Shown: one piece after another, positions 1-38,772 of the stretch | How the letters are laid out: the number at the start of each line of letters is the position of its first letter | How positions within the stretch are numbered: position 1 is the stretch's first letter | IMG/VR virus record: IMGVR_UViG_3300009161_000107 | Location: 1 to 38,772 of that record | Strand: one strand, 5' to 3' | DNA length: 38,772 bases | Origin: a virus | Translations under genes and position numbers: made by a program | Notes under the pieces: generated by a model | Databases searched by the model: none | What the model was told of the DNA's origin: nothing | Seen by the model: only the letters and a program-made list of their open reading frames with translations

Positions 1-123
1 GCCATCGTGAACAAAATACATTGCAAGCATTTCATTTCTTCCCATCACATCTAAAAACTCTGAATGGTTGCCTAATTCCATCGGGTCGTTTGGGCTTGGT
101 GTTGCTGTGCAAGCAAGTTTGTA
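1..123. repeat. Terminal redundancy of the contig, left copy
   Basis: These 123 bases are identical to the last 123 bases of the window (38650-38772). The reading frame of the helicase-methyltransferase continues through the duplicated stretch without a break. The window is therefore a circular or circularly permuted molecule of 38649 unique bases. The overlap may be an assembly artefact of a circular graph rather than a physical terminal repeat; the sequence alone cannot separate these. Confidence 0.93.
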
Positions 124-594
124 TGGCGTTTTAGCAAACAAATCTAAAATCAGTTTCTTTGTTGCTCCCTCAAAGTTTTTCAGTATTGAACTTTCATCTA
201 AAACAATTCCAGAAAACAAACTGCAATCAATGTTTTCAAGTTGCTCATAGTTGCTAATTTGTATTGGTGCATTACTGCCATCGTAACGGCAAATATCAAT
301 GTGAAATTTCGCACCCTCTTTTATTGTTTGTCCTGCAACTGCAAGCGGAGCAAGTATCAATACAGGTCTGTTCGTTTCTTTGTTCACTCTGTTAGCCCAT
401 TCAAGTTGCATCAAAGTTTTGCCAAGTCCACAATCAGCAAATATTGCATACTTGCCAGCTTTCAAAGCCCTTTTAACAATGAACTTTTGAAAGTCAAACA
501 TTGACTTATTTAAGTCGTTTAATTCAACATCAAATCCCGATAGAATATGTGCTTTCTGTTTTGCGTTTAAAAAATCCTGATACTCTTTTTCCAT
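1..594 (-). CDS. SNF2-type helicase / DNA methyltransferase fusion, N-terminal part (continues at 38772)
   Basis: This is the first 198 codons (with the redundant stretch) of a 729-residue protein whose remainder lies at 37054-38772. The ATG at 592-594 opens the frame, and no stop occurs before position 1. The first half of the helicase is visible: Walker A ADCGLGKT at residues 53-60, motif II DES near 133, and motif III TAT followed by PSPND near 163-170. These are hallmarks of superfamily 2 helicases of the SNF2 branch, which use ATP to move on duplex DNA. The start is preceded by an A-rich leader with no Shine-Dalgarno motif. Helicase-methylase fusions are known in phages; a role in self-methylation against host restriction, or in remodelling DNA, is inferred. 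Confidence 0.88.
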   Translation of the reverse strand, partial: MEKEYQDFLNAKQKAHILSGFDVELNDLNKSMFDFQKFIVKRALKAGKYAIFADCGLGKTLMQLEWANRVNKETNRPVLILAPLAVAGQTIKEGAKFHIDICRYDGSNAPIQISNYEQLENIDCSLFSGIVLDESSILKNFEGATKKLILDLFAKTPYKLACTATPSPNDPMELGNHSEFLDVMGRNEMLAMYFVHDG

Positions 595-658
595 TTTATT
601 TTATTTGTTTTAGTTAGTAATTATTGCCAACGCACCTCCATCACAGGCACTTGTCCTG
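595..658 (-). promoter_or_regulatory. Leader of the helicase-methyltransferase gene with a small hairpin
   Basis: This is the spacer between the end of the 71-aa gene and the start of the helicase-methyltransferase. It contains a perfect 5-bp stem with a 7-base loop (ACAGG 643-647 with CCTGT 655-659) that overlaps the stop codon of the upstream gene. On the minus strand the text TGTGATGGAGGTG follows the hairpin and resembles TGTAATGGAGGTT in the leader of the Sak4-like gene. No U-tract follows, so a terminator is not supported. No clear TAnnTTTG promoter is seen. Confidence 0.35.
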
Positions 659-874
659 TCAGATAGTGGGGATTTCATTTATTTTTCCAAAATTACTTTC
701 AAAATATTGCTCCTCGGTTACGTCTGGATATTTTTGACCAGCCCTATAGGCCCACTTTATCTCGATGGCAAATCTTTCCTCCATGGTCCTTTTCCATTCA
801 TTCCATAATTCTGGAGAGGAGGTAATAATTCCGCTTTCCGCAGCAATGGCTAATTTCGATACTGGAGTTTCCAT
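659..874 (-). CDS. Hypothetical early protein, 71 aa
   Basis: I do not recognise the family. The ATG at 872-874 follows the stop of the preceding gene by one base (TAAAATG), so this start is preferred over an in-frame ATG at 898 that would lie inside that gene. The product begins METPVSKLAIAAESG and is mostly helical and charged, with no Cys motif, signal peptide or membrane segment. It is the last gene of the run starting at the Sak4-like ATPase; its stop overlaps the hairpin before the helicase-methyltransferase. A small regulatory or accessory role is possible but not shown. Confidence 0.6.
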   Translation of the reverse strand: METPVSKLAIAAESGIITSSPELWNEWKRTMEERFAIEIKWAYRAGQKYPDVTEEQYFESNFGKINEIPTI

Positions 875-875
875 T

Positions 876-1145
876 TTAATGATTGATATATTGTTCAATG
901 AAACAATCCGATAGGTCCTTGGATTTAGATATCTGCTCTATGATATTGTTTTGAACCTCAGAATATAACGACTTATCCCAAGTAGGCTCCGAGTTTTCAA
1001 TGCTGATATAGCTGCGGCCTTTATCGAATCCTTTAGTACCCCAGAATTCATAGGAACCAATGCCGTCGCATAATTTTTCGGGAAAGGACTCGAATTCTAC
1101 CTCGAATATTTCCTCATTTATTTCTATTTCGTATTTTATTTTCAT
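876..1145 (-). CDS. Hypothetical early protein, 89 aa
   Basis: The family is not recognised. The frame is open from 1175, but the ATG at 1143-1145 (MKIKYEIEINEEIFEVEFE) is the better start, because the longer version would include half of a hairpin and an oligo-lysine stretch encoded by the A-rich leader. The N-terminal 20 residues alternate charged and hydrophobic residues as in a beta strand pair; the C-terminal part is helical. It sits one base upstream of the 71-aa gene, so the two are probably translated together. Confidence 0.6.
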   Translation of the reverse strand: MKIKYEIEINEEIFEVEFESFPEKLCDGIGSYEFWGTKGFDKGRSYISIENSEPTWDKSLYSEVQNNIIEQISKSKDLSDCFIEQYINH

Positions 1146-1163
1146 GGCCTTTTTTTTAGGCAG

Positions 1164-1193
1164 CCGAATGAGCAAGTATTTTTGCCCATTCGG
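1164..1193 (-). other. Intercistronic hairpin upstream of the 89-aa gene
   Basis: CCGAATG (1164-1170) pairs with CATTCGG (1187-1193), and after a 1x1 mismatch GCAA (1172-1175) pairs with TTGC (1182-1185), leaving a 6-base loop. On the minus strand it lies between the Gp157 gene and the next start codon. It is followed by A8 rather than a U-tract, so it is not a standard terminator. A smaller GCCT/AGGC stem at 1148-1162 lies directly before the start codon. Transcript processing or translational control is possible. Confidence 0.5.
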
Positions 1194-1205
1194 ATACCAT
1201 GTAAT

Positions 1206-1703
1206 TTATTTAATTTGTAAGGATTTATTTTGCTGGATGTATGCTCCTTGAATATCGATTCCATTTTTAATCGCGTCTTTTATGGCCTTCTTATCCGCCC
1301 TAGGTTTCGCCTCTGGAATTACTTTATATTCGTTAGGAATTAAGTCTATATTATCAATCTCTACCGATTCAGATTTTCGAAATGAAATCTTTATCAATGG
1401 AGTAACTATTTCGCTTATCTCGTACAAATCCATCGCATTAAAGACACGCTCTTTTAACTTTGATATCATAGAGTGCCTTTTGTTTTGAAGGTCAGCTAAT
1501 CGGCTTATTTCGCTATCAATAATACTTAACTCTGCTTCTGCCTCCTTAATTACCATCGCATAGCCTTGAGACTTTACTTGCAATTGTTCTTTATTGATGG
1601 ATAAGGACTCTTCAAGGTCTGGAGTTAGTTCGCCATCTGCATCCATAAGACGTTGAGCAATGGACCTATACTCGTTTTCGATTTGATATAAATTAAGCGA
1701 CAT
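1206..1703 (-). CDS. Siphovirus Gp157-family protein
   Basis: At 165 residues this matches the usual size and pattern of the Siphovirus Gp157 family (PF05565). It opens with a LYQIENEY segment, followed by a long coiled coil at about residues 30-95. The conserved C-terminal part has RKSESVEI, IPNEYK, then DKKAIKDAIKNG and a final LQIK. Family members are encoded next to phage recombination genes and have been linked to phage resistance; the exact mechanism is not settled. The start codon lies within the last codons of the Sak4-like ATPase gene (11-base overlap), so the two are translationally coupled and probably act in the same recombination pathway. The overall match is strong by eye. Confidence 0.82.
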   Translation of the reverse strand: MSLNLYQIENEYRSIAQRLMDADGELTPDLEESLSINKEQLQVKSQGYAMVIKEAEAELSIIDSEISRLADLQNKRHSMISKLKERVFNAMDLYEISEIVTPLIKISFRKSESVEIDNIDLIPNEYKVIPEAKPRADKKAIKDAIKNGIDIQGAYIQQNKSLQIK

Positions 1704-2604
1704 TTTCTGCGGGATTAGTAAAGGTTAGAAATACTTTTTTTTCTTTTATCGTTGAAAGAAATAATTCATCCTTTTGATACATTTTAAAACTATTCCATAC
1801 CGCGGTTAATGAAATCAAATCCTTAGAAATATTACATTCTGATAGTGCTAGTTCAAGGCCAGAATCATATCTTTTCTTGAACTCTATCTCCTCCTCTACC
1901 TTGGACTCTTCAATAGACTTACCAGAATTGCACCATTCGATTATCCTCTTGCCTGTATCTTGGGTAATTATAAAGGAATCATTACCTTCGAATAGTCCAG
2001 TTCTATCCTTGCTAGGAGTAGCCATATGAGTATCCCTATCAATTGACAAAGAAACCGTCAACTCATACTCCCAACCATCTCTCTGGATGTCTTTCATTCC
2101 TACCTTGTGAACTTTCTTACCTTCTCCCATTACCGTCTCCATCTTAGACCTAGTACAAGTAATTACATGAACATCGCATTGTAATACCTTTTGAATGAAC
2201 GCATCATGTCTCGGAGTAGTCTCGTTCCATGCTGACCAAGTATTACCCTTATACTTCAATTGTGCTAACTTTTCGTTAATCTCAATACATCCTCCCGCCC
2301 CACTCCATTCGTGGCTGGATGAATCGATTATGATTACTTCCATTTCCGCGTCTTGACAGCATTGTATAGCCTCTATGTAGCGCTCTGGAGTATAAGGAGC
2401 CTCAAGGTTCAATGTCTGGAATTCTCCTAGGTGAGAATAGAGGGATGCGGAGCCATTTTCGGTATCAATTACCGCGATTTTTTTCCAATCACCAGTAATG
2501 CCATATGCCATTAGTAAGGCTGAAAATGTTTTTCCCGCTCCAGATGGGGCCGATAAGTTAAGTCTTAGCTTAACTTGCTTTCTTGTTGCTTTTTGTAATT
2601 TCAT
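1693..2604 (-). CDS. Sak4-like RecA-fold ATPase, single-strand annealing recombinase
   Basis: This 303-residue P-loop protein has Walker A SAPSGAGKT near residues 18-26, a second conserved VIDTENG near 45-51, Walker B EVIIIDS near 89-95, and a later THMATPSKDRTGLFEG segment. This layout matches the AAA_24 (PF13479) or Sak4 type of phage recombinases, which anneal single strands together with a phage SSB. The SSB-like gene at 5376-5735 in the same arm is a natural partner. The C-terminal 70 residues are helical and less conserved. It has its own candidate promoter (2728-2735) and a structured leader (2620-2712). Other RecA-like phage ATPases remain possible. Confidence 0.8.
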   Translation of the reverse strand: MKLQKATRKQVKLRLNLSAPSGAGKTFSALLMAYGITGDWKKIAVIDTENGSASLYSHLGEFQTLNLEAPYTPERYIEAIQCCQDAEMEVIIIDSSSHEWSGAGGCIEINEKLAQLKYKGNTWSAWNETTPRHDAFIQKVLQCDVHVITCTRSKMETVMGEGKKVHKVGMKDIQRDGWEYELTVSLSIDRDTHMATPSKDRTGLFEGNDSFIITQDTGKRIIEWCNSGKSIEESKVEEEIEFKKRYDSGLELALSECNISKDLISLTAVWNSFKMYQKDELFLSTIKEKKVFLTFTNPAENVA

Positions 2605-2619
2605 TTTATTTTAAATTAT

Positions 2620-2712
2620 AAAGCCCTATACAACCTCCATTACAACTCGGCCACGAATTGCAAGGGATGAAGATAGGGCTTTGGATTTTTGTCTGATTTT
2701 TCATGTGGCCGA
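2620..2712 (-). promoter_or_regulatory. Leader RNA of the Sak4-like gene with pseudoknot-order helices
   Basis: Two perfect inverted repeats interlock. AAAGCCCTAT (2620-2629) pairs with ATAGGGCTTT (2673-2682), and TCGGCCAC (2647-2654) pairs with GTGGCCGA (2705-2712). In the minus-strand RNA the order is helix 1 5' arm, helix 2 5' arm, helix 1 3' arm, helix 2 3' arm. This is an H-type pseudoknot, or a pair of mutually exclusive helices. Loops are about 22, 18 and 17 nt. The last arm ends 15 nt before the ATG at 2604. The block lies between a candidate promoter and the start codon and has no coding frame. A cis-regulatory RNA is inferred; the ligand or protein is unknown. Confidence 0.6.
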
Positions 2713-2727
2713 TAAAAATTAACTCTG

Positions 2728-2735
2728 CAAATATA
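2728..2735 (-). promoter_or_regulatory. Candidate promoter -7 box before the Sak4-like leader
   Basis: On the minus strand this reads TATATTTG, a perfect fit to the TAnnTTTG -7 element of Bacteroidota promoters, followed by CAGA. The presumed start near 2721 would place the whole pseudoknot region in the 5' untranslated leader. No clear TTTG -33 box is visible; a TTTT lies about 16 bases upstream. Confidence 0.5.
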
Positions 2736-2773
2736 GTGTATTTTTGATTCTAAAACTTTTTTTTTTAAAATAA

Positions 2774-3025
2774 TTATCTTCGGCATGGATTCGCAAATAA
2801 AGATTTCCATCCCTTGACATCCATCTTATCGATTGAATAGATGGTATCCTCTTTGATTAATTCTGGAGTGATGTCAACAGGTCTAATTCCGACCTTCATG
2901 AAATAGCAATAAAATAACTCGCCTATCTTAGGTACTATACCTCCTCCTGTCTCTACTAATTCGAAGGAAGTAATTCTGGCATCGATTACGGTTAGCGCAT
3001 AGCTACCCACTTGGTAAATTTTCAT
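2774..3025 (-). CDS. Hypothetical early protein, 83 aa
   Basis: I do not recognise this family. The product begins MKIYQVGSYALTV, has several beta-like segments with an ETGGG turn near residue 27, and ends in a basic NPCRR tail. There is no signal peptide or membrane helix. Its start overlaps the stop of the preceding gene by 4 bases (ATGA), so it is translationally coupled to the 79-aa gene. It is followed by the promoter region of the Sak4-like gene, so it closes the small cluster that starts at 3389 or further upstream. Confidence 0.6.
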   Translation of the reverse strand: MKIYQVGSYALTVIDARITSFELVETGGGIVPKIGELFYCYFMKVGIRPVDITPELIKEDTIYSIDKMDVKGWKSLFANPCRR

Positions 3026-3261
3026 AGTATGTTCTTTAGTAAACCTTGTGCGACATTTAAGAATATTTTAATAAATTCCGCCTCTTCGATTTCTTCGCAT
3101 GGGCTAAGGGTTGCAAGACTGGATGCAGCGACTAGAATACTCTTAGTTGTGAACTCATAGTAGCATACTTGAATGCATTGCTCTTCGGAGAAAATCTTGT
3201 AGGCATGGACTCCGTTTTTACAGAAAAATGGAATCTTGTTAGGAGTGATTAAGTCTTTCAT
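3022..3261 (-). CDS. Hypothetical early protein, 79 aa
   Basis: The family is not recognised. The product has three cysteines near residues 14, 28 and 33 and another near 54. The pattern does not form an obvious zinc ribbon. Hydrophobic segments in the second half look like amphipathic helices rather than membrane spans. It starts with ATGA, overlapping the stop of the ribbon-helix-helix gene at 3258, and ends with a 4-base overlap with the 83-aa gene, so three small genes form a tightly coupled cluster. Confidence 0.58.
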   Translation of the reverse strand: MKDLITPNKIPFFCKNGVHAYKIFSEEQCIQVCYYEFTTKSILVAASSLATLSPCEEIEEAEFIKIFLNVAQGLLKNIL

Positions 3262-3389
3262 TTGGATTGGTTTATTAAAAGTTCGAGATATGCGCTAAAA
3301 GATAGTCCTAATTTTTTAGCCGCCTTTTTGCCTCTTCTAATAGTAGAAGGGAACATGGTAATGCCTGGTCTTGTTTTTAATTCTTTCAA
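3258..3389 (-). CDS. Small ribbon-helix-helix-like protein, 43 aa (TTG start)
   Basis: A short frame ends at TGA 3258-3260 and overlaps the next ATG as ATGA. From a TTG at 3387-3389 it encodes 43 residues: a short strand-like start (RPGITMFPST), a basic helix (IRRGKKAAKKLGLS) and a second helix (FSAYLELLINQ). This strand-helix-turn-helix outline with a GLSFSAYL turn matches small Arc/MetJ or plasmid-type RHH DNA-binding proteins. An ATG at 3354-3356 would give only 32 residues and would lose the strand, so TTG is preferred; the exact start is uncertain. It could regulate the early arm, for example at one of the promoter repeats. Confidence 0.6.
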   Translation of the reverse strand: MKELKTRPGITMFPSTIRRGKKAAKKLGLSFSAYLELLINQSK

Positions 3390-3416
3390 TGGTTTTGGTT
3401 TTTAAAAATGTTAATA

Positions 3417-3839
3417 TTAAAATTGATTAGTTTCTATGGTAAATTTTGCTAAAAAATATGCTTGTTTTTCGGATAGAAAATTCTTTGTAAAAAATGAATT
3501 CAAAAGAGATTCGATAAAATCATTTCCATTAGATTGAACTTTTCCAAAAATATCGCAAGCCAATTTATAAGTCGAATTGCTATTCCATCTGTCATTAACT
3601 GATAACAGGATGTTTTTTGCATTTTGAATTTTATCATCAATCGTAGATACTTTAGGAGCCGATTTTTTAGGAGCCGATTTTAAAGCTATTCCATTTTCAT
3701 CGGTAAGATTAAAGGCCATTTCTTTTTTTGAAAAGCCATTATAATCAACCTCAACGTAGCCAGTAGACTTAGTAATTATTTTAGTGATTACTCCTTGGCC
3801 AGATTTTCCGATTACTTTTTTTCCGATTTCGATTTTCAT
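3417..3839 (-). CDS. Hypothetical early protein with an SH3-like N-terminus, 140 aa
   Basis: No family is recognised for the whole protein. The N-terminal 50 residues (IGKKVIGKSGQGVITKI, then GYVEVDYNG) look like a small SH3/KOW-type beta barrel. A lysine-rich linker with a short repeat (KSAPKKSAPK) follows near residues 54-63, then a helical C-terminal domain. It stands alone behind the promoter repeat copy at 3853-3906, so it is probably transcribed from there. Lack of overlap with its neighbours and an A/T-rich spacer downstream set it apart from the coupled clusters on either side. Confidence 0.62.
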   Translation of the reverse strand: MKIEIGKKVIGKSGQGVITKIITKSTGYVEVDYNGFSKKEMAFNLTDENGIALKSAPKKSAPKVSTIDDKIQNAKNILLSVNDRWNSNSTYKLACDIFGKVQSNGNDFIESLLNSFFTKNFLSEKQAYFLAKFTIETNQF

Positions 3840-3852
3840 TTTCTATTTTTTT

Positions 3853-3906
3853 ATATTGTTATTTTGATTCTGTAAAAATACATACATAATACATATTCTC
3901 GACAAA
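3853..3906 (-). promoter_or_regulatory. Promoter-like repeat, copy A
   Basis: This stretch of about 54 bases is nearly identical to 4613-4666. Both lie directly upstream of a minus-strand gene, and neither is likely to be coding. On the minus strand both contain a palindromic ATGTATTATGTA element, then TATTTTTA or TACATTTA followed by CAGAATCAAAATAACAAT. The TAnnTTTR-CAGA core matches the -7 box at 2728-2735. A duplicated early promoter or operator is the simplest explanation. Confidence 0.55.
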
Positions 3907-3944
3907 ACAATAAAAATATTTTTTTTATCCTAATTATCAGCCAA

Positions 3945-4172
3945 TTACAAAGAATTATCTTCTCTTCTAGCTGCATAAACTATCTTATCGTAGCAGAATT
4001 TACGCGCGGATTTGTTCATTGCTGGATTACTATCGTCATTTATCCAGTCAAAGGCCTCGGAGTTAGTTGTATGAACGGTGATGTCTTTACCTCCATAGGT
4101 TCCAATAATTAGATACTGGCCGTAGCCGTTACCTCTTGCCATTTCGAATTCTACTTTTCTGTATGATGCCAT
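3945..4172 (-). CDS. Hypothetical early protein, 75 aa
   Basis: This is not a family I recognise. The product begins MASYRKVEFEMARGNGYGQY. It has a glycine-rich strand-turn pattern in the first 35 residues and a helical, basic C-terminus (NKSARKFCYDKIVYAARRED). It has a single cysteine and no membrane segment. It starts after an A-rich leader typical of Bacteroidota. The pattern of aromatic and basic residues would suit nucleic acid binding, but nothing shows this directly. Confidence 0.58.
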   Translation of the reverse strand: MASYRKVEFEMARGNGYGQYLIIGTYGGKDITVHTTNSEAFDWINDDSNPAMNKSARKFCYDKIVYAARREDNSL

Positions 4173-4236
4173 TTTTTTAAGTTTTTTAAATGTTAATGCA
4201 GTTGACAGGATGCTGCTCCCCTTAGTTGGTTAATTA

Positions 4237-4584
4237 CTATTTGTATAATGATAATTTATTTTTGAGCAAATTTTTAGCGCAAGTGCTACCGATGGAAAAA
4301 CTTCCTTGCGGTTGGTCATAAATTAATTTAGCATTATATAAGTCCCATACTAATAATTCGTCAATTGAATTAGGTATAATTATCCCAGAGGTTAAAATTT
4401 GAAAACTATCACCATCACCATCCTTTGAAAATTTACCGCAATATTCGCAGCAATTATCAAGGTCATTTTTTCCTCCTCTTGCGCCTTTTGGATGAGACCA
4501 TATATCGGCTCCAAACTCTATGGCTTCATTTATTAAAACTAATGCTTTATTGTGTTCTTCGGTTAATTTGATTTGCTTTTTCAT
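4237..4584 (-). CDS. Hypothetical early protein with a Cys cluster, 115 aa
   Basis: The frame is open from 4671, but the first 29 codons would read through the promoter-like repeat at 4613-4666. The ATG at 4582-4584 (MKKQIKLTEEHNKAL) is therefore preferred. The product has CCEYCG near residues 45-50 and a fourth Cys near residue 103 in GSTCAKNLL. This could bind zinc but is not a standard finger. The family is not recognised. It is the first gene after the probable terminator at 4687-4721 and is likely transcribed from the repeat-associated promoter. Confidence 0.6.
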   Translation of the reverse strand: MKKQIKLTEEHNKALVLINEAIEFGADIWSHPKGARGGKNDLDNCCEYCGKFSKDGDGDSFQILTSGIIIPNSIDELLVWDLYNAKLIYDQPQGSFSIGSTCAKNLLKNKLSLYK

Positions 4585-4612
4585 TGTGTCGCTTTTTTTT
4601 AATTGTTTAAAT

Positions 4613-4666
4613 ATATTGTTATTTTGATTCTGTAAATGTATGTACATAATACATACTTCCGACATG
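4613..4666 (-). promoter_or_regulatory. Promoter-like repeat, copy B
   Basis: This is the second copy of the 54-base element at 3853-3906, with only a handful of differences. It follows a probable terminator and precedes the 115-aa gene. On the minus strand it carries TACATTTA-CAGA as a candidate -7 box, next to a symmetrical TATGTATTATGTACATACA region that could be an operator. Conservation of the whole block, not just the box, argues for regulator binding. Confidence 0.55.
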
Positions 4667-4686
4667 AACACAAAAATAAATTTTAA

Positions 4687-4721
4687 AATAATATAAGTAG
4701 CTGTAAATCAGCAATATTATT
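4687..4721 (-). terminator. Probable intrinsic terminator after the RusA-like gene
   Basis: AATAATAT (4687-4694) pairs with ATATTATT (4714-4721), and inside it GCTG (4700-4703) pairs with CAGC (4709-4712) around a 5-base loop. On the minus strand the stem is followed by a T-rich run. It lies 30 bases past the stop of the RusA-like gene and just before the promoter repeat, which is where a terminator would be expected. The stem is AT-rich with an internal asymmetry, so it would be weak. Confidence 0.45.
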
Positions 4722-4750
4722 AGTTAAAAAAACCAAGAAAAGTTATTTTT

Positions 4751-5077
4751 TTATGCGCTTTTTACAATTATTTTGCCAGAAAAACCCCATATTTTACGAG
4801 GTGATGCGTAATAAATGCAATTATCTTTGTCAAAAAAGGCATCCAAAAAGCCTTTATAAAGTCGATTAATGTTTGGACCAACCTCATGAATTTGTCCATC
4901 CATGATAGATTTTTTTTCTTTATCCCACGAATTAGGCATCGGAAAAACAAAAGTTACATCGAATAAATGAGGTAACTTGAAATTTAAAAGTAATGCCTGT
5001 ATATTAATCCTATCGCAATAGGACCAATATCCAACCCTATCGCAATCGATAGGGGTTAAGTTAAATGTGGTTATCAT
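4751..5077 (-). CDS. RusA-like Holliday junction resolvase homologue with altered active site
   Basis: At 108 residues this has the size and outline of RusA-family resolvases, including the FPMPNSWDKEKK segment and, near residues 69-83, GPNINRLYKGFLDAF. In active RusA proteins the latter segment reads KPDxDN...K...D, and its two first aspartates bind metal. Here both are asparagine (codons AAC and AAT), while the K, the following LDA and a later Asp (DKDN) remain. The protein may have kept DNA-branch binding and lost cleavage. It overlaps the coiled-coil gene upstream by 4 bases and sits with replication and recombination genes. The family call is fairly sure; loss of activity is inferred. 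Confidence 0.68.
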   Translation of the reverse strand: MITTFNLTPIDCDRVGYWSYCDRINIQALLLNFKLPHLFDVTFVFPMPNSWDKEKKSIMDGQIHEVGPNINRLYKGFLDAFFDKDNCIYYASPRKIWGFSGKIIVKSA

Positions 5078-5376
5078 TTCTTTTCTATGATGTCTTGTAG
5101 CCTATCTCCTAACTTAATCAATGCGTCGTTAATCTTCGTAATACTATCGACTTTTAATTCTAACTCGGTCTCTCTTTTCCTCCATTTTTCTTGTAATAGA
5201 TTAAAATCTTCAATATCTCTTAACTTAATTAATACCTCATTAATCTTTGTCAGACTATCAATTTTCGATTCTAATTTTACCCTATCCTTACGCCATTGCT
5301 CTTCCAGCAGATGGTAGGAATCAAGGGAGGCGCATTGCACCTCCACTTGTTTCGCTAATTCCTCAATACTTGCCAT
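5074..5376 (-). CDS. Coiled-coil protein with an internal duplication, 100 aa
   Basis: The product is almost entirely alpha-helical and contains two tandem copies of a unit of about 34 residues, near residues 21-54 and 57-90. Each unit has LLEEQWRK or LLQEKWRK, then KIDSLTKIN or KVDSITKIN, then LIKLRD or LIKLGD. No enzymatic motif is visible. It begins with ATG sharing one base with the stop of the DUF3127-like gene (TAATG) and overlaps the RusA-like start. It is therefore co-translated with a single-strand-binding protein and a resolvase homologue. A bridging or scaffolding role in replication is plausible but not shown. Confidence 0.65.
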   Translation of the reverse strand: MASIEELAKQVEVQCASLDSYHLLEEQWRKDRVKLESKIDSLTKINEVLIKLRDIEDFNLLQEKWRKRETELELKVDSITKINDALIKLGDRLQDIIEKK

Positions 5377-5735
5377 TAGAAGGGTAATACATTACTTGTA
5401 TCATCCTTGCCCATGAAGTCATCAATAGCATTGCCTGTACTTGCCTCAGTCTTCGTAATGCCGTCAATTTTCCAAGCCTCAATAGAGTTAAAGTATTTTA
5501 TCTCTCCTGTTGGGCTTTCCCATTCGCGACCTCTTAGGTTAATGTGAACGGTTATTTCTTGGCCTACCTCTACGGAATCCAATAGGCTGCATCTATCTCC
5601 AGTTAGTTGAATGCTAATGTATTGGATATAGGTTCCAGAATTCTCGGCAATAACGAATTCTCTCTTCTTGAATTTTTCGGATACGTTAATAACTTCTCCT
5701 TTAACCTTTAAGGTTCCTGTGATTGTGTTTGTCAT
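5376..5735 (-). CDS. DUF3127-like single-stranded DNA-binding protein
   Basis: At 119 residues this matches the Bacteroidota DUF3127 family (PF11325), an OB-fold relative of SSB. Visible signatures are VSEKFKKREFVI near residues 18-29, an LRGREWESPTGEIKYFNS segment near 67-84 and EAWKI. The tail IDDFMGKDDTSNVLPF is acidic and ends in PF, like the C-terminal tips of SSB proteins that recruit partners. It likely coats single-stranded DNA during replication and annealing and may load the Sak4-like ATPase. It is translationally coupled to the coiled-coil gene (TAATG). The spacer to the upstream nuclease gene is short. Confidence 0.78.
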   Translation of the reverse strand: MTNTITGTLKVKGEVINVSEKFKKREFVIAENSGTYIQYISIQLTGDRCSLLDSVEVGQEITVHINLRGREWESPTGEIKYFNSIEAWKIDGITKTEASTGNAIDDFMGKDDTSNVLPF

Positions 5736-5756
5736 GATTTTTTTTTTTTTAGTTAT

Positions 5757-6221
5757 TTATTTAATTGATTTTATGTAAATTATATACCATTCGTAAAAGT
5801 CCTCAAAATTTCGGAATATCTTGTAAACTCCATGCGCCTTTTCTATGGCCAATTGATATTCCTTTTGAGCCGTACTCTGCGCGTCATTCATCTTAACCTC
5901 TATCTTAACGGACCTTCCAAGTATGGTGGCAGATATGTCCGCGGAGCCTTTGGTTCCTGTCGTTGGGATGTACTTCCCATTATTAACCTCATTTGCTAGA
6001 TGTCCATGGTTCTTCGAAGTACCCTTAACGAATACTCCCATCGTATTAATCCTCTCGGCTTGGTGTCCAGATAGGTTAAGAAAGTCCTTAATACATTTGG
6101 TAAGGCCATTGGCCGTACTATCTGAATACTTAGTAGCTGGTAAATAGTTAGCGGGAAAGTTTGGATTTGCCATCCGTTTCGCCTCCATAGATAACTCCTT
6201 TAGTATGTCTATTGCTTTCAT
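5757..6221 (-). CDS. PD-(D/E)XK nuclease, VRR-NUC-like
   Basis: The second half of this 154-residue protein has the nuclease core: GSADISATILG near residues 94-104, then VKIEVKMND with the EVK catalytic pair, then a conserved Gln (QKEYQ) and AHGVYKIFRNFEDF near 129-142. This order of D, ExK and Q is that of VRR-NUC and related phage endonucleases, which cut branched or single-strand-containing DNA. The N-terminal 60 residues are helical and specific to this protein. It overlaps the SF3 helicase gene by 4 bases (ATGA), a common helicase-nuclease pairing. With the RusA homologue altered, this could be the working junction or flap nuclease. Confidence 0.72.
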   Translation of the reverse strand: MKAIDILKELSMEAKRMANPNFPANYLPATKYSDSTANGLTKCIKDFLNLSGHQAERINTMGVFVKGTSKNHGHLANEVNNGKYIPTTGTKGSADISATILGRSVKIEVKMNDAQSTAQKEYQLAIEKAHGVYKIFRNFEDFYEWYIIYIKSIK

Positions 6222-7687
6222 TGTTTTGAGAAATTAATAAATCTATCTGGACCCGACTTCCTAGTAGTAACGACCCATCCTTTATATATGCCATATCTTT
6301 CAAGCCATACGCTAAAACTTCTTTGCTTTAACTTACTAAAATCTTGATATTTGTTAATGAAATCGTCAAACAAATACTTTTTATTGTATTCATTATCGAC
6401 CTCTAAGTTCTCCTCACTCCATTCTATAAAGTCTTTACTAGTTCCAGATATAGCCTTTTTATATGGCAAATTCCCAACAGATGCCGCAATAACTCCGAAT
6501 TGAAGATAGGCCCGAACGCAATCAAACATATAGTTATAGAACCTATTCCAATCGTCATCACTCCAGCCGTCGAATAGTCTTCGGCCAAAGTCATCCTTTG
6601 GGCTAAATCCAGCATGGTAGTAGTTACATAGTTCTAACTCTATTTTACGACGTTCGTGGCTACTTCCTGTTCCTTTAATGACATAGTTAGTCGTTAGCAT
6701 TATCTTTGGACTTTCGGAAAATGGAATAGAGAATTCATCCTTATTCTTTTTTTCAACACTAATGCCCTCAGAAATTATGGAAAACAATTTCTCAAAATCG
6801 AACTTACTCTGGACATCTTGAAACGCGATAATCTGAGTATCTAAATTAACACGCTGGAAGGCAAAGGACCTCGCAAAGTCAAAGTTCTTACCATCAATTT
6901 CAACGACCTTCTTAAAGTTTGAAATAGCCTTAATTATAATACCCTTGCCACTTCCGCCATTTGGGTCATCGGAAACTATCTCATCCGTTAATATTACCGC
7001 TGGAAGATAGGAGCAATCCTTATATCCGTGGAGCATATACCCAAACGTAGTTCCAAATGCATTAATATTATCCTCCTTGGAGCCGCATACGTTTTTGATA
7101 AACTTACAAAAATCGTTCTTTTCGTAGTCCTCTATAATTGATATATCCCTTTGAATAACTTGAGTATCCCATAGCATACCAGGCAAGTCAGAATAGTTTA
7201 TCAACTTATAGTTATCCTTCGTTACAATGACGCATTTATTCTTAAAGTAATAGTAGGCGCTGAATTCCGTATCCCTGTTCCAATTAACTTCCTTTTCGTC
7301 CATAATCTCGAAGATGCCATCGGAAAATATTTTGCTTTCCTTACCAGCAAATTCCTCGAATACCATGTTCCCGTTAATTGGGGTTCCCGAATAGTCGTAA
7401 TCTAGAATGTAATCCATGACGGCCTTTTTTAAATCCTTCCCATAGACCTCCGTTACTATATTATTTTTTATCGAAATAATTATCCATTTATCCCTCGCAT
7501 ATATATACCTCCAATATCCTTGCTCATGTAACCACTTTTTAAGGTCGAAATAAACAACCGAAATAATTATTTCTCTGGTTCTTGGCCGAACTATATACTT
7601 CCAAAACTTAGGATCATTACTTGTCTCCTCAAACCGTTGTTCTTGAGACTTTTTTAATCCCTTATTCTTCTCGAATGCAGCTATCAT
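6218..7687 (-). CDS. SF3/D5-type replicative helicase
   Basis: The 489-residue protein has a P-loop PNGGSGKGI near residues 240-248, a Walker B IIAFQDVQ near 286-293 and a sensor segment LTTNY near 330. This spacing is that of superfamily 3 (D5_N/poxvirus D5-like) helicases. No zinc-finger or TOPRIM primase motif is visible, so it is a helicase without an obvious fused primase. The C-terminal 80 residues look like a small winged-helix domain (FDDFINKYQDFSKLKQRSF). It is coupled by 4-base overlaps to the gene before and the nuclease gene after it, near the top of the leftward arm. It is the probable replicative helicase of the phage. Confidence 0.82.
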   Translation of the reverse strand: MIAAFEKNKGLKKSQEQRFEETSNDPKFWKYIVRPRTREIIISVVYFDLKKWLHEQGYWRYIYARDKWIIISIKNNIVTEVYGKDLKKAVMDYILDYDYSGTPINGNMVFEEFAGKESKIFSDGIFEIMDEKEVNWNRDTEFSAYYYFKNKCVIVTKDNYKLINYSDLPGMLWDTQVIQRDISIIEDYEKNDFCKFIKNVCGSKEDNINAFGTTFGYMLHGYKDCSYLPAVILTDEIVSDDPNGGSGKGIIIKAISNFKKVVEIDGKNFDFARSFAFQRVNLDTQIIAFQDVQSKFDFEKLFSIISEGISVEKKNKDEFSIPFSESPKIMLTTNYVIKGTGSSHERRKIELELCNYYHAGFSPKDDFGRRLFDGWSDDDWNRFYNYMFDCVRAYLQFGVIAASVGNLPYKKAISGTSKDFIEWSEENLEVDNEYNKKYLFDDFINKYQDFSKLKQRSFSVWLERYGIYKGWVVTTRKSGPDRFINFSKQ

Positions 7688-8076
7688 AAGGTAGGGATTT
7701 TTATTCCTTTAACCAAAAATGGAATTATCTTATAGTCTGGGTTATGATTACCCAAATCATATACCATCGTTAAAGTATATTTTGTTCCCATTGCTCCATG
7801 ACTATCCTGTCTTACCTTCTTTACATTTTCCAAAATCTTTATTTCTGGATATACCGACTGAATCGACTCAATTAATCCAGAAAGAATTGAAATAACATCT
7901 TGCAACGTCTCACATTCTGCCCTCTTACTTGAAGATGGAGCCATAGCATGAGAGTATAGTTTTTGCTCCAAAATCGTGTTACTCAAATAATCCAACCCAT
8001 TAACACTTTCCTCCAAGAGAGAATCGAAGGAATAGCCATAAGTGCTTAATTCTGGTAATAATAGTTTATGGTTCAT
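7684..8076 (-). CDS. First gene of the leftward arm, hypothetical, 130 aa
   Basis: No family is recognised. The product is helical in its first 95 residues (including DVISILSGLIESIQSVYPEI) and then has beta-like segments (KYTLTMVYDLG). It is the first gene after the structured leader at 8088-8209, and its stop overlaps the SF3 helicase start by 4 bases. That position makes it the gene most exposed to any leader-based control. It could be a helicase loader or an early regulator, but only the position suggests that. Confidence 0.62.
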   Translation of the reverse strand: MNHKLLLPELSTYGYSFDSLLEESVNGLDYLSNTILEQKLYSHAMAPSSSKRAECETLQDVISILSGLIESIQSVYPEIKILENVKKVRQDSHGAMGTKYTLTMVYDLGNHNPDYKIIPFLVKGIKIPTL

Positions 8077-8087
8077 ATTATTAAATT

Positions 8088-8209
8088 AAAAACCCCCTCC
8101 CATAATTTCACGGATGACTAAGTCCGCCAATATGAATTGGTGCGAAATTACGGGAAGGGAGTTAGAAATATCTTTTGGAATCATTATTGGCATTAATTAA
8201 CTTAGTCAT
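8088..8209 (-). promoter_or_regulatory. Structured leader of the leftward arm: three-way junction versus alternative helix
   Basis: An outer stem (8095-8109 with 8144-8159, about 15 bp with one bulge) encloses two hairpins: CGGA/TCCG (8111-8126, loop TGACTAAG) and CCAAT/ATTGG (8127-8140). On the minus strand the outer stem is followed by GGTTTTT, like an intrinsic terminator. A competing helix is possible: ATGACTAAG (8114-8122) with CTTAGTCAT (8201-8209), and GCCAATA (8126-8132) with TATTGGC (8185-8191). It uses both hairpins' bases and excludes the junction. The layout is that of an attenuator, riboswitch or protein-controlled leader for the whole early arm. It ends about 12 nt before the first ATG at 8076. 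Confidence 0.62.
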
Positions 8210-8213
8210 GACG

Positions 8214-8221
8214 CAAAAATA
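8214..8221 (-). promoter_or_regulatory. Candidate promoter -7 box of the leftward arm
   Basis: On the minus strand this reads TATTTTTG, matching the Bacteroidota TAnnTTTG box. The expected start, about 5-8 bases downstream, falls at or next to the 5' arm of the alternative helix (8201-8209), so the RNA would begin with that arm. No convincing TTTG -33 box is seen. The nearest GGACKTA repeats lie 44 bases upstream, where a regulator could act. Confidence 0.45.
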
Positions 8222-8264
8222 CAAACTTATTTCGAAATTGATACTCTTTCGAAAAAATATATGT

Positions 8265-8830
8265 GGACGTAAGGATTTTTCGCTACGTCCTAAATTTGTA
8301 CTTTTTTGCCTCACTACGTCCAAATCGGTACTTTTTGGGGTAAAAAACCAATTTAAAAAATAAAAAAGTATGTATTAATTTTTTTCATGTATTTTCGACT
8401 TTTTGACCTAAAATGTCAAAATATGGACGTAGTGAGTCCAAAATAAAAACAGCGGATTGACGTCCGACATGGCTCAATCCCAATAAATATAGGACTTGGA
8501 CTTATGGACTTATGTGACTTTACGTTTTTTACGACTCTACGTCCACTTTTTTGAAGTTGTAATATATTGATTATTAGTTATATATATAATTTTAATGTTA
8601 ATTAGGACTTATGGACGTAAGAAAAGTAAAAGATTATTTGAAAAGCAAAACAATGAAAAAAGGGGCTTGTTCTACTTTCTAAAAAAAAAAGGAGTTTTTC
8701 TACGTCCATACGTCCACATTTAATAAGTAGCTGATAATATGGTATTTAGATAAATAAAATGCAAATCCAAATCGTCCAAAATAAATATTATTTACTTAAC
8801 TTATTACAAATCAGTGAATTGCTTACGTCC
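8265..8830. repeat. GGACKTA repeat array in the divergent control region
   Basis: Nine exact GGACGTA heptamers occur on either strand: 8265-8271, 8425-8431 and 8613-8619 on the plus strand; 8284-8290, 8315-8321, 8538-8544, 8701-8707, 8709-8715 and 8824-8830 inverted. A GGACGTC variant is at 8459-8465, and GGACTTG/GGACTTA variants are at 8492, 8498, 8506 and 8605. Three pairs are spaced exactly 8 bases (8498/8506, 8605/8613, 8701/8709). By eye the ACGTCC core is otherwise seen once, near 30674. An AT-rich tract lies inside the array (8560-8605). Operator array, replication origin iterons or both are possible. Confidence 0.75.
8283..8338. repeat. Two direct copies of a 25-base unit within the control region
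   Basis: The unit CTACGTCC-aaat-GTACTTTTT occurs at 8283-8307 and again at 8314-8338, 31 bases apart (about three helical turns), with three or four differences. Each copy contains one inverted GGACGTA element. The fixed spacing puts both binding sites on the same face of the helix. The weak frame across this stretch (8175-8363) is not considered a gene. Confidence 0.6.
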
Positions 8831-8866
8831 TAAAATAAAGAAATAGGAATTATTCATATAATTCCG

Positions 8867-8874
8867 TATATTTC
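8867..8874 (+). promoter_or_regulatory. Candidate late promoter before the terminase operon
   Basis: TATATTTC is close to the TAnnTTTG -7 box and lies 29 bases before the ATG of the 28-aa membrane peptide. Related boxes occur before other rightward genes (TATATTGC at 13008, TATATTTG at 21175, TATAATTG at 28016). No -33 box is evident, and the last GGACGTA repeat (8824-8830) ends 36 bases upstream, in a position to influence it. Confidence 0.35.
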
Positions 8875-8895
8875 AGCCGAAAAACAAAAAAAGAA

Positions 8896-8982
8896 ATGTC
8901 CGATTCAAAGAAAGGATGCCTTATAGTAACTATAGTTTTAATAGTTTTTTGGGCTTTAATCTTTTTTTTAATACTTAAATAA
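8896..8982 (+). CDS. 28-aa single-pass membrane peptide coupled to terminase
   Basis: An ATG after a purely A-rich leader opens a 28-codon frame: a short charged start (MSDSKKG), a hydrophobic run of about 19 residues (CLIVTIVLIVFWALIFFLI), then Leu-Lys. Its TAA shares a base with the ATG of the small terminase subunit (TAATG). The same junction occurs before the large glycosyltransferase, the 567-aa adhesin and other genes here, which supports real translation. It is the first frame of the rightward operon. Function is unknown; a membrane-anchored regulator, a superinfection factor or a lysis-timing peptide are possible. Confidence 0.6.
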   Translation: MSDSKKGCLIVTIVLIVFWALIFFLILK

Positions 8983-9461
8983 TGGGAGCGCCTACAGGAA
9001 ATGAATTTTGGAAATTAAGGTCCAAACACGGAAGAGATAAACTATTTCAGAGTCCAGAGTTACTCTGGGATGCAGCGGAAGAATACTTCCAATGGTCCGT
9101 AGATAATCCACTAATCGAAATAGACTATAAAGGTAAGGATGCCTTAAAGGTTCAAATCCCTAAAATGAGGGCATTTACTATTCAAGGTCTATGCCTTTAT
9201 CTAGGAGTTAATATTCAATATTTGAACGATTTCGAGAATTCTTTGAAGGATAAATCCTTGCAAATTAATAAAGATTTCTCCTCAGTCATCACGCGCATTA
9301 AGGAATCCATTTACCATCAAAAATTCCAAGGGGCTGCCGCTGGGTTCTTAAATCCGAACATAATAGCGAGGGACCTAGGACTCAAAGAATCGACAGACAT
9401 TACCACGGGAGGAGATAAGTTCATTCAGCCTGTGATAAATATAATGCCGAAATCGGAGTGA
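8982..9461 (+). CDS. terS: Terminase small subunit
   Basis: The 159-residue product begins with a region resembling the DNA-packaging gp3 / terminase small subunit families (SPELLWDAAEEYFQW near residues 26-40). It continues with a helix-turn-helix-like segment (TIQGLCLYLGVNIQYLNDFE near 65-84) and a central helical part. These proteins recognise the packaging site and form a ring that hands DNA to the large subunit. It lies immediately upstream of the large terminase gene, whose GTG start overlaps its TGA (GTGA). The packaging site is often within or near this gene. Confidence 0.82.
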   Translation: MGAPTGNEFWKLRSKHGRDKLFQSPELLWDAAEEYFQWSVDNPLIEIDYKGKDALKVQIPKMRAFTIQGLCLYLGVNIQYLNDFENSLKDKSLQINKDFSSVITRIKESIYHQKFQGAAAGFLNPNIIARDLGLKESTDITTGGDKFIQPVINIMPKSE

Positions 9462-10798
9462 GTTTAAGTTTGTCGCAAAAACAATCCGATGCATGGCACT
9501 ATTTAGAAGATAATGAACATTCAGAGGTATTGTATGGCGGAGCCGCATTTGGCGGTAAGTCATACCTAGGATGTATCTGGCATATATATAGACGGATGAA
9601 GTACGCGGGAAGTCGAGGTCTTATAGGTCGGTCTAAGATTGCAAATCTAGAGCAATCCACTTTGATTACGCTATTCAAGGTAGCTAACGAAATGGGCTAT
9701 AGGCAAGGAGTTCACTTCAATTACAACTCGCAGAAGCATACCATCAACTGGTCAAATGGTAGCCAGACAATCCTTAAAGACTTATTCTTATATCCATCTG
9801 ACCCCGACTTTATAAGCCTTGGGTCCACGGAATATACCGATGCATTTATAGACGAGGTTCCAGAGGTAACTGAGAAGGTAGTCGATATCGTTGGTTCTCG
9901 TATTCGATGGAATTTGGATAAGTATGGAATAGTTCCTAAGTTACTAATGACCTGTAACCCGTCGCCAGGATGGGTAAAGGATAAGTTCATCATTAACAAG
10001 GGGAAACCCGTCGAACTAAAGAAGTACCAAATATTCGTCAAGGCCTTAGCTACTGATAATCCAGACGAGGCCATGAAGGAGTTAGTTATTACTCAGCTAT
10101 CTAAGTTATCATACTACGACAAGGCTAGACTACTTGACGGAGATTGGGAGGCCGAGAGGGATATCCTTAATCCGTTTGCATCCGAATACGATGCCACTAA
10201 GCATGAGTCAACCGAAACATTCCTAATGCCGAGCCGTCAGACATACCTATCTATCGACTTTAACCTTAACCCATTTGCCCTTAACGTCTATCAGACATGG
10301 CAAGATGAAAATGGTCTCCATGCTCACCAAGTTAGCGAGGCGAGTATTGAGCATGGTAGCATCCCCGCAATGATTGAATTAATAAAGAGCCGTTATGGTA
10401 ACTATTTGTCCACTATAAAAATGACGGGAGATTATAACGGTAATGCTAGGCAATTATCTCAATCCGATAATGCCTCATTATATACCCAATTACAACGAGG
10501 ATTAAAACTAAGAGATAGTCAATTGGTTTTAGTATCAAACCCTAAGCATTCAAACTCTAGGGCGGATTGCAATTACTTTCTCGCTAACTTTCCAGACTTC
10601 AAGATTAACCCTCAGACTTGTCCAGATACTTGTAGGGATATGAGGGTAGTTCAATGCGATGCCTTTGGTACTATCATAAAGAAGCAAAGGAATGACCTTG
10701 CCCAACAGGCTGACCATATTGACGGATTCAGATATTTTGTAAATACATTTATGATGGATTGGATTTTGAAGAGCCAGAAGGGATGGTATAAGAAGTAA
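9458..10798 (+). CDS. terL: Terminase large subunit
   Basis: The 446-residue packaging motor has an N-terminal ATPase with Walker A GGAAFGGKS near residues 27-35 and Walker B DAFIDEV near 126-132. An MTCNPSP coupling segment lies near 162-168. The C-terminal RNase H-like nuclease has its first acidic motif in YLSIDFNLNP near 261-270. The protein pumps DNA into proheads and cuts concatemers. The start is GTG at 9458, which overlaps the small-subunit stop. The following glycosyltransferase gene starts on the stop codon (TAATG). It is separated from the portal gene by over 14 kb, which is an unusual order. Confidence 0.92.
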   Translation: MSLSLSQKQSDAWHYLEDNEHSEVLYGGAAFGGKSYLGCIWHIYRRMKYAGSRGLIGRSKIANLEQSTLITLFKVANEMGYRQGVHFNYNSQKHTINWSNGSQTILKDLFLYPSDPDFISLGSTEYTDAFIDEVPEVTEKVVDIVGSRIRWNLDKYGIVPKLLMTCNPSPGWVKDKFIINKGKPVELKKYQIFVKALATDNPDEAMKELVITQLSKLSYYDKARLLDGDWEAERDILNPFASEYDATKHESTETFLMPSRQTYLSIDFNLNPFALNVYQTWQDENGLHAHQVSEASIEHGSIPAMIELIKSRYGNYLSTIKMTGDYNGNARQLSQSDNASLYTQLQRGLKLRDSQLVLVSNPKHSNSRADCNYFLANFPDFKINPQTCPDTCRDMRVVQCDAFGTIIKKQRNDLAQQADHIDGFRYFVNTFMMDWILKSQKGWYKK

Positions 10799-12441
10799 TG
10801 GTTAAGGCGAGCATTATAATGAATACATTCAATGAGAAGATTGAATACCTTATTCCAGCTATTGAATCATACCTAAGTCAAGAGGGTTGTGAAATTGAAC
10901 TCATTATATCGACCATTGAGGACGATGTGAATGTAGAACTAATAAAGGAAAAGTATCCCGAAGTAAAGTTGGAAATAATGAAAAGAAAGGACCATCCTGG
11001 CAAGAGTCCCCTTGGTTCCTTTCTTCAATTAAACAACGCGTTAAAACATATAACGGGGGATTGGTTTTGCTTTGCCTCGTCCAATGACCTTGCGTATCCA
11101 TTCAAGATTAGGAAGGAAATCGATACTTGTATGAGGTTCAATAGGCAAGTCTGTTATTCGGCTTATAACAATATCAATACCGTTGGAGCAATATTAGATA
11201 CCATTCGATTTAACGACTACAACTATAAAAGACATCTTCAAGGCAACTTCGTTAGTGATTGCGCGCTCATTTCGACCAAACTATTGAATAGGTATATGCC
11301 TTTTAATACGGACTTAAACAACTATGCCTACTGGGACCTATGGCTAAGGATATATAAAGGGGAGGGTAATGTATTCATATACAACAGGACACCAACTTGG
11401 CAATATCGTCAGAATCCAGACTCAATGCATTTATCCAGAATTAACGAAAACAAAAACCAAAAGAACTTAATAGATAGGGAAACCATGCTATCCAGACACA
11501 TCAATAGGGAGCCGAGGAAAATAAAGGTACTTAACATTTGCGATAACGATTGGGCGAATTTCAGCTATGAGAATGCTAAGGCCTTGAAGTCTGTTGGAGT
11601 GGAAGTTGTATGTTTGAAATTAAAGCCCCATCAATTCAATTATCCAGAACAAGGTAAGGTTTCATCTATTCACGAAATAATAAGGGAGATAAGGAGCGCG
11701 GATTACATTCAATATTTCTTTTCAATATCCCTTTATAAGACTATAGAGAGATACTTGAGAGGAAAGAGATTAATAGTATGGTATGCATCTAGCGACTTTA
11801 GGGCCAATAAAGAAGAATACTTGAGAACCTTTAATCCTTTCGTTCATAAATCGGTAATAGCCTTGGGAGAATTCTCGAATCTAGGAGCCAAGAATGAGCA
11901 TTATATTGTCGGGGCGGTAGATACCGATTCGATATTACCATCGAACAAGGAAGTATCAATTCCTTACCAGATAGCCCATTACCCATCGAATCCAGAAGTA
12001 AAGGGAACCTCTGAAATAATTACTATGATGGACAAGGTCTCCAAGAAAGATAGATGGTCTTTCCGTTCATCAATTGAACGGGTAGACTTTGAATCTCAAA
12101 CTAATCGGTTAAAGGATTGCGACATTTATATCGAACTATTCAATACTACCTTGAATGGGGAGGTATATGGAAGTTTCGGGATAACGGCCCTAGAGGCGGC
12201 GGCAATGGGTAAGATTGTCGTTACAATGAACCTATCTAAATCGGTATATGAGAAGACTTACGGATATTGCCCGTTTATATTAGTCCATGATGCTGAGGAG
12301 TTTAATAGAGAAATGAATCGGTTAATCAATATGAGACTAGACCAAATCGTTGAACTTCAAAATATAACTAGGGATTGGGTGGTTAAAAATCATTCTTACG
12401 TTTCAACAGGAAAAAAAATAAATGAGGATATATTATGTTAA
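10798..12441 (+). CDS. Two-domain glycosyltransferase (GT2-like plus GT4-like)
   Basis: The 547-residue protein joins two sugar-transfer domains. Residues 1-230 are a GT-A fold of family 2 type: KASIIMNTFNEK start, an LNNALKHITGDWFCF segment, and ASSND in place of the metal-binding DxD. Residues 235-547 are a GT-B fold of family 4 type: IKVLNICDNDWANFSYENA, then GEVYGSFGITALEAAAMGK with the EX7E-like donor site near residues 461-475. It is translated from the terminase stop codon and overlaps the small methyltransferase gene. Being locked inside the structural operon suggests it modifies virion proteins or the host surface rather than DNA. Confidence 0.82.
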   Translation: MVKASIIMNTFNEKIEYLIPAIESYLSQEGCEIELIISTIEDDVNVELIKEKYPEVKLEIMKRKDHPGKSPLGSFLQLNNALKHITGDWFCFASSNDLAYPFKIRKEIDTCMRFNRQVCYSAYNNINTVGAILDTIRFNDYNYKRHLQGNFVSDCALISTKLLNRYMPFNTDLNNYAYWDLWLRIYKGEGNVFIYNRTPTWQYRQNPDSMHLSRINENKNQKNLIDRETMLSRHINREPRKIKVLNICDNDWANFSYENAKALKSVGVEVVCLKLKPHQFNYPEQGKVSSIHEIIREIRSADYIQYFFSISLYKTIERYLRGKRLIVWYASSDFRANKEEYLRTFNPFVHKSVIALGEFSNLGAKNEHYIVGAVDTDSILPSNKEVSIPYQIAHYPSNPEVKGTSEIITMMDKVSKKDRWSFRSSIERVDFESQTNRLKDCDIYIELFNTTLNGEVYGSFGITALEAAAMGKIVVTMNLSKSVYEKTYGYCPFILVHDAEEFNREMNRLINMRLDQIVELQNITRDWVVKNHSYVSTGKKINEDILC

Positions 12442-12983
12442 ACTATAAAGACAAACTAAAGCAATTTAATTCGACAGATAAATACAGGAACGAACTATTA
12501 TTCCTTACTCAATTGCTAGACCCCAAGGAGGATGAATCGATAATTGATTACGGATGTGGGACTGGCGCCGCAATGGAGCATATCCGTTCAAACTTCAAAT
12601 CCAATGTCTATGGATTCGATGTTACTGAGGACTATTATGAGGGAGATAAGTTCTTTTTTCGTACTGAAATATTCTTTAAGGTCCAAAGCATATACTTTAT
12701 GCATTCCTTTGCTCACATCGACTTCCCGCCTTTGGAGAAGTTAAAGGATGACTTCTTGCTACCTCAAGGTAAGGTTGTTATCATTACGCCTAATATTGAT
12801 TGGCTCAATCTTCAAAGTAAAGACAACTACAAACCAGATACAACGGTTGCCCATCACTATAGTTCATCCGAACTAGAGGCATTATTCATTGATAACGGAT
12901 ATAGTATTAGATTTTCGGGACAATTTGGTGAGCAAATTAATAACGTACATGAGAGGTTATTTTTGGTTGCAGAGATAAATTAA
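12435..12983 (+). CDS. SAM-dependent methyltransferase, class I
   Basis: This 182-residue protein has motif I IIDYGCGTGAAMEHI near residues 36-50 and the acidic end of strand 2 in YGFDVTEDYY near 60-69. Later segments are FMHSFAHIDFPPL and GKVVIITPN near 119-127, the latter being the usual post-II/III pattern. It has no DNA-methylase NPPY or SPPY motif, so a small-molecule, sugar or protein substrate is more likely. It overlaps the end of the two-domain glycosyltransferase by 7 bases; the two may act together, for example by capping a sugar chain by methylation. The match resembles methyltransferases of polysaccharide clusters. Confidence 0.78.
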   Translation: MLNYKDKLKQFNSTDKYRNELLFLTQLLDPKEDESIIDYGCGTGAAMEHIRSNFKSNVYGFDVTEDYYEGDKFFFRTEIFFKVQSIYFMHSFAHIDFPPLEKLKDDFLLPQGKVVIITPNIDWLNLQSKDNYKPDTTVAHHYSSSELEALFIDNGYSIRFSGQFGEQINNVHERLFLVAEIN

Positions 12984-13007
12984 TTATTATTTTACGCAAA
13001 AAATGAT

Positions 13008-13015
13008 TATATTGC
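13008..13015 (+). promoter_or_regulatory. Weak candidate promoter before the 130-aa gene
   Basis: TATATTGC in an otherwise non-coding 47-base gap resembles the other candidate rightward boxes. It is followed by CGG and an A-rich leader to the ATG at 13031. A TTTTACG lies about 17 bases upstream as a poor -33 match. Position in the only gap between the methyltransferase and the tail genes is the main support. Confidence 0.28.
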
Positions 13016-13030
13016 GGAAAAAATATAAAG

Positions 13031-13423
13031 ATGTCTATTTGCGTTCCATGCCAAAAAACCTCGCTGATTCCTAGATGTTCTCAAATCATTACGATTGGAA
13101 ATATAGGGCTGATTAATCATGATGTTAATATTTTCATCAAAGACATATCCACGGAAAAACTTTTGTTAATTGCTGAAACCTCCGATTCTTCGGGAGACGT
13201 TTCATTTACTAACGATTGCGGATTTATGCCATTCCATTCATACGAGTTATGGATTACTTTGGCCGAGGATAACATTCAAGATAACCTTGAGATTACAATG
13301 ATAAACGATTCTTATCCTGTCATTGGTGACTCATATTATTGCTTGGCTCTAAGGTTCACCGATGTAAAGGATTGCAACGGTGAGCAAGTCGAATTTCCTT
13401 ACTATACCATCGAAACCATCTAA
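13031..13423 (+). CDS. Hypothetical protein, 130 aa, beta-rich
   Basis: I do not recognise the family. The product starts MSICVPCQKTSLIPRC, and the Cys-rich start resembles those of several other structural proteins in this window (the 186-aa tail protein, the 349-aa capsid and the 336-aa protein). The remainder alternates strand-like segments (DVNIFIKDI, LEITMINDSYPV) as in an immunoglobulin-like fold. It overlaps the next gene by one base. Position between the terminase block and the tail chaperone suggests a tail or neck component. Confidence 0.6.
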   Translation: MSICVPCQKTSLIPRCSQIITIGNIGLINHDVNIFIKDISTEKLLLIAETSDSSGDVSFTNDCGFMPFHSYELWITLAEDNIQDNLEITMINDSYPVIGDSYYCLALRFTDVKDCNGEQVEFPYYTIETI

Positions 13424-13839
13424 TGCAACTCGTTAATATCCTACTCACCATTCTTATCATGTCTTTATTCTGTCAAGGAATGAGTATACTATTTTGGGAA
13501 GAAATGATATTCGAGGGACTTGGAAAGTGGTATAATCATTCTTATAGTGTGATTGAGCAATGGAACAATTACCAAAAGAGCATAAGTAACAGGCGGTCCG
13601 CTGGATTTGAAACGAAAGAGGAGGAGGCGCCAGTAAAGCCTAACTTTTATAACTATTTTATTAAAAACGGATTGAAACCCGTAATCGGTTGCGTTATATG
13701 TTATTCATCTTTTTGGGGGACGATAATATTTATCTTGCTTAAATACATTCAAATTTCACCTATATCCTTTCAGACATTACCCGAATGGATAATATCTTGT
13801 ACTAGTTGCGCTTACCTTAATTATAAATTGAATCAATGA
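13423..13839 (+). CDS. Membrane protein with a CVIC motif, 138 aa
   Basis: The product has an N-terminal hydrophobic helix (LVNILLTILIMSLFCQGMSI) and a charged middle with a basic/acidic linker. A second membrane region comes near residues 85-110, introduced by GCVICYSSFWGTIIFIL. The CxxC next to a membrane helix and the SSFWG signature recur, as far as I recall, in uncharacterised proteins of Bacteroidota phages. It overlaps both neighbours (ATG on the previous stop; 4 bases into the next). A membrane protein just before the tail chaperone is unexpected for a structural role; it may be an infection-time factor. Confidence 0.62.
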   Translation: MQLVNILLTILIMSLFCQGMSILFWEEMIFEGLGKWYNHSYSVIEQWNNYQKSISNRRSAGFETKEEEAPVKPNFYNYFIKNGLKPVIGCVICYSSFWGTIIFILLKYIQISPISFQTLPEWIISCTSCAYLNYKLNQ

Positions 13840-14492
13840 TTGCGAAATACCTTTGGAAATACTTCAAGAAAGACCTATTAAAGTTCTATGTTTCAGAGCA
13901 AGGAAAGCCCGTTGGGTTTGCCGAATTGGAATATAGGATGACCGATTCTAACGGAAAAAAATACTATGGGTTCGGAAAGAATATGTCGATGCCTGTTCTT
14001 CGATTCGGTAAGTTACAGGAGTACATCATGTGGATGTCTGCGGGTCTTACTGGAGTGGAGTTAGATAAGCTAATAGATGTCGCTGATAAGGCGGTATTCG
14101 ATGGCCTAGGTAACCCGAAGAATGCGGCGAAGGTAGGAAGTATACTCTATCAGATAAGAGAGCGCAAGGGGATGGTATTACATCATGAGTTACTGATTAA
14201 CTTTATCTCAGTTCAATTGGTAAGGGAGGATGAATCGATAACTGATTTCGATAATGACATTCATATGGAGAAGGTAGACCAATTCTTAATCGATACAAAA
14301 ACGAATCCTTTGTTTTTTTTTCAGCTACCCGAATTGAGCAAACTCTGGCATTTATTGAAGATGTCCGAAAGCGAATGGAAATTATATTGGGCAGAATCGG
14401 AATTGCAACAAAAGGCCCTTCTGGAAAGTCTGAAAATATATCAGCAAGAAAGCGAATTGAAAACTTCCGCAACCAGCAAAAGTCAGAAATGA
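13836..14492 (+). CDS. Tail assembly chaperone, zero-frame product (gpG-like)
   Basis: This 218-residue protein sits directly before the tape measure gene, the usual place of the tail assembly chaperone pair. The N-terminal part has beta-like segments (GKPVGFAELEYRM), and the middle is helical. Codons 160-162 are three Phe encoded by a run of nine T (14313-14321). The -1 frame is open from 14258 to the stop at 14617, while the zero frame continues to 14492, so 171 bases are read in two frames. As in lambda gpG/gpGT, the short form and the frameshifted form would coat the tape measure during tail assembly. No sequence similarity to gpG is claimed. Confidence 0.68.
   Translation: MIAKYLWKYFKKDLLKFYVSEQGKPVGFAELEYRMTDSNGKKYYGFGKNMSMPVLRFGKLQEYIMWMSAGLTGVELDKLIDVADKAVFDGLGNPKNAAKVGSILYQIRERKGMVLHHELLINFISVQLVREDESITDFDNDIHMEKVDQFLIDTKTNPLFFFQLPELSKLWHLLKMSESEWKLYWAESELQQKALLESLKIYQQESELKTSATSKSQK
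14315..14321 (+). other. Slippery heptamer T TTT TTT for -1 frameshifting
   Basis: The heptamer lies within T9 (14313-14321), in the zero frame ...TTG TTT TTT TTT CAG. A slip by one base joins the zero frame to the -1 frame, which is open from 14258. Slippery runs of this kind before the tape measure gene are conserved across siphoviruses. Whether a stimulating hairpin follows was not determined. A run of nine T could also be miscounted in sequencing; open reading on both sides fits either case. Confidence 0.62.
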
Positions 14493-14617
14493 TGCTAATG
14501 GCCGAAGGGAATATATCGGAGTATAACACTATAAAGAAGTTATCCGTAGAAGATTACTTATTAAAATTTGATAATTTTATTTCCGCGATTGAAATTAAGC
14601 AAAGGCAAAACAAATAG
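14321..14617 (+). CDS. Tail assembly chaperone frameshift extension (gpT-like part)
   Basis: Read in the -1 frame from the slippery site, this region adds 98 residues to the first 162 of the chaperone, giving a fusion of about 260 residues. The extension starts SATRIEQTLAFIEDVRKRME and ends FDNFISAIEIKQRQNK. It is a convincing amphipathic, charged helical sequence, not a random shadow. An internal ATG at 14375 exists but would remove the first helix. The stop is two bases before the tape measure ATG, the normal arrangement for the frameshifted product. In lambda-like phages this part binds the growing tail tube. Confidence 0.62.
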   Translation, partial: SATRIEQTLAFIEDVRKRMEIILGRIGIATKGPSGKSENISARKRIENFRNQQKSEMMLMAEGNISEYNTIKKLSVEDYLLKFDNFISAIEIKQRQNK

Positions 14618-14619
14618 TA

Positions 14620-16914
14620 ATGGCTGAACAAATAGTAGTTGAATATAAAGTTGAGTTAGGCAACCTAAAGGCCAAGCTAACTGAACTAGAAAAACAACTT
14701 AATAAGACTGGAGAGACCGCAAAGAAGGCGGGAAAAGAAACATCTAATAGTCTTTCATCAATTGGAAAGATAGGACAAAGCCTTGACGACCAATTTAAGG
14801 AATTGGGAAAAGGTATTATAGCTGCATTTGCTGTTACCGAAGTAATTAATTTCGGTAAAGAATCCATAAAGGCTTTCCAAGAGGCAGAATTAAATGCTAC
14901 TAAATTAAAATTTTCTTTAATTAATATTGGAAAAGAAGGTGGTGCTGCATTTGAAAGATTAATTAATCAATCCGCAGAACTTCAAGATAAATCTATTTTT
15001 TCAGATGACGACATTCAAAGAGCGCAAACTCAGTTAGTACAATTCGGATTAACTTCTAATGAGGTTGAAAAGTTAATACCTAAGATACTTGACTTAGCCT
15101 CGGCTACAGGAACTGACCTTGGACAGGCAACCGATACGGTTATAATGGGAGTTAATGGAGTAACTAGAGGGTTAAAACCTTTAGGCCTTGAATTTGTAAA
15201 TACTGGAGACAAGGCTCAGAATCTTGCAATTATAACAGATAAGTTAAATAAATACCAAGGTCAGACTCAATCCGTTTTAGAGACATCTTCTGGAGCATGG
15301 AAGAGGTGGGCGAATATTATTGATGATTCTGGAGAAACATTAGGCGGCTTCTTACTTACCTATGTAGATGAATTCTCTGCATTTGGAAAAATTATTGGTG
15401 CTGTTTTTGATAAGATAACAGGCAAGACAAAAGAACTTGAAGGAGAAAAAGTAAAATCTTTTGCTGAAAAATATGCAGAAGCTAGTAAAAAAGGTAAGAA
15501 TGAATTAATAAAAGAGCAAGAAGCAACTATTAAAGTAATTGAGGATACTAATAAACTTTTTGATATTAGAACCTCTAAGGATGTTTCTGCTACTTTAAAG
15601 AAAATTAGTAACGGAATAGCTGAGGCTAAAAGATTAAGAGATGAAATTGAGTTGGCAAAGAATCCTCCTAAAGGGAATCTTGGCAAAACGCAAGAGCAGA
15701 TAGATAAGGAACAGGCAATAAAAGATGCCGCCGCCGCAAAAGAAAAAGCCGCTCAAGAAAAATTAGCTGCTGATTTACTTGCCGCCTTTGAGGCCTTGAA
15801 AAGTAAAGAGATAGAATTAACTAAGGCAGCAAATATACAACTTGCCAAATCCGAAATTGATAAGGTAAACATAGCTAGCGAGGCCACGGCTGCCGAACTA
15901 TCTTTACTATATGAGAAGACAGATAAAGGAGTAGCTGCAACTGAGGAATATAACTTAGCTATCCTTGCAAACGATAAGGCAACCAATGATAAGATAAGAG
16001 AACTTCAAAAGAAAAAATGGGATGAAGAACAAGCAAATAGAGAAAAGGACCTAAAAGCCGCTGATGACGGATTTGCAGAATTTAAAGCCTTATTTATTAA
16101 GAATAATGCAGACTTAAAGACCATAAATAAAAAGGCCGCTGAGGATAAGCAAACATTAAGAGACCAAGAACTACAGGCCTCTAATGACATATTAACGGCT
16201 CTCGGTGATGCAAATAACTCAGCATTAAATTTAGAACTTGCAAACCTTCAAGAGCAACTAGATAAAAAACAAATTACTCAAGAGCAATTTGACCAAAAGA
16301 CCAGAGCCGCTAAAAGGGCATCCGCTGAAAACGATAAGGCTTTACAAATATTTTCCATTACAATAAATACCGCAGCAGCTATAGTAAAGATGCTAGCAGA
16401 CCCAGGCGGATTTGCGGGAGTTGGATTATCAATAGCTGCGGGAATAGCGGGCCTTGCTCAATTGGCTCTAGTAGCCTCTCAGCCATTGCCAGCATTTGCA
16501 TCGGGTACGGATTTCGTTGGATTGGGAAGGAATAGAAGAGGAATAGATACTATACCCGCCTTACTTAATGAGGGTGAGGCTATCATTCCAACGGCTCAGA
16601 ATGCACAATATCCTGGCCTTTCTAAGGCTTGGATTTCTGGAGGTCTTGATAAATATATTCTATCGAATTTCGTCGCTCCCGCAATAAATGAACACAGAAA
16701 AAAAATTGATGCTAAAAATTCTGATTCTTTTGCCTCTGAAATTGCTAGGGCCATTTTAATAAATCAAAGAGGATTTAATGATAAAAACTTAGTAGACTCA
16801 GACGTTAAGACTAGAGAGATATTAAGACTTCAATCAAAGTATCTTAAAAATATGGCATCCTCCTTATCAGATTCAAATGCTAAGATAATAAGGAAGCGGG
16901 GTTGGAATGTTTAG
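14620..16914 (+). CDS. Tape measure protein
   Basis: The 764-residue protein begins with a helical segment (LGNLKAKLTELEKQLNKTGE), followed by a conserved tape measure core (IQRAQTQLVQFGLTSNEVEKL, then SATGTDLGQATDTVIMGVNG, near residues 129-182). Long Ala/Lys/Glu coiled coils fill 330-580. A hydrophobic stretch (IVKMLADPGGFAGVGLSIA) lies near 587-605, and the C-terminal GIDTIPALLNEGEAIIP motif is typical of siphovirus tape measures. It sets tail length and is ejected into the cell membrane. From the usual rule of about 0.15 nm per residue, a tail near 115 nm is expected. Two chaperone products are encoded just upstream. Confidence 0.9.
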   Translation: MAEQIVVEYKVELGNLKAKLTELEKQLNKTGETAKKAGKETSNSLSSIGKIGQSLDDQFKELGKGIIAAFAVTEVINFGKESIKAFQEAELNATKLKFSLINIGKEGGAAFERLINQSAELQDKSIFSDDDIQRAQTQLVQFGLTSNEVEKLIPKILDLASATGTDLGQATDTVIMGVNGVTRGLKPLGLEFVNTGDKAQNLAIITDKLNKYQGQTQSVLETSSGAWKRWANIIDDSGETLGGFLLTYVDEFSAFGKIIGAVFDKITGKTKELEGEKVKSFAEKYAEASKKGKNELIKEQEATIKVIEDTNKLFDIRTSKDVSATLKKISNGIAEAKRLRDEIELAKNPPKGNLGKTQEQIDKEQAIKDAAAAKEKAAQEKLAADLLAAFEALKSKEIELTKAANIQLAKSEIDKVNIASEATAAELSLLYEKTDKGVAATEEYNLAILANDKATNDKIRELQKKKWDEEQANREKDLKAADDGFAEFKALFIKNNADLKTINKKAAEDKQTLRDQELQASNDILTALGDANNSALNLELANLQEQLDKKQITQEQFDQKTRAAKRASAENDKALQIFSITINTAAAIVKMLADPGGFAGVGLSIAAGIAGLAQLALVASQPLPAFASGTDFVGLGRNRRGIDTIPALLNEGEAIIPTAQNAQYPGLSKAWISGGLDKYILSNFVAPAINEHRKKIDAKNSDSFASEIARAILINQRGFNDKNLVDSDVKTREILRLQSKYLKNMASSLSDSNAKIIRKRGWNV

Positions 16915-18586
16915 GATGTCAATAAATGGAGTCTCAATTAATGACCTTCCAGAGGCTCTAATGAATTCAAAGATTAAAATAAAAAGGGATTCAAAGTTAA
17001 AGTTTTTATCGGCGAATTATATTGCCGATTTAGTATTTAATGGAGACGCATATTCAGTAATTCTAGCCGCCGCAAATCTTTATTCTAATTGCGGATTTAT
17101 TGACGCCGTTATCGAAAAAAAATGTGGTCAAAATTGGAACCTTTATTTTGCTGGAGTAATTGATTTATCCACTATTGAACACAACCTATCTAGATGCTGG
17201 ATTAAAACTAATATAGAGGACGAAAATCTATCCTCGTTAATAATTAACAGGAAGTCGATTGCCGTTCCAGCAAAAGCATCCAAGTCAATTTCTGGAGTTC
17301 CTATTTCAACAATATCAGATTACGGAATTGCTATTACCAACTATGATATAGCATGGACGGTTAATCGTAACGTATGGAATGCATTTAATGTATTATCTCA
17401 CATCGTTAGTTATATAACAGATGGTAAAGTTATTATCGTATCTGATTTCTTTCAAATTACGACATCACAACTAGAAGAATGGTTATATTACCAAGCCCCT
17501 AATACTTCTATATCATTTAATTGGACTGACCCATTCGGACAGAGTAGTAGTTTGTTTTGGCCTTATCCTCCATCGCATACCGTTAACGAGAGAGCATCGG
17601 CAATAGGTTACCAAGTATCAGACCAACCTTATGACTTCAACAGAGGATTTATGTTCTCTGGAACGACAGGGAATACCGTTGTTTTAAGAAGTCCTTTAGA
17701 AATGGGTCTTACTCCTTATACTTATTTATTTTCATCACTTACAAAGTCTCAGACATTAGTAAGGGGAGGAAAGAATCTAGCCATTACCAATGGAGAAAGG
17801 TTAAGAAATGGAGGCCTTCAAACTGACCTTGAATTATCATTCGAAGATTTATTCTTAGAACTAGACCATATATTTAATCTATCATTTAGGATGGAAAATA
17901 TAAATGGACAAATATATATGAGGCTAGAGCCTTTAGAGTATTTCTTCACGAATTCAAATATACTTAATTTAGATTCTATTCCAGAATTAATTCAGACATC
18001 AAACAATGAGTTTTCTTATTCATTTTTGACCACGGGAGAATCGGCTGGAATATTACCAGCTACTAGGTTACAATCATGGGTTTCTGAGGCAGATTGCGCT
18101 ACTGATAGCAAAAACATTGAAACGAAATATATTACCGATGCCAATGCAATAGATACGCAAATAGGTAGTTCTGTTAATAATAATGATACTTCAATTTATT
18201 TGTTAGAAACAGAATTTAACGCGGGAATATTTAGAGCCACTACCTACTATACTACAGAATGGATGCCTACTTACTTGAATAGGTTATTGATTTATAAAAA
18301 TGCCATGATTATGAATTATAACAGAATCAAAAATCATATGTTTGGTGGGTCATCTGATTACAGGAGAGAGGGTAGAGTTTTAATTAATAATTCTCCAATA
18401 ATATTCTCAAAAGAAATATCCTTCGAGACCGCATTGAACGAATCGCAAATTCAATCTTTAATATCTGGACAAACTGATTTTATTACTTTTTCTGATGGAA
18501 GAGGTAATTATGGAAAAGGATGGATTCTAGACGTTGAAATTGATAATAAAAATGGAATTTCTACATTTAAATTACTAACCGAATAA
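16907..18586 (+). CDS. Probable distal tail or baseplate protein, 559 aa
   Basis: The family is not recognised with certainty. It follows the tape measure, the place of distal tail and tail-associated proteins in siphoviruses. Early segments (MSINGVSINDLPEALMNS, then IKIKRDSKLKFL) resemble the start of a distal tail beta-domain, and the rest is mixed beta with many aromatic residues. The first ATG at 16907 overlaps the tape measure end; an ATG at 16916, just past that stop, is an equally good start and drops three residues. It ends on the ATG of the next gene (TAATG). Confidence 0.62.
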   Translation: MFRMSINGVSINDLPEALMNSKIKIKRDSKLKFLSANYIADLVFNGDAYSVILAAANLYSNCGFIDAVIEKKCGQNWNLYFAGVIDLSTIEHNLSRCWIKTNIEDENLSSLIINRKSIAVPAKASKSISGVPISTISDYGIAITNYDIAWTVNRNVWNAFNVLSHIVSYITDGKVIIVSDFFQITTSQLEEWLYYQAPNTSISFNWTDPFGQSSSLFWPYPPSHTVNERASAIGYQVSDQPYDFNRGFMFSGTTGNTVVLRSPLEMGLTPYTYLFSSLTKSQTLVRGGKNLAITNGERLRNGGLQTDLELSFEDLFLELDHIFNLSFRMENINGQIYMRLEPLEYFFTNSNILNLDSIPELIQTSNNEFSYSFLTTGESAGILPATRLQSWVSEADCATDSKNIETKYITDANAIDTQIGSSVNNNDTSIYLLETEFNAGIFRATTYYTTEWMPTYLNRLLIYKNAMIMNYNRIKNHMFGGSSDYRREGRVLINNSPIIFSKEISFETALNESQIQSLISGQTDFITFSDGRGNYGKGWILDVEIDNKNGISTFKLLTE

Positions 18587-20289
18587 TGGGCCTAATAATA
18601 ATTCCTAACCAACCCGTATCCTTTGAAGATACTACAGATTCTTGCAAATGTACAACGACTTTAAAGTATAACCAATTAGTTAACTTTGGAGACGTTACTC
18701 AATTCCAAGTAAAGCTAGAGGCTTGCAACGATGCCGAGCAATTAATTCCAGACTCTGGATTTGATGGGGAGCCTAATGTTTCTTGGATTCTTCCATCTGA
18801 TTATACTATTGGATTCTCTCAATTATGCCGAGGAGATACTACAGGAACATCAAGCGCAGAAGCGGACCTATCCGTTATATCAACTCCAGGCGTTTACCAA
18901 GTAACTTTAGTCGTTGCTTCTGGAAGCGCTTACTTTAAACTTGTAGGAACAGACTTTAGTTATACAAGCGAAGAAGTTGGAGAGGGAATAAATATTTTTA
19001 CTTTTTTCTTTTACGATGACGATGCTACCTTATCGGTTTGTTTATCTCCAAACTCTTGTATTGCATCTATTGAAATGAAAAGAATTTATGCTCCTAGAGT
19101 ATCAGTATTCGCTGAGGATGGTACTTGGATTCATACCTTCAACGGAGAAGATATTAATCAAAATACTATCAATAATCCAGAAGGAGAATTCACATTTGCC
19201 GAGGATACGATGACGTTTTCCCTTAATTGGGATTCTTTGGAAGTATCTGAGGGATGCTATAATATTTGTCTAATTGACCCATGCGATACAACTAATGGAC
19301 AGAACTTAGAGAACTTGGTAGCATGTCCTAATTTTTCAGAAGAATGTTTTGATTCTTCGTGGTTTGCGGATGGTATTAATTTTTCAATATTATTCATGGC
19401 TCAAGGATTGCTTTATCAGTCTCAAAATGACGATGGATTTTTAAGCCTTGAAAGTAAATATACTCCTCTAGTAGAAGGCATATGCTATGATGCCTCCTTT
19501 ACCATTATGCAAGGCGAGACATATCCTTACTATGCCGAGGCAAGGATAGTTACTGAGTCATTCTCTGGAACATGGCAATCTTCTTGGGGTACTTATACTG
19601 AGTCATTCACGGCTCAAGCGGGAGAGCATATATTTATAGAAGTTAGGTCCTTGGTAAACCCTGGCCCAGATACGGAGCATAATATGGCCATCTCTAATAT
19701 CACTTGTAAGGTCGCAGATGAATGTCTTGAATGTGCCTATGATTCCAATATGTTTAAGTTAGGCTCTCATGAATGCACTCACCTAATCAATGTTTGCAAC
19801 AACGACAACGGTATGGGCTTTGTGTTCAATAACTCTGGTTTCTCTCCGAGAATTAGATTGTACTCTAAATATGTGAAGGCAACTTATAAGGCGGAAAGAG
19901 ATTCATTTGAAAATTCTTACGGAAGAAAGTCGGTGCAATATTTTAAAAGAAGAAAAGCAAGACTGTTAAAAATAGATACTTCTCCAGAATATGTCCATGA
20001 CTTCTTATCTACATTGATGGGATATGACCATTTGTGGATAGCATCTGTAGAATACTTTGTTATTGATGAGGAGTACAATCCTATATACAATGACCTTGAC
20101 GATGAATTTGCTTCTGTAGAAATAAACATAGAAGAAAAAATTCAGCTAGTACAGAATGTTAACTGCGGTGATAATGGAAATATTTGCATATTAACCGCTC
20201 AAGGATATCTAGCTGACCCTTCTGACCCAGAATATGTTCTAGGAGACCCTCAAGGAAGATGCCTCAATGCACCTATAAATATTGAATAA
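18586..20289 (+). CDS. Large tail/adhesin-like protein, 567 aa
   Basis: The sequence is rich in beta strands, aromatic residues and cysteines (over twenty). Two similar modules occur near residues 55-160 and 243-380: each has an opening such as SGFDGEPNVSWILPSDYT or CPNFSEECFDSSWFADG, a GVYQVTLVV or GICYDASFTI strand and an ANITCK-like end. This resembles the carbohydrate-binding jelly-roll domains of tail adhesins. I infer a receptor-binding or tip protein at the tail end. It is translated from the stop of the 559-aa gene. Domain homology is judged by eye only. Confidence 0.55.
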   Translation: MGLIIIPNQPVSFEDTTDSCKCTTTLKYNQLVNFGDVTQFQVKLEACNDAEQLIPDSGFDGEPNVSWILPSDYTIGFSQLCRGDTTGTSSAEADLSVISTPGVYQVTLVVASGSAYFKLVGTDFSYTSEEVGEGINIFTFFFYDDDATLSVCLSPNSCIASIEMKRIYAPRVSVFAEDGTWIHTFNGEDINQNTINNPEGEFTFAEDTMTFSLNWDSLEVSEGCYNICLIDPCDTTNGQNLENLVACPNFSEECFDSSWFADGINFSILFMAQGLLYQSQNDDGFLSLESKYTPLVEGICYDASFTIMQGETYPYYAEARIVTESFSGTWQSSWGTYTESFTAQAGEHIFIEVRSLVNPGPDTEHNMAISNITCKVADECLECAYDSNMFKLGSHECTHLINVCNNDNGMGFVFNNSGFSPRIRLYSKYVKATYKAERDSFENSYGRKSVQYFKRRKARLLKIDTSPEYVHDFLSTLMGYDHLWIASVEYFVIDEEYNPIYNDLDDEFASVEINIEEKIQLVQNVNCGDNGNICILTAQGYLADPSDPEYVLGDPQGRCLNAPINIE

Positions 20290-20313
20290 TTAACAATTTA
20301 AAAATTAAATAAA

Positions 20314-21141
20314 ATGCCAACACCATGCTCATCAAGTAAATCGATAGGAAACTACTCTCAAAATCCTTCTATAGATTCGGGAGATATATTCTTAGTTCAA
20401 AAAGGAACAGAGTATAAAAAAGAGCCTAGAGAGGCTCACATTGCAACTCAAAACGAAGTAAATCTAGGTATTAACTCAACTAAGTACGTTACTCCAGCTA
20501 CCCTCAAATCAACTCCAAAGCAAGACCTAGGAGTATTTGATTTTGGAAGTTTTTTGCTATACGATATGCCAGCAGATAATGAGACCTTTACAATTGAAGT
20601 TGATTCAATTCCTGTGGTATTTGAGTTTACTTCTGGAGGTGGAGTAACCGTTGGAGATGTAGAAGTTGTAAAAGGAGTATCACTTGCCTTAACCGCTGAT
20701 AGTTGGATTCTTGCAATTAACTCCTCTATAGCTCCTATTTCTCCAATTATTAATCCATCGAATAGTGCCTTGATAAATTGGATAACTGATGAAGCAAATA
20801 AAACGGTAGTATTAACCGATGGTACTTCTGGTGATATTCTTTTTTCTCAAGCGGGAGGCGAGAGGGCAGCAGCTAATACAATTCCAATTTATAGAGAATA
20901 CACAATTCAAGCCTCAGATAGTGCTGCTGGCTTTGTTATGTTTCGCTTTCCTGTATCTTCATTTCCAGACGGGATATTGATGCAAGTATTTTCTGCAACA
21001 CCAAATGGGGCAAATGATGACAATGCTTATGATTATGCGCTTACAGACAATTATACTATTACTAATGGAGATATTAACTTAACTTTAGTTTCTATAACCT
21101 CTACTTATATTGTTAAAATTTTTGGAATAGGCTTAATATAA
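20314..21141 (+). CDS. Probable tail fibre protein, 275 aa
   Basis: The N-terminal third has the segment HIATQNEVNLGINSTKYVTPATLKS near residues 47-71, the recurrent neck motif of many phage tail fibres (the ATQ-EVN-G...K-VTP-TL pattern), which precedes the shaft. The rest is beta-rich, with an IPVVFEFTSGGGV strand region and a C-terminal domain of about 90 residues that could bind receptors. A 24-base A/T-rich gap separates it from the adhesin gene. A promoter and leader follow it, so it ends this operon segment. Confidence 0.68.
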   Translation: MPTPCSSSKSIGNYSQNPSIDSGDIFLVQKGTEYKKEPREAHIATQNEVNLGINSTKYVTPATLKSTPKQDLGVFDFGSFLLYDMPADNETFTIEVDSIPVVFEFTSGGGVTVGDVEVVKGVSLALTADSWILAINSSIAPISPIINPSNSALINWITDEANKTVVLTDGTSGDILFSQAGGERAAANTIPIYREYTIQASDSAAGFVMFRFPVSSFPDGILMQVFSATPNGANDDNAYDYALTDNYTITNGDINLTLVSITSTYIVKIFGIGLI

Positions 21142-21174
21142 CGAATAAATTTCGTATATTGCCCCCTCATTCTG

Positions 21175-21182
21175 TATATTTG
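21175..21182 (+). promoter_or_regulatory. Candidate strong late promoter before the major tail protein
   Basis: TATATTTG is a perfect Bacteroidota -7 box in a 105-base non-coding gap. A second TATATTG lies just upstream at about 21165. The leader after it (21190-21246) is AT-rich and ends in an ATTATT-ATG start region. A separate promoter fits a very abundant structural protein. No clean -33 TTTG is present at the right distance. Confidence 0.48.
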
Positions 21183-21246
21183 TTGGCATTCTTTCCGCAG
21201 CCATAATAAAGTCGGATTCTAAATTTAAAATTTAAAATCTATTATT

Positions 21247-21807
21247 ATGGCAAATTGTCTTAATTACGATTGTAATGACCCAATAGGCGACCATATGCCC
21301 AACGATTGTGACGAACTCTTGTTAGGCGGCGTCAATTCAATCATATTACTCGAATGCGATTCTCAACTTACTGACCCTTCCAATGCCGCTCAGATAGTGG
21401 CCGAATTGGCAGCGGGAAGAGCCGTTCAAATTGATAACGTAAAGGTTTCAATCGAAGCGGCCTCACCAATCACAATAGACCCTCCAGTTTCTTGCTCTAC
21501 TCCTAAGTTGATTAACTACGATAGAAGTGGTACTCTCATTGATGGTAACGTCAGCGACAATAACATTTCTGTCTATAATCAAATCTTTGGCGGAAGAAGT
21601 TTCGGTGGATTGATTCTTAACCTATGCGGAACAGAAGATTCTTCTGGTGGTCCTCAAGTATTATGGATTGATAGCAAGATAGAACTTAACGGTTCTTTGA
21701 TTGTTCCAGCAAACAATAACGAGGTTAACAGATTTGAAGGTAAATTCACATGGAGGTCTAAAGGAGACCCATCTATGTACGCTCAGCCTTCTAACATTTT
21801 CCCATAA
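21247..21807 (+). CDS. Probable major tail (tube) protein, 186 aa
   Basis: The product starts with a Cys/Asp-rich segment (MANCLNYDCNDPIGDH) and continues as a beta-rich protein with VKVSIEAASPI and a final RFEGKFTWRSKGDPSMY segment. Strand pattern, size (about 20 kDa) and its own promoter suit the tail tube subunit, which must be made in many copies. I do not recognise a named family. Its place after the fibre genes, instead of before the tape measure, is odd and weakens the call. A decoration protein is the alternative. The tRNA-like element follows 9 bases after its stop. Confidence 0.5.
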   Translation: MANCLNYDCNDPIGDHMPNDCDELLLGGVNSIILLECDSQLTDPSNAAQIVAELAAGRAVQIDNVKVSIEAASPITIDPPVSCSTPKLINYDRSGTLIDGNVSDNNISVYNQIFGGRSFGGLILNLCGTEDSSGGPQVLWIDSKIELNGSLIVPANNNEVNRFEGKFTWRSKGDPSMYAQPSNIFP

Positions 21808-21816
21808 AAAGGAGAT

Positions 21817-21888
21817 TTTAGGATTGAATAATGGTAGTTCGTAATTCCGTAAGGGGTTAAAGTCGGGGTTCGAGTCCCTGTCCTAAGA
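21817..21888 (+). tRNA. tRNA-like element with an abnormal anticodon arm
   Basis: A cloverleaf can be drawn. The acceptor is TTTAGGA/TCCTAAG (21817-21823 with 21881-21887, one wobble), and the D stem is GAAT/GTTC with a GG-containing loop. The T arm CGGGG/CCCTG has the classic loop TTCGAGT, and the discriminator is A. The anticodon arm is irregular. In standard spacing it would show anticodon GTA (Tyr) with C33 and a poor stem. Better pairing gives an 8-base loop (TAATT/GGTTA) or a 6-bp stem closed by GTAA. The length, 72 nt, is normal, and CCA is not encoded (A-C-A follows). It may be a degenerate tRNA, a tRNA-mimic or an unusual suppressor. Confidence 0.5.
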
Positions 21889-21896
21889 CAATTAAA

Positions 21897-22802
21897 ATGG
21901 AAATAAATATATTATCGACTCGAAACGGGGTAGGTCTTGAAAAGGATGCTAATAGACTTATATCTATTCTCAAGGAGGATGGGCATAATTGTCACTTTGT
22001 AGACGTTGGTAAAGGAGATAGCCCTAAGAAAGCCGATGTTAATATTTTTTGTGAACATTTTCATAGGGTAAATTTTACTCGAATGGCCAAAAGAAATTAT
22101 TTATTTCCTAATCCCGAATGGTTCCAAAATACTTGGCTAAGGAATATTAGTTATCTTACTGGGGTACTATGTAAGACACATGATTGCAAAGAAATATTTT
22201 CCAAATATACTAGTGATGTCCATTATACAGGATTTACGTCTGTCGATTTATTAGACGAAAAAATAACAAAAAACAATACCTTTTTTCATTCCGCTGGTAA
22301 ATCTTCTCATAAAGGAACAGAGCAAATATTATCCGCGTGGAATAACAATGCTCTACCTCACTTAACCATCACTCATACGATGAATAAGAGACTAGAGATT
22401 AAAGGAAACATAGCATATAATTATAAGTATTTCGATACCAAAGAATATTCGAATCTATTTAATTCTTTTCAATTTCACTTATGCCCTTCGCACTATGAGG
22501 GATGGGGTCATTATATTCACGAAGCAAAATCTACAGGAGCCATAGTCATTACAACTGATTCTGCTCCTATGAATGAATTTGTAAATAAAGAATTCGGGTA
22601 CTTATGCGAAGTTTCTGAGACTAGAAGAAAGGATTTAGCTGATTTGAAAATTATTTCCGCTCAAAGTTTAATTAATGCCGTAGAAAAATGCACCCAATTA
22701 ACTCAAGAGGAAATCGAAAAAATGTCTATTGAAAGTCGAAATTCTTACCTATCTCAAGAAATTAGTTTTAAAGAAAATTTCCTTAAAATAATTAACCAAT
22801 GA
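21897..22802 (+). CDS. Glycosyltransferase, GT4-like (GT-B fold)
   Basis: This 301-residue protein has the second Rossmann domain of GT-B enzymes: FHLCPSHYEGWGHYIHEA near residues 193-210, then STGAIVITTDSAPMNEF near 212-228, the usual EX7E region that binds the nucleotide sugar. The N-terminal domain begins MEINILSTRNGVGLEKDANRL, typical of family 4 acceptor domains. It starts 9 bases after the tRNA-like element and overlaps the next glycosyltransferase by 4 bases (ATGA). It is the first of four consecutive sugar-transfer genes placed between tail and head genes. Confidence 0.8.
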   Translation: MEINILSTRNGVGLEKDANRLISILKEDGHNCHFVDVGKGDSPKKADVNIFCEHFHRVNFTRMAKRNYLFPNPEWFQNTWLRNISYLTGVLCKTHDCKEIFSKYTSDVHYTGFTSVDLLDEKITKNNTFFHSAGKSSHKGTEQILSAWNNNALPHLTITHTMNKRLEIKGNIAYNYKYFDTKEYSNLFNSFQFHLCPSHYEGWGHYIHEAKSTGAIVITTDSAPMNEFVNKEFGYLCEVSETRRKDLADLKIISAQSLINAVEKCTQLTQEEIEKMSIESRNSYLSQEISFKENFLKIINQ

Positions 22803-23458
22803 TAGATATAGAATTCGGAATGATTACCGCGCCGAGAGAGAAGTCCACATTGGCAAAGAGTTTATCTTCTTTTAAAGATGAATTTGGAGAGGATATAACT
22901 ATTTTTGCGGAGCCTGGTGATTATGAGTTTCCTTCTTGGGCAAAGGTAAAGATGAACGATAAGACATTGGGATGTTTTAAAAACTATCATAATGCCCTTA
23001 GTAGTTTAATTTCAACAACTAAGAAGAGACTAGTTTGTGTTCTTTCTGATGACATTATATACTCTAAAGGCGCACTAGAAATCTTATCTAATGGCATGAA
23101 TAAAGTTCAAAAAAGATATGCAGCCTATTCGTTAATTACTCCGTCCCAAAATATTGCAAAAAAGCAAACTAATAAAGGATGGATTGAGATAGACCCAGGC
23201 TGGAATGGTTGGGGAGGATTATTTGTTATGCCAATAGAAACGGCTAAAGATATAATCAATACCAAGTTCTATATTAACCACTTATTGCATTACAAAAAAA
23301 ACGAACAGATTGATGCCTGTATGTACTCAAGTTTCCAAGAGTTAGGATTAAAATCGTTTGTCCATGACCCGTCGCTAGGATACCATATCGGAGAAACATC
23401 GACTTTGGGACATAAACATTTAAAGAAAGAGAACCAAGGATTAAACTTTATTATATGA
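22799..23458 (+). CDS. Glycosyltransferase-like protein, GT-A fold
   Basis: The 219-residue product has a GT-A outline: an N-terminal strand with EFGMITAPREKSTLAKSLSSF, a CFKNYHNALSSL segment near residues 59-70, then RLVCVLSDDIIYSKGALE near 78-95 where SDDI stands in the place of the DxD metal site. A late GYHIGETSTLGH near 196-207 resembles the acceptor or metal His region of related enzymes. It overlaps both neighbours by 4 bases. The donor and acceptor sugars cannot be told from the sequence. Confidence 0.68.
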   Translation: MIDIEFGMITAPREKSTLAKSLSSFKDEFGEDITIFAEPGDYEFPSWAKVKMNDKTLGCFKNYHNALSSLISTTKKRLVCVLSDDIIYSKGALEILSNGMNKVQKRYAAYSLITPSQNIAKKQTNKGWIEIDPGWNGWGGLFVMPIETAKDIINTKFYINHLLHYKKNEQIDACMYSSFQELGLKSFVHDPSLGYHIGETSTLGHKHLKKENQGLNFII

Positions 23459-24312
23459 AAGACATTGTTTTAATACCATGCTGGCAGAGACCAGAATTTT
23501 TATCTATTTGCATTGAGCAAATTCTTAACGCAGAAGGTTGCGAAAATTACCATTATCTATTCTTACTAGATAGGGGATTTGCTCCAGAGAATTTGGATAT
23601 TATATCCTCATTTCCTTTGGACAAAACTACTTTACCGAGACCAGAAACCGTATCGGGAATAGGCAAGCAATCAATGAATTTACTTGAGGGTTATAGATGG
23701 GCATCTGAGCAAGACTGCGAGAAGGTATTCTTAATAGAAGAAGATATAATGATTGCCAACGACTTTTTTCTGTGGCATGAAGCAATTCATTCAAAGGAAA
23801 AAGTATTATGCTCAATAGCAACGGAAAACAATAATACTCCTCACACGTCTACTAATGACCTTGAGAAGTATTATGAAGGCTCAAAGATGGACTTCCAATC
23901 TCTGGGCATATGCTGGGATAGAGCGGCATTAAGAGACTACATAGTTCCTCATGCAACTAAAGATTTCTATAGGAATCCACGCGGTTATATTATCCAAAAC
24001 TTTGCGGATTCATCAATGGGCGGTAATTTCTGCGAACAAGATGGATTGATTAGGAGAGTAAGAGAAAAAAAATGTAACTTGCCCGTTATATTTCCAGACG
24101 TACCAAGGGCTTTCCATGCTGGGTACTACGGTTATAATAGACCATCAACTAAGATACCTAGAGGCAACTTACATTATAAGACCGAGCATCTTAGGACTAT
24201 AATTTTTTCAAAGGAGAAAATGTTAGAGCATTCGATTAACCCTTCATATTATGCAGATTCGAAACCTATTAATTTGAAAAACGAAAAATGGCTGACTCAA
24301 GAAAAAATGTAA
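23455..24312 (+). CDS. Glycosyltransferase, GT2/GT13-like
   Basis: This 285-residue protein starts with MKDIVLIPCWQRPEFLSICI, the opening strand and loop of inverting GT-A enzymes. Near residues 98-112 it has KVFLIEEDIMIANDFF, which closely follows the pattern of the GT13/GnT-I metal site (ExD followed by xxDFF). A tryptophan-containing ICWDRAALRDY and a late FPDVPRAFHAGYYG with a possible metal His complete the fold. It is coupled to the preceding gene (ATGA) and overlapped by 25 bases by the next. It probably adds a sugar to a glycan built by the neighbouring enzymes. Confidence 0.75.
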   Translation: MKDIVLIPCWQRPEFLSICIEQILNAEGCENYHYLFLLDRGFAPENLDIISSFPLDKTTLPRPETVSGIGKQSMNLLEGYRWASEQDCEKVFLIEEDIMIANDFFLWHEAIHSKEKVLCSIATENNNTPHTSTNDLEKYYEGSKMDFQSLGICWDRAALRDYIVPHATKDFYRNPRGYIIQNFADSSMGGNFCEQDGLIRRVREKKCNLPVIFPDVPRAFHAGYYGYNRPSTKIPRGNLHYKTEHLRTIIFSKEKMLEHSINPSYYADSKPINLKNEKWLTQEKM

Positions 24313-25184
24313 AGACTAAAGGGGTATTATTGATAGCATTCGGTAAAACTGGTTATGGTTTCGCGGCCTATAATATGGCCACTTCGATTAAGAAGTTTAA
24401 CCATCACTTGCCTATTACTTTACTTGCCGACGATATTGCTCTGAAATATCTTGAGAAATGGATGTTATCCGCTTTCGATTCTATCATTAAAATTGATGCG
24501 GATGACTATACTCATGAGAATAAATTTGAGCCAGCAAAAGTAAAATGTCAAATATATAAGTATCTTCCTTACGACGAAACTTTATATCTAGACGTCGATG
24601 GTTGCGCCTTGCAAGATATTAGTCCATTGATAGACAAACTTTCGGAGGTCGATAAATATTTTCAAACCGATGTTATTTCTTTGGGTTATAAAGGAGACGT
24701 ATTGTCTTATTCTTGGGCGCCAAATGATGCCATATGGCAACACTTCAAACTAAAGGACGAACAAATATATTACTCAGTCCAATCGTCTTATATATACGTT
24801 AAAAAAGGCAAACAAGCGGAAGCATTGTTTTCTAAGATTGAATCTAACTTCCTAAAGAATGTTTTTCCTTTGAATAAGTTGCGTTTCAAATGGGGCGGAA
24901 GTATGCCAGACGAGTTAATTACTGGAGCCACTTGCTCTCAATTGAATTACGACCCAAGAAACGGATTTTCTCCTATTTTCTTTGGTGCTAAATTCGACCC
25001 TAGAACATTCACACAAATTGAAAACGATTACTTTGTATTGTCAATCCATGGAAATGGAACAGGGTCAACTCTTACGAAATTGAAGTACATTGAATGGTAT
25101 GATAAACTTATGAAAAATGTAAGCAAGTATTCATTCAAATCTAATTCTATTATGAAGGATAAACACGCTAATAAAAGACAATAG
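24288..25184 (+). CDS. Glycosyltransferase, GT8-like
   Basis: The 298-residue product has GVLLIAFGKTGYGFAAYNMA at the start and a typical retaining GT-A metal site LYLDVDG near residues 96-102 (DxD). A late FVLSIHGNG near 247-255 is in the place of the metal-binding His of GT8-like enzymes. The start codon at 24288 lies within the end of the GT13-like gene, in another frame; no later ATG before the first strand is available. It is the last of four consecutive glycosyltransferases and is followed by a 19-aa frame and the portal gene. Confidence 0.75.
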   Translation: MADSRKNVKTKGVLLIAFGKTGYGFAAYNMATSIKKFNHHLPITLLADDIALKYLEKWMLSAFDSIIKIDADDYTHENKFEPAKVKCQIYKYLPYDETLYLDVDGCALQDISPLIDKLSEVDKYFQTDVISLGYKGDVLSYSWAPNDAIWQHFKLKDEQIYYSVQSSYIYVKKGKQAEALFSKIESNFLKNVFPLNKLRFKWGGSMPDELITGATCSQLNYDPRNGFSPIFFGAKFDPRTFTQIENDYFVLSIHGNGTGSTLTKLKYIEWYDKLMKNVSKYSFKSNSIMKDKHANKRQ

Positions 25185-25186
25185 CT

Positions 25187-25246
25187 ATGAAAAGAAAATG
25201 CTGCGGCAAGCCTAGACCAAGACCTACAAGACCTAACAGACCATAA
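25187..25246 (+). CDS. 19-aa Pro/Arg-rich peptide frame
   Basis: The gap between the GT8-like gene and the portal gene is filled almost exactly by a 19-codon frame: MKRKCCGKPRPRPTRPNRP and a stop, one base before the portal ATG. It is strongly basic, with two adjacent cysteines and five Pro and six Arg. Such composition resembles proline-rich peptides that bind ribosomes or SH3-like pockets, but the frame is too short to judge by itself. No ribosome-binding site is visible. It may serve only as a coupling leader for portal translation. Confidence 0.35.
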   Translation: MKRKCCGKPRPRPTRPNRP

Positions 25247-25247
25247 A

Positions 25248-27074
25248 ATGTACGACGAATATTATATTCTCAATTTAGTCGCTGAAATATCGGCGGTTAA
25301 TAAATCCTTTGAAAACAAAAGGGATTCAAAAAAAGGTAGTGACATTCCAGACTATTCAGAACAATACGTTATGGCGGTTCAATTCCAAGAGGCCATAGAG
25401 TACCATTCGGAATATGGAGAATTTCCAGAAAAGTTATTCATGAAAAGGTCGCCTAATCAGACGCAAGAGGAACTTAATTATATTAAAGACAATTACAAGC
25501 AAGTCACTTTGCCCGTCTTCCAAGATTTTATCTCTACAATTAGTAGGGCATTCAACGATAATAATTGGGTAATATCTTACGACTCAACAAACGATGAAAA
25601 ATTCGTGGGTGAGACATTTAAAGAATATGTTGACAACTTGCCTATATATGGTTCCTTAGAAAATTGGTTAAAGAATATCTTACCAACTTTAAAACTAAAG
25701 GATGCAAATGGGTTCATTGTTGTAAAACCATATAATCTAGACTTAATAGAAGAGGGAGATGGTAGTGGTTATATCATTAACCCAGATTCAATGATAGAGC
25801 CAACTCCTTACTACTATGAGTCTGAAAGTGTAGTAGCGCAAAAACAAAATGAATATGTTTTGCTTGAATTAGAGGAAAAAAGCGTAGTTGATTACCAAGG
25901 GACAAAGAAGAGAAAGGGTTATGTTTACGAATTTATCGACAAACAAAACATCTATAGAATAGTTCAAGTAGGTAAGTTTATCGACTATAGGTTTGAAATA
26001 TCAATTTCTTACCCGCATAATTTGGGATATTTACCAGCCATTGTATTGGGTGGTATTCCTCGTATTTACGATGGAGAAATCATATACCAATCTCCTTTCC
26101 TTTTTGCCGTGGATTTGTTAGACTTAGTTTTAATGAATTACGCGTATTTACAGGCATCGATTAATAAATGCGTATATCCTTACCGAGTAATGCTTGGAGA
26201 CCCATGCGAATTCGAGTCTAATGGAATGATATGCGACCATGGCTGGATACAAAATCTTGAAGGTAATAGAAGTAGATGTCCTAGTTGTAATGGAAGTGGT
26301 TTATTAAGTCGTATTTCTCCTCTTGGTGAATTACTATTAAGACCTAAGACGAGAGAAAACGATGGAGACATCGACTTTACTGAGCCTTTAAAATATGTCT
26401 CTCCAGATACGGGGGTACTTGAATATCTTGACAAAAAAATAACCCAAGACGAGACAAGAGCGAGGCAAATTCTTCACATGAAAACATCAGAATCTCAAGT
26501 TAGAGGTTCGGATAATATAACTGCAACGGGTGCGGCTATTGACCAAAAGGCTCAGTATGCATTCATTCAAGGGATTTCCGACCAAATGTTTAATATCTAT
26601 GAATTCGTGCTGAATGCCATCGGAGATATGAGATATGGAGAGAACTTCCTTCCTCCAACGGTTACCTATCCGAAGTCATTTGATTTACAGAACGAAGGAG
26701 ATTTGATGCTGCAAATTGCCGAGGCCATTAAGGCTGGATTGCCAGGATTTGTCATTCATGCCATCATTTATAAGTTTATCCAATCTCTATTTTATACCGA
26801 TAAGAAGACTACCGACTTATACGAGTTAATCGTTGAGACTGATAGGCTACTAATTCTTTCAAATGACGATATTGCTCTTAAGTTAGCAAGAGGAACCGCA
26901 TCGAAGTGGGAAGATGTTCTCCATACTTCCGCCATTCAATTAATTAGTTCTTTAGAGGATTCAAATCCTAAATTCTTTGAGCAAGATATTATAACTCAAA
27001 AGGAGCAATTAATTCAAGCGGCTAAGGACCTTACAGATGGTATCAATCAAAATGCTCCGTTAATTACTATCTAA
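25248..27074 (+). CDS. Portal protein
   Basis: The 608-residue protein has the length and pattern of phage portals, which form the twelve-fold ring through which DNA enters the head. Supporting segments are QVTLPVFQDFISTISRAF near residues 84-101 and a DETRARQILHMKTSESQ segment near 401-417 like the portal stem-clip region, followed by a helical C-terminus. A Cys/His-rich insert (CEFESNGMICDHG, then CPSCNGSG) near residues 320-352 could bind zinc; such inserts occur in Bacteroidota phage portals. Its stop overlaps the MuF-like start by one base. It heads the head module, far from the terminase. Confidence 0.82.
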   Translation: MYDEYYILNLVAEISAVNKSFENKRDSKKGSDIPDYSEQYVMAVQFQEAIEYHSEYGEFPEKLFMKRSPNQTQEELNYIKDNYKQVTLPVFQDFISTISRAFNDNNWVISYDSTNDEKFVGETFKEYVDNLPIYGSLENWLKNILPTLKLKDANGFIVVKPYNLDLIEEGDGSGYIINPDSMIEPTPYYYESESVVAQKQNEYVLLELEEKSVVDYQGTKKRKGYVYEFIDKQNIYRIVQVGKFIDYRFEISISYPHNLGYLPAIVLGGIPRIYDGEIIYQSPFLFAVDLLDLVLMNYAYLQASINKCVYPYRVMLGDPCEFESNGMICDHGWIQNLEGNRSRCPSCNGSGLLSRISPLGELLLRPKTRENDGDIDFTEPLKYVSPDTGVLEYLDKKITQDETRARQILHMKTSESQVRGSDNITATGAAIDQKAQYAFIQGISDQMFNIYEFVLNAIGDMRYGENFLPPTVTYPKSFDLQNEGDLMLQIAEAIKAGLPGFVIHAIIYKFIQSLFYTDKKTTDLYELIVETDRLLILSNDDIALKLARGTASKWEDVLHTSAIQLISSLEDSNPKFFEQDIITQKEQLIQAAKDLTDGINQNAPLITI

Positions 27075-27982
27075 TGCCTACGTTAGAAGCAATAATTAAA
27101 AAGAAAGTAGAAAGGCTTGAAAGCGTTCCCGACAATTTAGCTATATCAGTTAAGAAGGCTCAGAAGGAAATATATAACGATGTCTTAGAGTTGCTTGGAA
27201 AGCTAGAGAGGAAAGAAGGCATGATAACTATGACTAAGTCTAACCTATTGCTAATTGACGAGATTACTTTAAAGACCAGAAAGGTAGTCTTAGGTAGTGA
27301 TTACGTCGATTCGGTCCAGTCTTTTGTTAACGAATTCGATAGTCAAGCCAAAATCAACGATAGTTTTTTCAAGAAAATGGATGTAACTATGACGGAAGAG
27401 GCATTGACTAATCAGATGGTTATATCGGCTAAGAAAAATAGCGCGGAATTACTATTGGGGACTCCAATGGATGCACAATTTTTGCAACCGATAAAAACCT
27501 TACTAGACGATGCGGTTTCTTCTGGCGCCTCTTGGAGTAAAACCGTTGCCAATATTCAAACATTTGTAATCGGAAACGAGGATGTAGATGGAAGATTGTT
27601 ACGATATTCGAAGCAAATTGCTTCCGACTCTTTTGCTACCGCTGATAGAGCCTATACTAATGTAGTTGCTGACGATGCTGGATTCGAATGGTATCTTTAT
27701 ACAGGAGGAATAATCCAAGATACTAGAGAATTTTGCGCTCAGCGAAATAATAATTACTATCACTATAAAGAGGTTGAAAAATGGGGTACTTTAAGTGATT
27801 GGTCTGGACGAATGCCTAATACTGATAGCCAAACCATATTCATTACTTGCGGAGGATTCAATTGTAAACATTCACTAATCCCAACCTCAGTATTCGCGGT
27901 TCCAATTCAAGACGTTAAGAGGAATATTTCGAATGGAAATTACAATCCATCGGAAGAAGTTGCAAAAGAATTAGGATTATAA
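27074..27982 (+). CDS. MuF-like minor head protein
   Basis: The 302-residue protein follows the portal gene, as head morphogenesis proteins of the Mu F / SPP1 gp7 type do. The C-terminal part carries the family pattern: IQDTREFCAQRNN near residues 215-227, a spaced Trp/Gly region (WSGRMPNTDSQTIF), then CGGFNCKHSLIP near 258-269 with paired Cys and His that may bind metal. The N-terminal half is helical. Such proteins are minor virion components that interact with the portal and are sometimes injected. No toxin domain is fused at the C-terminus. Confidence 0.72.
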   Translation: MPTLEAIIKKKVERLESVPDNLAISVKKAQKEIYNDVLELLGKLERKEGMITMTKSNLLLIDEITLKTRKVVLGSDYVDSVQSFVNEFDSQAKINDSFFKKMDVTMTEEALTNQMVISAKKNSAELLLGTPMDAQFLQPIKTLLDDAVSSGASWSKTVANIQTFVIGNEDVDGRLLRYSKQIASDSFATADRAYTNVVADDAGFEWYLYTGGIIQDTREFCAQRNNNYYHYKEVEKWGTLSDWSGRMPNTDSQTIFITCGGFNCKHSLIPTSVFAVPIQDVKRNISNGNYNPSEEVAKELGL

Positions 27983-28015
27983 AAAATAATTCTTGCTTTT
28001 ATCAATTAAAATAGT

Positions 28016-28023
28016 TATAATTG
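28016..28023 (+). promoter_or_regulatory. Candidate late promoter before the head assembly genes
   Basis: TATAATTG resembles the TAnnTTTG box and has a CTTG at 27992-27995, 20 bases upstream, which fits the -33/-7 spacing of Bacteroidota promoters. A transcript would begin just before the ATG at 28039, which supports that start over the upstream TTG at 28021 that falls inside the box. It would serve the scaffold and capsid genes. Confidence 0.42.
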
Positions 28024-28038
28024 CAAAAAAAAAGAATA

Positions 28039-28275
28039 ATGGACTTTATCAAATGTACTAATCTGGTCACAGGAAAACAAAAGTTGTACGCGTCTATCAT
28101 TGTTAGAAATCATGCCATGAGGGAGAAGATAGGATTAATAGTATCAGACCCGAATTACGATGCTAATGGCAATAAAATTGAACCTATTTTAATTAAAGAA
28201 ACGGAACCTATTCCCGTTAAAATTGAAATTGAAATAGTGAAGAAAAAAGAAACAAAAACTAATAAAAAGAAATAA
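28039..28275 (+). CDS. Hypothetical small protein, 78 aa, Lys/Glu-rich tail
   Basis: The frame could open at a TTG (28021), but the ATG at 28039 follows an A-rich leader and avoids the promoter box. The product begins MDFIKCTNLVTGKQKLYAS and ends in a highly charged tail of alternating Lys and Glu. No family is recognised. It lies between the MuF-like and scaffold-like genes, with 2 bases between it and the latter. Proteins of this kind in Bacteroidota phages accompany the scaffold, but its role is not known. Confidence 0.58.
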   Translation: MDFIKCTNLVTGKQKLYASIIVRNHAMREKIGLIVSDPNYDANGNKIEPILIKETEPIPVKIEIEIVKKKETKTNKKK

Positions 28276-28277
28276 AA

Positions 28278-29129
28278 ATGGCTATAGAAGCAAAGGAAAT
28301 ACTAGACTACTTAGGTTTTGATTCGTCAAAAATTAGCGACATTGATACCTTTAAAAAAGAATTCGAACCAGAAGCGGGAAAGCCCGTATTCGTAAGGTCT
28401 GGAGACATCAAAAAAAGCCACGTTTATTCGTCTATTGTAGGTGAATTAACAGGTTCTATCCAAACTAAAGTAAAAGCAATCGCAAAGAAATTCGCCGTTG
28501 ACTTAACTAAGGAAGAAATCGAAGGTAAGCAAGTCGAAGACATCGTTTCTTTAGTATTAGAGAAACAAGCGGAAGGAAATAAGTCCATCGTTGATGAATT
28601 AACTTCTAAGGCTGGACTTGGCAACGACGAAAAGGTTAAAGAATGGCAAGATAAGTATTCTAAAATTGAATCGAAATTCAACGATACCAAATCGTTATTA
28701 GAAAAAACTAATTCCGATTTTAATTCATATAAAGAAACCGCGGCATCTCAACTCAAAAACCAAAAACTAGATATCTATAAAAAGGATGTTTTTTCGAAGT
28801 TAAAGTTCAAGCAAAATGCTACCGAACTTGAGAAGATTGGATTCAATGCGAAAATATCCGAGAAGTTTGACTTTGACTTAGATGAAAACGATTCTTTTTT
28901 TGTTAAAGAAAAAAAATCGGGAGCAAGAATACCTAGTACAAAAGTGACTGGTCAATTCATGTCTGCGGAAGAAGTTCTAGAAAAAGAAATCGTAGAACTT
29001 GGCTTATTCGAAAAGACTCCAACAGGAGGCGTAAGAGTAGGTCTTCCATTACAACCGCGTGAAGAGGCCAATACTACGACATCTTCTAAACTTGGTAATA
29101 AATTGCATCCTTCAAGGGGTGCAAGATAA
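28278..29129 (+). CDS. Probable capsid scaffold protein
   Basis: The 283-residue protein is almost all helical and highly charged. It has a predicted coiled coil around residues 112-165 (KVKEWQDKYSKIESKFNDTK and following) and no cysteine. The C-terminal tail is basic and disordered (SKLGNKLHPSRGAR). It lies directly upstream of the capsid gene, the standard place of the scaffold, which guides capsid assembly and then leaves or is degraded. No Ser/His protease motif is visible, so a separate protease is either absent or not recognised. The call rests on composition and position. Confidence 0.65.
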   Translation: MAIEAKEILDYLGFDSSKISDIDTFKKEFEPEAGKPVFVRSGDIKKSHVYSSIVGELTGSIQTKVKAIAKKFAVDLTKEEIEGKQVEDIVSLVLEKQAEGNKSIVDELTSKAGLGNDEKVKEWQDKYSKIESKFNDTKSLLEKTNSDFNSYKETAASQLKNQKLDIYKKDVFSKLKFKQNATELEKIGFNAKISEKFDFDLDENDSFFVKEKKSGARIPSTKVTGQFMSAEEVLEKEIVELGLFEKTPTGGVRVGLPLQPREEANTTTSSKLGNKLHPSRGAR

Positions 29130-29174
29130 AATATACAGAAAAAAGTTGTCTTTTCAACGGACATAAAAGTTGAT

Positions 29175-29183
29175 TAAAATTTG
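29175..29183 (+). promoter_or_regulatory. Candidate late promoter before the major capsid gene
   Basis: TAAAATTTG, one base longer than the TAnnTTTG consensus, lies in the 113-base gap before the capsid gene. It is followed by TTGCC, like the TTGGC after the box at 21175. A TTTT about 20 bases upstream may act as the -33 element. The leader that follows is AT-rich and 55-60 nt long. A dedicated promoter suits a highly expressed capsid gene. Confidence 0.38.
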
Positions 29184-29242
29184 TTGCCTAAAGAATTAAT
29201 GGCATTAGAAAGTTAGTTCAAAACAAAATTAATTAAATAAAT

Positions 29243-30292
29243 ATGTCCTGTTTAACATCGGCACTAAATAGCTGCCCAAATATCCAAACCTCTTTAGATT
29301 CTTTCTTCAATACGTCAATGACGTTAGAAGCAATGCCATTCGCTGAATTCATCATGAGTGATGTAAACAGAAATGGTATTTCTCAAGCCGTTCATCCTAC
29401 CTCTGGTAAGGTTAAGACCGTTGAATTGCGTTACAACAAACGTATTTTAGAATCTGATTTGGATTCAAATGTTGAGAATCCTAAATGTGTTGCTACTGAA
29501 AAAAGAGGTGACTGCATTAGTTCTTATACTATTGACCCAACACAAAACGTATCAGCGAATCAATTAATTGAAGCATCTGATGTTATCTACAACTGCGAAA
29601 ACAACGATACCTATATTGCTGGCGTAATTGCTCGCCTTGTAGACGTAGTTGAAAGAGGAGTAGCTACATCAATGTCTAGCGAAGTTGCTGCCCTTACAGG
29701 AGCCTATGAGGCCAATGTAAGTGGAGTAGTTGCTGACCAATTGGTAGTAAATACCTTGAGAGCGGGAACAACTGATGAAATTGCTCCTTTCACAATGGAA
29801 AACATCGACCTAGCTGCGATTCAAACAGGCTACGGAATGGATGGAATATTCATCTCTGGTGGTTCTTTATTGTACCAATATTACAGAAGAGCGCTTGCTG
29901 GCTGCTGCTCAGATAGCGGAGTAGACATCGGTTCTTTGATGCAAACATATGGCAAGGTAGTAACCTATGACAAACGTGTAGCATCTGCATTAGGTTCTAC
30001 CGTTTCTTTAATGACACGTCCAGGAGCATTGGCTCTTCTTTACTACACTCAACTAGGATGGTTGGATGGTACTCCAGTTCCTTTGATTGCCTCTAATTAC
30101 TACAAGACGGTTATCTTCTCCCCAAGATTGAACGTCCCAATGGATTTGATTATCAAAGACGATTGCGGAGCGCTTTCAGTTATTGTAACTGCAACGACCA
30201 AACTTGTATCTGGTCCTACTGACCAATTTGCTGCTGGAGACGATTATGAAGGCGTAAATTGGGTAAATGAAATTAAAGTAACCAACGTCTAA
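29243..30292 (+). CDS. Major capsid protein
   Basis: The 349-residue product follows the scaffold-like gene and a leader typical of high expression. The pattern (N-terminal MSCLTSALNSCPNIQTSLD, a PTSGKVKTVELRYNKR loop, a long helix near DTYIAGVIARLVDVVERG, and later SLMTRPGALALLYYTQLGW and YYKTVIFSPRL) is that of Bacteroidota phage capsids with an HK97-like fold, as I recall them. It is rich in Ala, Gly and Thr, with few charged patches. A short hairpin (CTCTG 30299-30303 with CAGAG 30314-30318) follows the gene, with no T-tract. Direct homology was not computed. Confidence 0.72.
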   Translation: MSCLTSALNSCPNIQTSLDSFFNTSMTLEAMPFAEFIMSDVNRNGISQAVHPTSGKVKTVELRYNKRILESDLDSNVENPKCVATEKRGDCISSYTIDPTQNVSANQLIEASDVIYNCENNDTYIAGVIARLVDVVERGVATSMSSEVAALTGAYEANVSGVVADQLVVNTLRAGTTDEIAPFTMENIDLAAIQTGYGMDGIFISGGSLLYQYYRRALAGCCSDSGVDIGSLMQTYGKVVTYDKRVASALGSTVSLMTRPGALALLYYTQLGWLDGTPVPLIASNYYKTVIFSPRLNVPMDLIIKDDCGALSVIVTATTKLVSGPTDQFAAGDDYEGVNWVNEIKVTNV

Positions 30293-30326
30293 TTATTTCT
30301 CTGAGGTAATAGCCAGAGGATAAAAG

Positions 30327-31337
30327 ATGAGCAACTGCTTTAATAACATAATAACCGTTAAGGGGGGATGTAGTGATACAACTCCCCTTAGCGGATATTA
30401 TATTAACGACCTAGTTTCCTTGGATGAATTAAATTCTTTCGTAGGAAACGAACATAAAGACGGAGAGGCTTTGGCATTGGACAAGATTCAATTTGCCATC
30501 AAACAAATAACGGGAATGGTATTTAATGCCTTCTCAAATAAATTTAAGGCGAATAGCCTACTAGATGGTATGCGGATTGGATTTCCATCCGAGTATCTAG
30601 TCGCAAAACAAGGAACCAATGGCACTTATAAAGGTATTAACTTTGAATTGTGCAACCATTCATCCTTCTTAGACGTCCATATATCGACGATATCTCTTCA
30701 ATTAGATGTTACTCAAGATGTGGATGTAAAAGTTTTTAATTTAACTACTGGCGAACTAGTCGATACGATTACTATCTCGGCGGTTGCTGGTAAAATAGTT
30801 ACCGTTCCATTTGGTAAAACATACGAATCAGATAGGAGGAGACTTAATCTTATCTTCGTCTATGATACTACAGGAATCAATTCTTACACTACTACCATTA
30901 ACAATACAAATGGTTGTCTTTCATGTGGCGGAAATCAATACACAAATTCCCATGTACTTTATAGGGGCATAAACATCCCTACTGCTAGTCAAGCAATAAA
31001 GTCAAATATAAATACGCAAGGAGATACGGCTGGACTTAGCATAGTCTATTCTATCACTTGCAACCATAAAGAATGGCTATGTACATTCGCCAATTTATTA
31101 AGCCTTCCTATCCTTTATAAGGCTGGAGCGGAAATAATGCAATACGCGAGGTTACAGAGCAAGAGGGCGAATAGTAATACATTCATCGACTTAGACAAAT
31201 TAAGTGAGCGACAGGACTTATATGAGTTAAAATATAGGGAATTATTCGACGGCATCATTCAGAATATTAAATTGCCAACCGATGTCCAATGTTTTGAATG
31301 CAATCCGAGAAGTCGCAATACTATAATTCTTCCATAA
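30327..31337 (+). CDS. Probable head-associated protein, 336 aa
   Basis: No family is recognised. The product has a Cys-containing start (MSNCFNNIITVKGGCSDTT) like other structural proteins here. A central beta domain (ISLQLDVTQDVDVKVFNLTT near residues 117-136) is compatible with an Ig-like fold. The helical C-terminus has a CTFANLLSLPILYKAGAEI segment and paired Cys near the end (CFEC). The gene follows the capsid and precedes connector-like genes. A decoration or adaptor role is plausible. Confidence 0.55.
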   Translation: MSNCFNNIITVKGGCSDTTPLSGYYINDLVSLDELNSFVGNEHKDGEALALDKIQFAIKQITGMVFNAFSNKFKANSLLDGMRIGFPSEYLVAKQGTNGTYKGINFELCNHSSFLDVHISTISLQLDVTQDVDVKVFNLTTGELVDTITISAVAGKIVTVPFGKTYESDRRRLNLIFVYDTTGINSYTTTINNTNGCLSCGGNQYTNSHVLYRGINIPTASQAIKSNINTQGDTAGLSIVYSITCNHKEWLCTFANLLSLPILYKAGAEIMQYARLQSKRANSNTFIDLDKLSERQDLYELKYRELFDGIIQNIKLPTDVQCFECNPRSRNTIILP

Positions 31338-31339
31338 AA

Positions 31340-31426
31340 ATGGAAAGTAAAAGTATATACATCGTCGAAGATATTGAAGATGAAATCCGTATTATTGAAA
31401 TCACTTACACATATTGCCTCAATTGA
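31340..31426 (+). CDS. 28-aa acidic peptide frame
   Basis: A 28-codon frame (MESKSIYIVEDIEDEIRII and a short tail) starts two bases after the preceding stop, after four A. It ends in TGA that overlaps a TTG of the next gene as TTGA. It is acidic and beta-like, with no known motif. Tight packing between neighbours and coupling-type overlap favour translation, but its size leaves this uncertain. Confidence 0.4.
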   Translation: MESKSIYIVEDIEDEIRIIEITYTYCLN

Positions 31427-32049
31427 CTACCGAAGAATACATAAAGAAAAATAGAGTTAAGTTGGAGGCTTTAGTGAGGTTCGATATTCCTTTAAAGATA
31501 GCCGTATACACTATTGTCGGTGAGCAATCAATAAGGATATTCCAAATGGGCCTAAATTCTGCTGGAAGTAAAATTGGAGTATATGATAGTGGAACTGGTA
31601 AAGGCCACGAACTATGGATTCCAGATTCAAGAAGTCCAATTAATGGAAATCATAAAGGTAAGCCAGCAATAGGTAGAGGAGAAACTGGAAAGAAAAGTTC
31701 TAAGGTTAGAGTTTTTCAATTTACCGTTAAAAATACTTACTACAAGAATTACCAAGACTATAGGAAGAGGATGAAAAGAGAATCTGGATTTGTAAATTTA
31801 AGATTAAATAACGAATTGCAATCGGATTTTTCAAATGCGAAAATATCGAAAACATCCACTAAAGTAATTCAAGGGCAACCAATTCGAGTTAATGCTAATT
31901 ACTATAAGACCGAATTAAAAAAAGATATTAATCAGAAGAAAAGAGAAGGACTTGAGGATAAGTATGGTAAAATCTTTAGCCTAACCAAAGAGGAAAAAAC
32001 AAAGTATTTTGCTATTCTTCAAAAAGAACTTAAAATAGCCTTGTTATAA
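31423..32049 (+). CDS. Probable head-tail connector or neck protein, 208 aa
   Basis: No ATG starts this frame; TTG codons are at 31414 and 31423. The second is preferred because it overlaps the TGA of the 28-aa frame (TTGA). The product has a beta region (KIAVYTIVGEQSIRIF) followed by YYKNYQDYRKRMKRESGFVN near residues 108-127 and then NLRLNNELQSDF. This resembles tail-completion or neck proteins of siphoviruses that sit near the portal exit. The following gene starts on its stop (TAATG). The family assignment is tentative. Confidence 0.52.
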   Translation: MTTEEYIKKNRVKLEALVRFDIPLKIAVYTIVGEQSIRIFQMGLNSAGSKIGVYDSGTGKGHELWIPDSRSPINGNHKGKPAIGRGETGKKSSKVRVFQFTVKNTYYKNYQDYRKRMKRESGFVNLRLNNELQSDFSNAKISKTSTKVIQGQPIRVNANYYKTELKKDINQKKREGLEDKYGKIFSLTKEEKTKYFAILQKELKIALL

Positions 32050-32624
32050 TGTTGAAGTCCATAATAGATTATTTAAATGTAGAACTAACTACTACTAACT
32101 TATTCGAGGAAATATATTGCCTTGCCGAGTTGGTTAAAAATTCAGAGGATAAGTTTAGACCAATGGTTTACTCTGGTAAAGGAGAGTTCGTTCAAGTCAA
32201 TGACTTTGATTTCTACAATGGTATGGGCTATTGGAGGAAAAACGGAGACGTATCAATAAACGATATTACTACGGAATCCTCTTTAGTATCATGCGCGACA
32301 TATTTGCAAATTCAATATCCTTTAAAATTTGTATGCTGCATTCCTAAAGATAAGTTGCCACTAGATGACCAGTATACGGATGACGATATTGCTAACGATA
32401 TTATAGGCATTATTTCTGGAAATAATAATCCGATTAAAACGGCCATAAAGGCTCAGTCTGTAAGGGTTGTTCCCGAAAAATATACTTCAAATAATTACGA
32501 AATCATTTCAACGGAATACCAAGGTATAGATAGTGTTGATATTAACTATAAATTTGCTTATCTTTCCGTAGATTTTAACGTCGTTGTAGTTATTAATAAA
32601 AATTGTATTCCAAAAAATTGCTAG
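32049..32624 (+). CDS. Probable tail terminator or neck protein, 191 aa
   Basis: It starts on the stop codon of the connector-like gene. The product begins with a helix (MLKSIIDYLNVELTTTNLFE), contains a DDQYTDDDIANDIIGII helix near residues 107-123 and ends with strands (YKFAYLSVDFNVVVVINKNC). A helix-strand alpha/beta outline and this position after a connector gene match tail terminator proteins, which cap the tail tube and join it to the head. No family signature is recognised. Confidence 0.5.
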   Translation: MLKSIIDYLNVELTTTNLFEEIYCLAELVKNSEDKFRPMVYSGKGEFVQVNDFDFYNGMGYWRKNGDVSINDITTESSLVSCATYLQIQYPLKFVCCIPKDKLPLDDQYTDDDIANDIIGIISGNNNPIKTAIKAQSVRVVPEKYTSNNYEIISTEYQGIDSVDINYKFAYLSVDFNVVVVINKNCIPKNC

Positions 32625-32921
32625 ATGAAAAAACTATTATTTATTCTTATTATCTCAATGCTTACCTCTTGCGTCGTTGTGGCGCAGAATATAGTATCTG
32701 TCGTTAATTCGACGAATACTTTAAAGATAAATTACTCCGATGGAAGTTGGAATGTAGTGTATAAAAGAGGAGCAAAAATTCTTAACCCTCCGACTGGAAC
32801 TACCATCTATTTAGTAGACATAAACAGAGCAACCTATACTATTGTTTTTGGCAATATTGTAAGCCCTGTAACAATTAATAAAAATGTACTTGCCGCAACC
32901 TTAAATTCTTATCTACAATGA
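32625..32921 (+). CDS. Small exported protein, paralogue of the next gene's N-terminus, 98 aa
   Basis: The first 21 residues (MKKLLFILIISMLTSCVVVAQ) form a signal peptide. The LTSC could be a lipobox; cleavage after AQ is the alternative. The mature part (NIVSVVNSTNTLKINYSDG, then KILNPPTG and DINRATYTI) is clearly similar to the first 100 residues of the following 612-aa protein. The two arose by duplication. An exported small protein in the structural arm is unusual. It could act at the host surface or periplasm, for example in superinfection exclusion, but no function is shown. Confidence 0.7.
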   Translation: MKKLLFILIISMLTSCVVVAQNIVSVVNSTNTLKINYSDGSWNVVYKRGAKILNPPTGTTIYLVDINRATYTIVFGNIVSPVTINKNVLAATLNSYLQ

Positions 32922-34756
32922 AAAAACAAATTTTTACTTTAATTTTTACTTTACTAACTCTATTCTCTTTTTCGCAGAATATTCTCACGATAGTAGATGC
33001 AACGAATACCGTTGTAATTACTTGGTCAGATGGAAAGATAGAGTACGTTTCCAAGGAAGGCTCTAAGATAGTTAATCCAACTTCGGGTAACATTATTTAT
33101 TTAATGGATTTGAATAGGGCTACTTATCCTCTTGATTATACACTAGTCACTAATCCAGCATCTGGAAGTAGAGCGGCCTTAGCTAATACTATTCAAGGCT
33201 ATCTAGACTTAGGAACTTTTGGACCTACAGGACCAACAGGACCAACAGGAGAAGATGGTGGCTCAGCGGGTAGAATATACTACTTAGACTATGCGACTGC
33301 CTCAGATGTGTCTCCTTATAAATTAGCCAATACCGTACCTACAGGACTATCTGTTACATCAACTACTACTTCATTAAATACCGGAGGAGCGGTTTTAGTT
33401 TCATCATTTCTTACCGCATCGGGACAACCTGGAGTTACAAATTTTCCAGTAGGAATTGCAGAGAGAACTATCCATGCAAGCATAACAGGAGGGTCTCCAA
33501 AGGCTAGGTTAATGATTGAAATATATAAAAGAAATTTAGCGGGAACTGAGACATTAATGAGGCGAGATACTTCTGAGATATTTTCAAACTCATCTATTCA
33601 AGAAATTCATTGGAATGCGGTTTATGTCTCGCCTACTGCGGTATTAGCTACCGATAGGTTCTTGTTCAAGTTATATGGAATACGAGTATCTGGAGCCGCT
33701 ACATTATCTTTAGTAGTAAATTATAATAACGGAGATGTAACCTTTGTGAAAACAACTATTACCACGGGAGAAACAGGCCCAACAGGACCAACGGGCGCAA
33801 CAGGACCGACAGGAACAGGAGGAGCAACGGGTGCAACAGGACCATCCTCATTTAATGCCTACTATGGTGCTGGCACAGATGGTGCGGTTACAATTAGCGG
33901 AAATACTACATTGACTCGTAATATGTACTATTCGACTTTAATAGTAAACAATGGCGTTACTCTTTCAACGGGAGACTACCAAATATTTGCCTCTACATCC
34001 ATTACTAATAATGGAACTATCTCTGGTCGAATTAATGGCGTTGCGGGTGGTGCTGGAGGAAGTGGTGGTAGTGGCGGTGCAAGAGGTACGGCGGGAACTT
34101 ATAGTATGAGCATTGGTGCTATCGGAATGGGTGGTAGCGGAGCATTTGGAGCAACTGGTGCATCTATAGCTGCTGGGGCTACAGGAACCGCCGTAACGGG
34201 TGGAACTTCTTGCTTTGTTATTGGTGGCGGAAATGGTGGCGCTGGAGGACTAGCATCTGGTGGAGCGGGTGGTGCAACCGTTACAACGGGAACCGCGTTA
34301 TTTTATCCCATTCAAACTATAATTTCTATGTTTAATCAGCAAGTACCAATATCTCAAGGAGGTAGTGGTGGTAGCGCTGGAGGTGGCGGTGGTGCATTGA
34401 ATACAGGAGGTGCTGGTGGAGGAGGAGGCGCTGGTGGTGGATTCGTTTATCTAGCAGCCCCAACTATAACTAACAATGGAACTATAACCGCTGCTGGTTG
34501 GAATGGAGGAAATGGTGGCGCTGCATCTGGAGCGGGTAATGCTGGTGGCGGAGGAGGCGGCGGAGGCGGTACAGGCGGTATTGTATACGAATTATATAAC
34601 GTACTTACAGGAGGCACAACAACCGTAACTGGTGGAGTTGGTGGTACTGGCGGAGTAAGAGTTGGTACAGGAGTTGCGGGTTCAAATGGGACAGATGGAC
34701 TTGCGGGAAAGATAGTAAGATTAAACTTGACCACACAGGTCGTAACCGTTAATTAA
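32918..34756 (+). CDS. Exported collagen-like and glycine-rich fibre-like protein, 612 aa
   Basis: The N-terminal residues MKKQIFTLIFTLLTLFSFSQ form a signal peptide. The next 80 residues are paralogous to the preceding 98-aa protein (shared QNI, SDG, NP and NRATY). Collagen-like GPT repeats follow near residues 102-116 and again near 284-308 (TGPTGPTGATGPTG). Between them is a beta domain of about 165 residues. Residues 370-570 are glycine-rich with GGAGGSGG-type runs, resembling polyglycine II helical bundles of some phage fibre tips. A fibre-like adhesin with a Sec signal does not fit a virion protein made in the cytoplasm, so export to the host surface is one reading. Confidence 0.72.
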   Translation: MKKQIFTLIFTLLTLFSFSQNILTIVDATNTVVITWSDGKIEYVSKEGSKIVNPTSGNIIYLMDLNRATYPLDYTLVTNPASGSRAALANTIQGYLDLGTFGPTGPTGPTGEDGGSAGRIYYLDYATASDVSPYKLANTVPTGLSVTSTTTSLNTGGAVLVSSFLTASGQPGVTNFPVGIAERTIHASITGGSPKARLMIEIYKRNLAGTETLMRRDTSEIFSNSSIQEIHWNAVYVSPTAVLATDRFLFKLYGIRVSGAATLSLVVNYNNGDVTFVKTTITTGETGPTGPTGATGPTGTGGATGATGPSSFNAYYGAGTDGAVTISGNTTLTRNMYYSTLIVNNGVTLSTGDYQIFASTSITNNGTISGRINGVAGGAGGSGGSGGARGTAGTYSMSIGAIGMGGSGAFGATGASIAAGATGTAVTGGTSCFVIGGGNGGAGGLASGGAGGATVTTGTALFYPIQTIISMFNQQVPISQGGSGGSAGGGGGALNTGGAGGGGGAGGGFVYLAAPTITNNGTITAAGWNGGNGGAASGAGNAGGGGGGGGGTGGIVYELYNVLTGGTTTVTGGVGGTGGVRVGTGVAGSNGTDGLAGKIVRLNLTTQVVTVN

Positions 34757-34757
34757 A

Positions 34758-34910
34758 ATGACTCACGAAATTAAATGCTCTGGAGGATGCGGAAAGGTTC
34801 TTGCATCAATCGAACTAGAAGATGGACAAGTATACCAAGGAGATACATTTTTTGGAATGTATTGCGAGGACTGTCCGAAGCCAAATATTGAAGATACACC
34901 ATTACCTTAA
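34758..34910 (+). CDS. 50-aa zinc-ribbon protein
   Basis: A short frame starts at ATG 34758, one base after the previous stop, and ends two bases before the next gene. The product (MTHEIKCSGGCGKVLASIEL and on) has C-x3-C near residues 7-11 and C-x2-C near 36-39 (YCEDCP), the arrangement of a small zinc ribbon. The overall layout recalls Com-like phage zinc-ribbon proteins. Its place at the start of the lysis cassette suggests a late regulatory role, but only the fold is supported. Confidence 0.68.
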   Translation: MTHEIKCSGGCGKVLASIELEDGQVYQGDTFFGMYCEDCPKPNIEDTPLP

Positions 34911-34912
34911 TA

Positions 34913-35146
34913 ATGAAGCTAATTATGCCACAAACTCACCATCCCATATTAAGTATATTACTATGGCTTAACTCCTTTTTGATGTACATTTTTTCGATTG
35001 AAATGATAGGAGATTTCTATATATGGGGATTCCGTATATTATCGATAATCTCGTTAGTATTAATTATCGGAGTAAATTGGAAAAAGGGTATTGATGGCTT
35101 AAAAGATTTATTTAATATAAAAAAGAAAAAAAATGGAAGACATTAA
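34913..35146 (+). CDS. Holin-like membrane protein, 77 aa
   Basis: The product has two hydrophobic segments, near residues 12-31 (ILSILLWLNSFLMYIFSIEM) and 39-55 (GFRILSIISLVLIIGVN), followed by a basic tail KKKKNGRH. Size, two spans and a charged C-terminus are those of class II holins. It overlaps the next small hydrophobic gene by 14 bases, and an endolysin-like gene lies two genes downstream. The other small hydrophobic protein could equally be the holin, so holin versus antiholin is undecided. Confidence 0.58.
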   Translation: MKLIMPQTHHPILSILLWLNSFLMYIFSIEMIGDFYIWGFRILSIISLVLIIGVNWKKGIDGLKDLFNIKKKKNGRH

Positions 35147-35360
35147 TTTCGGATTAAAAAATTATTCAAAAAATAATACTCCCGCATGGGCGCAAAAGGT
35201 CGGAGATATTTCCCTTGCCTGTGGCGTTGCTGGAGCCGCATTAATTGCTATACCCGCAACATTGCCAATCGTTCTTCCAGCGGCATTAATTACCGCAGCT
35301 AGTTGGTTGTTAGGGATTGGAACCGTTGGCAAGGCAATAATGAAGTTATTCGGCGAATAA
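35133..35360 (+). CDS. Small hydrophobic lysis-cassette protein, 75 aa
   Basis: After a polar start (MEDINFGLKNYSKNNTPAWAQ) the product has two hydrophobic helices near residues 27-51 (GVAGAALIAIPATLPIVLPA) and 53-65. It ends with GKAIMKLFGE. This resembles small phage membrane proteins near holins, possibly the holin itself or a partner. It overlaps the preceding holin-like gene, and its stop shares a base with the next start (TAATG). No family name is recognised. Confidence 0.55.
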   Translation: MEDINFGLKNYSKNNTPAWAQKVGDISLACGVAGAALIAIPATLPIVLPAALITAASWLLGIGTVGKAIMKLFGE

Positions 35361-35503
35361 TGGATATCGTAACATTTGCCATCGTACTAGTTATTTCTTT
35401 TTCCGTTTGGATTCACAACGAAAAAATTGAAAGCATCGGAAAAAGGATTGATAAAATTGAACATCTAGACTCATTAAAAAATGAAAGTCCAAAACTTCAT
35501 TGA
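35360..35503 (+). CDS. Small membrane-anchored coiled-coil protein, 47 aa (spanin-like)
   Basis: The ATG at 35360 uses the last base of the previous stop. A longer frame from 35303 is an overlap artefact, because it would begin inside the previous gene. The product has an N-terminal membrane helix (DIVTFAIVLVISFSVWI) and a charged coiled-coil stretch (EKIESIGKRIDKIEHLDSL). This is the outline of an inner-membrane spanin or a holin accessory protein, though it is shorter than most i-spanins. It overlaps the endolysin-like gene by 23 bases. Confidence 0.55.
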   Translation: MDIVTFAIVLVISFSVWIHNEKIESIGKRIDKIEHLDSLKNESPKLH

Positions 35504-36191
35504 TACGGCTGAAAAGTTAAATTTTTCAATATTTACAAACGACGCAAAGCCTTATAATTTGAATCTATGGTTCGTTAGGAATACAGATAGATTAGCGAAT
35601 TCTTTTAATGACAAACTATACGTTTTTTGGAACCATATAGGATGGAATATTAGAACATTTAACGTAACTATGGACCCTGGCACGATAGTTCGTTTAAAGC
35701 CATCGAATCCTCTTGGAGTTGCAATCGTTAAGGCTCCTCAGCAACCAGCAAGAATGTGGAGTATCGGATTGCACCAAGGCAAATACGAGGCTTTAGTTCA
35801 GAAATCACCAGTCACCGTTGTACGAGATTTTAATAAAGACGCGATTTTAGACCTAAATTATCCAGACTTAAAGAATTGCGACTTCAAAGTATCTAGAGCC
35901 TTGGATGGTAGTGAGGTAATAGAGTATTTTAAAGGCCCTAAATTAATATGGAGGGAGAATACAGGACTATTCGGAATCAATTGCCATAGGGCCAATATTA
36001 ATGGCCAATCTATAAACGTGGATAATTGGTCAGAGGGATGCCAAGTATTTCAAAACGAGCAAATCTTGAATCCAGACAATCAGCAGAAGTGTTATTCCTT
36101 TGACTACTTTATGCACCTGTGTAACCTGGCGAAAGATAATTGGGGAAATAATTTCACTCCTACTTTTGTCAACGAATCCGATTTAGTTTAG
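35481..36191 (+). CDS. Probable endolysin with an L,D-transpeptidase-like motif
   Basis: The 236-residue protein has, near residues 163-191, the segment LFGINCHRANINGQ, followed by DNWSEGCQVF. The pattern His ... Ser-x-Gly-Cys-Gln is close to the YkuD/L,D-transpeptidase catalytic signature (HG...S-x-G-C-x-R) with Cys as nucleophile. In phages such domains may act as peptidoglycan peptidases. Its position after holin- and spanin-like genes supports lysis. It ends convergently with the DnaA-like gene, with a 9-base overlap. The usual T4- or T7-type lysozyme motifs are absent; a D,D- or L,D-carboxypeptidase role is inferred. Confidence 0.6.
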   Translation: MKVQNFIDTAEKLNFSIFTNDAKPYNLNLWFVRNTDRLANSFNDKLYVFWNHIGWNIRTFNVTMDPGTIVRLKPSNPLGVAIVKAPQQPARMWSIGLHQGKYEALVQKSPVTVVRDFNKDAILDLNYPDLKNCDFKVSRALDGSEVIEYFKGPKLIWRENTGLFGINCHRANINGQSINVDNWSEGCQVFQNEQILNPDNQQKCYSFDYFMHLCNLAKDNWGNNFTPTFVNESDLV

Positions 36192-36587
36192 ATAATTAAT
36201 TCCCATCAAAAGTATCTTGTCGTGGGCCTTTTTTACATCAATTTTTTTTGCTTTCACTTCCTCCAATAAACTAATTAATTCTTCGTTCTCGGTGTTGATG
36301 TCGTTACGGATGGAAATCTCTATTTGCATAAACATTTCCCTGTAATTCTTATCGTGCTTTCTCAAGGCCTCAACGGTCTTAACGGAATGGCAGATGGTAG
36401 CGTGGTTAAGTTGCCCAAATAAAGCAGCTACATTGTCAAGGGTATATTCTTTCACAAACTTCCTTATAAAGTAATGGCATATCTGCCTCGGCTGAACGAC
36501 TTTTCTCATTCGTGATTTGCTCATAATTTGATTGACCGGTACTTCTGTTATATGTGAAACTATGCTAATTATTTTTTCTGGTGTCAT
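36183..36587 (-). CDS. Stand-alone DnaA domain IV-like protein
   Basis: Residues 1-95 match the DNA-binding domain IV of DnaA: IISIVSHITEVPVNQIMSKS, then RKVVQPRQICHYFIRKF, then NVAALFGQLNHATICHSV. The last corresponds to the DnaA signature (GGRDHTTVLHA), with NHATICHSV in that place. No AAA+ ATPase domain precedes it. The ATG at 36585-36587 is chosen because AAGGAGG lies 9 bases upstream, one of the very few Shine-Dalgarno motifs here; an ATG at 36656 is also in frame. It may bind origin or control sites in phage or host DNA. It is the last gene of the leftward arm. Confidence 0.78.
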   Translation of the reverse strand: MTPEKIISIVSHITEVPVNQIMSKSRMRKVVQPRQICHYFIRKFVKEYTLDNVAALFGQLNHATICHSVKTVEALRKHDKNYREMFMQIEISIRNDINTENEELISLLEEVKAKKIDVKKAHDKILLMGINYLN

Positions 36588-36637
36588 TTTATATGTCCTC
36601 CTTATAGGTTTCGTTGTAGTATTGTAAGGCACTTCTG

Positions 36638-36976
36638 CTAACACGTGCATGCACATTTAGCCTTATCTTCCAATTGTTGTTTCAACTCCCTCACCACTTG
36701 CACCATTGCATAGTCATTAATCCACTTCGGGTAATTTATAAATGTTAGCACCACAGCCTCATTCCTGTTAAGGTCATAAAGCAGTCCATCTATCGGCTGT
36801 TTAATAATTTCTTTCAATGGTGCAACTTGCAATCCATCAAAAGTTGAAACAACAATATTGCCTTTTTTATATTCAGCTAATATCATCTCCTTAATATCAT
36901 TCTGCTTGGCACTACTGCTAACATTACCTTTGTTCAATGGCGGTTTTTGTGCCTTTTTTGAAGTTTGTTTTTTCAT
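36638..36976 (-). CDS. Hypothetical protein, 112 aa
   Basis: The family is not recognised. The product has a basic, Ser/Lys-rich start (MKKQTSKKAQKPPLNKGN). A central part follows with VVSTFDGLQVAPLKEII, an LTFINYPKWINDYAMVQVV strand-helix region, a final helix, and a Cys-rich end (KCACTC). It lies between the helicase-methyltransferase gene (78 bases upstream) and the DnaA-like gene. Like both, it uses CAG and other codons that are rarer in the structural genes, so the three may form a block acquired together. Confidence 0.55.
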   Translation of the reverse strand: MKKQTSKKAQKPPLNKGNVSSSAKQNDIKEMILAEYKKGNIVVSTFDGLQVAPLKEIIKQPIDGLLYDLNRNEAVVLTFINYPKWINDYAMVQVVRELKQQLEDKAKCACTC

Positions 36977-37006
36977 ATTATATTTTATCTGTTAATTAAA
37001 ATTCGT

Positions 37007-37047
37007 GTTCCAAATCCGCCACTAAACAAAGCTGCGGAACGTTAGGC
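37007..37047. repeat. Inverted repeat with an integron-type core beside the methyltransferase gene
   Basis: GTTCC (37007-37011) pairs with GGAAC (37036-37040), with CCGC/GCGG (37016-37037) as an alternative inner pairing. GTTAGGC (37041-37047) follows. On the minus strand this is GCCTAAC, 6 bases after the stop codon of the helicase-methyltransferase. GCCTAAC fits the RYYYAAC core of integron attC sites, which lie just behind cassette genes, but the matching GTTRRRY core on the other side is absent. It may be a decayed cassette border or a host-type intergenic repeat. Confidence 0.35.
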
Positions 37048-37053
37048 GCAATA

Positions 37054-38772
37054 CTACAGTAAAACAGTTTGACGCTTACTTTCAATGCAAGCCTTTAAAT
37101 TTGACTTTGCTAAATCGTAGTAGCTTTCTTTTAGTTCAAATCCTATTCCTTTTCTGCCCATTTTTACCGCTTGATATACTTCGCTGCCAATACCCATAAA
37201 CGGAGTAAAAATAGTATCTCCTTTATTGCTGTAAAGGTGTATCAGTCGTTCAATGGTATCTAACTGCAAAGGGCAAATATGTTTTTCATCATTGCCCTCT
37301 CTGCCATTCCTGAAACCCTGCAAAGTATTTCCGTAATCAATATCCATCCAAACAGGCGATGCGTATTTCTGCCATAAGTCCACAGGCAAGTCAGTATTTG
37401 TAACAGGGTCTTTGCCCTCGCCTTCTTTTCTGAAAATCATTACATAATCAGGTATCCCAACTCTTACCTGTGTGCTATCTTTTTTCACTTGCTTATGCAA
37501 TAATCCTTTTGCTTTTGTTCGTTGCATTTCAACTACTGGGTCTTTCCAAATCGTAACCCTTGAATGATAAATAAAACCGCAACTTTGAAACGCTTGCAAA
37601 ATCATTCCGCTAAAATCTCTCAAACCAATATAACCCTCTTTGCCCTTTTGTATTGGCAAGTCCATACAATGCACCGCAACATTTCTACCACCAATTAAAA
37701 CCCGATGCAGTTCTTTAATCAGGAAACCAAATTGAGTTAAAAATTCTTTGTAATTTTTACTGTTGCCCATATCTTCCAGATGCGAACTGTAAGTATAAAG
37801 TTCTGCAAACGGAGGAGAGAAAACAGAAAGCCCTACACTTTCATTTTCAAGTTCTTTTATCAATTGAACGCAATCGCCTCTTTTGATTTTATACCATTCG
37901 TTTTTTTCTTCGGTTAAATCAAATTCGGCAGTAGTCATTAACTGTCCGTTTAAATTAGCGTTTACCGCTTTGCCCATTTCGTCTTGCATAATTTCAAATT
38001 GTTTTTGTTTAGTGTCTATTGATTGTTTTACATTAGCCATTGTATCGGTTGTTATTAGGTAAATATTAACTTCATTCTTTTGACCAAATCGATAACTCCT
38101 GCGGATTGCCTGGTATAAACCTTCAAAGGAAAAATCTAAACTTGCAAAAATCTGATTTCGGCAGTTCTGATAATTCATTCCGAATGATGCAATCTTAGTT
38201 TTGCTTATCAGTATCCTAAATTTGTTTTCCGCAAATCCCAAAAGGTGTTTTTCTTTCCATTCGTTTGTATCAGCCCCTTTCACTTCAATAGCTTCGGGTA
38301 AGAGTTTTTTAAGCATTTCGCCTTCCTCATTTTGCTTAATCCAAATAATAAAATTTTCTTCGGGTCGGCTGTTTACAATCCTTACAACTTCTTCCAATCG
38401 CTCCTTTTTTGTTAATCGTAATTCAGCATTGAAATTTGTTGCTGAAATAATTGCATCATTGAACAAACTACCATTATCTCTTTTGGGTGTTACAATTTGC
38501 TTTTCAATTAAATTCAAAGTCGGCAAATCATAACCAATCATTTCAAAACCAATATCCATAGGTTTATTTAACATTATAGCCCAACTACCAATAAACTGAT
38601 AAAATAGTTTTGTAGCGTGTCCTTTCAATCTCCATTTTGCAGTTTCTCCGCCATCGTGAACAAAATACATTGCAAGCATTTCATTTCTTCCCATCACATC
38701 TAAAAACTCTGAATGGTTGCCTAATTCCATCGGGTCGTTTGGGCTTGGTGTTGCTGTGCAAGCAAGTTTGTA
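37054..38772 (-). CDS. SNF2-type helicase / DNA methyltransferase fusion, C-terminal part (continues at 1-594)
   Basis: This part ends the 729-residue fusion. Helicase domain 2 is marked by FRILISKTKIASFGMNYQ and motif VI QAIRRSYRFGQ near residue 378. After a linker, the methyltransferase has VFSPPF (motif IV, near residue 476) before TPFMGIGSE (motif I, near 681), the order of beta-class amino-methyltransferases. SPP-type motif IV occurs in N4-cytosine and some N6-adenine enzymes, so the product base is undecided. A target recognition region lies between. The bases 38731-38772 repeat the start of the window and continue the frame. It likely protects phage DNA or marks it for control. Confidence 0.88.
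   Translation of the reverse strand, partial: YKLACTATPSPNDPMELGNHSEFLDVMGRNEMLAMYFVHDGGETAKWRLKGHATKLFYQFIGSWAIMLNKPMDIGFEMIGYDLPTLNLIEKQIVTPKRDNGSLFNDAIISATNFNAELRLTKKERLEEVVRIVNSRPEENFIIWIKQNEEGEMLKKLLPEAIEVKGADTNEWKEKHLLGFAENKFRILISKTKIASFGMNYQNCRNQIFASLDFSFEGLYQAIRRSYRFGQKNEVNIYLITTDTMANVKQSIDTKQKQFEIMQDEMGKAVNANLNGQLMTTAEFDLTEEKNEWYKIKRGDCVQLIKELENESVGLSVFSPPFAELYTYSSHLEDMGNSKNYKEFLTQFGFLIKELHRVLIGGRNVAVHCMDLPIQKGKEGYIGLRDFSGMILQAFQSCGFIYHSRVTIWKDPVVEMQRTKAKGLLHKQVKKDSTQVRVGIPDYVMIFRKEGEGKDPVTNTDLPVDLWQKYASPVWMDIDYGNTLQGFRNGREGNDEKHICPLQLDTIERLIHLYSNKGDTIFTPFMGIGSEVYQAVKMGRKGIGFELKESYYDLAKSNLKACIESKRQTVLL
38650..38772. repeat. Terminal redundancy of the contig, right copy
   Basis: These 123 bases are identical to bases 1-123 and lie inside the helicase-methyltransferase gene. 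No direct sign of cohesive ends or a packaging site is visible at the junction. A cut inside this gene is an assembly choice and does not mark the physical end of the DNA. Confidence 0.93.

Follow-up and report, generated by a model that had tools for sequence, protein, structure and literature searches.

A pseudoknotted leader upstream of a Sak4-like recombinase gene and a predicted family of such leaders in Bacteroidota phages

Results

Two interlocked helices precede the Sak4-like gene

The DNA analysed here (the window) is the whole 38,772-nucleotide stretch of virus record IMGVR_UViG_3300009161_000107, and the features of the two leaders described below lie on its minus strand. The Sak4-like AAA_24 ATPase gene occupies positions 1693-2604, with its ATG at 2604. 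Upstream of it, at 2620-2712, the initial annotation had described two perfect inverted repeats of 8 and 10 bp, interlocked in the order a-b-a'-b'; both repeats are present there, and the coordinates of the arms confirm their order. In the 5' to 3' direction, the leader comprises the 5' arm of helix S1 (a, TCGGCCAC, 2705-2712), near the 5' end of the transcript, an A-rich linker L1 of 22 nt (2683-2704), the 5' arm of helix S2 (b, AAAGCCCTAT, 2673-2682), the 3' arm of S1 (a', GTGGCCGA, 2647-2654), which lies within the hairpin loop, and the 3' arm of S2 (b', ATAGGGCTTT, 2620-2629), which does end 15 nt 5' of the ATG, as had been noted. The S2 arms also pair in the predicted fold, which adds a third helix, S3, between TTGCAA (2663-2658) and TTGTAA (2645-2640), a helix covered by the family-wide test below; the nested fold of S2 and S3 has z = -3.8. 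When perfect helices were required to have arms of 8 nt or longer, each with four or more G+C, the window yielded this interlocked pair and no other; the mean was 0.05 in simulated windows. A DNA search of phage records with the leader as query returned no match.

The leader was also correctly placed between a promoter box and the start codon: the predicted -7 box TATATTTG lies at 2735-2728 and follows the TAnnTTTG consensus (PMC9723704). Since the flavobacterial box spans -12 to -5 (PMC9723704), +1 of the transcript is predicted at about 2723 and S1 would start near +12. The gap between box and S1 is 15 nt, within the 10th-90th percentile range of the family described below (7-17 nt), and the U-run is weak, with 4 T among the 8 nt after S2. 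The description of the leader as non-coding was inexact, as it is filled by a 32-codon ORF (2704-2606) that begins just after a and has its stop codon 1 nt from the Sak4 ATG; this ORF is probably there by chance, because ORFs of at least 20 codons occur in only 5 of 50 leaders of the family.

That two structured leaders stand in the same arm of the window was borne out as well. In the second, at 8093-8209, the topology is the same, the arms are longer and some pairs are G-U: a predicted -7 box TATTTTTG (8214-8221) is followed by the S1 5' arm ATGACTAAG (8201-8209), the S2 5' arm TCCCTTCCCGTAATTTCGC (8142-8160), the S1 3' arm CTTAGTCAT (8114-8122) and the S2 3' arm GTGAAATTATGGGAGGGGG (8093-8111), which runs directly into TTTTTAATTT. 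Its U-run is strong, its S1 would start near +1 by the same box rule, and its S2 ends 16 nt upstream of the ATG at 8076. No relatives were found of the gene behind it.

Further regions of the window were noted. The divergent intergenic region adjoining the second leader (8260-8830) holds many copies of GGACGTA/TACGTCC-type motifs and is a candidate origin or operator. Two promoter regions on the minus strand, at 3840-3910 and 4600-4680, have ATGTATTATGTA-like sequence in common, and with it the leader start ACAGAATCAAAATAACAATAT; no pseudoknot was found in either, and they perhaps mark a second early regulon.

The architecture recurs in Bacteroidota phages

The first additional examples were unexpected matches of the same topology in loci of Sak4 homologues, each flanked by a TAnnTTTG box upstream and a start codon downstream. 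The scans that followed used approximate stacking energies and thresholds chosen after these examples had been seen. A promoter-anchored scan of 129 Bacteroidota-phage loci (1.58 Mb), assigned to these phages from homology and the type of promoter and not from host records, gave 30 unique leaders at -25 kcal against 2, 2 and 2 in shuffled sequence, and no excess appeared in other phages. With 261 loci (3.5 Mb), a strict box and no U-run requirement, 53 unique leaders were obtained at -30 kcal (9 and 6 in shuffles), 42 of them with an ATG nearby. Requiring promoter, U-run and ATG together left 15 leaders against 0 and 0 in shuffles.

The promoter could also be dropped from the search. With only U-run and ATG required, 48 matches were found against 7 and 8 in shuffles; a TAnnTTTG box lies within 60 nt in 17 of the 48, the other 31 being without one, and S1 starts 7-12 nt after the box in 12 of those 17. 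The matching scan of non-Bacteroidota phage loci gave 14 matches against 11 in the shuffle, i.e. no excess. Given these shuffle controls, chance pairing is rejected as an explanation of the leaders.

Among cultured phages, Flavobacterium phage mumin9-1 carries two leaders, one of them before gp37 of NC_048837, Cellulophaga phage phi18:3 one, and tooticki6-1, which infects strain LMO6, one scored leader plus one that is homologous by alignment; the family thus extends to cultured phages growing on Flavobacterium sp. LMO6 and LMO9. In the parts examined of crAss001, B40-8, 6H, FL-1, Gundel_1, P12024L and phi46:1, no convincing leader was seen. The recurring leaders share one architecture and have unrelated arm sequences.

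Anatomy of the leaders

In the curated leaders, the medians are 8 bp for S1, 22.5 nt for the A+T-rich L1, 10 bp for S2, 10 nt for L2, 8 nt for L3 and 17 nt from the end of S2 to the ATG. Helix S3, between the end of L2 and the start of L3, can form in 37 of 50 leaders, where 16.5 are expected and the maximum in 2000 loop permutations was 25. As S3 flanks a', it places a' in a hairpin loop. On sequence evidence, the element is thus a promoter-proximal hairpin, built of S2, an internal loop and S3 and ending near the start codon, with an apical loop complementary to the transcript's extreme 5' end. By eye, the S2-S3 internal loop is often GAGUA/GAAA, resembling a sarcin-ricin module, or tandem G-A. 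Geometry would predict that L1 varies in length with the hairpin, but this was not seen.

A U-run follows S2 in 28 of 43 leaders that had not been selected for it (65%), compared with 11% of 2715 background genes; in the latter, this position is A-rich. About a third of the leaders have no U-run, and both helices are still kept in these.

A variant was seen before primase genes in L150, L260, L262 and L264, which carry AAGTGCAGT/ACTGCACTT and GTTCACGTT/AACGTGAA. In these leaders S1 begins almost at the promoter box and the U-run lies between a' and b'; they may represent a different element.

Both interlocking helices covary

Covariation in related phages, proposed with the initial annotation as a check, was found in both interlocking helices. 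Five leaders that stand before a helicase-primase operon, from four cultured Flavobacterium phages (mumin, tooticki, morran and snusmum; hosts LMO6 and LMO9) and the metagenomic relative L304, could be aligned: each of the 23 pairs is 100% paired (all 115 cells), and 8 of the 23 show double compensatory changes, three in S1, four in S2 and one in S3, against 0 in slid controls. Likewise, the Sak4 leaders L186 and L182, whose proteins are 86% identical, differ by six double changes in S2 and S3, S1 being unvaried, and in a set of seven Sak4 leaders (58-86% protein identity) pairing is retained by stems that mostly have different sequences. Leaders within one genome are orthogonal, with an average of -10.8 kcal for an arm with its own partner and -1.9 kcal for cross pairs. 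Together, these comparisons indicate that the pseudoknotted structure almost certainly exists and is under selection, the H-type pairing of a with a' being maintained by compensatory changes. An excess of G-U over A-C mismatches would mark RNA on the leader strand; the counts, 19 and 10 (p = 0.14), are suggestive only in that direction.

In phage morran9-1, the annotated gene HWC92_gp42 lies across a pseudoknot leader (L355, NC_048836 14157-14300) and is probably not a gene.

Leaders mark operon starts rather than Sak4

The genes behind the leaders encode BT4734-like, DUF5906 and VapE-type primases, a DUF3987 Prim-Pol protein, DnaG-DnaB, ResIII and PIF1-like helicases, a DUF3127 SSB (directly downstream of the leader in L102), ParB-methylase, Lin1244-type proteins and Sak4, and also HNH and GIY-YIG endonucleases. 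Replication and recombination functions predominate, in a tally that is biased because loci were fetched around replication genes. Sak4 relatives with 55% identity or more and at least 150 nt of upstream sequence numbered 74 after removal of redundancy; only 6 of them have the leader, the window included, and in many of the others the Sak4 gene closely follows another gene. The leader goes with operon starts, not with Sak4.

The initial annotation had inferred control of recombinase synthesis by a pseudoknot-order leader. The leader and its regulatory position stand; the link to Sak4 itself does not. Intact Sak4 genes without either helix, named in advance as the observation that would count against the proposal, make up most of the relatives, which speaks against Sak4-specific control but not against the RNA element. 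A Sak4-specific operator is therefore rejected; the same architecture also precedes primase, helicase, SSB and endonuclease genes.

Discussion

The comparisons above place the Sak4 leader in a predicted family of cis-acting 5' leader RNAs of Bacteroidota phages. At the level of the family, the most likely role is that of a promoter-proximal attenuator, which would either terminate transcription at the U-run or limit the access of ribosomes. Such an attenuator would determine how strongly replication and recombination genes are expressed. As RNA polymerase moves off the promoter, a could pair with a' at a time when b' is still to be transcribed. The usual U-run, together with the G+C-rich S2 base, would serve as an intrinsic terminator just upstream of the start codon, and the frequency of read-through would be set by pseudoknot formation, perhaps with a phage or host protein. 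Where the U-run is poor or absent, as in the Sak4 leader, the hairpin would probably limit ribosome access instead.

In F. johnsoniae, initiation favours A-rich motifs and low structure from -20 to +20 (PMC6847099), so a stable hairpin followed by U in this zone looks bad for ribosomes and good for termination. This makes transcription attenuation our leading reading of the main output of the family, at a probability of about 0.45, with translational gating second. Terminator calling called none at either leader of the window (2620-2712 and 8093-8209), and the U-run between a' and b' in the variant set argues against termination after S2. As the U-run of the Sak4 leader is weak and about a third of the family have none, output may differ between members. 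The expression platforms of riboswitches likewise vary in output.

The alternatives each account for part of these observations. A pseudoknot in the ribosome landing zone could block or license initiation, possibly through the DUF3127 SSB-like replication protein, much as T4 gp32 acts on its own messenger (PMC3014915). The short distance between S2 and the ATG lies within the zone kept unstructured in flavobacterial mRNAs (PMC6847099), one leader directly precedes the DUF3127 SSB gene, and both helices persist where the U-run is missing. However, such a translational operator does not explain why a U-specific run replaces the normal A-rich motif, and the leaders offer no common sequence for a protein to read, except the frequent GAGUA/GAAA-like internal loops; we regard it as possible but rather unlikely. 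More doubtful is a role in messenger stability alone, in which the 5' end, tied into the hairpin loop, would shield phage mRNA from 5'-end-dependent decay without any switching. S1 does begin close to the predicted 5' end, at a distance of about 15 nt at most, and the fold alone is conserved, but both the U-run and the closeness of S2 to the start codon would be left unexplained.

Leader-peptide or coupling control could be imagined from the way the 32-codon ORF fills the Sak4 leader, but it is disfavoured by the rarity of such ORFs among the leaders and by a peptide without family match, and we consider it very improbable. Equally hard to sustain is the idea that the inverted repeats function as DNA, as repressor or replication sites. 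The mismatch counts leave some room for it, being suggestive only of RNA, but promoter, U-run and start codon always share one strand and follow one order, and the arms differ among leaders of one genome, unlike protein sites.

Attenuation thus remains the preferred reading, and a broader form of it can be put forward tentatively, at rather less than even odds. The phages may possess a genome-wide regulon of sequence-independent RNA attenuators, in which each replication or recombination operon has its own pseudoknotted terminator whose loop pairs with the nascent 5' end. The fold alone would be conserved, and either a shared factor or the rate of transcription would read it.

Among the closest known systems is the T4-type gene 32 mRNA operator (PMC3014915): there too, a phage gene of replication and recombination has a pseudoknot in its 5' leader, with A+U-rich sequence after it. 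In T4, however, 67 nt separate the pseudoknot from the SSB gene downstream, whereas S2 of the Sak4 leader ends 15 nt from the AUG of a recombinase gene. The leaders described here also stand before many genes, several per phage; their arms are unrelated, and they contain the additional helix S3. A 2010 review considered it possible that T4 gene 32 was still the sole case of translational autoregulation by a viral pseudoknot (PMC3014915). The STAXI motif (PMC2864571) also places pseudoknots near SSB and other DNA-handling genes, but it is an Enterobacteriales repeat with the pseudoknot two or three times in tandem, while the leaders of Bacteroidota phages have a single copy behind each promoter.

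Intrinsic-terminator attenuators of bacterial leaders would resemble the phage leaders in their series of promoter, leader, G+C-rich hairpin, U-run and gene. The phage leaders, however, have no classical antiterminator sharing a terminator arm, the hairpin loop being predicted instead to pair with the transcript 5' end, and about one in three has a weak U-run or none. Pseudoknot riboswitches of the preQ1, SAM-II and fluoride type are, as here, small pseudoknots close to a start codon or terminator, but the phage leaders have neither a conserved sequence core nor an Rfam match, and the genes are not metabolic. An Rfam 15 search with the window and eight related loci gave nothing above gathering score, only sub-threshold hits such as mir-454 (27.8 of 60 bits), and a known RNA family is rejected on this ground. 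These leaders would escape RNA-family searches that rely on sequence, since their arms drift freely but still pair. A literature search, with subscription journals mostly outside its reach, found no description of such a family. Judged from sequence, the leaders would thus form a new RNA family of a kind already known, the structured cis-acting leader, and their features suggest an undescribed kind of RNA switch gating phage replication genes.

Little is known of regulatory RNAs in Bacteroidota phages, and here an apparently undescribed, strongly covarying pseudoknot family fronts replication genes in many of them, which makes replication timing in these phages directly testable. A separate observation concerns homing-type endonuclease genes (HNH/NUMOD4 and GIY-YIG), which have leaders of their own at L101, L159, L193, L300, L351:11673 and L353:3598, as if the endonuclease gene and its leader had moved together.

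Follow-up and report, generated by a model that had tools for sequence, protein, structure and literature searches.

A covarying terminator-like leader upstream of early genes in Bacteroidota phages: a candidate family of RNA attenuators

Two leaders of a tailed Bacteroidota phage, both 5' of early genes in a 38,772-base virus record (hereafter the window, the whole stretch of DNA analyzed), share with leaders of other phages a common layout in which the letters differ but the pairs match, a pattern that suggests, on sequence comparison, that early genes of phages are governed by a family of RNA switches not described before. The recurrent layout consists of a TAnnTTTG promoter box, which we take to be the Bacteroidetes-type -7 consensus, a short strand (A), an intrinsic terminator carrying the complement of A (A') in its loop, and the start codon of a replication or recombination gene. 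We favor, at somewhat better than even confidence, the reading that many Bacteroidota phages use such leaders as promoter-proximal transcription attenuators on early (replication, recombination) genes, gated by A:A' pairing.

Results

The terminase of the window is nearest to those of Flavobacterium phage 11b and Cellulophaga phage phi10:1. Its two arms diverge, the early arm lying on the minus strand from 8076 down to 659 and the late arm on the plus strand, with the terminase from 8982. The early arm encodes, in order, an orphan 130-aa protein, a DUF5906 primase-helicase, SSB/DUF3127, an AAA_24 ATPase and Gp157. All nine genome copies of GGACGTA fall within the iteron array of the divergent intergenic region (Table 1), a candidate replication origin or operator. 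Two TTTCGAAA palindromes (about 8230-8253), operator-like in appearance, overlap the predicted promoter of the leader at the head of the early arm (element 1). Elsewhere, ARAGORN called a tRNA-like gene at 21817-21889 (+) with an unreadable, two-base anticodon, and strand A recurs within a late-arm gene as an 11-nt match (ATGACTAAGTC, 27230-27240, +) that could be chance.

Table 1. Coordinates of the two leaders and of neighboring features in the window.
Feature	Position	Strand	Basis or remark
Element 1, predicted promoter -7 box TAAGTTTG	8222-8229	-	TAnnTTTG match
Element 1, second -7 box match TATTTTTG	8214-8221	-	TAnnTTTG match
Element 1, strand A (ATGACTAAGT), predicted RNA 5' end	8200-8209	-	exact 10-bp complement of 8114-8123
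Element 1, GCCAATA, second complementary stretch	8185-8191	-	exact complement of 8126-8132; window-specific
Element 1, predicted terminator stem P1, 5' arm	8142-8163	-	fold
Element 1, inner hairpin 1 (CCAAU/AUUGG)	8127-8140	-	fold
Element 1, inner hairpin 2 GGA[CUUAGUCA]UCC, loop = A' (8114-8123)	8112-8125	-	fold
Element 1, predicted terminator stem P1, 3' arm	8091-8111	-	fold
Element 1, U-tract after GGGGG	8088-8092	-	sequence
Element 2, promoter -7 box TATATTTG	2728-2735	-	sequence
Element 2, strand A (TCGGCCAC) in small hairpin UUUUUAU[CGGCCAC]AUGAAAA	2705-2712	-	p = 0.015 vs shuffles
Element 2, outer stem 5' arm AAAGCCCTAT	2673-2682	-	z = -3.2
Element 2, inner hairpin TTGCAA[TTCGTGGCCGAG]TTGTAA, A' GTGGCCGA (2654-2647) in loop	2640-2663	-	
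Element 2, outer stem 3' arm ATAGGGCTTT, then ATAATTTAAAATAAAATG (weaker U-tract)	2620-2629	-	
130-aa protein, first gene 3' of element 1	7684-8076	-	no detectable relatives
DUF5906 primase-helicase, after the 130-aa gene	6218-7687	-	
AAA_24 ATPase, gene after element 2	1693-2604	-	L025 homologue also has such a leader
Iteron array GGACGTA/TACGTCC, 5' of element 1, divergent intergenic region	8265-8830		context

From the -7 box TAAGTTTG of element 1 (8229-8222, minus strand), transcription is predicted to begin around 8215-8220, so that strand A lies downstream of the start. An earlier sequence-only reading had located the 5' arm of an alternative pairing at the predicted start of the transcript. 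The same reading described an outer stem of about 15 bp enclosing two hairpins; both hairpins and the stem are real, although the stem is longer, with 18 bp (8142-8159 / 8094-8111) and a further 3 bp past a bulge. The fold contains 41 pairs, five of them G-U, has a minimum free energy of -39.5 kcal/mol that only 2 of 200 dinucleotide shuffles matched or bettered (z = -3.3), and is followed 3' of the stem and two hairpins by GGGGGTTTTT (tail also given as GGGGGUUUUU). A stable stem followed by a U-tract, as in an intrinsic terminator, is thus predicted from the sequence.

The second set of pairings claimed for this leader exists as well, both helices being exactly Watson-Crick, with 10 rather than 9 bp in the first (8200-8209/8114-8123) and 7 bp in the second (8185-8191/8126-8132). 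The nested 9+7 bp arrangement occurred in 2 of 20,000 dinucleotide shuffles, compared with 1% for the 9-bp helix alone, and A:A' pairing in element 1 has p = 0.002 against the shuffled leader. What does not hold is the claim that these pairings use the same bases as the terminator-like fold and exclude it. The target of the 10-bp helix is the 8-nt loop of hairpin 2, which contains the complement of the strand A core (8201-8207), and of the hairpin's own pairs the helix shares only the closing one, A8123-U8114; the 7-bp helix competes with inner hairpin 1 only, and neither uses any base of the outer stem. Since the 10-bp helix joins that loop to the predicted 5' end of the RNA, the second state would be a pseudoknot that is not necessarily exclusive, and because the outer stem is untouched by either helix, it could form together with the terminator. 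In prefix folding the A:A' helix is the most stable state up to about 8100, and from about 8096 the terminator fold takes over; forcing the alternative helices gives -29.6 vs -39.5 in a nested-only energy model, which scores the folds as exclusive because pseudoknots, and hence coexistence, are not representable in it. We read the 10-bp helix as a pseudoknot or a contact between loops, either of which might be present alongside the long stem.

A second element of the window occupies 2620-2735 on the minus strand, 5' of the AAA_24 ATPase gene, whose start codon lies at 2604. R1, a covariance model of one subfamily, matches it weakly at 2613-2681 (minus; 18.2 bits, E 0.07). The AAA_24 homologue of locus L025 has a leader that follows this plan but uses a different code, AGTAGAGC. 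A single phage can carry two leader codes, of the GGCCAC and ACTAAG types in the window and CGTCCAC and TATCGAC in L327.

Searches of IMG/VR, GTDB contigs, phages and plasmids, including with the 130-aa gene, returned no close protein or DNA relatives of the window, no relative of the element 1 leader and no syntenic relative, and distant primase, AAA_24 and terminase relatives have gene orders that differ from that of the window. We therefore searched by architecture, scanning 277 distant Bacteroidota-phage loci with a descriptor of the layout. The scan retrieved the window together with L030, L023 and L275, which have a TAnnTTTG box directly 5' of strand A and a gene past the U-tract, and share the plan in unrelated letters. 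Among rep homologues in L007, L280 and L282-L286 (100, 79 and about 47% identical) the plan is kept while A, A' and the stem are replaced, and one of these A:A' pairings contains a G-U pair. One subfamily shares GGATnGGA{A'}CCnTGAA. Element 1 is not matched by R1, so its placement rests on the plan and on the GGA{A'}CCnTGAA signature that its hairpin 2 shares with L310, L294 and L321; on these grounds we conclude with good confidence that both window leaders belong to the common family plan. Two other candidates were set aside, one in Polaribacter phage P12002L (6 bp, at chance level) and one in L168, where the leader of an SSB-like gene is not conserved together with its gene. Three phages that are not related to one another (L023, L189 and L331) use the 7-8-mer GTGAGAC(G)/CGTCTCAC as A or A'.

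In a permutation test on 161 unique candidates with promoter, terminator and ATG, A:A' scores of at least 18 were obtained in 29 compared with a mean of 6.4 (max 10), and scores of at least 20 in 16 compared with 2.2 (max 5). The 452 candidates without a following ATG had no clear excess (27 vs 18), and a looser rerun with more promoter variants gave a smaller one (53 vs 27.7 at a score of at least 18; max 39). Promoter-motif enrichment at loose thresholds was modest only, with control motifs shifting onto the same loci, and the permutation test was used in its place.

A blind pattern scan of IMG/VR, in which five loop bases and all upstream sequence were left open, yielded 13 unique elements, 11 of them with enough upstream DNA. 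An exact 7-nt complement of the element's own loop lies upstream in 10 of these 11, where permutation predicts 0.0; three of the ten are on contigs already used in designing the pattern and seven are new, with four loops previously unseen. The eleventh, L399, is without promoter and terminator and is a chance match. In the A10 alignment (11 elements) A:A' is 100% paired with both-sided changes in five of seven pairs, sliding the structure along the alignment lowers the paired fraction to 31-46%, and on every measure the whole structure beats 500 of 500 shuffles. Sequence relatedness inflates such a comparison, but has no bearing on the many loop codes that arose independently. Across this alignable subfamily the 7-nt loop is free to vary, and every change in it is matched by one in A. 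In the nearly identical leaders of L322 and L328, A changes from GTCGTGG to GTAACGG and A' from CCACGAC to CCGTTAC. We have high confidence, from these comparisons, that selection has acted on A:A' pairing in the RNA of the alignable subfamily. Distant complementarity is thus joined by compensatory change at the level of the family, as for a kissing loop or pseudoknot, while element 1, whose own relatives were not found in the databases searched, contributes complementarity alone. Covariation, which the earlier proposal had named as a check, is present in other phages for the pairing of the 5' strand with the terminator loop; the 7-bp helix had no counterpart among the other family members. 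Of 25 members, 14 have strand A within a tight 5' hairpin, compared with 3.1 in shuffled flanks (max 8), so that many members are kisses between two loops; the member list for this test and for the context tests, the only ones in which it was used, was built by requiring A:A'.

Recognizable domains encoded 3' of the family leaders are primases, replication initiators, ERF and AAA_24. The R1 search of 395 Bacteroidota genomes revealed no chromosomal family members; its matches look like ordinary gene-end terminators ending GGGTTTTTATTTT, and P1 with its U-tract therefore resembles a real terminator. Together with the covariation of A:A' in other phages, this resemblance lends weight to the suggestion of the sequence-only reading that entry into the early arm is controlled at the RNA level. 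The accompanying remark that no known riboswitch class is recognizable also stands, with no Rfam match at gathering score in the window or in 25 loci; a permissive scan of 7950-8950 gave chance-level results only, those at 8092-8165 being chance matches to microRNA models. Of the triggers then suggested, a small-molecule ligand is unsupported because the paired part is hypervariable and only one subfamily has the conserved GGAU/UGAA internal loop. Control by translation of a leader peptide fares no better: in 6 of the 31 leaders A' is not preceded by any ATG, so that the 15-codon frame of the window (8209-8162) is probably incidental. A cis-antisense RNA was likewise rejected, the 4332 nt of the 31 leaders containing no opposite-strand TAnnTTTG, although other promoter types are possible, as was a general second target of A downstream, found in 1 of 31 where 0.9 are expected by chance. 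In L275 strand A is repeated directly after the start codon (CCTACAAAGT, 4594-4615), and A' could pair there too.

Discussion

Comparison among phages demonstrates, at the level of sequence, the A:A' pairing, the outer stem and the promoter-terminator-gene layout; termination at these sites, its modulation by A:A', the sign of that effect and its trigger are what we infer from them. Attenuation at early operons is the most likely function because stem and tail resemble gene-end terminators and the downstream genes serve replication and recombination, and we hold with moderate confidence that the family leader is an attenuator; the weak U-tract of element 2 counts against this reading. Under attenuation, RNA polymerase would start just 5' of A and transcribe A, then the terminator with A' in its loop, and then the gene. 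A and A' would pair over 7-10 bp; with A in a 5' hairpin the contact would be a kiss between loops, and otherwise a pseudoknot. Since A' is synthesized before the terminator's 3' arm, A:A' has the chance to form early and could then bias closure of the terminator while the polymerase is on the U-tract. We lean toward pairing as favoring read-through, because it precedes the terminator arm in synthesis and a strong default terminator must be overcome, though our confidence in this sign is low; as no bases of the terminator stem are used, A:A' need not prevent termination and could instead stabilize the hairpin. An occupant of A or A' would then favor termination, and the most economical occupant would be other copies of the same leader RNA.

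The nearest mechanistic model is the pT181 attenuator, in which an anti-terminator blocks the terminator's 5' arm while specificity comes from kissing with an antisense RNA (PMC4878617). As in pT181-type rep attenuators, an intrinsic terminator is predicted in the 5' leader just before a replication gene, an upstream intramolecular pairing would compete, and specificity would be set by kissing hairpins. The defining anti-terminator feature is absent here, however: instead of sequestering the 5' arm of the stem, A pairs with the terminator loop, and in place of a fully complementary antisense RNA acting in trans, no opposing TAnnTTTG promoter occurs in the 31 leaders. Bacteroidota gene-end terminators are alike in the style of stem and tail (AAACCC..GGGTTTTTATTTT), whereas the family elements are promoter-proximal, precede a gene and have an enlarged loop complementary to the RNA 5' end. 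Riboswitches of the crcB (fluoride) type likewise have terminators overlapping a structured 5' leader element (PMC2864571), but the family core is hypervariable and has neither a conserved aptamer nor an Rfam match.

Phage early leaders can also be controlled in trans: P4 CI RNA and the C4 RNA of P1 and P7 are trans-acting phage RNAs that work through short complementary stretches differing between heteroimmune phages. By a similar logic, the terminated leader (about 130 nt) could be a small RNA acting on later copies of the leader, for phage-specific negative feedback or superinfection immunity, an alternative that we consider possible but on balance doubtful. Such an effect on fresh leaders would explain the hypervariable, matched codes and the distinct codes of the two leaders per phage (window, L327), and the second A copy in L275 fits it; that copy is not general, whereas P4 CI and C4 have targets on either side of the loop RNA, and an intramolecular A should outcompete a partner in trans. 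The family further differs from these systems in lacking a match to Rfam C4 (RF01695) and in its intrinsic rather than Rho-type terminator. More speculatively, and with somewhat greater doubt, the leader terminators, as a large family of hypervariable and self-complementary RNAs, might be self-recognition tags by which a matching leader RNA is sensed and the phage's own early operon shut, a barcode-like form of superinfection immunity; if so, Bacteroidota phages would have RNA-based immunity with many specificities.

Kiss and stem are sterically compatible and covariation by itself does not prove a switch, so A:A' might be a static, non-switching clamp that anchors the 5' end of the RNA to the terminator hairpin and thereby stabilizes a small RNA or strengthens the terminator; we think this unlikely, given that the elements lie only directly 5' of start codons, with no clear excess in promoter-terminator sets without a gene. 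That kissing shapes a platform for a phage or host protein, either antiterminator or repressor, is suggested by the GGAU/UGAA internal loop conserved beside A' in one subfamily, but many members, the window included, have lost or changed this loop, making a platform decidedly unlikely. As for a DNA-level operator built from half-sites (inverted repeat ATGACTAAG..CTTAGTCAT), inverted repeats are present in the DNA too and iterons adjoin; the G-U pairs in stems and A:A' of other members, and the constant placement of A past the promoter and A' in the terminator loop while both vary freely, make it highly improbable.

Early gene control in gut and aquatic Bacteroidota phages is little known, and the element provides a concrete, testable regulatory step: a recurrent covarying leader before replication genes that is absent from Rfam 15. 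No description of such leaders was found in the open-access literature searched. The mutually distinct codes of 7-10 nt could supply orthogonal RNA attenuators, and the family is open to testing because Flavobacterium phage 11b, which is cultivated, appears to carry one element. This strong element (L404, AJ842011, about 33,643-33,730) has A CGGGCAGGT and A' GCCTGCCCG followed by CTTGAAA, with an ATG 13 nt past the stem.

A different leader precedes an SSB-like 87-aa gene in L195, L183, L190, L203, L206, L215, L218, L224 and L233. Its H-type pseudoknot-like arrangement, ACCAAYCAT..CTTAGCCTCAGAGGT..GTTGGTTNAAATAGACTGAGGC, lies roughly 60-100 nt 5' of the ATG and had no Rfam match in the three loci scanned (L195, L203, L218); it is conserved while its first stem varies, and is a candidate for a separate RNA family.
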